Positions 1-64,000 of a stretch of DNA of 64,000 nucleotides are shown piece by piece. The notes under the pieces are model-generated. The model searched no databases. It saw nothing but the letters and a program-made list of their open reading frames with translations, and had not been told where the DNA came from. This DNA is from Bolinopsis microptera (Eukaryota > Ctenophora > Tentaculata > Lobata > Bolinopsidae), in the NCBI RefSeq assembly GCF_026151205.1, contig NC_087077.1, positions 10,159,983 to 10,223,982 on the forward strand, read 5' to 3'. The stretch's first letter is position 1, and each line of letters opens with the position of its first letter. The position numbers and the translations under genes are program-made.

Positions 1-1259
1 GAAATAGAGAAAACTTAATCACCTGTATTCTTCAACGTTACAAGTGTTTTTGTCAGCAATTCTTGGCCATCGCAGTAGGCCACTGGTGTTCTCCGTGCCA
101 GAATATCGCCGCTTTTGGTCTCGTTCTTGTCATGAGCCGCCGCTTTGTGCGACAGAGACACCATTGCACTCATGTAACTCACCTTAGGATGTTCAATGTG
201 AATTGAGAATTTAACTGACTTTTAGTGATGACAGACTGTATTAGATTTAAGTGCTAAATTTATCGCGATATCAGCAAGTAGTGTATGTGACTAAGATCAG
301 AACTTACAGTATAAGACTCTTCAACTGCTTTTATCTCTTTCTCTGATTCTAATTTGATATCAAATTTCTTCAGCATAGGTCGCAGATTGTTACGAACATT
401 AGATGTCCCCGTGTTCGCTGGAAAGTTTGTCAATATGAGAATCTGCCTTACTCATGATATGTTAGTTCGGTATTCATATCTATGTTTTATATCAACAGTT
501 AGAATTTAAACTCAGGCACTCACACTCTGCTTTGAACATGGCAACATGAAGAGCGTCAATTGGTTCTATACTCTTTACTCCAGTAGAGGCACTGATGTAT
601 TGACGTTCTTCTTTTGATAACGAATTTATCTGAGCTGTTCTAATTCGTTTCGTTACCATATCGATCTCATGTTCGGGACATTTCGAACAACTTGATTCAG
701 CCTGCAAACAGTGCATCCATTATTTATTTCACCACCATCACCATTTCTGGTTGATCAATAAGCAATCTGGTCTGCACATTATTACAGATTAAAAATAACC
801 TGATAACACTATTTAGGATAGATACCTGGCTCTCTACGATATCCTTGAACACTTTAGCGTGTTTCCTCTTCGTGCTGTCTGCAGGTGTAGCTATATTTTT
901 CTGAGGCTTGATTATCGAAGTAATCACTAGGGGTTTACCCGGTAAACCTTTCACTTCGACGATTGTTCCTTGTGAGAAACTCTTCTCCAGCATTTTCCTG
1001 TTGTGTTAAATGGATGAATTATCTGCTCAACTTACTGCCATGGAGTTTATTTTAAACTTTGTTTGACTTATCTCTGTGACGATTTACTAATGCTAAATTA
1101 CCTCAATGCATAGTGGAACAATTTGTCATCTGGTGTCGAATGCTCGAGAAAATCTGTCAGCAAAGTTTTCTTTGAATGTCCATACTCGACCAGATGCTCC
1201 TTTATGGTACGTTCAGTTCTTTTCTCACCATTGCAGACAACGCAAGGGCACTGTTTCAT
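1..1259 (-). CDS. Unrecognised multi-exon gene, 5' part, runs off left edge
   Basis: I do not recognise this protein. Exons in coding order are 1259-1102, 997-826, 701-524, about 450-308 and 218-23. Each has a consensus GT donor, and the joins 1/2, 2/3 and 4/5 stay in frame. The last exon ends at a gtgatt donor, so the gene continues beyond base 1. The ATG at 1259 follows a good acceptor (cattttag, before 1268), so coding may begin further upstream. The N-terminus has a Cys-Pro-Cys-x2-Cys cluster followed about 16 residues later by a His and then another (EHLVEYGH), which looks like a small zinc finger. The rest is basic and lysine-rich. The acceptor of exon 4 is uncertain: the best one (cag before 442) is out of frame with the gtgagt donor at 523. 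Such finger proteins are often transposon-related in invertebrates, which is only an inference. The gene at 3020-3844 on the same strand could be its former upstream part. Confidence 0.5.
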
Positions 1260-1619
1260 GATACGATCTAAAATATGAATTTTACTTGAATTTGATTACT
1301 GTGCCTCTAAGTTTCATGCAACAAGAGTTAAGTAACTTCCGAAGACAAATGAAAATACTTTTTTTGGAATCATTCGCTAGTGTACGATAATTACAGAAAT
1401 ACATCAATACACCACCCACCCCAAGCCGCGTGGAGGCTGATAGACCGTTTGGGGCTTTGACAGATAAATACATTGCAGTTCAGGGAAATTATATTTTAAT
1501 ATGTTGTACAATTCAGTTCTGATTATCAATGAGCGTGAAAACTGCCTGCAAGTTCTGGGTATTTATCTGTCACTTTTTACATTACACTATACATTAAATA
1601 CATTACACATTAGATACAT
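1260..1619. other. Upstream spacer, no gene seen
   Basis: AT-rich sequence upstream of the leftmost minus-strand gene. A splice acceptor lies just above 1267 on the minus strand. The short ORF at 1282-1473 has no recognisable composition or domain. Confidence 0.4.
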
Positions 1620-2037
1620 TATGGTCATTGTAAAGTTTGCTTTGCCCATTTTGCTAACTTTTTGATTTAAATTTTTGAGCAGGTTGATAAAGAGCAATTT
1701 AATCCTTTCTGATATCATTTTCATCTGAAGATTCCGAATTTTCTGAATTCTTTGGAATGAAGTTTCTATCTCATGTGGAGCAAAAGTTATGACCTGCTTT
1801 TCGATGTGGAGCAAAAAAGTGTGGAGCTCCCCAATAAAATCTATGCTTTTTGACTATTTTGATCGCCATTTAACAAATAGATCCTGGACGTTAATTGCAA
1901 AATATTTTCACTGCCAAATCATAAAATTCCAAATGGGTGAAATATTAACAATGCTAGCTCACTAAATAGCTCAACCGGTCAAATTGTACCAATTTTGGCA
2001 GTCAAATTTGGGCAAAGCAAACTTTACAATGACCATA
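1620..2037. mobile_element. MITE with 26-bp terminal inverted repeats and TA target duplication
   Basis: The ends are inverted copies of each other: TGGTCATTGTAAAGTTTGCT from 1622 and its complement ending at 2035. Pairing extends about 26 bp inward. TA dinucleotides flank both ends (1620-1621 and 2036-2037), as expected of Tc1/mariner-mobilised elements. The 414-bp interior has no convincing ORF. Confidence 0.75.
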
Positions 2038-2145
2038 TACATTATACATCGATTCATAGTTAAAAGTTCAGTGAAAAGTTTAGTTGAAAGTTTAATTGCA
2101 AAATGATGATAAATCTTCTCAGAGAACACAATAAATCTATCTAAA

Positions 2146-2251
2146 ATCTTTGAAACTGAAAGTTTTCTTGGCTGAATCTCTAGCCCTTTTCTGGGCCGCC
2201 TGTCTCACCCGGCTCTCAATAATGGACTCGGGTCCAAAACAATCGCTCGCA
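2146..2251 (-). pseudogene. Possible orphan exon fragment cut by a hAT end
   Basis: On the minus strand this stretch is open and has coding-like composition: a short acidic part, then a basic stretch (SRVRQAAQKRARD). It stops at TAG near 2146, and a good gtgaga donor lies within it. It begins exactly where the hAT end at 2252 starts, so it may be the surviving half of an exon. The donor phase does not match the next exon of the gene at 1-1259, so I could not join them. Confidence 0.3.
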
Positions 2252-2563
2252 CAGGGGTCGACCGAGGGCAGGATTTTCGACCGAGGCCGAGGCCGAGGAA
2301 AATACAGTCAGTTAAGACCGAGGCCGAGGACAACCGAGGTTTCTTTTTTTGACCGAGGCCGAGGCCGAGGCCGAGGAGTGCAAATTTTGACCGAGGCCGA
2401 GGCCGAGGCCGAGGAATTTTGGCAGAAAAATTGTTGGGAAAAAGGGCATTGTTTATTAGGAAAAGCGCACTGTACCTAATCAGATTGTACTGTGTACTAT
2501 ACTGTGTACACACGTTACAACCATTATGAAGGGGCAAGTTCGCCAAGAGTCAGGAGTGGGCAT
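2252..2563. mobile_element. Truncated hAT end with CCGAGG subterminal repeats
   Basis: This is an inverted copy of the right end of the complete hAT element at 20699-25270. It starts with the same terminus (CAGGGGTCGACCGAGG) and has the same arrays of GGCCGA hexamers. Homology ends near 2563 (gggcatgc). No second terminus and no matching 8-bp duplication are present, so it is a broken copy. The open reading frames through it on both strands come from the hexamer repeat and are not genes. Confidence 0.8.
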
Positions 2564-2591
2564 GCTAATAAGCAGAGCTATCCGAGGTACC

Positions 2592-3031
2592 GCGACAATT
2601 AACCCCCCGACAATTGACCCCCGACAATTGACCCCCCGACAATTGACCCCTATGTAATTACACTGGGGTCAATTGTCGCGAAATCTAGGGTTTAGTACGA
2701 CAATTGACCCCCCGACAATTGACCCCCATGTAATTACACTGGGGTCAATTGATCGGGTCCTGGGTCAGGGTTAGGGTTAGGGTTAGGGTTAGGGTTAGGG
2801 TTAGGGTCCTGGGTCAGGGTTAGGGTTAGGGTTAGGGTTACGGTTAGGGTCCTGGGTCAGGGTCAGGGTCAGGGTCAGGGTCAGGGTCAGGGTCAGGGTC
2901 AGGGTCAGGGTCCTGGGTCCTGGGTCCTGGGTCTTGGGTCCTGGGTCCTGGGTCAGGGTCAAGGTCAGCCGTGGGTCAATTGTCGGGGGGTAAATTGTCG
3001 GGGGTCAATTGTCGGGGGGTCAATTGTCGGG
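2592..3031. repeat. Inverted-repeat element carrying TTAGGG and GGGTCA repeats
   Basis: The left end has several copies of CGACAATTGACCCC and the right end several copies of its complement, giving repeated inverted termini. The interior holds two runs of the animal telomere hexamer TTAGGG (about 2768-2808 and 2818-2848). These are followed by runs of GGGTCA (about 2856-2912) and GGGTCC variants. Genes lie on both sides, so this is interstitial and not a chromosome end. It overlaps the last codons of the minus-strand gene at 3020-3844. Confidence 0.75.
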
Positions 3032-3844
3032 CAGCAGCTCGGTCCTCATTTCCGCCAGCTTAGCCTGATGCAACTCTACTTGGTGCCTCATTGAGGCGGT
3101 CTCGCAATCCTAATTAGAAGTTGGTGGATGTATTCATCACAATTATGAGGAAAATACGTGGCAGTTAGAATAAGTATAATATCAAATATGTGGTGGTAAT
3201 TGAGAAACGAGACCTCACCTTACAAGACAGAGCGTGTATGGGATCCGTTTGGGTCCCTGAGCTGGTGCTCTGCTGCGGCTCCTGATCCAGCTTTCTTCTC
3301 TTCAGCCGGTGTTTCTCGTCGGCTGCGTATTTTTTCATCCGCAGCCGCACCTCCCGGCATTGTGCTGGGGTAACAGCACTCTCTGCAATATTTTGTCTTA
3401 TGGGCAGTTTCTCAAGTCACCGAATCAAGCTCAAATATAACGTATTGACTTGGTAGATTACCATACATTAATTTGATCTACAAAATTAATCAAGTGTGTT
3501 AGAGCCAAACTCATTATGTAATTTCTTACCCTCGATATAGCAGAACTTGGCGATGGCCTGCCTGATCGCTGTCTCCTTCAGCCCGGGGTACCGTGCTCGA
3601 AAGTGTCTGAAATTATGATTCAATAAAATCGGATTGAATTAGTGATTATTAGTTTCTCAACGGATAAAATCTTTTTATTAAAGTGTTGTTCAAAATGAAA
3701 TTTGTTGATGATATGTTTGAATATTCATAATTGAGGTAAGATAACTCACTGCCAGCATTTCCCCCTGAGCTCATTTGAGCCCAGGGGCTTCAGCTGATTC
3801 GTCTCTGTAAGCCCGGCGAACATTACCAGTCTCGAATTATCCAT
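3020..3844 (-). CDS. Unrecognised four-exon gene ending inside a repeat element
   Basis: Exons in coding order are 3844-3750, 3606-3530, 3382-3219 and 3109-3020. All introns are GT-AG and all joins keep frame, giving a 141-residue protein. I do not recognise it. The N-terminal half has a hydrophobic and basic pattern (HFRARYPG, then a run ending in FCYIE) that could be a small helical domain. The middle is very basic (RLKRRKLDQ) and looks like a nuclear signal. The C-terminal part is a short amphipathic helix, perhaps coiled coil. The stop codon and last few residues come from the CGACAATTGACCCC repeat of the element at 2592-3031, so the original C-terminus has been lost or replaced. It may have been joined to the gene at 1-1259. 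Confidence 0.55.
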
Positions 3845-5211
3845 TTTAGTTCTATTGTGAATGTGTTATTACTTTTACTGATTACAAAGAGTAATTTATT
3901 TGCATGGTTCAAAAGTCAAAACAGTTATGATTGCAAATTACACAATTTCATGTATCAAAATAATCGTCATTAAAGTTCTGACTGCAGACTACAAAATTCC
4001 TATCACAAGGCCCGATCAGATTTATCACGTACAAAATGTAAACAATAGACTTGGCTCGTTACCAAGGAGAGCGTATCTGTCTCGAACGACATTACAGACG
4101 CTCGATTCGTATTATGAATTCTAAGTCCATTAAAATCTGTTTTGGTGCGCGGCTCAGAATAACGCTCTGGCGCGCCGCTTAGACATTTGAAATTTAATTT
4201 GACAAATATTTTCAATGATCGCTAAAAATTTTTCACTTAACACAATAGTTAAAATAAATAATCTAATTTTATAAAATCTAATGTTTCACTGTGGCAATTA
4301 CTTCTCGGGTTAAACATTACACTAGGAAACTACGTTACATATTATACATTATTTAAAAGATACCGGCCCGCGCGCTGCGTGCCAAACTTAGATAGATGAT
4401 AAATATTTCATATTCACTACTGCTGTCTTATATCATATATGCAACTAATCTGATCAATAACAATAAATTATAGTATCAAATTTCATTGTGAAACATGACA
4501 TTTTCAATTTCATTCGTTTTGCGTTCACTACGATTACGAAGCTTGCGGTACATTACCACTACCAGTAGACTGTAAATATGAATCCGATTTCTGATTTCCA
4601 TATTGAAGCATAACCGAAATACTTCCTTCGTTACATTTACTGGGCCGCGCTCAGCCTGTCATTCCGCCAAATCTATAATGAACATAATAGCCTGGGGTCC
4701 TCAGGTAATCGTTACATGAAATAACAAATACATTTTATTTCCATGATTTATTGTGTGATTATCGTGATATCGCTCATTATCGCCTAATAAACGTCGTGAA
4801 ATAGCGTTATTCGCCAAATATGACGATTATCGTCAGATTAGACGATTATCGTGCGTGTAACGCGCGCGCGACGATTATCGTCGATAATCGTACGATTATT
4901 TTTTAATCGTTTTCTGCGAAATTAAAATCCCAACATTTTCCACTGTGGCGCGCGCGCTGCATGTATGAGCCGCGCACTCATGCGCTAATTGTGGGATCAA
5001 CTTAATTTACCCAACTAATTGAAGCGATTTTCATTGATAACCTACTTAATTATTTAAAGGAAGACCACAGTATAAATAGATTTTGGCCTTATGTATAATT
5101 GAATCCTTCGGCTTCCTGTAATTGGTTGGTTACACACTTGTGTAACAATGTGGCTGTTGGAATGTCCGAAGTAAAATAAGTGTTGAGATTTTTAAAAAAT
5201 CCATATTTCAG
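3845..5211. other. Intergenic DNA with repeat debris
   Basis: No gene is supported. GC-rich pieces sit in AT-rich sequence. About 4640-4710 is a copy of a dispersed element (tactgggccgcgctcagc, then attccgcc) that recurs at 18717-18790 and, inverted, near 18180-18215. A cluster of CGATTATCG palindromes lies at 4822-4883. No upstream exons of the glutamyltransferase fragment at 5212 were found. Confidence 0.5.
4822..4895. repeat. Cluster of ACGATTATCGT palindromes
   Basis: GACGATTATCGT occurs at 4822, 4841 and 4870, the last running into a further CGATAATCG and CGATTA. Related CGATTATCG-like words occur just upstream near 4755-4785. The core is an almost perfect palindrome. It could be a protein-binding array or the remains of a MITE. 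Confidence 0.5.
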
Positions 5212-6709
5212 GTGCATTGCTGTCAATAATAAATGCTCTGGACTGGAATATGCCGCTGGCAACGAGTCTCCGGGAACCGAGAATTCACGATCAGCTGAAC
5301 GGGTTCACTTACTACGAGGTTTTAACAGGTAAGTGTGTGTATTGTGTCACTTCAAGATGTGATAAGATGGTTTATTTTGTTCAAAAAGCATAATTCATTC
5401 ATGGATTTAATGATTTATAAATTAGATAAGATGTCGTTACTCCTTGTGAGCAGTAGTTTTTGTAAGGGTTTTTGTGCGTAACATTTTATATTTTTTACAA
5501 AACATGAAAACATGGCACAATTTTGTCTCCTCTCACAAATCAGGTACATTGTACTGCACACATTTCAACGACTTTTAAACTGTTTGAGACACAAATAAGG
5601 CCCAGTGTCCATAAATACATAAAGAAACATTTGTGATCTACCAGCATACTGTAACATCAGGACAGTTATTTGTGACAACTGACTAGAACCAGTGTTTCTG
5701 CCTAACCGGTGGTACCTCAGGAATACGGCCAGTAGACCAGGCGCTAGTGTCAGGGTTGAAGAGTTTGGGTTACAACATGACCTCGAGTGCAGGGAAAATA
5801 AAGTTGGGAGATGTTACTAGCGTATCCAGATTGAACGGGGATACATCTGCAGCTGGTATGTTACAATTGTGGTATCTTTTGGAGATTTTTAGTGTTAATA
5901 TTCATCTTATATTCTTTTATCGAGCTGCTTAGTCTTGTTGAGTTCAGAAAGCTCTTCAGAAAATTAGAAGATTTATATTCTTCGTTAAGATTTACATGAT
6001 GAACTATATTTTTCACTCAGATTCGCAAGATAAGCCTGTTTTAGGACTAGTACATGAATTTCCATCCAGATTGGTCAAAAATTGGCTGAGCTATGAGCTT
6101 TAAAAAATATGCCCATATTTGGGCATACGCTTTTGCCCAAATTCGCTTTTGCCCAAATTCGATAAAATTTCAATATTTTTTAATGAGACTAACTCTATGT
6201 GAAAGATATAACTCAGTGTTTGTTGAATATAGTGGATACTAAGTAAAAAGACCTCCATGAACAAAATTGGGAAAATTGCACATAATATCTCTGTTCGGAA
6301 TACTAGCCAAAATGACTTCATTAAAATTGAAATAACTCCATCAATTTTCAATATTTTTTCAAGAACTTTTTGGAATCGATTAAGAATTGCATTTCAAGCT
6401 TATTTTGGGTAACAATTTTCGATGTAGGCCTCCAAGGATAGGGATATATTAAAGTATATTGTAGGTATATTAAAGTATATTGAAAGTATATCCCCGGGTC
6501 AAAATCGGGGAAAATCCTACATTTTAATATACTTTAATATGGTTGCCCCCCCCCCCCCCCCCCAGCTCTTTCTATGTTGTTTGACTAAATTAATTTAACT
6601 TAATTTAACTTAATTTAACAGAATTATTAAGATAACATCTTGTTTTACAGGTGATCCTAGGAAAAACGGAACAGGAATTGTTCTCCCATCACCACTTGAA
6701 ATGAAATAA
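5212..6709 (+). pseudogene. 3' fragment of a gamma-glutamyltransferase paralogue
   Basis: Three exons, 5212-5328, 5721-5855 and 6651-6709, encode about 103 residues that match the C-terminal end of the complete GGT gene downstream. Shared landmarks are ALDW.MPL, RIHDQLN, the LGYNMT segment and the final GDPRKNGTGIV. Splice sites are good, the three exons share the phases of exons 15-17 of the full gene, and the frame is open to TAA. A poly(A) signal AATAAA lies at 7165. None of the upstream GGT exons, including the one with the catalytic threonine, is present between here and base 1. It is therefore an orphan 3' piece of a tandem duplicate. It could still be the end of a live gene only if its 5' exons lie left of the window, across two minus-strand genes. 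Confidence 0.8.
6449..6562. repeat. AT-rich imperfect palindrome next to a poly-C tract
   Basis: tattaaagtatattgtagg (from about 6448) is inverted at about 6516-6540, forming an imperfect hairpin. A run of 16 or more C follows at 6547-6562. It lies in the last intron of the GGT fragment and is probably a degenerate MITE. Confidence 0.45.
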
Positions 6710-7861
6710 TGTGCTTGTATACCGCCCATATGGTTAGCAACTGACACAGGTGTCAGGTACTATACACCATGTCAGAGCGGTTCTAAAGGGTGAGACAAAC
6801 AACTAAATCATCTCAAAAACAAATCTATTCAGAAACTTTAAAGTGTCAACTTAAAGTTGACACTCTGATCAATCAACCCTAAGCCCGACTGTCAACTAAA
6901 GATGGAAACTTAGAAAGTCAACTCATTGAACAGTCGAAATATTTGTATAATATCAGTGCAAGACACTTTTACAGTTAAATCCAGACAAAAGTTTGTTTAT
7001 TTTTTGTTTATAATTTTTTAGATCTATATTTTTTAAAGGTTTGTTTGTATTTCTAATTTTTTAGGTTGATATTTTTAAGGTCCAATTTTTAAGATCCGAT
7101 TTTTAAGATTAATTTTGCTACGGTATAATTTTCAGAATATCAGAATCAACATTTACATTTTTTTAATAAAGTTAATAAATCTATAGCAGCGTTTAAATGG
7201 AGGTTTTGTTTTAGGGAACGTTCAAATTATATAACACTATAACATAAGTCAGATTCACATCCCTGTCCACTCCTTGAGCATCTTTGTACATAACTTTATA
7301 CATAACTTTATACACTTTACAGTTTACACCTAGCTATTCTTTAGAATTTACATTTTACAGTCATGTTTAGTGTTTACAAAAGCACTAATTCCTCATAGGA
7401 TAATCACGATGCAACGTATCGTAAACTGTCTCTATGAGTTTTTGAGGATTAATACAGCTATTTCTGTCATCGTGTAATATAATACTGTAATACACGCATG
7501 ATTTGATAGTTTCAATTGTCGATCTTCTTTACGCTTCGAGTTTCAGGACCTACGAACCGTTACCAAATACATAAGAGAGTAAAACACTGCAAAACAGTTG
7601 TCATTTGTATAATTTGTCTCAAAGTTGAGACAGTTGAATTCAATAACTTTCTCAATCAAGTGATATAGAAACTAAAATTAAATGAATTCTGATATTTATT
7701 AATAAACCTGCATTATTCTGTGATATTTATCCTAACCGAAGCACCAAATTTGCTTTACTTACATTACATCAGTTTTCTATTTCATAGCCGTCACATGCCA
7801 TGGTCTGTGTGACTGAAGATCACTCCCTCTATTTGGGTGTGAAGAGAACTCTAGATTGGAG
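6710..7861. other. Spacer between GGT fragment and complete GGT gene
   Basis: AT-rich with no gene seen. It holds poly(A) signals of the upstream fragment (AATAAA at 7165) and should include the promoter and 5' leader of the downstream gene, though I cannot identify core elements. A short perfect palindrome (gtgtcaacttaaagttgaca) lies near 6847. Confidence 0.4.
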
Positions 7862-10800
7862 ATGTCATACCTGGAATACAAGCCTGAGATGTTAGACTTT
7901 GAGCCACTTATAAATTCAGACTCAGAGGTGGGCAATTTGTTTCTTCTTATATTTAACAATTACAATTTTAATGAAGAGGCAACCTCCTACCTTCTTATTA
8001 CAAACTAAAAATAAGATTATAGAAAGATGAAAAATATGTGGTCATACTAGTTTTAAATTTACAGAAAGATAATTTTCAAAGTAGAATTCAACTTGATTAT
8101 CGGTGGACTGTGAAGCTGGGAAGTAAGGATTCTGCTGGCGATGTTTCACGCAAGAAGATTCATCAGACAAATTACACAACAGAACTTAGTCTGCGTTTAC
8201 GCCTTTAAAATGATACCAGTAAGAATAACTTATAATCACTCTCCTCAGAATCTACCCGGAATTGAATCTAAAATTATCAAAATAACTGTAAAAACTCTCA
8301 AAGTCCACACAAAATTCAGGTCCAATAACGATTCTGTGGCGTCCTGCGGAACACACAAAAAAAACTGTTACAATACCATGACACATCCCTTCCTGATATA
8401 AAGATTACCACAGGACTGAACAATGGACCCTCCCCCAATTTGGCCGCACATGTTCATATTAATTTCCGCATTACCCAACTCTCGACAATGACCGGATAAT
8501 TATTTCATACTCTTCGCAAGACGACCAACGGACCGGCACGGGAATTAAATAATGAGTTGTGTTGATTTGGTGTGAAGGCCCCAAGCCCCACTAACCCACT
8601 AGCTCACGAGTAGATCTGATTAATTCATAGACCACGGCAGGGCCACGTACCCCATAGTGCCAGATTGGGTTTTAAATCTGAGTTTTGTTGCTAGTTTTTA
8701 TTTTTATTTTACGTTTCATTGAATTTGACACGTTGAAATATGGGGACCTCCACCGCAGTTAGTTGTTAGATTTAACTTTTTTCCTTTTTTATAAAAAGTG
8801 TGCAAATGATTCGTTATGCCAGTGACTGTGAGTGGGTAACTGCCAGTGAATCCCATTTGGACTCATTTATTTTGTAAAATTATATATAATGAAAGTTTTT
8901 GTGCCCCAAGACTCCAAACTTAATGTCTAAAATCTCACTTTTCAGACCGAGGAGAATGGAAACCAACTCTCTGTTCAATACTCTGTCTCGGTAAGTTGCT
9001 TACTGTTCACAATTCTTTTGTTCTTGTTAGTTATTTTGGAGAAAACGTCTGTGACAGTTGGCAGGGTGGAGTATTGATATCTGTTTTTTCTTCTTCGTAT
9101 AATTTTAGGGACTCGTCTCATTTCCTCCCCTATATTCTAATTACCTCTAATTACCTCCCCTATTTTTCAGAGTGAACCAAAACAGAAGAAGAGTAACCGG
9201 AAGGTTTTAATAATAGGCTCGGTCACTGTCTTCACGCTAGCAGTAATTGTGATTATCGTAGTAGTCGTCACACAAGCCAACAAGAAAGGTCGGTCTTTGA
9301 TATAAATCATATATTATATAAATTAGTATTATTACCAAATAAAAATTCTAAACCATGGATAGTTAACACTTAAGAACAACATATAATAAGTCTAATATTT
9401 CCCTGTGAATGAGAACGGAAAACTTGCTTCCGATGTTATTTGAAACGTTTGCACTGAATGGAGGATTATATTTATAAGACCTTCCTTTTCCACGATATCT
9501 TTCTCTTTTTAATTTCTTAAGGCTCGCTGGTGCTCTGTTGTCTGTAGACGATGGTGTGACTATAGCCGCCATCTCTAAAAGCCCTATCATAATCGGTTTT
9601 GGCTTCGTAACCAATTTTGACTTTTGTCTTCTTAAACATCAAGGAAAAAAATTAGCACTAGTCATGAATCATCTTATACGGTAATAATAATATAATAAAG
9701 TCATAAGATAATCGTGGGTGCATCTTTACCCGCTCAATTAATGCTGCAAAAAATACTCATCAACAATACACACGATTTGTTTGTCTGATTTACGTAACCG
9801 GCACGTTCAGTAAACTGGGACAATGGCGAATAAATTACAGTATAATCTGAGTCATGTTAAGATAAAATTATGTAAAACGAGCAGGCTAATTCTAGAGTTA
9901 ATAGCCGTAATGATGTCATTAATATTATTACATTTTGTTGGTATTATAATGGTTAAGGAAAAAACGGTGTCATCACTTTATAACTCAATTTAGATGATCC
10001 AACAAGTCGTGTAAACTCTTACAGTTATAAAGTTATAACTCTTACAGTTATAACTCTTACAGTTATAACTCTCACAGTTATAACTCTTACAGTTATAACT
10101 CTTACAGCTATAACTCTTACAGTTATAACTCTTACAGTTATAACTCTTACAGTTATAACTCTATAACACTAGTGGGAAGTTGCAGATGGGATTACTAGCG
10201 GACAGAATGCTAGAGTATATGGTCAGTAATAGCTACATAGACACGTCTATCCAGAAAGGATTCCTGCGTAAGACACCAGGTTGCCTCGAGCATACTCAGG
10301 CTCTGATGGAAGAGTTGAAGGATGCCAAATCTAATAGACGACAGATCTTTGCAGTTTGGGTGGACCTAATGAACGCCTACGGCCGGGTTCCCCACAACTT
10401 GATAATATATGCTCTAAGACATTATAAGTTCCCAAACTGGCTCATAGAATATATGTTTAAGTACTATGATGAGCTGATTGTGAGAGTGGTGACAAAGGAC
10501 TGGAAAACAAACTGGTTCTTTTATATGTTAGGTCTTTTTCAGGGCGACCCTCTATCGGTTGTACTGTTCTTAATAGTTTTCAGCCTACTATTGGATCTCC
10601 TGAAAAATCAAAGCGACTTGGGTTACAAGCCGTCTTTTAGTTCTAGCAGCACGTCGAGTCGTGCTTTTGCTGACGACCTAACTCTGATGTCTCCCAGGCT
10701 GGAAAAGATGAAGAAGCTAATAGATGTGATGGAAAGATTTCTTACTTGGTCAAGGAAAATGAAAGCCAAGCCGAGTAAATGCGTATCCCTGGGGATGAAG

Positions 10801-13800
10801 GTTATAGATGGAAGGTATGTGTCCTATGACCCTGAAATTTTCATAGATGGAGCTAAAATCCAGTTTATTGGAAATACACCGATGAAGTTTCTTGGCCATT
10901 GGATATATGTGGATCTGGGCCTCAAAGATACCAAGAAGCTGATAGAAGACAAACTGATTACACTGTTTCAGGCAGTGGACGGATCAGGCCTTAATGGAGT
11001 GATAAAATGCTGGATTTACAACAACCTCCTAACCAGCAAGCTCTCCTGGGACCTGATGATCTACAATCTCCCGGTTAGTTTTGTCAAAGATCTTGAAGCA
11101 ATATGTACGAAGTATCTGAAGAAATGGCTAGGTGTAACAAAGACAATTACTGTCAGTGTGCTTTACAGAAATAAGGATTGCTTTGGATTGAATCTTAAAA
11201 GACTATCGGACTTATACAAGTTCCTTCAGGTGTCCAAAGGTTACTCTCTAAAGAACAGCAAGGATCCTAAAGTTAAGGAGGTCTACGAGCACAGGGCCAA
11301 GAAACAAGAAGGGAGCAGTCGGTGGGGTTACACTAATGAGCTGAGTGCTAGAGAAAGAGATCTCTACTTCAGAGAGTTAGTAGGGGTAACAGTGCAAGGC
11401 AGGATGGGCTTGGGATCCAAGAGGAGTGTAGCCAGTGAAAAGGAAAAACTGAAAGAACTGGTATCCCACATCTCAGAGCAGGATATCCTGTTGACACTGG
11501 TAGACAAGGGAGTTCAAGGACAATTCTTAACATGGGAAAACACCATGCAGCTAGACCTAGGTTGGAACAACCTTATTTACAACTACAAGATGAGCCCTGC
11601 TCTTCTTAAGTTCCACCTCAATGCAACCCATGACGTTGCAAATACTCCAGCAAACATGAGCCTGTGGAACTATGCTGACACAGGACACTGTCCACTTTGC
11701 GGATGGAGACACTGCAACATTAAGCACATTTTGGTAGCTTGCAACTTCTCGCTGAACAACAAACGATACAATTGGAGGCATGACAACGTGCTGCGGGTCA
11801 TTGCGAAATCCCTACTGGATCAAATCGAGAAGTTCAACAACAAAGATTTTAAACTTGAAGTTCAGGACTGGACAGGCTTCAAGTCATCTAGCAGCTGTTA
11901 CCAAAAACCGAAGACGAAGATGAAAAGAGAGAGCCCTTTTGAGAAAGACCAAGATTGGCAGATTATCTGGGACGAAGATGACCTCCCAGCACAGTTCCCC
12001 CAGCACATCTACGGAACTGCAGAACGTCCCGATATTGTAGTCTGGTCTGATAAAGGAAAGGTGGTCATATTAGTAGAGTTGACAGTTGGTGACGAGAGTA
12101 ACTTTAGTGACCAAGTAGAACGTAAACAAGCACGTTACAACAGAGAGCTTATTCCTGGGCTGCATGGCAGTGGGTGGAAAGCTCAGCTTTTTACGGTAGA
12201 GGTTGGGTGTAGAGGCTTCTGGCATCATACCTTACCAGCCCTACTAAACTACTTTGGTGTTACAAAGAGAGTAAAGAAAGCAGTGTTCCAAGAGGCGGCT
12301 TTGGTTGCTCTCAGATGTTCCTATGCAATCTGGTTAGCAAGAGAAAACAAGAAGTGGAGTCCCTGCTACAACATCGCACAAAGACCCACTGTTCTACCAT
12401 CAACTGAGTGAGCTGAGTGTTGGGCCCTTAAAACATTGTTTAAAGCCACACCTGGAATCTCAAGTACCAGGATCAGTGATGGAAGCTAAGCAGATACATA
12501 GATGGAGTTGCTATCGAAAGATATAGAACTCAGGTATCCAACATCGTACCTTGATTATATTGTAGTATTTTCTCACAGTTATAACTCTTACAGTTATAAC
12601 TCTTACAGTTATAACTCTTACAGTTATAACTCTTACAGTTATAACTCTTACAGTTATAACTCTTACAGTTATAACTCTTACAGTTATAACTCTTACAGTT
12701 ATAACTCTTACAGTTATAACTCTTACAGTTATAACTCTTACAGTTATAACTCTTACAGTTATAACTCTTACAGTTATAAGGGGGGAAGGAGGTATTTCTT
12801 ATAGAGGGTAGTAAGATCTATCAGCTGCTTTTAGTCCCATGAAAAATATTATTCTTAGTTGAAGTTATCGCCGGTCAAACCTTACTTGGTACGCACTCAA
12901 CAAATCATATCATTTTATTACAGATACAGGAGATTTCTGCAAAGACTGCCTGGCAGTGGCTTCAGATAACGATGTCTGTACGAAGATCGGAGCTGAAACT
13001 CTGAGACAAGGAGGAAGTGGGGTTGATGCTACTATTGCTATATTATTATGTTTGGGTGCTGTCCAGCCCCAATCTAATGGAATTGGCGGGTGGGTGGCAC
13101 TTTATTAAATAGCAATCCATGTTAGATCCCACTGAAAACTTGATACGGTTGATTTTATAGCCTCATAACGTTATGGCCTAAGATTCATACAGAATAAACA
13201 CCAACTAGTATCGATCTCTAACCTGACTTCAAAGCCTACCACTGAAATGTTTCACATAATTTCAGGGGTGGTTTCATGCTGATTCATACTAAGACTGAAG
13301 ATAAAGTTATAAATTTCCGCGAAAGAGCTCCAGCTGCGTCCACCAAAGAAATGTACGTGGAAAATGCGGAACTTGCTAAAAACGTAAGTACCATTCAGTT
13401 AATTATAATTCAGGATAATGTATTTATTTAAACAATATTTCTACAGACTAAAATCGATTTGTTTTGATCAAATTCGTCCGCCAGACAATTTCAATCAACA
13501 AGTGGTGTCAAAAACACTTATTCTAGTACTTATTCTAGTTGTTCTTAACTTTGAATTTATTACTTTCTTTTTATTGTAATATAGATTCTATTTTGTAAAT
13601 CTTGTAAGTCGAGAAATAAATTGTATTTTCAAGCGTCTTGGCACCACCTGATCGGTTCCGGTAACCTATGTAAGGGGTCGTTCACATATTATGTAATCAG
13701 CTGAGGGGGGGTTCCGAATGATTACGCTAGTGTAATTTTGACACTATAGCGTAAAACTGATTACGGAGGGGGGGGGGGGGGGTAAAAATGTTCCAACAAA

Positions 13801-16800
13801 TGATAACGTAATATTATGTGAACTACCCCTAACGAAAATATCATGCTTCCCTATGACATCTGTTGGTTAAAGACGAAACAAACAATCATGGTTAAACTTA
13901 CCTGGACAGTAGATTTGGTAGCTTTTGTAACTCTGTATCCGTTATACACACAGCTAAGATGTGTTAACTATATTGTATTTGTACAACTATATTTTCAGGG
14001 AGGTTTAGCCAGTGCTGTACCAGGTGAGGTACGGGGTTACTGGACCGCTCATCAGATGTACGGTAAACTGCCCTGGAAAGACTTGTTTACTCCTTCCATA
14101 CAGATTCTCAGATCAGGAATAGAAGTCTCCCATCATATGGGTTTGTCGATTTTTGTACGATTTTTACCGTATACTTATTTTAGTAAACTTGTTATGTCTT
14201 GGGATATGAACTATTACCCGTTACTTCTAAATTTTACTCTATAGGTGAAAATATTTTCAGAAAAAGCATTGAAAATTGTAAAGGATATTTTGATAAAGAA
14301 CGAACATTTCAAGTCTATTTTCTTCAATGGAGAAGATAGTGCATCCTACAAAACGGTAAGAGGAGCTTTCAAACACACTGAGAATTTCCTGATGAAAAAC
14401 TTTAGCTTTTATCTCATCACGTTCAGATTATCCGCAGTTCTAAAATCAACAGTTTTGGTGTATTGTTTCAAAGTTTCTACCTTCAGGTTGGTGAAACCTA
14501 CACTAATCCGAAGCTAGCAGACGCATATGAGAAGATAGCTGACGAGGGGCCTGATGGGTTTTACAAGGGGGAAATAGCAGAGAACATAGTGAAAGCTACT
14601 GTTAGTTTCATTCTTAACTATTATTATTTACACGTGTTCGAGCTATCACTGCCTACTTAATCTCTATTGTATACCTACAGGCTCATTTTAAATTTATCTA
14701 TTTATTGTTGTGATACTCTGTTGTGGATGTCCATTAAAAGCCGAAACTAGTCGAGTCACATGAGCACTGGGTCGCTTCGAGCCCAAACGTTTTTTTCCCA
14801 CAGCTTTTACTTTTCATATTTCAGAAAGCAGAAGGTGGAATAATGACGTTAGAAGATCTAGAAGGTTACAATGTTACTATTGATGAGCCGTTTAAGTTTG
14901 AGTACCGAGGTCAGACTATCATATCCGCACCTCCACCTGCATCAGGTTAGCTGCACCAAGTGTTGCGAAAATCGAAAGTTATAACAATCCCACAACTGTT
15001 CTTATTCATTGCAAAAATCACACATACTCTTTCAGAAAATACACGGCAAATTTTTATGATATTCAACAACTTAATTTACCTTCACCCCAGGTCACGTAAT
15101 AGCTTTAGCGTTACAAGTACTCGATAACTTCGATCTATCATCCTATGGGGCTCTTAAAGCTTGGAACTATATAATCGAGGCAATGAGGTAGACATTTAAC
15201 CAGTGATTATTTGTACACATTTTAAAACTTTGATACAAGGTTAAAGTCGGTGCATAACAACTATAACCTCCAATTTTAAGTTTCGTGATATTCGTTTGAT
15301 AGTCCCTATCGATATTGTTCACTCAAAATTAATTCGATTGTTTTTATAAATGGGGGTTCTGGTGGAAGGTGAGGCATATTTTGTTGTCACGTGTCTAAGA
15401 AATATGCCTCACCTCCTCACCAGAATCCACATCTATAGAATTAGAACATGACTAACTATTGTTTACCGTAAGATTTGGTTACGCGATGAGGAGCAGGACA
15501 GGGGACCCTGATTACTCTTCTTTAACTAAGGGTGTCGTTACTCAAGTTAAAGAGTAAGAACCTTGTTTCATTTCCTCTTTCAGCTTCTATCTCAGTTTCT
15601 CTTTCAATTTTAGTCCTCATTTCAGCACTTTGATATTTTGATCCAATACAATAGTATTAGTTATGGCGTATTTTGAGTAGTTATCGTCTTATCATTTTTG
15701 AACTAAAGAATTTTCCTTTACTACATTCGCGATACTATTCTGGGCAGTATTTTGACTTTTGTTTAGACTTGTTTATAGAAATATCTTAAACCATAAACCA
15801 ATGGTCAAACACCCACCCATCGTCACATGTCTCCTCTCAGCAAGACATATATGAAGACGCTGCTAAAAGGACATTTTACGAAGGACAGCTACGACCAACA
15901 AGTCCCATACACCGACTACACTGAGTATAGTAACCCTATCTTCACCAACTACGACGGAACTCACACGACACATGTCTCTGTGATGGGTCCTGGTGGGGAG
16001 GCGGTTGCTTGTACCTCGTAAGTTTGAAAATTAATTGAGATGGAAAAACAAGATTTAACTTTGTTTTAATTTTGTTTTTAACCAAAAAATGCGTCGTTCG
16101 TGCATGTTTAAACCGTTAAACGTTTCAACTTCATGTTGTAGTGCACATTAAACCATAGTATTTTAAATACAGTTGTACAACACAGGACGGTAAACCTCTA
16201 CTTTGGAGCTCGAGTAATGACAGATAACGGTATTGTGATGAATAACGAGATGGATGATTTCTCAACCCCGGGTTTCAAGAACGCGTTTGGGTACAATCCC
16301 TCTCCAGAGAACTTTGTAGAACCGGGCAAAAGACCCATGTCCTCATCATCACCTTCCATCGTATTTGATAGCGATGGGGTAAGTTCTAGCTTGGATCTAA
16401 GTTTTATCAGCTGTTTTTAAAAGATCTGAGCTCCTTCACGTTTATTTCCTTGATGAATGCTTTTAGGTATATAATATATATAAGAAAACAAAACATTGAA
16501 AACTTTACAAATAATGACCATAAAAGATGTAAAGTTTGGTTCCTATCTTTATAGAGGATGTAATCAACATTTTGACCTGAGATTATATTTATGCTGTTCC
16601 ACTTTCAGGAAGCTACGTTTGTGACTGGTGCAGCTGGTGGTTCTAGGATAATTTCAGGTTAGAGTTTACATTAAATTTCTTAAACCACTAATACGACAAC
16701 AAAACAAATTGGACATTAGATTAAGATAAAACTATGTTTCCAACAAAATAAACTTACCAGGGGTCCTGCTGTCATTGGTAAATGCCATGGATTGGAAGAT

Positions 16801-17469
16801 GCCCCTTGATGATAACTTAAGAGCGGCCAGAATACACGATCAACTGAATCAGGAAACTCTCTACGAAGTAGTCCCAGGTATCTTAAGTAATTATAACGAG
16901 TCACTTTTTAAATCCCAGATAAACCGACCTCAAAATAACCAAACCTCTCCCGTGTCAGCATAACTAGTCATGATCATTTATATAATATGATAATATGTAT
17001 AATAGTATAATCAATAATAATATAATAATATATAATACCACTGCAGGAGTAACGCCGTTAAACGCTCGAGTAAAAGCCGGACTGAGTGATCTAGGATACA
17101 ATATGACAGAGAGAACCACCGGTATGAGTTCAGTTAACAGTGTTTCTAAACTCTGGGGTAGAAACGAGGCTGAAGGTCAGTGATATTAATCTCTTGTTTT
17201 TCAAATGACCCAGTACGTGTTTACTGTCTACTGACCTGTTTTATCAGATCAGTATCACTTTTATAGTGTCCATGATGCACGTTAACCAAGCACCCCAATT
17301 AACTGCAGCTGTTTCCTTTCCCAAAACTTCGCGGCAAATCGGTGCTCTACTAGACAGTACTTAATTTATAGATCAAGGAATTTTGCTAGGTCATTCTGCA
17401 CTTCAATTAATTTCTGTGTTTTCAGGGGATCCAAGAAAGAACGGAACTGGAATCGTCATCATTCTTTAA
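7862..17469 (+). CDS. GGT: Gamma-glutamyltransferase (glutathione hydrolase), complete, 17 exons
   Basis: The enzyme removes the gamma-glutamyl group of extracellular glutathione and transfers it to water or an acceptor. Exons: 7862-7927, 8946-8990, 9171-9288, 12924-13089, 13266-13383, 13999-14140, 14261-14355, 14487-14600, 14825-14945, 15091-15187, 15473-15553, 15841-16017, 16186-16378, 16609-16657, 16761-16877, 17047-17175, 17426-17469. All joins are GT-AG and in frame (623 residues). A short acidic cytoplasmic tail precedes one membrane segment (about residues 48-70), fitting a type II membrane protein. Family marks include RERAP in exon 5, the autoprocessing site TTHVSV in exon 12 with the nucleophile threonine near residue 430, NNEMDDFS in exon 13 and GAAGG in exon 14. 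Cleavage before that threonine would give the two subunits. Some weak sites (exon 7 acceptor at 14260, exon 11 acceptor at 15472) were chosen because they keep frame. Intron 3 carries a retroelement. Confidence 0.92.
7928..8945. other. GGT intron 1, with a dispersed repeat
   Basis: No exon is supported; the 86-residue ORF at 8141-8401 lacks any recognisable pattern. About 8625-8845 is a copy of the dispersed repeat that also brackets the LINE at 18690-18861 and 26709-26850 (shared words: accacggcaggg, aaatctgagttttgtt, ttttattttacgtttcattg, accgcagttag). Confidence 0.5.
9363..9614 (-). mobile_element. Possible retroelement remnant
   Basis: The minus-strand reading frame contains a motif (YNPPFSANVSNNIGSKF) of the kind seen in reverse-transcriptase polyproteins of Penelope-like or related elements in invertebrates. 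The rest is degenerate and no RT catalytic motif is visible. It lies in GGT intron 3. The family assignment is from memory of the motif style and is tentative. Confidence 0.35.
10012..10163. repeat. 15-bp minisatellite, left array (TTACAGTTATAACTC)
   Basis: About ten near-perfect tandem copies of a 15-bp unit lie immediately to the left of the retroelement. The same unit in the same orientation continues on the other side at 12574-12779. Confidence 0.9.
10164..12573 (+). mobile_element. 5'-truncated LINE of the R2-like (restriction-like endonuclease) type
   Basis: The element lies wholly within the 15-bp minisatellite in GGT intron 3. Its 5' end is cut inside the finger part of the reverse transcriptase, as expected from incomplete target-primed reverse transcription. 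A 3' untranslated region of about 160 bp (12412-12573) follows the ORF. Because both flanks are the same tandem repeat, no target duplication can be defined. Confidence 0.8.
10186..12411 (+). CDS. Reverse transcriptase with C-terminal zinc knuckle and restriction-like endonuclease (5'-truncated)
   Basis: The open frame of about 740 residues encodes the catalytic half of an R2-like non-LTR retrotransposon protein. The palm motif is FADD near residues 160-165, with FQGDPLS ahead of it. A Cys-x2-Cys-x8-His-x4-Cys knuckle starts near residue 500 (CPLCGWRHCNIKH). The restriction-like endonuclease follows: R-PDIVVW near 615, then the VELTV strand with its glutamate. This layout (RT, knuckle, PD-D/E nuclease) marks the RLE class of LINEs, unlike the two AP-endonuclease type elements elsewhere in the window. 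The N-terminal DNA-binding fingers and the first RT motifs are missing, and the frame runs upstream into the minisatellite. ATG 10186 is simply the first ATG. There is no internal stop, so the insertion is young or was until recently active. Confidence 0.85.
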   Translation: MGLLADRMLEYMVSNSYIDTSIQKGFLRKTPGCLEHTQALMEELKDAKSNRRQIFAVWVDLMNAYGRVPHNLIIYALRHYKFPNWLIEYMFKYYDELIVRVVTKDWKTNWFFYMLGLFQGDPLSVVLFLIVFSLLLDLLKNQSDLGYKPSFSSSSTSSRAFADDLTLMSPRLEKMKKLIDVMERFLTWSRKMKAKPSKCVSLGMKVIDGRYVSYDPEIFIDGAKIQFIGNTPMKFLGHWIYVDLGLKDTKKLIEDKLITLFQAVDGSGLNGVIKCWIYNNLLTSKLSWDLMIYNLPVSFVKDLEAICTKYLKKWLGVTKTITVSVLYRNKDCFGLNLKRLSDLYKFLQVSKGYSLKNSKDPKVKEVYEHRAKKQEGSSRWGYTNELSARERDLYFRELVGVTVQGRMGLGSKRSVASEKEKLKELVSHISEQDILLTLVDKGVQGQFLTWENTMQLDLGWNNLIYNYKMSPALLKFHLNATHDVANTPANMSLWNYADTGHCPLCGWRHCNIKHILVACNFSLNNKRYNWRHDNVLRVIAKSLLDQIEKFNNKDFKLEVQDWTGFKSSSSCYQKPKTKMKRESPFEKDQDWQIIWDEDDLPAQFPQHIYGTAERPDIVVWSDKGKVVILVELTVGDESNFSDQVERKQARYNRELIPGLHGSGWKAQLFTVEVGCRGFWHHTLPALLNYFGVTKRVKKAVFQEAALVALRCSYAIWLARENKKWSPCYNIAQRPTVLPSTE
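12574..12779. repeat. 15-bp minisatellite, right array
   Basis: About 13.5 tandem copies of the 15-bp unit found left of the retroelement. The unit is five codons long, so a Ser-Tyr-Asn repeat ORF runs through it at 12502-12804. This is an artefact of the repeat and not a gene. Confidence 0.9.
13384..13998. other. GGT intron 5, with a poly-G MITE
   Basis: Two-ended element at 13673-13829: aggggtcgttcacatattat at the left and, inverted, ataatattatgtgaactacccct at the right. A long G run lies at 13767-13782. No coding exon is seen apart from the GGT exon starting at 13999. Confidence 0.5.
15357..15425. repeat. Intronic hairpin with ~25-bp stem
   Basis: The arms 15357-15382 (ttctggtggaaggtgaggc...) and 15400-15425 are inverted copies with about one mismatch and one bulged base. 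They are separated by an 18-base loop. It lies in GGT intron 10 and might be a tiny MITE or a miRNA-like precursor. Confidence 0.6.
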
Positions 17470-18861
17470 GAATAATCTACTGTTTACAAACCTAAAGATT
17501 GCCAAAGAAGTCTTGTTGCTCTTAGTGGAACTGGACTGACTATTGGTCTTCTCTGAAAGTTTTTTTACAGTTTTAATCAGAATTATATATTATAGTACAA
17601 GTGGTAACGGCTTTATGCACATGAAGTTAGGATGTTGTTACTTATGTTCTTTCTTTTAAAAGTAGGCAGCATCACTAAATGTGCTCCTTATCTTAAAGAA
17701 ACTCTGGGAATTGAATTTGAACTTTTATGTCCCAATATGCATCGATGATCGAGGGTAGATCAAATTGATTGTTGATACAGTTACACATTTAAAGATTGGT
17801 TGAAAAGTCTATTTCATGCATTTCAATTGTTCATTGTTAATGGACTAGCCCGGCGCGCGCTACTTCGAAAAAATTTAGACGAGTAACATCTGTCAACAGT
17901 CAAGCATTTCAATTGAAAATAAACTTCAAAAATTAGATATCAGATTATAACTAGAACTAGCTGAAGTTGTTATGTGGATTAGGATGCTTTAATCTAGTTG
18001 ACAATTACTTGAAAAGTATTAACTAACTTGTACATCCAACATTTAAGTTTAGGCCGGATTCGAAGTCCTTTAATACATCACCAATACCTAGTACACTTCA
18101 ACTTGTATATCTGGGGACCGCATAGCAGGTTTAATTATGTTTATTAAATTAAAACATATAATTTGATATTAATTGAAGCTGCGGCGGAATGACAAGCTGA
18201 GCGCGGCCCAATAAACTTGCATTTTTACCTTGGAAAATTCTTGTCATACGTTTTATGACCCGCCGCGCACGAGTGAAACGACCGTGGGGGTCACTTTGCA
18301 CTTGTCATACGTTGTATGACCCGCCGCGCACGAAGTGCGCGGCTCCCTCTGTATCGTCAGGACGATAAACGACCGTGGGGGTCGCAACGTGATACAAGGG
18401 GTCACGGCGTGATACGAAAAATTCCAGTCCCTATGGCTATACCATATACGCGCGGCATCGTGCAGCTCTTTCCAAGCTTCTTGCTTATTTGGGGACCCCA
18501 GGCATGACAGGCCAGGCCGGATATAATGTTTATAAACTTATAATAGAATCTACATCAGATTTGGCGGAATAAAATTAAATGACCGGCTGACATGAGCGCG
18601 CGCCGCCTGGCCTAGTATGAGTAAGCTTTTTAATTGCATACATATTCTAGTCTTTATAAAAATTATAATCTATAATTCATGGTGTATAATTCATAAACCA
18701 CGGCAGGGCTACGTTTACTGGGCCGCGCTCAGCTTTTCATTCCGCCTAATCTCTATTTGTTAATGAACATAATACCCTGGGGTCCCCAGGTAAGGCTACG
18801 TACCCCCTTAAAAATTAAAATATAGTGCCAGATTTGATTTCAAATCTGAGTTTTGTTCACA
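17470..18861. repeat. Intergenic DNA downstream of GGT with dispersed short elements
   Basis: No gene is supported. Several GC-rich pieces of a dispersed family occur. An inverted copy lies near 18180-18215 (gcggaatgacaagctgagcg), a variant at about 18495-18615, and a direct copy at 18690-18861. The direct copy is also the left flank of the LINE insertion. A direct duplication of cttgtcatacgttttatgac and following GC-rich sequence lies at 18240 and 18300. A short block (ggcgcgcgctacttcg, then aaatttagacgagta) near 17852-17888 recurs near 27815-27848. Confidence 0.5.
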
Positions 18862-18880
18862 ATCTTCGCATGCTAGTAGT
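18862..18880. repeat. LINE target-site duplication, left copy
   Basis: The 19-bp word ATCTTCGCATGCTAGTAGT is repeated exactly at 26690-26708. The sequences outside the two copies together rebuild the dispersed repeat seen whole at 8625-8845, which confirms the insertion boundaries. Confidence 0.85.
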
Positions 18881-18973
18881 AGTAGTAAATCTTTCAAAGT
18901 ACGAAATATCTCTTTAAAAGAGCATCCTAGGCACCTTATAGATATCAAAACGCATAAAAAGAAAACAAAAACA

Positions 18974-20690
18974 TCAACCATCTTCTAACTTCTTCCATTC
19001 CTCCCTATCTAAAGCCAAAAATCTAAGGTCTTCGAAATCAGTCAAATTCTTAAGTCTAATATCAAGATTTCTACTAGTCAAGTCTTTTCTAATAACATCT
19101 AATAAGTTTAAACATGGTCTACCCCGTCTCCCTTCCATAAAAATATCAGAATTTATAGCAAATAACATAGAGGTGTATGCTGGTGAGTCTTCCTGTCCTC
19201 TTAAGATATGTCCTAACATTCTCCATCGAAACTTTGAGACTCTCACAGACAAGGGAGTGACATAACAACGAGCATAGAGTGCCTCATTAGAAATAACCCC
19301 AGTAGGCCATCTGATGTTGAGGATTCTTCGGAGGTGTTTGCGATGAGCAATATCAAGTTCATTCAACGAAGCTAGTGGTGCAGCCCAGGAGTTGCAGTTG
19401 TAGAGTAGAATAGAGACTACTTGTGCCTCGTAGATTTTGATCTTCCTTTGGACTGAAATCTTGCTCTTCATCCAAACTTTCTGAAATTTACTAAAGGCAA
19501 CATTACCAAGGAATATTCGATTCTTGATATCCTTAACAGTGCACATCAACGATCCTAAAGTTTTGTTAGAGCGCCACTCTTCATCACCTCTATACACTTT
19601 TCCAACAATCACCTTGCGTTTAACAGTGGGTTTAGGATCTGCTAAATAAAAATGGACAAATTCAGACTTGGAAGAATTGATATGAAGGTCCCACTGCTGG
19701 AATATATCTTTAGCGATAGGAAGCATTTCTTTGAGTGGAGCAAGTTCAGTGTTATTAAAGTCAATATCATCAGAGTATCCTGTTTCGAGTGGCATGAATT
19801 CTTCTGAGATAGGAGGATTAGGGATTGGATGATTTACTGGGTAAGGTGTTGATGATACTTGGGAGAGTACAGATCTGAGGTGAATAAGTGCAGCGGCTTC
19901 AACAACAGTAAATAGATTACCTGATAGTGCATCTCCTTGAAATGCTCCAGTTGTGCTTTGGAACTCAATTGATACAGTATTATTGACTTTTACTTTCAAC
20001 ACTGTGTTTGATAGTAGGAGCCGTACCATCCTAATTTCATCACTAGTACAGCCAGCATCTTCAAGAACATTGAGTACTGTTTCTCTGCTGATGGTGTCAA
20101 AGGCACTTGACATGTCTATACTCATTCTGTGGTAGCTCCAATGCTTTCTAAGTACCACTGAGGTTAGCATACGTTGAGACCAAATTATATCGCCACAACT
20201 TCTACCTCTCTTGTAAGCACTTTGTGTAGGACCGGTGTACTGATCTAGCTTGCCTTGGATACGTTTTAGGGTAATCATTGACAGTAATTTTCTGGAGCAG
20301 TTTGAGAGGGACCAAGTGGTTTCTTAGGCTTTTGGAGTGGATTAATGTTGCCTTTTCCAATAGATGTTATGGTGGTGTTTGTTTCAAATGCGGTATTTAT
20401 ACAGTCTGCACTCTGCATATTTCTGAAATACACTTCTGTTTGCATACTTAATCAATTCACTTGGGATATCATCAGGCCCAGTGGCTCTACCATTCTTCAA
20501 AGCTTTAGCAGCTATCTCAACTTCAATAGCAGTAATAGGGTCAGCGAGAGGACTAGGTTGATCAAAGAAAGTGTCAATAGGCTCAACTGTATGTTTTGCA
20601 GTGAACTTCTCTTCAAAGTGGTTCTTTAGTGTAGCAGCTTTTCCAGTGTCTGTACCTATGAAGTTAGAGTTTTCATCATGCACACTTATG
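18974..20690 (-). pseudogene. LINE reverse transcriptase part, frameshifted
   Basis: The N-terminal RT region (NGRATGPDDIPSELIKYA) reads at 20690-20384. The palm and thumb read at 20278-18974, with FQGDALSGNLF, the catalytic YSDDIDF and the C-terminal HRKHLRRIL and WRMLGHILR blocks. The two parts are in different frames; the break lies between about 20310 and 20390. This and the hAT insertion make the copy dead. In the intact element this segment follows directly after the endonuclease at 25279. Confidence 0.85.
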
Positions 20691-20698
20691 GTTGGAGC
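20691..20698. repeat. hAT 8-bp target-site duplication, left copy
   Basis: GTTGGAGC is repeated exactly at 25271-25278. On the minus strand it encodes the junction residues of the interrupted LINE protein, so removing the element and one copy rejoins the LINE frame. Confidence 0.9.
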
Positions 20699-21001
20699 CA
20701 AGGGTCGACCGAGTCCTCGGCCTCGGCCTCGGTTTTACCGAGGAATGGCGATTTTTCCTCGGCCTCGGCCTCGGCCTCGGTCAGGAGGACAATTCCTCGG
20801 TTCGCCTCGGCCTCGGTCAAAAATAGATTCGAAATTCCTCGGCCTCGGCGAAATTTGACGATTTTACCGAGGATTTGACCGAGGATTTTTGTTGAAATTT
20901 TGGGAATTTTTCTAGACTTACAGAGGTTAATGTAAACGAATTTGTAAAATTGAAAATAAAACGACCAATTGACCAGGACACAAAACTAAAAATATCATAG
21001 T

Positions 21002-24000
21002 CTAAGATTCATCGTCTGATGAAATTACAATATCTGAGCACTCTGAATCAGAATAATCGTCTGTGCACAGCTCAGAAGGGGGACAGTCATCTTTATTTGG
21101 GGCTTCGAATTCATCTGGACAGGGGCCGAAGTTGTCCCCAAATGTTCCGATGTTCTTTTTGAGAAACAAGCACCCCTCAAAGTTTGTTGGCTTAAGGCTG
21201 AGGCGATTTAACTTCAGGATGTGCCCTGCTGTAGAAAACAATCTTTCTGGTGCTGCTGAACTCGCCGGCGCAGATAGATATTTCCTTGAACACTCAGCAA
21301 GGTTCGGATATCTCTGCTTATTAGCTTTCCAGTAAACTAATGGTTCAAATGATAAATCAACTCGTGAGTCTTTTAAGTATCTGTTAGCTTCCCTCCTTAT
21401 CTTCTCACTATTTTCTTCGAATTCGTCGTCTTCTTCAGACTGTGAGGTACTATCCAGGATTGCTGCCCATGTTGAGCCAGAAGACTGTACTATTGAAGGG
21501 TCATCAGAAACATCAGTTACCGGAACTTGCGGTGGTGAAGACTGAATCCTGGTACAAATCTCGTCAATCAGTATCTGCTTAGCTAGTGCGGCATTGACTT
21601 TCGTGGAGAAGGCTGCTGCTTTAAAGCGTGGGTCTAAAAGAGTCGCTATTGAGTATTGGGGCTTCTTCTCTACATCGTACTTGGTTACGAAGTACCTGAG
21701 GGAAAAATTACATGTTGGTGAAGAAGTCAAACAGTTGCTGAGGTGCTAATTAGACATTCGGCCCTAATTCAATTTAAAATTTGGAAGCATGTTGTCTTTG
21801 GCCCTAATCATTAGGTTCAAATTTACGTACGTTTTGCTAAGAATTCAGAGAGTAATAAGTTTCAATAATAGTCGGTAAGGCAAGTCATAGTTCATACAAA
21901 TAACAAATTTTAAACTATACCGTTCCATCTCAGAGAGCAGCGTAGCTTTTAGAGTTCCTAATCCACTCAGTGACATACTTCTGATCTCGTAATCCAGTTT
22001 TTTAATGTTTGGAATGACCTCCGAAACAGAAACTCGGTCCCCCTCAGCAGCTTTAGTTGTGATGAAGAATGGCTTCAATAGGACTATAACCTTGGTAAGA
22101 AGGTCCCAATCGTGAGGAGTCATCTGAAAAGTTTTAATCATCAATACTCAAACTGCAGTATACTGAGGATTAATTTTTAAACTTGTTGACTGGTTCTGAC
22201 TGGTTCTGAGTGAGATGGTTCTGAGTGAAATGGTGCTGACTGAGACATGAGTCTAAAGAGCTATTATCAACTAACCTGTTGTGATGCAGACAACGATAAG
22301 TCCGTATTTTGAGCTGTTACGGTGATAGCTGCCTTTTTGCTCTGGAACACGTCAAACATCATATAATAACTATTCCACCTCGTGTCCACAGGTCGTAGTA
22401 GCGTTGAATCTTTTATCTGGTTCTCGTTAAGTAGACGCTTCCCTGCATTCGGGTATAGTCTATAGTTTGATATATCATAGTTAAAAAATAATAAATGCAA
22501 GTCGCTAAAATGATTTAAATTCAGTGCCACATTTTAATGAAAATTTTGAATAATAAGAATGTAATTTATGTAAATGTGTTGACTCTCACCGGTAGGGGTT
22601 CTGAACTCCTTGATCAAGTTTTTGATCTTCTTGATCAATCTTTGCACTCCGCTTTGTGTAAATATTGAATTCTTCACAATCAAATTCAGGATGTGAAGAA
22701 AACATCCTATCCAAGTCCAGGCCGACAGTCCTTTCTTCATGTTCGATGCGGTGTCGCTAATGACGCAATGCAGCTTATCTTCCGACAAACCCCACGAGCG
22801 CAGAACAAATGACACATTAGTCTTGATTGAGTCACCTGCGTGAAGTAATTTGTCATGTTAGTCGTTAGAAAATAGACACCCTGCGGGCAGTAGGCAGCCA
22901 GCTAACAGTAACGGTCAACATTTTCTACTATATAAAACATGAGCGTGCTCTGCTGAGCATTGGCCAGAAATGGCAGACATTGCTGAGTTTGATCACGATT
23001 CACGAAGCTAGCTTTGATACAGATTAGATATAAAATGAATTTTCTAGATTCAATGCTAGAACTTACCGCTATGTGCGCGGTTATATGGAAGGCAACGTAG
23101 AACAACTACTTTTCTTTGGAAATCGTTTGTTACAAAGTGTGTAATGACTCCGAGATAGGAATCCAAAGCTTTTGACGACCAAACATCACAGGTAAGACTG
23201 TAGTCAGCTCCTTTCAGGTTGTCATCGATGAAACTCTTTAGTTTAAACTGTACTCTGTTATACAAGTCTGGAAACAGTTTTGTGCGTATCACCTTTTCTG
23301 ATGGAATTGAAAACTTCTTGTTCAAACCTGAATGAGTCGGATATCAGATTATCTGAACCAATTCGCAAATGACCATGATTACGAGTTATTAACAATCTGC
23401 CACTAGTATACTGAACAGCAGTCACTTTTATAAAGTATCATCACGAACATATTGGAATTTTAATTTAGAGTCATCACAGCTCGAACCTAGAATAGAACTG
23501 TTTAGTAAATAAACTTCATTTAAAGTTTAAAATGATTCTAACCGTGAACAAAATGTTGAAAATGCTCATTCTCAACAGTCGTGTAGGGAAGCATCTGATC
23601 TGTCATCCATTTTAAGAGCAACTTCTCTAGATCTTTCTGACGTTCCGCCGTCATTTTCGTAAATGTAGCGCCGCTCAAGACTTGTCCAATCGTGGGCTGA
23701 TTAGCTGCTGTTAGTTGATACATGGATCTCCGCTCAGCCTCGGCTTCTTGAGACTTCTGTCTTTTTGCCTTCTGTTGATCACGTATGGCAGTTGCTTCCT
23801 TGTGTTTTAAGGGATGCTTATGTTTTAGATGATCCCACAAACTCGTTACCTGGATAAGTTAAATTCAAACTCGAGCTTAAAATTGATTCGTTAATCGTTA
23901 CTTTTATAGTTGTACTCATTGTTTATACATTTTATGTTAGGTTCCATAATCAATTACAGCTTAATTACACGATCAATTGAGAGATTAGTAATAAAAGTTG

Positions 24001-24226
24001 AAACTGCACATTAGTCGCGCTAGTCCAGCAATACCTCTAAGTACTTAAGTAACTTACTAAAAAACATAAAATTATAAACCTGGTAGTCCTTGGCCGATTG
24101 ACCTGGTTTTCCTCGTCTGATCGAAGCAGAGCACTCCTTGCATTCTGCCAAATGTGGATTCGCTCCGGGATCTGGTACTGAGAAGAATTGCCATACGCCG
24201 GAAACACTTCTCTTTGATTGAGACAT
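21002..24226 (-). CDS. hAT transposase with BED zinc finger, 7 exons, apparently intact
   Basis: The protein cuts and joins the transposon ends. Exons in coding order: 24226-24080, 23849-23543, 23327-23067, 22835-22590, 22442-22276, 22123-21921, 21695-21002. All introns are GT-AG and all six joins keep frame, giving 674 residues without a stop. The N-terminus is a BED finger: Cys-x2-Cys at residues 29-32 and the histidine cluster (DHLKHKH) near 55-61. The hAT core shows LTCDVWSS and ISDTASNM, each with a candidate catalytic aspartate, and RPVDTRWNS. The C-terminal dimerisation block is conserved (YPNLAECSRKYLSAPASSAA, then ERLFS). The closest named relatives by style are the ZBED-like or AC-like hAT proteins. 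The acidic tail after the dimerisation block is longer than usual. Since ends, duplication and frame are all intact, this may be an active autonomous copy. Confidence 0.9.
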
Positions 24227-24384
24227 CCTAGCTTCTTAGCCTAAGGCACGTGAATTTGTTAATTATCGTGAATTTTGATACCAGATGGCACAATTAGTCA
24301 TCAAAATTCTTCTAACAAGTCTAAACAAAACGCACCCTGGATATTTTGACCCCTTTCTTGTGTAAAAGCGACATGTCACATAAA

Positions 24385-24560
24385 CCCTAAAAGGTGACCA
24401 GAAGCGACCAAAAAGCGACCAGAAGCGACTAGAAGCGACCAGAAGCGACCAAAATTTAAAAGGCGACCAGAAACGACCAAAAAGCGGCCTCAACGTGAAA
24501 AAAAGTGACCAAAAGTCGACGTTGTTAAAAAAAAGTGACCCAAAAGGGCCACTTTTCTGC
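24385..24560. repeat. AGCGACCAGA-type tandem repeat inside the hAT
   Basis: Several degenerate direct copies of agcgaccagaagcgaccaaa lie upstream of the transposase start codon, inside the element. A related ggtcgctttt-type theme continues to about 24600 in the opposite orientation. They may act in transposase binding or expression. Confidence 0.6.
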
Positions 24561-25270
24561 CAGATGTGTCATCAAAAGTGACGGTCACTTTTACACAAGA
24601 AAGGGGGCCCCGTAAACGTATGTTAAATGTAACTAGTGCAATATTCTCCAGATTCACTGAAGTCTAAACTCAGTATGTGTTAAGACACTGCAATCTGAAC
24701 AACTTGCTAGAAAAGGAAACTTAAATGTAATTGTAGGGATAAAGAAAATGGGCAAATAGCAATAATTAATTACTGACGCAACACTAACAGCTACGAAGAC
24801 AAAACAACAAATTATGAACTGATTACAAGATGGCTGCCGGAGCCCGAGTGTTTGGTTGTACCTGATGCACCGACACCATCCATCTCACCACGTGCACGCT
24901 TCTGATAGAATATTTCAAATTTCACTGTCAATTACTCAGATCCTGCCTGGGCATGCCCACTCCTGACTCTTGGCGAACTTGCCCCTTCATAATGATTGTA
25001 ACGTGTGTACCAGTACACAGTATAGTACACAGTACAATCTGATTAGGTACAGTGCGCTTTTCCTAATAAACAATGCCCTTTTTCCCAATAATTTTTCTGC
25101 CAAAATTCCTCGGCCTCGGCCTCGGCCTCGGTCAAAATTTGCACTCCTCGGCCTCGGCCTCGGCCTCGGTCAAAAAAAGAAACCTCGGTTGTCCTCGGCC
25201 TCGGTCTTAACTAACTGTATTTTCCTCGGCCTCGGCCTCGGTCGAAAATCCTGCCCTCGGTCGACCCCTG

Positions 25271-25278
25271 GTTGGAGC
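25271..25278. repeat. hAT 8-bp target-site duplication, right copy
   Basis: GTTGGAGC, identical to 20691-20698. Confidence 0.9.
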
Positions 25279-26691
25279 ACGTTTGATACCTGCTAGTTGG
25301 CAAGTGGCTGCAAAGTATGCTCTAGAACTATCAGTTTCGTTTATCTCTTCAGCAAGAGTGTCTGCATGCTCTTCTTGAAGGAGCTTGATTCTCTTACGAG
25401 TGTCATTTTGAATACGATTGATTTTGGTACGTATAACTGATCTATCTTCAGAGGTTTGATTGAGTAGAGCTTGTAGAACTTTCTTTTCATCAGACATCTC
25501 TCGAATTTCAAGGTCATTACAAAAGTTTTTAGGGCGTTTCCTAGGAAGGTATCCAATACTAACCTCAGCAGCTTTATGTACATTGTGAAACAAACTATTC
25601 ATTTCTTCCTCAGGGTTAGGATTAACAGGGCTGTCTGTTAGAATATCATTCAATGTGTTGTTGTAATGCATTTTAGCAGCAGGATTACTGACAAGGGTTG
25701 TGATATCAAAATGCATTTTAGGTTTCTGTTTGGGGAAGACAAGGTGAGCGTCACTGAAGTTGAAACGTGTAATAACAATTTTGTGATCAGATTTAACAAG
25801 AGTACCCCCATAACTTCGAGAATTCACTAAAAGTTTCTTCAATCGACTGCTACATAGGACATAGTCAATTTGAGAGTAGTAGGGCAAAGTGCGATGTGAG
25901 TTCTTAGGAGCTGAATAGTCTTTCATAAAACCAATTCTTGTTGTTATATGACGGACAGGGTGCTGGAAGCTAGTGTTGCAAGCAAAAAGTTTTTTATCAA
26001 CAAGAAAATTAAGAAGATGCTCTCCATTTGAATTCCTCTTTCCAGACCCATACATACCCATAAAGTCATTATACCCGAAAACAATATCTGAATGAGACAA
26101 TTTACCGAGTCGAGAGTTGAAATCTCCAAGAATATATAAGTCCCAACTTGATGGGATATCAACAGCTTTGCCAAGAAACTTGTAGAAATAATCACGTCTC
26201 TGCGGATACTTATCACAATTTACTTGAGTGTGTCCATAGGCATTGATAACACGGCAAAGTCTTGGTTTACCTGATTTACTTGGTATCTCAAGATCTAGAT
26301 AAGCAACCCTGTCACTGATACTGTTGTAACACTTGATGTAGTTGGTATAGACTGAATTTACAAGAAAACCAATACCTGCTTGCCACTTATTGTCAAATTG
26401 CTGAAAGTTTATGAAGCGATATTTGTGTGATTTCCCATCATCATCTGTAAAATGCAAAACTGAATCCTCAAAGTGACGACATTTTGATTCTTGCACAGCG
26501 AGAATGTCTATTTTACGATAATAGCAATCTCTTAAAAGTTCATCCCGTTTAACTGGAGAAGTAATACCCAGGACATTAAAAGTAGCTAGAGTGAAGAATA
26601 GTGCTGTGCTTCTTCTTTTGCGTTCTGATGTAGATAATCTACTCTGTACGTTGCCGCCAGAGCATCTGCCGAAATCACTCGAACAGGCCAT
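25279..26691 (-). CDS. LINE AP-like endonuclease part (interrupted at its 3' end)
   Basis: This is the N-terminal part of the LINE protein, an exonuclease-endonuclease-phosphatase domain that nicks target DNA to prime reverse transcription. Visible motifs in order are TFNVLG (near residue 38), ILAVQESK (near 65), the YILGDFNSRLG block (near 190), IDYVLCSSRL (near 275) and SDHKIVI (near 300). A lysine- and glutamate-rich linker follows, and the frame then enters the hAT element at 25278. The ATG at 26691 abuts the target duplication, so the copy has essentially no 5' untranslated region and may be slightly 5'-truncated. Confidence 0.85.
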
Positions 26692-26708
26692 CTTCGCATG
26701 CTAGTAGT
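26690..26708. repeat. LINE target-site duplication, right copy
   Basis: ATCTTCGCATGCTAGTAGT, identical to 18862-18880. It overlaps the LINE start codon by two bases, so one or two bases of the match may be chance. Confidence 0.85.
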
Positions 26709-28400
26709 TTTTATTTTTATTTTACGTTTCATTGATCAATTTGACACGTTCAAATAAAAAACCTCGATTCACCGCAGTTAGAATTGTTAAATTAAACTTA
26801 AGCTTTTTTCGTTTCAAAAATTGTGCAAATTATTCGTTACGCAGATGGAAGTTCTTTAAGCGGGCAATTCCAGTCCAAACCCTGGATACATGACATAAAA
26901 GATTCGTACTTTCACTTGTTTGCATGAAAAGCATTAATACACCAATCAGTAACTTAGGTAAATGCTGCGCTAGTACGTGAATTCCCTTTCAACTCATTTA
27001 CATTTGGTTAAATTATCTTAGTTCATATAATAGTTGTAGTTAATGGTGGATATTGACTATTATATATACTAGCAGGAACCCGTATAACCCTAAAATGGTG
27101 TCAAGACTCAAGAGACTAACATAATTATTACCTATTTAATTCGCGTTTTTGACACCACTTGGGGGTCCAAATTTTGGGCTCTAAAATTTCTATTCCTTGG
27201 CCGATTATTTATTTTTTCATGCTGATTTGGAGGCCATTAAAGCATTTGACCCAGTCAAAAAAGTTTCAGTTGTATATCTTTTACGGTTTTTGCGGAAAGT
27301 CGCGTTAAAGTTGATGCCGTGGTGTCAGTAAAATGGCACGGATAAACACATATATATCGTCTCGCTTTATATATACTAGCAGGAACCCGTCTAACCCTAA
27401 AGTGGTGTCAAGACTCGAGAGACTAAAATAATTATTACCTATTTAATTCGCGTTTTTGACACCACTTGGGAGTCCAAATTTTGGGCACTAAAATTATTAT
27501 TCCTTGGCCAATTTTTTATTTTTTCATGCTGATTTGAAGGCCATTAAAGCATTTAACCCAGTAAAAAAAGTTTCAGTTGTATATCTTTTACGGTTTTTGC
27601 GGAAAGTTGCGTTAAAGTTGATGCCGTGGTGTCAGTAAAATGGCACAGATATATATATATATATATATATATATCGTCTCGCTTTATATATAGTAAGATA
27701 ATAGTAAGATTGATGGTTATACAATCATACATTTGGATCCCGACGGCACTAGTGTCGCGTACCCGGCACTGTCAAGGCACTTTCGCAGCACTATGCATGT
27801 TTCAAGAAGAAAGCGGCGCACGCTACTTCGAAGAAATTTAGACGAGTATCATCCGTCAAACAAGAGGCCCACGTTATTGACCGTGTCAATCCTTACTAGC
27901 TCGGTGAGGCCCAGTGGGGCATCTCGCCGATCTTACGAAGGTGGTTGTGAGAACAGAGAAGCATTATTGGATATATGTGCGACGCGACCAAATTTATCAA
28001 AATCGGAGACAAAAAATTCTGTGCCAACTCATGGCTCTAATTACATTACATTTACTACATTACATATAGACTATGAGCTAAAGATTTCATTTGTTGGCTT
28101 CATTAATTGAAAATTCGTCAATTTGATTTATTTGGATTTACCTCACACAATTGTGAAAAATTTCATCGGTCGACTCAAAAGATTATTAGAATACCATTAT
28201 TGGGGCAAATTGGGAGGACCTACAGAGTAGATATAGAGCTTTCCGGTATATCTACATTGTACTGTACTGTAAACATGGTACTTTTTTTTCGCAAGTTTCA
28301 TCTTTAAGATATCGTTTCAACAGTTTGATAGAAACCTGACTGTCTGGTTTATAATAAGTCACGATTTACTTCATATTAACAATGAAATAATATTTAGGCT
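26709..28400. other. Spacer upstream of APRT with tandem duplication
   Basis: 26709-26850 is the right half of the dispersed repeat split by the LINE. 27061-27690 is a 307-bp unit present twice in tandem. 27733-28110 is an open frame of 125 codons, but part of it (about 27815-27848) is a dispersed non-coding repeat also seen near 17855, and I see no domain. The APRT promoter should lie just upstream of 28401. Confidence 0.4.
27061..27690. repeat. Tandem duplication, 307-bp unit, two copies
   Basis: The landmark agcaggaacccg starts at 27071 and again at 27378. Each copy continues through tttgacaccacttgg and ttgatgccgtggtgtcagta. The copies differ at scattered bases, and the second ends in a longer (TA)n run at about 27649-27674. 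Confidence 0.8.
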
Positions 28401-30434
28401 ATGGACATTGTTACAAGATTATCGAAGGTAGTGAAAGATTGCCCTGATTTTCCCAGGAAAGGAATCCTCTTCAAAGACATAATGCCGATATTTAATGATC
28501 CTGACTTAGTACGTGACACCTGCCAATCACTCGTTGACCAGGTAACAATGATACATCGTGACAAGGATATATTGTGCAATAAAAAGGATGCTTCTCTGCA
28601 CTCATTGTAGTTTTTGACAGAAAAAATGCAAGTTTCAACAGATTTGGATCATGATACTCTAAGTTTCTTCCATTTAATATGTGACTGTGAGTTGAAAAAG
28701 ATTATCAATTTATTGTTTTCGTAACACCTTTCCTAAAACTTGTTTTCCTTTAGATGTTGACTTTTTGACTACTCGTGGACATAGTGACATCATGGAAAAA
28801 TTATCCTCCTTGCCATGTGTCTCCAACCTTTCGAATTTTAAACCATTCAGATCATTCATTCTGGTGAAAGGCCTGATGTTATTATTGGAATTGAAGCACG
28901 GGGATTCCTCATTGGACCAATTATGGCACAGCAACTTAAAATCCCGTTTGTGCCAATAAGGAAGAAAGGAAAGCTTCCCAGGGAATGTTATTCTGTAAAG
29001 TATGAAAAGGTAAATTCTGATTTAGATACTTTTTACCAAAATATTTCACAGTCTTTACTTGTTAACACCATATTGTTCATTTACCTGAATAGATCTGATT
29101 AAGTTGTGTAGTGTTATTGTGATTTGTGTCTCATCTTTAATAAATAATTCAGTACTGCATTAATATTTATACTCTGACATGTTTAACATCCTGAGCCCAC
29201 AATTAACAATAATCTATTTCAGGAGTATGGTTTTGATGAGTTCGATATTCAAATAGATGCTCTCAAGGAGGGTGATAAAGTGGTGCTAGTTGACGACCTT
29301 CTTGCCACTGGTTTGAGTCATCCTTACATTTTAAGCTTTTCTAGTCACTTAGAATTTGTAAGTCTAGTTCTAAATTTTCAGTGTCAAAAATGTGATAAAA
29401 TAGAACATATGATTTGTGTACTGTAGCTTTAACTATCACAACATGTACCCTGCAGGAGGAACTCTTGAAGCTGCCAAAAAGTTGTGCGATAAAAGCAAAG
29501 CAGAGGTTCTTTCCCACTGTGTGGTTTTTGAATTAGAGTTTCTAAAAGGGAGAGATAGGTTAAGGCCACAGGGGGGGGTCCGAGGTCAATTTTGAGATTT
29601 TGAGATATGTTGTAGAGCTCGATCTAAATTTTCAAATGCTTTTGTCCTTACCGAAAACAAAGTTTCCTATTTGAAGATATCGCGCGTTGAATTTTGAGGT
29701 TTACCTGTAATTCTATTGTAAATGAAAACTTTAAATGCAATTGTGTTAAAAATCTATCTTCTTTTTTAGTTTATGACTTAGAACCTTGTAACTTGCCAAC
29801 AATGTTCTTAAAGGTATTTTGAGTTTTTGTTATGTAACGATTTATGATATCTTGCTCCAAAGCTGAGATATGAGGTTAACCATGAGTGAGAATTACAAAA
29901 TGTACAAAATTTAAAATGGTTAACCTCATAAAAAGAGTTAGGAGCAAAATTACAACAATCGTTACATAACAAACTTTTAAATTTATGTCAGGAACATAAG
30001 TTCCAAATTTGAGGTGAAATGGATAAAAGCTCTAGGAGAAGATAGGTTTTTGAGGTGGTAAATAAATTGTTCAGGAGAGTCCAAAAGACCATGATTCTGA
30101 GAAAATATGTTAACCTCAATTTTCCAACAAATAAAGGACATATAATAGTTCTGTTCACATTGGATGGCCAATTGATACCCATTGATAAGTTTAACTTGTG
30201 ACGAGAGCAACAAAATGTTAAGAACTGGTTATTTGTGAGGTTAACTGATTAAAAAGGCAATAGTTAACCTCAATTTTACGACAAACTAGGCGCTCTGGGG
30301 GGCTAAGGGTGGTGTGCAAGCGTCAGATAGTACGTGGTCTGCCAACTGGCAAAAAACTTTTTTTCGACCTCGGACCCCCCCCTGTGGCCTTAAGGGATAC
30401 ATCTGTTATTTCGCTTGTGAAATATGGCGGCTAG
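28401..30434 (+). CDS. APRT: Adenine phosphoribosyltransferase, last coding part split by a TTAA element
   Basis: The enzyme makes AMP from adenine and PRPP in the cytosol. Exons 28401-28541, 28851-29009 and 29223-29310 join in frame and show [28 protein letters not shown] and the PRPP loop [11 protein letters not shown]. Exon 4 begins at 29456. It then meets a TTAA-flanked element at 29564. Read straight through, the frame enters the element and stops at 29595 (175 residues, altered tail). If GT at 29559 and AG at 30394 are used as splice sites, exon 4 ends at 29558 and exon 5 is 30395-30434. The protein is then 176 residues with the expected C-terminus (ISLVKYGG), close to the usual 180. 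Which form is made cannot be told from sequence. A poly(A) signal lies at about 30537, downstream of the second ending. The overall APRT call is firm; the final exon model is not. Confidence 0.88.
29560..30393. mobile_element. TTAA-flanked MITE (826 bp), piggyBac-like, in APRT
   Basis: Perfect 24-bp terminal inverted repeats start GGCCACAGGGGGGGGTC at 29564 and end with the complement at 30389. TTAA is present on both sides (29560-29563 and 30390-30393), the target duplication of piggyBac-type transposition. There is no transposase. Removing the element and one TTAA restores an open APRT frame. Confidence 0.88.
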
Positions 30435-31125
30435 ACTACACTTTAGTAGAGCATCTTGGGCTATACTGGTTCTAACAAGTTTATAATCGGATGTTTACTT
30501 ATATTTATTATGATATTATTATTCATTGTAATGGCAATAAAATTTGAGTTAAGTAATGATTTTCTTTATTGTTTTATATTAAGGGTTTTGAATTTTAATT
30601 GAACATTTCAGATTTGAACAATTTCAACAACTATATGATTGTGTACTGTTTAAAAAAGATTTCATTTGATTTTTAGCTAAGTATTGCAGTACGTGTTTTT
30701 TTGATGCTTTTGTTTAAAAAGGCTGAACCAGAAGTGCCCACAATAAGATTGCAAGTAGTTTGCGTTCCTTTGGAGTTTGGCCCAGTGAGGATAGTGTAGA
30801 TAAGAGAGCAAGAAAATGAGTAAGTCACTCTAGTTTGATCCAGTTCCTTGATGCGGCACTTGGTTTATGTATTGCCCTCTTAGTCATGCCATTGCTGGGT
30901 ACTGTTTTATAAAGGGCAAGGGGGTATCTTCCTCATTCTTGCACATGGGACAGGCACTCTGCACTATTCATTTTGCTTTATTTTGTAAAGAGCAAAATAA
31001 ATAAAAAATATATACTTTCTGCATATTAATTTTTTTTAAAGTTTGAAATTACACCCTGAGAAAGAAAAGCTGGCCTTTTTGCAGCCAATTCATTTAAATC
31101 TGTAATATCCTACTGTTTAGGAAAC
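30435..31125. other. APRT 3' region and spacer before ELP4
   Basis: AATAAA near 30537 is the likely APRT poly(A) signal. A short open stretch at about 30721-30799 (ending in FGPVRIV and a stop) is not recognised. No other gene is seen. Confidence 0.4.
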
Positions 31126-33927
31126 ATGACAAGGCCCTCTCCACAAAGCTCTGGTTTCAGAAAACTGGGCACTGTCGGTGCTGCCAGCAAGGAAACAGGC
31201 TCACTAAAAGGAACCAGAACTTCTCTTCATAGTACACTCCAACAAACTAGCACTGGTATCCAATCTTTAGACCTCCTTCTTGGTAATGGCATCAACCTCT
31301 CCTCCTCGCTTCTTATTCAGGTACACTGAGCTTCTAGTTTTTATCATATATAATGGTCTGATGTCTGCTTTTATCAGTTTATTGAAAACTTTTCATGCAA
31401 ATGCTTATTGAGTCAATGCATCAATCACAATTTTCACACTTCGTGTGTTCTGTAAATCTCAGTTATCAAACTCAACAATTTTATATTATATCACACGATT
31501 TCTGAATGTATCACGTAATCTCTGCTCTGAATGAAATGTATCGCAGGAGCAGGACAGGGGTGAGTACAGCCCAGTGTTTGCCAGACATTTTATATCAGAA
31601 GGGATAACACATGGCCACACTGTGGTCTGTATTGGGGAGAGAGTGGCCTCCTGGCTGGACAACCTTCCCAAACCTATCGAACAGAACACAGGTATGTTTC
31701 CAGAAACCTTCTTGAAGAGCATTTATTGTTAACTTGATTATTAGACACAGGATAGTATGATGATCTTGATCAAAATATTTTCTTGAATTTGCCCATTTTT
31801 ACAAGTTTACTATTAGGCTACATTAAGGGGACATACACCAAAAGCTTTTATGCCCTGGCCCTGCTGTTAACGTCATATTAAGAAAGTGTATGTATAAAAA
31901 CAATAAGATTTGATACATTAAAAATTATTTTTGAGGACCCGCACTTTCGAAAAAATAAATATTTTCTTTTTCGAAATTTTTGGAAATTTTGAGAAGTCTG
32001 TCACTGTAATACCGATATTTCGGTCATTTTAAAAGTCTTTTGGCTGATTTTGTTACTGAAGATTACTTACAATCCGTACAAGAAGCCCTTCAAAGGATTT
32101 TATAATTAAAATATAGATGACGAAGTTACAGACCAAACAAGGTCGAGAGAAGCAAAATTTAAATTTTTGTAAAAATCAAAGTTGTATATTTTACCATTCA
32201 CCCAGGTCATAAGATATCGCTTCAAAAATTCTTGTGAGTGTAGCTGATGATCATATCCAACTTTTTGGAACAGGATTTCTCTCAATTGTGAGTTTTAAGG
32301 TATAAAATGTGGCCTCAAACGACTTAGTAAAATTCATCGTAAAAAGGGCCAAACATGGCAGATTTAAGGCTTAAAATGCCTATAACTCAAAAAGCATCAG
32401 TTTTTTTGAAATAATTTTTACAGAATCGTAATCAGCTTGAGAAGACGAATCTTTTAGTACCAAATAGGTGATTTTAGAAGACAAATTGTCTTAAATAATT
32501 TTCTAGCTCGAACACAAGGGTCCCCCCTTGTATAAATTTTGTACAAATTGTACACATTTTTTTTCAAATTTTGTGTCTTAAACTACTATAAATTTGGTAC
32601 TAAAAGATTCGTCTTACCAAGCTGATTACGATCCTGTAAAAATTATTTCAAAAAAACTGATACTTTTTGAGTTATAGGCATTTTAAGCCTTAAATCTGCC
32701 ATGTTTGGCCCTTTTTACGATGAATTTTACTAAGTCGTTTGAGGCCACATTTCATACCTTAAAACTCAAAATTGAGAGAAATCCTGTTCCAAAAAGTTGG
32801 ATATGATCATCAGCTACACTCACAAGAATTTTTGAAGCGATATCTTATGACCTGGGTGAATGGTAAAATATACAACTTTGATTTTTACAAAAATTTCAAT
32901 TTTGCTTCTCTCGACCTTGTTTGGTCTGTAACTTCGTCATCTATATTTTAATTATAAAATCCTTTGAAGGGCTTCTTGTACGGATTGTAAGTAATCTTCA
33001 GTAACAAAATCAGCCAAAAGACTTTTAAAATGACCGAAATATCGGTATTACAGTGACAGACTTCTCAAAATTTCCAAAAATTTCGAAAAAGAAAATATTT
33101 ATTTTTTCGAAAGTGCGGGTCCTCAAAAATAATTTTTAATGTATCAAATCTTATTGTTTTTATGTATACTTTCTTAATATGACGTTAACAGCAGGGCCAG
33201 GGCATAAAAGCTTTTGGTGTATGTCCCCTTAAGCATGGGCCCAAATTAATCTGCTGGTCTTTAATTATGACTGTTTACAGATGCTCAAACACAAGATGAA
33301 GACAGTCTAAAGATAGCCTGGAGATATAAGCGTAAGATTCAAACCCGATTCAGTCACAGCTACGACATGTCCCAGCAGCGACCTTCTGAAGATATCAGCA
33401 ACTGCAGAATTTTCACTAACAGTGATCCATCGTACGACGACTTGTATATTTTTATCGAGAGTGCTGTTCATGATAATGAGGATAATGTTGTAAGGATAGT
33501 TTTAGATAGACCCATGTTTCCTGTTGCGGATGAAGCAGCATTTTTACGATTCCATTACAATCTGAGGAAGTTATCTGCCAAGAAAAATGTCGTGACATTG
33601 TGTTTATACCCGGTCAGGACAATGTCAGATTCTTTATCATTTTACCTCACTCAACTTTACAACTACGTCCTAAGTGTCGAATCTCTTCCGAGGGACAAAA
33701 AATCAATTTTCAAAGATTACCATGGTATTTTGCACCTGGTGAAAGTAGCCAACATGTGTACCTTTACAATGCCTCTCCACGATATGACGGACAGGTTCTT
33801 CAAGGTACAGAGGAAGAAGTTTATCATTGAGAAGATGCATCTTCCTCCTGACTTGAGTGAGACTGTCAGTAGGTCTTCTAACTCGCCATCCGCTAATTGT
33901 GCTTCTTCAAAGGGCATCGATTTTTAG
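31126..33927 (+). CDS. ELP4: Elongator complex subunit ELP4
   Basis: ELP4 is one of the three RecA-like proteins (ELP4-6) that form the accessory ring of Elongator, which modifies uridine at the tRNA wobble position. Exons 31126-31320, 31547-31691 and 33281-33927 join in frame and give 328 residues. Matches to the family are GTRTSLH and STGIQSLDLLLGNG near the start (RecA-fold entry, with a degenerate nucleotide loop as usual for ELP4), HTVVCIG in exon 2, and LKIAWRYKRK at the start of exon 3. The protein is shorter than the human one (about 420), mostly in the linker and C-terminal parts. Intron 2 (31692-33280) is filled almost wholly by a 1.4-kb palindromic element. The start ATG is the only one in frame before GTRTSLH in this exon. 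Confidence 0.88.
31823..33232. mobile_element. TTAA-flanked fold-back element (1.4 kb, near-perfect palindrome)
   Basis: The left arm starts GGGGACATACACCAAAAGC at 31827 and the right arm ends with its complement at 33228. Each arm is about 680-700 bp, and they match base by base through most of their length, with only a short central loop around 32520-32570. TTAA flanks both ends (31823-31826 and 33229-33232). There is no ORF. RNA from it would fold into a very long double-stranded hairpin. Confidence 0.9.
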
Positions 33928-34291
33928 TTTTATTTATTTTTAGAATGTTTGTATCTTTCAAAGGTTTATTTTTAGAAGTATTAAAGCCTTTTAAAATGCA
34001 CTATATCAAAGTCTGATAGGTTTTTAATGGATTGTATGAGGCTAGGTTATTTAGGGTTATTTATTATTTTTAATGTATTTGATCTTTTCATGATTTCATT
34101 CGGATGTTCTTACAAGTAGACATTTTATTGTGACGCTAGCTCAGATTGTTATAATTTATTATTAATTTAGTCGAAATTAATCTCAAGGTGATGTGCATGA
34201 AAATAATGACAGTGCGAGAAACATAGCCGAAATTAATCAGAATTTGTAGAATGATCACGATATCATATTTAAACAAATTAACCACATTAGA
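33928..34291. other. Short ELP4-PRCC spacer
   Basis: About 360 bp separate the ELP4 stop from the PRCC start. It must hold the ELP4 3' end and the PRCC promoter. No repeat or further gene was seen. Confidence 0.5.
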
Positions 34292-37232
34292 ATGAACGGC
34301 CTAGTTGGATACGGAAGTAGTGATGAAAGTGACTCTGAACCAGAAACTGCACCAAAACCTAAAGAAACCCCAGTAAAGTTAACTAACGGTACTAACTCAC
34401 AGGATACCCCAAAACAAACCACCAACCATCAGACACACCAAGCTCCGAGCACCTCCTTCCCAACCGTACCACAAGACATAGACAAGAAGTTAGACATATC
34501 AGATGACGAGGATACTTACATACCCCGCTCTAAATCATCCGCCAAACCTGCACCCTCTCTCCCTCCAATAACATCACACCTCCCCAAACCAGCTCCGAAA
34601 CTCCAGAACCTGTCAGAAGTTATAGATAAAGCTCAGATAGTGACGGTGGAAAGAGATAACCTCATAAGTAAGGAGGGGGTTATTGCTAGTTTTCTTCCCA
34701 AACCTAAAGACAATGATGTCCATGAGATGGAGTTGGAGCGCTTCCACAAGAGCAAGCGCAGGAAGAAAGATAAGAAGAAGAAGATATTTGTTCTTGATTT
34801 GGAAGACTTTTCTGATGAAGAGGAAGTTAAACCAAAACCTCGACGTCCCGTATCATCTAAATCTGCATCAGGACTCTTCTCGATTCTACCTGAGCCTAAA
34901 AACTGCAAAATAAACACTAAATCTACCAAGTCAGTTGTCACTAACAAGGCTAAGTTTACTTTCAAACCAAGGACCCTGCAACCAGTTAAAAAGAAAGTTA
35001 CTGAAGATGCAGAAGTGGACGTTAACGATGATAATGACCAAAATGGAACCGATTTCTTCTCTTTCACCAACTACACGAAATCGACCAAAGATATCGAGAA
35101 AGCAGCAAAGGCTGTGAAATTGGATCAATTTAAGCCTAAACAAGTATGTGAATTATGATCATTGCAGCCCATCCCCGTTGATTTAGAAGAGTATTTGAGA
35201 GCGACCTAAACATGCCCCGTTTTAACAGTATTTCCGCTTCTTTAACTGCGAATATTAATTACTTTTTAACCTAGAAAAACACCCTTTCCAGGTATCAGCT
35301 ACTCCAGAAACTATGACTGTCCAGGGAGAACTGAGGAGTATTGATGCGATAATTGCTCCTCAAGATGACACCTTCACAGAACCCGTCCTACCAGTCCCTG
35401 CTGAGGTTTATTTTATCACATTTCCTTCAACCCCGACTATTTCACGTGTCAATCTATCAATGTCCAGTACTAATCTTACTGATGAAATTTCTGCTTTATT
35501 TGAGAATGGTAATAAGATAATATGAATAGTGCGGAGTTTATGCAGTCTCACTGCTGTGTCCAATGTAAATGTTATGATAATCTAAGTAAACTATAGGTAA
35601 AAATATAATATTAATCATAAGCTAAAATGTACTAATCTTTGTATTCTAAATGGGGAAAAAGAAGAAACATTGTCAGTCAGTCGAGAAAATTGTCAGTCAG
35701 GCTATATGGCAGCTTTGTAGATGTTGTGACTATGCTAGTAGTGGTCCCAGGCTTGCGACTGGAATTGCGGTGTTAAATCGATTTAATGGTACCAACGATC
35801 CACCTCCCACTTGTTGTTTGGTACTTAGCATTAATAGTGTTAGCTGTAGCCATTTATAGCAAGAATCTTAAAACTAAAGGGGGTGACAAGGAAAAGAGGA
35901 AGGAAAAAGAATAACGGGACAAACAATTAATTAAAGTATTTATAGGAGCATTAGATATTGTAATTACAAGCTTCAATAATAAATCACTGACTAAAACTTC
36001 TAATTAAAATGACACTTGGTACGCTCGCCCATTTTCACTGGTCAGTCTGAACTTCGGTTTAGCACGTTGTACACTTATTCACCTAAGTTTCAGAATTTGT
36101 TCAGTTTAGCAGAGTTAGTACCCGTGTTTCAATAAATCAAAAGATATCAGGGGAGTTCTTTAATAATGTTACGGTCATCTAGAATACCGAACTTCCTGAA
36201 AACGTTATCATATTTCCTCAGACAACGTTTAATGCCTTTAATCAGTCTATCACGGCTATATCCTCTATCAATTAGAATTTTGAATATTTTGTGAAGATGG
36301 GAGGTAAAGATATCCAATCTAGTGCAAACATTACCATATCTAAGAACTTGACTTGAAAAAACGTTGTAGCCAACCTCGGTTGGGATGTTACTGTGAGGAA
36401 ATGTAAGTGATAACACGTTTAACTACTCCAGGACATGAGCGAAGTCCCCTCAGAGTTCAGAGACTTTGTGTATAACGCTGCGGAGGTTATGGACGTTAAC
36501 CAGGAGATACAGTCTACAGACGAGTGGGCTCTCAAGAACCTCGATTATGTTAGTTTTACACACTGGGCCATTACGGCCCTTTGTTATCCGCTGTTATGTA
36601 TTTTTTGTTCATTGTGAGCCTTGAATTATTCTTGTCGTGAATTATTCTTGTTGTGAATTATTCTTGTTGTGAATTATTCTTGTTGTGAATTATTCTTGTT
36701 GTGAATTATTCTTGTTGTGAATTATTCTTGTTGTGAATTATTCTTGTTGTGAATTATTCTTGTTGTGAATTATTCTTGTTGTGATTTATTCTTGTTTTAA
36801 TTATTCTTTTTGTGAATTATTCATGATGTGAATCATTCATGTTGTGAATTATTCTTGTTAAGAATTTATTCTTAATTTTATTCTATCGATAATTGAAATT
36901 GAGGGATCTCTTAATTTACTGTGTGACATTTGCAGAGCGACGATCAGCCTCAGTCCAGCGGAAAGTGTCCACTGAAAGGACAGACAAGAAAGAAGAACCA
37001 GATCCAGTACTTAGCATGGCAAGCTAAGGAGAGAGAGTCAGACCTGAAGAGACAGTGGGGAGACAACAGGATGAACAGACATGCTACTCAGAGCAAATAT
37101 GGGTTTAGGTGAAGTTGTTTTGTGTGAAACAGAGTAAAAATACGGTTCTCGAATTTTAGGCGTGAAGTGGCCAGAAATGTTGAACAAGCTTCTGAGAGAA
37201 AATACGGGTTTACGTGTGGTGAGAACAAATAA
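34292..37232 (+). CDS. PRCC: PRCC homologue (proline-rich protein, mitotic checkpoint / splicing associated)
   Basis: PRCC is a nuclear protein associated with pre-mRNA splicing factors and with the MAD2B checkpoint protein. Exons 34292-35143, 35292-35405, 36432-36548 and 36936-37112 join in frame (419 residues). The start LVGYGSSDESDSE matches the PRCC N-terminus. The middle is rich in Pro, Ser and Lys. The C-terminal block is conserved (QIQYLAWQAKERE, then a Gln/Ser-KYGF end). The simple model stops at 37112. Alternatively, the last four coding bases plus the stop (TTTAG|gtgaag) act as a donor at 37109 for a 51-nt intron to an acceptor at 37159. Exon 37160-37232 then adds 23 residues with a second KYGF motif. 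AATAAA occurs at 37228. Human PRCC ends at KYGF, which favours the first stop. Confidence 0.87.
35406..36431. other. PRCC intron 2
   Basis: The 35650-35859 ORF has no recognisable pattern. A possible retroelement remnant lies at 36147-36416 on the minus strand. The donor at 35406 (gtttat) is weak, and the exon could extend slightly. Confidence 0.45.
36147..36416 (-). mobile_element. Possible retroelement remnant in PRCC intron 2
   Basis: The minus-strand frame (90 residues) contains FPHSNIPTEVGYNVFSSQVL and RYGNVC, followed by RGYSRDRLIKGIKRCLRKY. This pattern resembles the region next to the reverse transcriptase in Penelope-like or similar retroelement proteins of invertebrates. No catalytic motif is present. 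The resemblance is from memory only. Confidence 0.4.
36617..36865. repeat. 16-17-bp tandem repeat (GAATTATTCTTGTTGT)
   Basis: About 14 direct copies, the last ones degenerate, lie in PRCC intron 3. Confidence 0.85.
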
Positions 37233-37570
37233 ACGCGTTTCTCTGAGTAAACACCGAGTTAAGTGTGAGAGTGTAAGATATCGGACTATATGAGGTTTTA
37301 TTACATTGTCTACATTTTCTTCAAATATATTACTTTAAATGTTATGTCTTTTTGTATAATATAATTTAAATTAATCACTCATTTAATAAATTAATTTGTT
37401 ACTTTATTTATATAAGACGTATTTTAAATGCTGAAAAGTAGTTTAAACTACTATTATGGCATTTTGTTCTCATTTAACCACCCCATCAGCTCCTTCAACT
37501 CACTACTTTACCACCACTACGTAGAATTATATTAACTCAACCCGTAGTTTAGCAGGGTGAACAATGTAAG
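37233..37570. other. Spacer between PRCC and the membrane-protein gene
   Basis: AT-rich; nothing recognisable besides the PRCC 3' end. Confidence 0.4.
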
Positions 37571-38736
37571 ATGGTAATATGGAACCTCAGTATTTCCGAC
37601 GTATGTGGTAAGCCAGAGTCGGACCCTTACTTCTGCACCCGCTATGTAACCCTCTCTCTCATTGCAACCTTCACCGGACTGTTATGTCTCGGCAAGGTCG
37701 CCAAGTACCACTACAACAAGGTCAAATGTTTCTACCAACTCTCCATTTTCTACTGCGCGCTTTTTGAGTGCCTCTGTTTTGTGCTACATTGGATCTTTCT
37801 ACCGTTTGATATTATCGAGAACATGGGCTACTGGTTCAGGGTCATCCAGCTGTTGATTGTATGTTTTGTGTACAGTAAACTTGCTAGCAATGTTCTGAAC
37901 GCAGAGGAACAGTACAAGAAGCGGTATCTCCCCGTGCTCACTGTTTTTGCGGTGTACTACGCGGCGCTGATCCCCTGGATGTTCACTATTCCCCGGTTCA
38001 AGTATCCTCACAAGTGTACGGAGTTCTTCCACCCCTGTTACACTATATCAGACTTCGTTTTAGCACAGGTTACAGCCAAATTTATTTATTTACTTTATCT
38101 TTTTATATTAACGATCATGCCCTTACATTCATTGAAATTTCATTACAGAATGAAATGATTCGATTTTTCAAATAATCGCATTTCTCCCCACAGATATTTC
38201 TGATATGTGGAGTATACCTGACAAGGAAGATGGCGTTAGTAAACATGCCATCAGAGCAATTCCTCGACCAAAAGAACCAGCTATGGGGTGTCATAATGGC
38301 GTTTGAGACTGAAGCAATCATCAGTATAGTGTACGATATCCTGCTCTTCGCGATAGGAGCAGAGGAACATGGATGCGGAGGATTCCTGTACCAGCACAAC
38401 GCGCTATCAGTAGTCGTCTTCGTGATTGTGCGCAGCGTGCGCTTGTTTGCTGCAATCTGGCTCATGCTCTACTTGTTTGACGCACAAACCACAGACTACA
38501 CAGAACCTCCCCCGTACACGTACGACCCAGAGGATTCTCTTGATGAGTACATGGCTGCGCGGAGTCAAAGCATCGTGCCTTACAACCCCGAGGGGTTATT
38601 ATATGACACTGAAGAGCCTCTCCTCCAGGAGAATACTTTTGAGAACTATTTGGCAGATGATGTCAATGAGAGGTTTGGAGAGCGAACCAATAGACTTCTC
38701 ATTGAGGCGGGTACTAGTAATCCTTACGTAGAGTGA
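37571..38736 (+). CDS. Seven-transmembrane protein, possibly THH1/TOM1/TOM3- or GPR137-like
   Basis: Exons 37571-38068 and 38194-38736 join in frame to give 346 residues. About seven hydrophobic helices can be read: near residues 20-40, 52-76, 86-108, 118-138, 156-178, 205-225 and 240-262. An acidic tail of about 80 residues follows, with PPPYTYDPED and other Pro/Tyr motifs that could bind WW domains or adaptors. There is no signal peptide and no classical GPCR motif (DRY, NPxxY) that I can see. The spacing of helices and short loops recalls the THH1/TOM1/TOM3 and GPR137 membrane proteins, but I cannot confirm it. AATAAA at about 39148 is a likely poly(A) signal. Confidence 0.75.
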
Positions 38737-40632
38737 GTGGTCACCGTGGTGATATTGATTGGTAACCACTATGGTTACTTCGGTTACTGTAGCTGTGGTT
38801 ACTATGGAGTTTGGATGAGAAATCTAAGGTATGGAACTGATGACGTGTTTTCAGAGAGGGGTGGATCTGAATGTTTGATTGAAAATCATAGTTAATCAAA
38901 ATTTGGGGGCATGATTATCTATTTTAGTGTCTGTTTAGAAGAGTGCTAAAAGAGAAAAGAATCTGATTGATCGAGAAAGGACGAACTTAAGGAATACTAT
39001 CTTTAAGAGGAGTTTGACAGGTTACCCCTGTATACTACTACTACTACTACTACTACTACTAGTAGTACCCCTGTTTGGTAATGACACTGTTCGGTGATTA
39101 CATTTATGGAAGTTGAGACTTCCTATGGAAGCGTATGGCGAGAGTTAAATAAAGAATAAGGATCCAGTGATCTTGATAAGAGTCGTAATTCCAAACCATA
39201 TGGTTTTGGTGGACTATAAATGTTTAGGTGTCATCTTGGCTATCACATTTGGAACCCCTAATGTTTGTGAGAATGAATGGCGTTGATGACGCTATCCTTA
39301 AATAAGCATAGTAAGGTGAATTACGTAAAACCAAAGACTTAAAATAACCTCTAATGATTGCATTTTAAACCGTTTACTGTATATAGAAGGATGTAAGTGT
39401 AATTTGATTAAAAAGTAAATCAGACAAGATAATATATAGGATACCTTCTTGTGCTTTTTAACAGTTCGTTTTGATCTGATATATAATTTTTGTATAAATC
39501 TAGAGACAGTTGTAACTTGCATCTCAGTTCAGTACAAGTAGAACAGTGGGTTTGTTTGTATGTACTTGGTTTTAAAAGCTGTTTTCGTTTAAATCTTTTA
39601 ATAAAAGGTACGATTCCTTGGAAGAATAAGTTCCAGTGAAATGGAACTTAATATGGAGTATAAAATTGTAAATCAGCTGTGTAATATGATACGCTCTAAG
39701 GAGAGCATTGTGACATCAAATTGAATCGTGTTTTACATAACATGTTTTAGGTACAGTGAAACTCTGGAACATCACGTACTCTCTACCCCTCAAAACTCCC
39801 AATAGATTTATCAAGCTTTCATAAATTAAATTGAAAATCAGGGCCCTTTGATACGATGAAAAAATAAAATATGATGACCACAGGGTTTCACTGTAGATTC
39901 ATTCACCAAATGTCTCATTAATTAAGAGATAATATTCTTCTGCCACTCTAGTACTGTGTCTTGCATCCAAGTTTTTGTTAATTTTGTTTACCAATTTTTC
40001 TAAGTGCGTGTTTAGATAGTTAGTAAAAGAACCTGTTGGTAAAATAGGTGTTGAGAACGCCGTAACGAACCTGGTATTTTGTATAAAAGGATTTTTACTT
40101 AATTTATTGATCTTGCTTGTTAAGGAATGTACCTACATCTTATCTTCCTCGCTTTATACTTGAAGTTGTTGACCCATTGAAGTTTAAACGACATTTCAAC
40201 CACCATAATATATTAATCTCAATGCCGATGTATGTTTTAAATCAAGTGAATTATATAATGATATGTTTTTAACTATACTGTTAAAAGAATATCTCTCGTT
40301 TATTTTTAAAAGATCTATCGGTAACTATTGTAGCAGACACCTCATATTTGCCATGTAATAATGCGGCTTTTCTGTTTTGCAGAGACACCCCATTTTAGTT
40401 ATTATTCACATGTATCGGATATAATGATAAATATTGACACTAGCAGTTCCAAACTGTGAACTAACACAAAACATCTTGGTAAGGCTTGATGGCAGACGCA
40501 CCTCACCAGTGCCCGTGACTCACTAAGTAACGGAGCGGCTCTGTCGACAACACTACTGGTAGCACTGCTAGCACTGGTAGCACATCCACACACTGTGCTA
40601 TAGTCCTGTTGTTGTTGTAGTGTGGTGGTGGA
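38737..40632. other. Intergenic spacer upstream of AP-3 delta
   Basis: Contains the 3' end of the membrane-protein gene and a (CTA)n microsatellite at 39038-39066. The AP-3 delta promoter should lie at the right end. The short ORFs (39298-39522, 40402-40703, minus strand) have no coding support. Confidence 0.4.
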
Positions 40633-54706
<14,074 letters not shown>

Positions 54707-55552
54707 TGAATATTTTCGCCGCTATTAATTAGAATCAATTGAGCTGGGCTCGTTGAGACATGTACAGAAAATTAACCAAGTTTTTTGGGAAATGTTATAA
54801 AATTCTGTTTTTATTGTTTAATAAAGAGGGAAATTTTGGCAGGGTAAAAGATAAATTTAATGGATTATGAGGTATAAGTGACATTTATACCCGATAATGA
54901 CGATAAATAAGTTTTCTTACTTGAAATGAACGTGTTGATTATAAGATTGATGAGAGGCTGTTTTATGAATTGACTGCCGCAGATTTTATCATTGTTGGGG
55001 GACGATCCAAGTTTTTCTGAACACGTGACAGCTCTTAACCAATTGAATATACTCAGACTGTTGTCACGTATCAAGAAACAAATTTGGACTCTCCTTAAAT
55101 CATGATAACATCGTTTCATCGATAAAATTTTGTAGTAGTTGAACACACGGTTAAGACTGACAGCTGTGTTTTTGCGAAAGTGTTAAAGTTTTAAGAATGC
55201 TATATTTTACTATATACCTCGCTTGTTTTTGGTGTTAATTTATTCGTTGTCTTCTTGTGATTTACAGTTTAATTCTATTGAATTGCGTGTTGAATTCCAT
55301 CATTAGATATTAACTGATTTATGAAATATCAATGTCATCGTTGTCAACTGACACTCTTAATCTTGCGTTTACGATATTTTAAGTTACGAATATGGTAGAA
55401 TGAGTCATCTTTAAAGGTTGATAAGTATTGTAATTTACGTGTATTTTTGTTGTTTAACTGAATCTCGCATGGATTGTAGTTCCAGGAAAATGAACAGAAG
55501 GAGAGCACGTTTCCTTGATTTGTGTAGTGGATTTGTAGTGGATTTCACAGGT
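54707..55552. other. Region between AP3D1 and the satellite
   Basis: The AP3D1 poly(A) signal AATAAA lies at 54820. The 93-codon minus-strand ORF (54865-55146) and the 60-codon ORF at 55418 have no support. Just before the array, gtagtggattt is repeated three times (about 55525-55563), a degenerate start of the satellite. Confidence 0.45.
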
Positions 55553-58500
55553 GTAGTGGATTTGTGTTCCAGGGTAGGTGGAACATGTTTTGGTGGTTAA
55601 ATAGGTAGTACGTGACCCAAACGATCATAAAAACCGAGTTTCGACCTCCCAACCCACTCAGGCCACTCCCAGGGGCCACGCCCATCCCAAAATTACTGAA
55701 ATCCAGGTAAAATCAAGACCGAAAATCTTTACCCCCGTAGTGCATTTATGTTCCGGGGTAGGTGGAACATGTTTTGGTGGTTAAATAGTTAGTACTTGTC
55801 CCAAACCATCAGAAAAACCGAGTTTCGACCTCCCAACCCACTCAGGCCACTCCCAGGGGCCACGCCCATCCCAAAATTACTGAAAATTAGGTAAAATCAA
55901 GACCGAAAATCTTTACCCCCGTAGTGCATTTATGTTCCGGGGTAGGTGGAACATGTTTTGGTGGTTAAATAGTTAGTACTTGTCCCAAACCATCAGAAAA
56001 ACCGAGTTTCGACCTCCCAACCCACTCAGGCCACTCCCAGGGGCCACGCCCATCCCAAAATTACTGAAAATTAGGTAAAATCAAGACCGAAAATCTTTAC
56101 CCCCGTAGTGCATTTATGTTCCGGGGTAGGTGGAACATGTTTTGGTGGTTAAATAGTTAGTACTTGTCCCAAACCATCAGAAAAACCGAGTTTCGACCTC
56201 CCAACCCACTCAGGCCACTCCCAGGGGCCACGCCCATCCCAAAATTACTGAAAATTAGGTAAAATCAAGACCGAAAATCTTTACCCCCGTAGTGCATTTA
56301 TGTTCCGGGGTAGGTGGAACATGTTTTGGTGGTTAAATAGTTAGTACTTGTCCCAAACCATCAGAAAAACCGAGTTTCGACCTCCCAACCCACTCAGGCC
56401 ACTCCCAGGGGCCACGCCCATCCCAAAATTACTGAAAATTAGGTAAAATCAAGACCGAAAATCTTTACCCCCGTAGTGCATTTATGTTCCGGGGTAGGTG
56501 GAACATGTTTTGGTGGTTAAATAGTTAGTACTTGTCCCAAACCATCAGAAAAACCGAGTTTCGACCTCCCAACCCACTCAGGCCACTCCCAGGGGCCACG
56601 CCCATCCCAAAATTACTGAAATTAGGTAAAATCAAGACCGAAAATCTTTACCCCCGTAGTGCATTTATGTTCCGGGGTAGGTGGAACATGTTTTGGTGGT
56701 TAAATAGTTAGTACTTGTCCCAAACCATCAGAAAAACCGAGTTTCGACCTCCCAACCCACTCAGGCCACTCCCAGGGGCCACGCCCATCCCAAAATTACT
56801 GAAATTAGGTAAAATCAAGACCGAAAATCTTTACCCCCGTAGTGCATTTATGTTCCGGGGTAGGTGGAACATGTTTTGGTGGTTAAATAGTTAGTACTTG
56901 TCCCAAACCATCAGAAAAACCGAGTTTCGACCTCCCAACCCACTCAGGCCACTCCCAGGGGCCACGCCCATCCCAAAATTACTGAAAATTAGGTAAAATC
57001 AAGACCGAAAATCTTTACCCCCGTAGTGCATTTATGTTCCGGGGTAGGTGGAACATGTTTTGGTGGTTAAATAGTTAGTACTTGTCCCAAACCATCAGAA
57101 AAACCGAGTTTCGACCTCCCAACCCACTCAGGCCACTCCCAGGGGCCACGCCCATCCCAAAATTACTGAAAATTAGGTAAAATCAAGACCGAAAATCTTT
57201 ACCCCCGTAGTGCATTTATGTTCCGGGGTAGGTGGAACATGTTTTGGTGGTTAAATAGTTAGTACTTGTCCCAAACCATCAGAAAAACCGAGTTTCGACC
57301 TCCCAACCCACTCAGGCCACTCCCAGGGGCCACGCCCATCCCAAAATTACTGAAAATTAGGTAAAATCAAGACCGAAAATCTTTACCCCCGTAGTGCATT
57401 TATGTTCCGGGGTAGGTGGAACATGTTTTGGTGGTTAAATAGTTAGTACTTGTCCCAAACCATCAGAAAAACCGAGTTTCGACCTCCCAACCCACTCAGG
57501 CCACTCCCAGGGGCCACGCCCATCCCAAAATTACTGAAAATCCAGGTATAATCAAGACCGAAAATCTTTACCCCCGTAGTGCATTTATGTTCCGGGGTAG
57601 GTGGAACATGTTTTGGTGGTTAAATAGTTAGTACTTGTCCCAAACCATCAGAAAAACCGAGTTTCGACCTCCCAACCCACTCAGGCCACTCCCAGGGGCC
57701 ACGCCCATCCCAAAATTACTGAAAATTAGGTAAAATCAAGACCGAAAATCTTTACCCCCGTAGTGCATTTATGTTCCGGGGTAGGTGGAACATGTTTTGG
57801 TGGTTAAATAGTTAGTACTTGTCCCAAACCATCAGAAAAACCGAGTTTCGACCTCCCAACCCACTCAGGCCACTCCCAGGGGCCACGCCCATCCCAAAAT
57901 TACTGAAAATTAGGTAAAATCAAGACCGAAAATCTTTACCCCCGTAGTGCATTTATGTTCCGGGGTAGGTGGAACATGTTTTGGTGGTTAAATAGTTAGT
58001 ACTTGTCCCAAACCATCAGAAAAACCGAGTTTCGACCTCCCAACCCACTCAGGCCACTCCCAGGGGCCACGCCCATCCCAAAATTACTGAAAATTAGGTA
58101 AAATCAAGACCGAAAATCTTTACCCCCGTAGTGCATTTATGTTCCGGGGTAGGTGGAACATGTTTTGGTGGTTAAATAGTTAGTACTTGTCCCAAACCAT
58201 CAGAAAAACCGAGTTTCGACCTCCCAACCCACTCAGGCCACTCCCAGGGGCCACGCCCATCCCAAAATTACTGAAATCAGGTAAAATCAAGACCGAAAAT
58301 CTTTACCCCCGTAGTGCATTTATGTTCCGGGGTAGGTGGAACATGTTTTGGTGGTTAAATAGTTAGTACTTGTCCCAAACCATCAGAAAAACCGAGTTTC
58401 GACCTCCCAACCCACTCAGGCCACTCCCAGGGGCCACGCCCATCCCAAAATTACTGAAAATTAGGTAAAATCAAGACCGAAAATCTTTACCCCCGTAGTG

Positions 58501-59465
58501 CATTTATGTTCCGGGGTAGGTGGAACATGTTTTGGTGGTTAAATAGTTAGTACTTGTCCCAAACCATCAGAAAAACCGAGTTTCGACCTCCCAACCCACT
58601 CAGGCCACTCCCAGGGGCCACGCCCATCCCAAAATTACTGAAAATCAGGTAAAATCAAGACCGAAAATCTTTACCCCCGTAGTGCATTTATGTTCCGGGG
58701 TAGGTGGAACATGTTTTGGTGGTTAAATAGTTAGTACTTGTCCCAAACCATCAGAAAAACCGAGTTTCGACCTCCCAACCCACTCAGGCCACTCCCAGGG
58801 GCCACGCCCATCCCAAAATTACTGAAAATTAGGTAAAATCAAGACCGAAAATCTTTACCCCCGTAGTGCATTTATGTTCCGGGGTAGGTGGAACATGTTT
58901 TGGTGGTTAAATAGTTAGTACTTGTCCCAAACCATCAGAAAAACCGAGTTTCGACCTCCCAACCCACTCAGGCCACTCCCAGGGGCCACGCCCATCCCAA
59001 AATTACTGAAAATTAGGTAAAATCAAGACCGAAAATCTTTACCCCCGTAGTGCATTTATGTTCCGGGGTAGGTGGAACATGTTTTGGTGGTTAAATAGTT
59101 AGTACTTGTCCCAAACCATCAGAAAAACCGAGTTTCGACCTCCCAACCCACTCAGGCCACTCCCAGGGGCCACGCCCATCCCAAAATTACTGAAAATTAG
59201 GTAAAATCAAGACCGAAAATCTTTACCCCCGTAGTGCATTTATGTTCCGGGGTAGGTGGAACATGTTTTGGTGGTTAAATAGTTAGTACTTGTCCCAAAC
59301 CATCAGAAAAACCGAGTTTCGACCTCCCAACCCACTCAGGCCACTCCCAGGGGCCACGCCCATCCCAAAATTACTGAAAATTAGGTAAAATCAAGACCGA
59401 AAATCTTTACCCCCGTAGTGCATTTATGTTCCGGGGTAGGTGGAACATGTTTTGGTGGTTAAATT
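55553..59465 (+). repeat. Satellite array A, 183-184-bp unit, about 21 copies
   Basis: The landmark gtagtgcatttatgttcc recurs at 55737, 55921, 56105, 56289, 56473, 56656, 56839 and so on, a spacing of 183-184 bp. Copies are almost identical and differ mainly by one or a few bases in an A-rich stretch (actgaaaattaggt). The first copy at the left edge is the most diverged. The array ends abruptly at 59465 in the middle of a unit. It has no coding potential. Confidence 0.95.
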
Positions 59466-60178
59466 TTCGGTATTGCGAAGGGGAGGCCTGCCTTCCGATA
59501 TCGCATTACAAAGGGTAACCCTCGAGTCCAAAATCGTATATCGAAGGGTAGGTGCGGACTTCGAAAACCGAAAAAAATATTTTTGGCTCAGAATGATCAG
59601 AGTAGCATGAAACATGAACAAAAGTAGTTTCCAAGAAAACTTTGAAAATTTTTGACTTAGAAAATTTTCGGTCCGAGTCATTCTCGATACGTACCTCTGA
59701 AAGCAGAGCTCCCGCTTCCGAGCTCGTATTGCGAAGGGGAGCCCTGCCTTCCGAGATCGCATTACAAAGGGGAACCCTCGAGTCCAAAATCGTATATCGA
59801 ACTTCGAAAACCGAAAAAAAATATTTTTGGCTCAGAATGATCAGAGTAGCATGAAACATGAACAAAGTAGTTTCCAAGAAAACTTTGAAAATTTTTGACT
59901 TAGGAAATTTTCGGTCCGAGTCATTCTCGATACGTACCTCTGAAAGCAGAGCTCCCGCTTCCGAGCTCGTATTGCAAAGGGGAGGCCTGCCTTCCGAGAT
60001 CGCATTACAAAGGGGAACCCTCGAGTCCAAAATCGTATATCGAACTTCGAAAACCGAAAAAAAATATTTTTGTCTCAGAATGATCAGAGTAGCATGAAAC
60101 ATGAACAAAAGTAGTTTCCAAGAAAACTTTGAAAATTTTTGACTTTGAAAATTTTGGGGGAAAAATTTCTTTCCCAAA
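59466..60178. repeat. 243-bp tandem repeat, about three copies
   Basis: cttcgaaaaccgaaaaaaat starts near 59559, 59802 and 60045, giving a period of about 243 bp. Open frames on both strands come from the repeat. Inverted copies of parts lie at 60385-60530 and 60720-60865. Confidence 0.85.
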
Positions 60179-60552
60179 AATTTTTAGAAACCTAAATTAA
60201 AAAATTGGCCCTTTTTGGCCCCTTGCCCAGATTTCATGGGGGAAGCGATGGCCCCCCCCCCCCCCTTCCGCTTCCCTGGGCCCAGAAAAATATTTTGGGC
60301 TCATATCATATACAATATAAACGATCAGTGTAGTATGGTGTGGGGGGGGGGGGGCAATGGCATAAAATGGAGAATTACTCAAGGAGTGCAGCCCTCCCTT
60401 TTGCAGTGCGAGCTCGGAAGCGGGAGCCATGCCTTCAGAGGTACGTATCGAGGATGACTCGGACCGAAAATTTTCTTAGTCTAAATATTTTCAAAGTTTT
60501 TCTGGAAACTACTTTTATTCACGATTCATGCTGACTTACTGACTTACTTGAC
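60179..60552. other. Core between inverted satellites, with C and G homopolymers
   Basis: Poly-C (60251-60265) and poly-G (about 60342-60353) runs lie near the middle. A partly inverted copy of the 243-bp repeat follows at 60385-60530. No gene is seen. Confidence 0.5.
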
Positions 60553-60678
60553 TTAAGTCGGCTTCTTGGTCCGAGCAGCTACAATTCCTCGCCACACGTC
60601 GCGGTCAAGCATAACAGATCTTATCTCTTCAACACAGGAAAGGCTGGTGTCCTTCTTTAGCATGTCCAGAAACGTCAT
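60553..60678 (-). pseudogene. LINE protein C-terminal remnant
   Basis: The minus strand encodes 41 residues to a stop. They end in the characteristic LINE tail pattern: an acidic helix, then LDRDVWRGIVAARTKKPT, followed by a tail of short GTAAGTCA repeats. Such ends are typical of AP-endonuclease LINEs in animals. The rest of the element is absent. Confidence 0.6.
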
Positions 60679-60719
60679 GCTACCCTGATCATTATTAGCC
60701 GAAAATATTTCTTCGATTT

Positions 60720-61150
60720 TCGAAGTCCGGACCTACCCTTCGATATACGATTTCGGACTCGAGGGATCCCCCATGTAATGTGATCTCGGAAGGCAGGCCT
60801 CCCTTTTGCAGTGCGAGCTCGGGAGCGGGAGCCCTGCCTTCAGAGGTACGTATCGAGGATGATTGCCAAAATATCGATTATATAATATGTGAACGACCCC
60901 TTACGCGTACGTGCGATCAGTTTATTTGGTTGAGACTAGATCCGCCCTATGAGAATCGTGCAGAAAGCTAAGCCCAATTACGGTATCTTAGCACGCTATC
61001 ACATGATTATTCACCCAATTTGATAACAAGATAAACAGGTTGCTTGATAACTTCGTCATTTTTAATCCCTTTGCGGACTTCTGCAGTATGTATTACTAAT
61101 TCGAATAAAATCATACCCTGAAGTGCCCCCTTTCGTGACTGATTTGGTTG
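60720..61150. repeat. Inverted copy of the 243-bp repeat, then unique DNA
   Basis: 60720-60865 is an inverted copy of the 243-bp repeat. 60885-60905 matches the end of a poly-G MITE type terminus (atgtgaacgacccctta). The rest is unique. Confidence 0.55.
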
Positions 61151-64000
61151 ACAAGTACTAACTATTTAACCACCAAAACATGTTCCACCTACCCCGGAAC
61201 ATAAATGCACTACGGGGGTAAAGATTTTCGGTCTTGATTTTACCTAATTTTCAGTAATTTTGGGATGGGCGTGGCCCCTGGGAGTGGCCTGAGTGGGTTG
61301 GGAGGTCGAATCTCGGTTTTTCTGATGGTTTGGGACAAGTACTAACTATTTAACCACCAAAACATGTTCCACCTACCCCGGAACATAAATGCACTACGGG
61401 GGTAAAGATTTTCGGTCTTGATTTTACCTGATTTCAGTAATTTTGGGATGGGCGTGGCCCCTGGGAGTGGCCTGAGTGGGTTGGGAGGTCGAAACTCGGT
61501 TTTTCTGATGGTTTGGGACAAGTACTAACTATTTAACCACCAAAACATGTTCCACCTACCCCGGAACATAAATGCACTACGGGGGTAAAGATTTTCGGTC
61601 TTGATTTTACCTAATTTTCAGTAATTTCAGTGATTTCAGTAATTTGGGATGGGCGTGGCCCCTGGGAGTGGCCTGAGTGGGTTGGGAGGTCGAAACTCGG
61701 TTTTTCTGATGGTTTGGGACAAGTACTAACTATTTAACCACCAAAACATGTTCCACCTACCCCGGAACATAAATGCACTACGGGGGTAAAGATTTTCGGT
61801 CTTGATTTTACCTAATTTTCAGTAATTTTGGGATGGGCGTGGCCCCTGGGAGTGGCCTGAGTGGGTTGGGAGGTCGAAACTCGGTTTTTCTGATGGTTTG
61901 GGACAAGTACTAACTATTTAACCACCAAAACATGTTCCACCTACCCCGGAACATAAATGCACTACGGGGGTAAAGATTTTCGGTCTTGATTTTACCTAAT
62001 TTTCAGTAATTTTGGGATGGGCGTGGCCCCTGGGAGTGGCCTGAGTGGGTTGGGAGGTCGAAACTCGGTTTTTCTGATGGTTTGGGACAAGTACTAACTA
62101 TTTAACCACCAAAACATGTTCCACCTACCCCGGAACATAAATGCACTACGGGGGTAAAGATTTTCGGTCTTGATTTTACCTAATTTTCAGTAATTTTGGG
62201 ATGGGCGTGGCCCCTGGGAGTGGCCTGAGTGGGTTGGGAGGTCGAAACTCGGTTTTTCTGATGGTTTGGGACAAGTACTAACTATTTAACCACCAAAACA
62301 TGTTCCACCTACCCCGGAACATAAATGCACTACGGGGGTAAAGATTTTCGGTCTTGATTTTACCTAATTCAGTATTTCAGTGATTTCAGTAATTTTGGGA
62401 TGGGCGTGGCCCCTGGGAGTGGCCTGAGTGGGTTGGGAGGTCGAAACTCGGTTTTTCTGATGGTTTGGGACAAGTACTAACTATTTAACCACCAAAACAT
62501 GTTCCACCTACCCCGGAACATAAATGCACTACGGGGGTAAAGATTTTCGGTCTTGATTTTACCTAATTTTCAGTAATTTTGGGATGGGCGTGGCCCCTGG
62601 GAGTGGCCTGAGTGGGTTGGGAGGTCGAAACTCGGTTTTTCTGATGGTTTGGGACAAGTACTAACTATTTAACCACCAAAACATGTTCCACCTACCCCGG
62701 AACATAAATGCACTACGGGGGTAAAGATTTTCGGTCTTGATTTTACCTAATTTTCAGTAATTTTGGGATGGGCGTGGCCTGAGTGGGTTGGGAGGTCGAA
62801 ACTCGGTTTTTCTGATGGTTTGGGACAAGTACTAACTATTTAACCACCAAAACATGTTCCACCTACCTCGGAACATAAATGCACTACGGGGGTAAAGATT
62901 TTCGGTCTTGATTTTACCTAATTTTCAGTAATTTCAGTGATTTCAGTAATTATGGGATGGGCGTGGCCCCTGGAAGTGGCCTGAGTGGGTTGGGAGGTCG
63001 AAACTTGGTTTTTCTGATGGTTTGGGACAAGTACTAACTATTTAACCACCAAAACATGTTCCACCTACCCCGGAACATAAATGCACTACGGGGGTAAAGA
63101 TTTTCGGTCTTGATTTTACCTAATTTTCAGTAATTTCAGTGATTTCAGTAATTATGGGATGGGCGTGGCCCCTGGGAGTGGCCTGAGTGGGTTGGGAGGT
63201 CGAAACTCGGTTTTTCTGATGGTTTGGGACAAGTACTAACTATTTAACCACCAAAACATGTTCCACCTACCCCGGAACATAAATGCACTACGGGGGTAAA
63301 GATTTTCGGTCTTGATTTTACCTAATTTTCAGTAATTTTGGGATGGGCGTGGCCCCTGGGAGTGGCCTGAGTGGGTTGGGAGGTCGAAACTCGGTTTTTC
63401 TGATGGTTTGGGACAAGTACTAACTATTTAACCACCAAAACATGTTCCACCTACCCCGGAACATAAATGCACTACGGGGGTAAAGATTTTCGGTCTTGAT
63501 TTTACCTAATTTTCAGTAATTTTGGGATGGGCGTGGCCCCTGGGAGTGGCCTGAGTGGGTTGGGAGGTCGAAACTCGGTTTTTCTGATGGTTTGGGACAA
63601 GTACTAACTATTTAACCACCAAAACATGTTCCACCTACCCCGGAACATAAATGCACTACGGGGGTAAAGATTTTCGGTCTTGATTTTACCTAATTTTCAG
63701 TAATTTCAGTGATTTCAGTAATTATTGGATGGGCGTGGCCCCTGGGAGTGGCCTGAGTGGGTTGGGAGGTCGAAACTCGGTTTTTCTGATGGTTTGGGAC
63801 AAGTACTAACTATTTAACCACCAAAACATGTTCCACCTACCCCGGAACATAAATGCACTACGGGGGTAAAGATTTTCGGTCTTGATTTTACCTGGATTTC
63901 AGTAATTTTGGGATGGGCGTGGCCCCTGGGAGTGGCCTGAGTGGGTTGGGAGGTCGAAACTCGGTTTTTCTGATGGTTTGGGACAAGTACTAACTATTTA
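61151..64000 (-). repeat. Satellite array B, inverted copies of the 184-bp unit
   Basis: Same unit as array A but in the opposite orientation, about 15 copies, running off the right edge. Some copies carry an extra 16-bp piece (cagtgatttcagtaat) or lack 10-15 bp, so array B is more varied than array A. Confidence 0.95.

Follow-up and report, generated by a model that had tools for sequence, protein, structure and literature searches.

Among the closest described systems are the introners (Gozashti et al. 2022). Passages of that paper (PMC9860276) note that introners with inverted repeats have been reported elsewhere, that introners are generally well spliced, and that in Florenciella both splice sites are co-opted from the target copies. 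These passages thus already contain the idea that a transposon can give rise to an intron by taking both of its splice sites from the target (PMC9860276). The locus described here resembles these cases in that a DNA transposon lies in a coding exon and both splice sites could come from the copies of the target, and codon gain or loss on insertion is also described there (PMC9860276). It differs in that splicing is predicted here from the DNA alone and in that no set of copies at introns was found in a sample of 94 copies. In the literature on ctenophore introners, intron gain, transposable elements and Kolobok, the APRT case was not found among the matches listed.

Two groups of transposons that duplicate a TTAA target are relevant to the classification of the element. 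According to the sections of PMC9587614 consulted, Kolobok termini are of the form 5'-RR and YY-3', and the P2RX7_C domain is assigned to KolX, a protein encoded by Kolobok elements. The terminal motif of piggyBac is given as CC[C/T]T in part of PMC2872659.

Structure of the insertion in APRT

Reading of the window (the whole stretch of 64,000 nucleotides that was analysed) revealed that the last coding exon of APRT is interrupted by a non-coding element of 826 bp. The exon starts directly after an acceptor sequence and can be followed to its native stop on the far side of the element. The features of the locus, with predicted splice sites given as candidates, are as follows.

29456..29563, plus strand: APRT last coding exon through the first TTAA; acceptor ...CCCTGCAG/GAGG, translation matches APRT
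29559..29564, plus strand: candidate 5' splice site TAG/GTTAAG, formed by the target G, the TTAA and the element's first base; a weak site that scores -2.4 and comes 25th among the 58 GTs of 29481-30380
29560..29563, no strand: left TTAA target duplication, read from the sequence
29564..30389, no strand: 826-bp non-coding element, putatively Kolobok-type and MITE-like, ends GGCCACAGGGGGGGGTCCGAGGTC ... inverted; end type as given in part of PMC9587614
30061..30066, plus strand: AATAAA within the element, with a second AATAAA at 30130 and ATTAAA at 30248
30366..30394, plus strand: candidate 3' splice site ...CCCCCCCCTGTGGCCTTAAG/G, with the inverted repeat as pyrimidine tract and TTAA plus the target G as AG; it scores 3.4, the highest value among the 57 AGs of 29561-30480
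30390..30393, no strand: right TTAA target duplication, read from the sequence
30394..30434, plus strand: what remains of the last APRT exon, native stop included, identified by translation

The termini of the element form a perfect inverted repeat of 24 bp, or 28 bp when the TTAA is included. The original prediction of an 826-bp element with perfect inverted ends and TTAA duplications in this exon was thus confirmed at 29560-30393. The identity of the gene was established by a protein match to 5yw2 (E 4.8e-44) and by the Pfam family Pribosyltran. A search of the assembly (264.65 Mb in 232 contigs) returned four matches at E values up to 10, all of which were exons of the same locus, indicating a single APRT locus. 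An empty or spliced APRT junction could not be found elsewhere in the 232 contigs, a negative result limited by the fact that a collapsed assembly would not contain an empty site.

Copies of the family in the genome

The end sequence of the family occurred 524 times in the genome at no more than one mismatch, compared to two occurrences of the reversed pattern, which is more than chance would give. These ends correspond to roughly 260 copies. Exact ends numbered 215, with G before the TTAA in 73, C in 44, and A or T in 98, and they could be resolved into 126 elements, 89 of which had both ends exact. Both flanks were read for 94 of the 126 elements (45 from fetched loci and 49 more), the flank size read being 200 bases for 29 copies and 300 for 20; the sample of 94 includes only a minority of the copies with mismatched ends. 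TTAA was present at both edges of 93 of the 94 copies (64 of the 65 for which the entire element was available, and 29 of 29 others), a proportion that is partly built in because the search pattern included TTAA. The exception, C6:19078885, carries TAAA at its left edge. Alignment with the APRT copy extended over more than 700 bp for 25 of 64 complete copies, and 17 of these 25 alignments were at 98% identity or more, the APRT copy's own row being counted in both figures; the closest other copy read was 99.64% identical. The insertion in APRT is regarded as recent, in an undated sense, because the element is nearly identical to other copies.

Classification of the element

The APRT element fits a non-autonomous transposon of Kolobok type rather than piggyBac, a label that is drawn from its ends and target only. 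Its ends read GG...CC, in agreement with the 5'-RR and YY-3' form, and the family carries the TTAA target duplication of Kolobok. With piggyBac and piggyBac MITEs it shares the TTAA duplication, but the piggyBac assignment was rejected since the ends GGCCACAG (GG...CC) lack the CC[C/T]T given for piggyBac in part of PMC2872659. Non-autonomous Kolobok elements such as the Xenopus T2-MITE are likewise non-coding, with TTAA duplications, 5'-RR...YY-3' ends and many similar copies; the T2-MITE differs in its end, AGGRR compared to GGCCACAGG here, and the host here is a ctenophore. Another difference from Kolobok elements is that no transposase with the ends of the APRT element was found here, where the searches covered piggyBac genes and KolX-type frames. 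Matches to piggyBac transposase genes numbered 26 in the genome, and the one closest to a listed element (126 in all) starts 11.8 kb away from it; KolX-type P2RX7_C frames numbered 49, the closest lying at a distance of 34 kb from a listed element. The 49 P2RX7_C matches suggest the presence of Kolobok Kol0-type elements in a ctenophore.

Two long copies were considered as autonomous partners and rejected. A 4.4-kb family copy (L153, C6:11386150-11390556) proved to be a tandem array, consisting of 10.3 units of 246 bp that are 99% alike. Its structure recalls the Xenopus T2 MITEs Xmix and Xstir, which are internally amplified according to part of PMC6004289. The long copy in L073 contained two ORFs of at least 80 amino acids, and a BED finger is present in one of the two.

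Target-site preference

Of the 94 insertions, 20 lie at the target GTTAAG/CTTAAC, compared to 98 of the 1456 other TTAA sites present in their flanks (binomial p 3.8e-6), an approximately threefold enrichment. One of the 20 insertions arose from another through segmental duplication, and flanks are also shared by two additional pairs of copies. In the window, used as a further control, GTTAAG on either strand occupied 24 of 545 TTAA sites. Where the subfamily could be assigned, such targets were seen in 6 of 26 copies of the APRT copy's own subfamily and in 12 of 37 of the other. A G stood immediately outside the TTAA at 34% of insertions compared to 17% in controls. Because nearly all GTTAAG insertions lie outside recognised exons, this bias appears to reflect how the target is chosen and not a rescue of insertions by splicing. 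As a consequence of the enrichment, chance introns of the TTAA-borrowed form would be commoner than expected, and the probability of splice-ready edges after a hit in an exon rises to about one in ten in the sense direction. Even if the APRT element is unspliced, the GTTAAG bias offers a testable explanation for differences between transposons in how often they could seed introns.

Candidate splice sites and predicted transcripts

The possible intron has the form G+TTAA...TTAA+G, and both of its dinucleotides require the target GTTAAG. Both splice sites need the G of the target, so the element does not by itself constitute an intron. The pyrimidine tract before TTAAG is supplied by the inverted repeat in either orientation of the element. 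A good acceptor had been predicted at the right edge, and this was borne out: it is the top-scoring of the 57 AGs in its region and exceeds 96% of 3688 AGs on the window plus strand. The left edge AG/GTTAAG had been put forward as a usable donor, and its geometry holds; its strength does not, as it ranks only 25th among the 58 GTs of its region, although it exceeds approximately 73% of 3842 GTs on the window plus strand. All of these scores come from a vertebrate-like matrix, which was not trained on the ctenophore genome scored. The donor of APRT intron 3, CTG/GTTTGA, scored -1.95 compared to -2.42 for the candidate donor and is thus about equally weak; because intron 3 is an accepted intron of the gene, the candidate donor may well work. 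Folding of the RNA in silico predicted that the ends of the element pair over 28 nt (z -8.75, 20 shuffles), covering the downstream side of the donor and the pyrimidine tract.

In silico read-through of the unspliced element replaced the last 12 residues of APRT with 9 others followed by a stop, and the two AATAAA inside the element could terminate unspliced transcripts. In silico removal of 29559-30394 kept the frame and left two residues fewer than the protein of the empty site. The expectation that splicing there would preserve the frame, cost two residues and restore the C-terminus was therefore upheld by translation, but the frame carries no weight as independent evidence, because a TTAA duplication inside GTTAAG, when spliced as GT..AG, always costs exactly 6 nt. 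One of the two residues that would be removed is the Leu of the GR..L motif. This Leu was present in all eight APRT alignments printed (three, together with five near-identical entries that we take to be human).

Copies in host coding exons

Among the 94 copies, two were recognised as interrupting host coding exons, namely APRT and C1:13192368, while for the remaining copies no host exon was recognised; some of these copies lie next to host exons, and others within frames of LINE or KolX type. Two is a minimum figure, because Pfam missed the APRT fragment itself and most of the recognition of host exons was done by eye. Of the 142 spanning frames printed, Pfam was run on 42, the longer and less repetitive ones, and it recognised neither the APRT fragment nor the metallophosphoesterase-like one. 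A codon-usage scan of 216 spanning frames revealed no further host exon; the scan is weak, since APRT ranked just about 15th of the 216.

The second case (C1:13192368-13193200) lies in the apparent last coding exon of a gene with the motif SGHTHGGQ, presumably metallophosphoesterase-like. Its target is GTTAAC and its right edge has no AG, and a second copy of the host gene could not be found in the genome. Exon hits that lack a clean rescue are therefore present in the assembly.

Genome-wide, six exact ends read AGGTTAAGGCCACAGG, the AG/GTTAAG edge, and in three of them TTAAG was also present on the opposite side: APRT, C8:15460228 and C13:11096428. Only APRT among these three has a recognised host exon. 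At C8:15460228, no open frame of at least 30 amino acids spans the insertion site. The copy at C13:11096428-11097277 (L069) reads, on the minus strand, CAG/GTTAAG...TTAAG/GGG directly after an open frame of approximately 70 codons, for which no Pfam match and no homologue were found; the frame is either an unknown exon or a product of chance. If it is an exon, it would favour a reading in which introns are gained through GTTAAG targeting. Elsewhere in the same locus (L069, 188-928), an intact ORF encodes a calcium-regulated photoprotein close to two ctenophore photoproteins, Mnemiopsin 1 (E 8.6e-126) and berovin (E 7.9e-125), and it is from this single strong protein match that the genome was assigned to a ctenophore.

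Several other candidates were examined and set aside. C9:12210670 had appeared as an insertion into a host gene, but its frame matches the P2RX7_C domain (E 1.6e-9), a KolX domain according to part of PMC9587614 with 49 matches in the genome, and its right edge lacks an AG. At this locus, a member of the APRT element's family has inserted into a KolX-type frame. At C9:5614061, the match to a dynein 2 domain begins after the insertion, and the reading frame, judged by eye, suggests that the insertion lies in the intron just before the exon. Judged in the same way, the copies at C1:19197178 (CN_hydrolase; presumably a NADSYN1-like gene) and C8:542890 precede a start codon.

A search for further copies at introns had been proposed as a check on the original prediction. 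The arrangement AG/GTTAAG...TTAAG/G in a recognised host coding exon was seen in 1 of 94 copies, which is APRT itself. Introner families show several introns that are similar up to their splice boundaries, and here a single copy in the 94 has this form in a recognised host exon. Like an introner, the APRT copy is inserted into a coding exon. On this basis the reading as an introner family was rejected for the sample of 94 out of approximately 260 copies.

Origin and fate of the insertion

The locus is probably best explained as a recent Kolobok-type insertion in an APRT exon, with splicing absent or partial, that arose as a chance product and not from a dedicated intron-making family. A recently active non-autonomous TTAA transposon would have jumped into the GTTAAG of the last coding exon, and the splice-like edges would be a chance product of a transposase preference for G beside TTAA. 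Some splicing is possible, since the target hexamer provides a GT on the left edge and an AG on the right one, and the inverted repeat provides a C-tract before the AG; some transcripts may accordingly be joined at 29558/30395 and encode a protein two residues short. The weakness of the donor and the capacity of the ends to pair over 28 nt nevertheless lead us to expect that splicing is partial if it occurs at all. The default effect would be the altered C-terminus obtained by read-through in silico. A point against this explanation is that a working APRT product might be under selection, because there is one APRT locus and no empty or spliced version elsewhere.

The insertion may also be a segregating allele. 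We consider the evidence evenly balanced on whether the sequenced animal carried a null or hypomorphic allele that is rare or segregating, with an uninterrupted last exon as the norm in the species; such an allele is compatible with the chance insertion preferred above. The near identity of the element to other copies, which makes it recent, argues for such an allele, as does the gene at C1:13192368, which is also interrupted without clean edge splicing and has no other copy. The 232 contigs, in turn, hold no empty-site sequence, though a collapsed assembly would not be expected to.

Efficient splicing of the element at 29559-30394 as a new APRT intron, with sites taken wholly from the target as in the Florenciella introners, is rather unlikely. 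The GT..AG geometry with its frame, the best acceptor of the region, the equal weakness of the intron 3 donor and the single APRT locus speak for it, together with the same kind of site recruitment described in passages of PMC9860276. These points are offset by the weak donor, the perfect 28-nt pairing of the ends, the loss of a conserved Leu, a frame that is automatic, and the lack of a second recognised host-exon case with the same arrangement in 94 copies. The original reading of the element as a new intron thus keeps its geometry and acceptor and loses ground on donor strength, the conserved Leu and the other copies, with splicing itself a prediction. If the element is spliced, the locus would show how the gain of an intron begins in a ctenophore when the target supplies both splice sites.

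We are also doubtful of a broader proposal, in which a GTTAAG-preferring ctenophore element of Kolobok type would make ready-framed GT..AG introns in coding exons, with APRT caught soon after the birth of one; intron gain would then be a by-product of target choice by an element that does not carry complete splice sites. A dedicated introner family, that is, a transposon selected for being spliced, is highly improbable: the GTTAAG preference and a pyrimidine tract supplied before TTAAG either way round would suit it, but only 2 of 94 copies lie in recognised host coding exons, only one of these two has splice-ready edges, and the edges depend on the G of the target and not on the element.

Other repeats in the window

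A second TTAA element with GG ends was present at 31823-33232, with TTAAGGGGACATACACC at both edges. It is a nearly full palindrome, with arms of 611 nt at 96%, and it lies within an intron of an apparent ELP4 gene, an identification that we assume. Adjacent similar copies of a repeat of approximately 300 bp (TAGCAGGAACCCGT...GGTGTCAGTAAAATGGCAC) could be seen by eye at about 27063-27360 and 27365-27660, beside a TA run.
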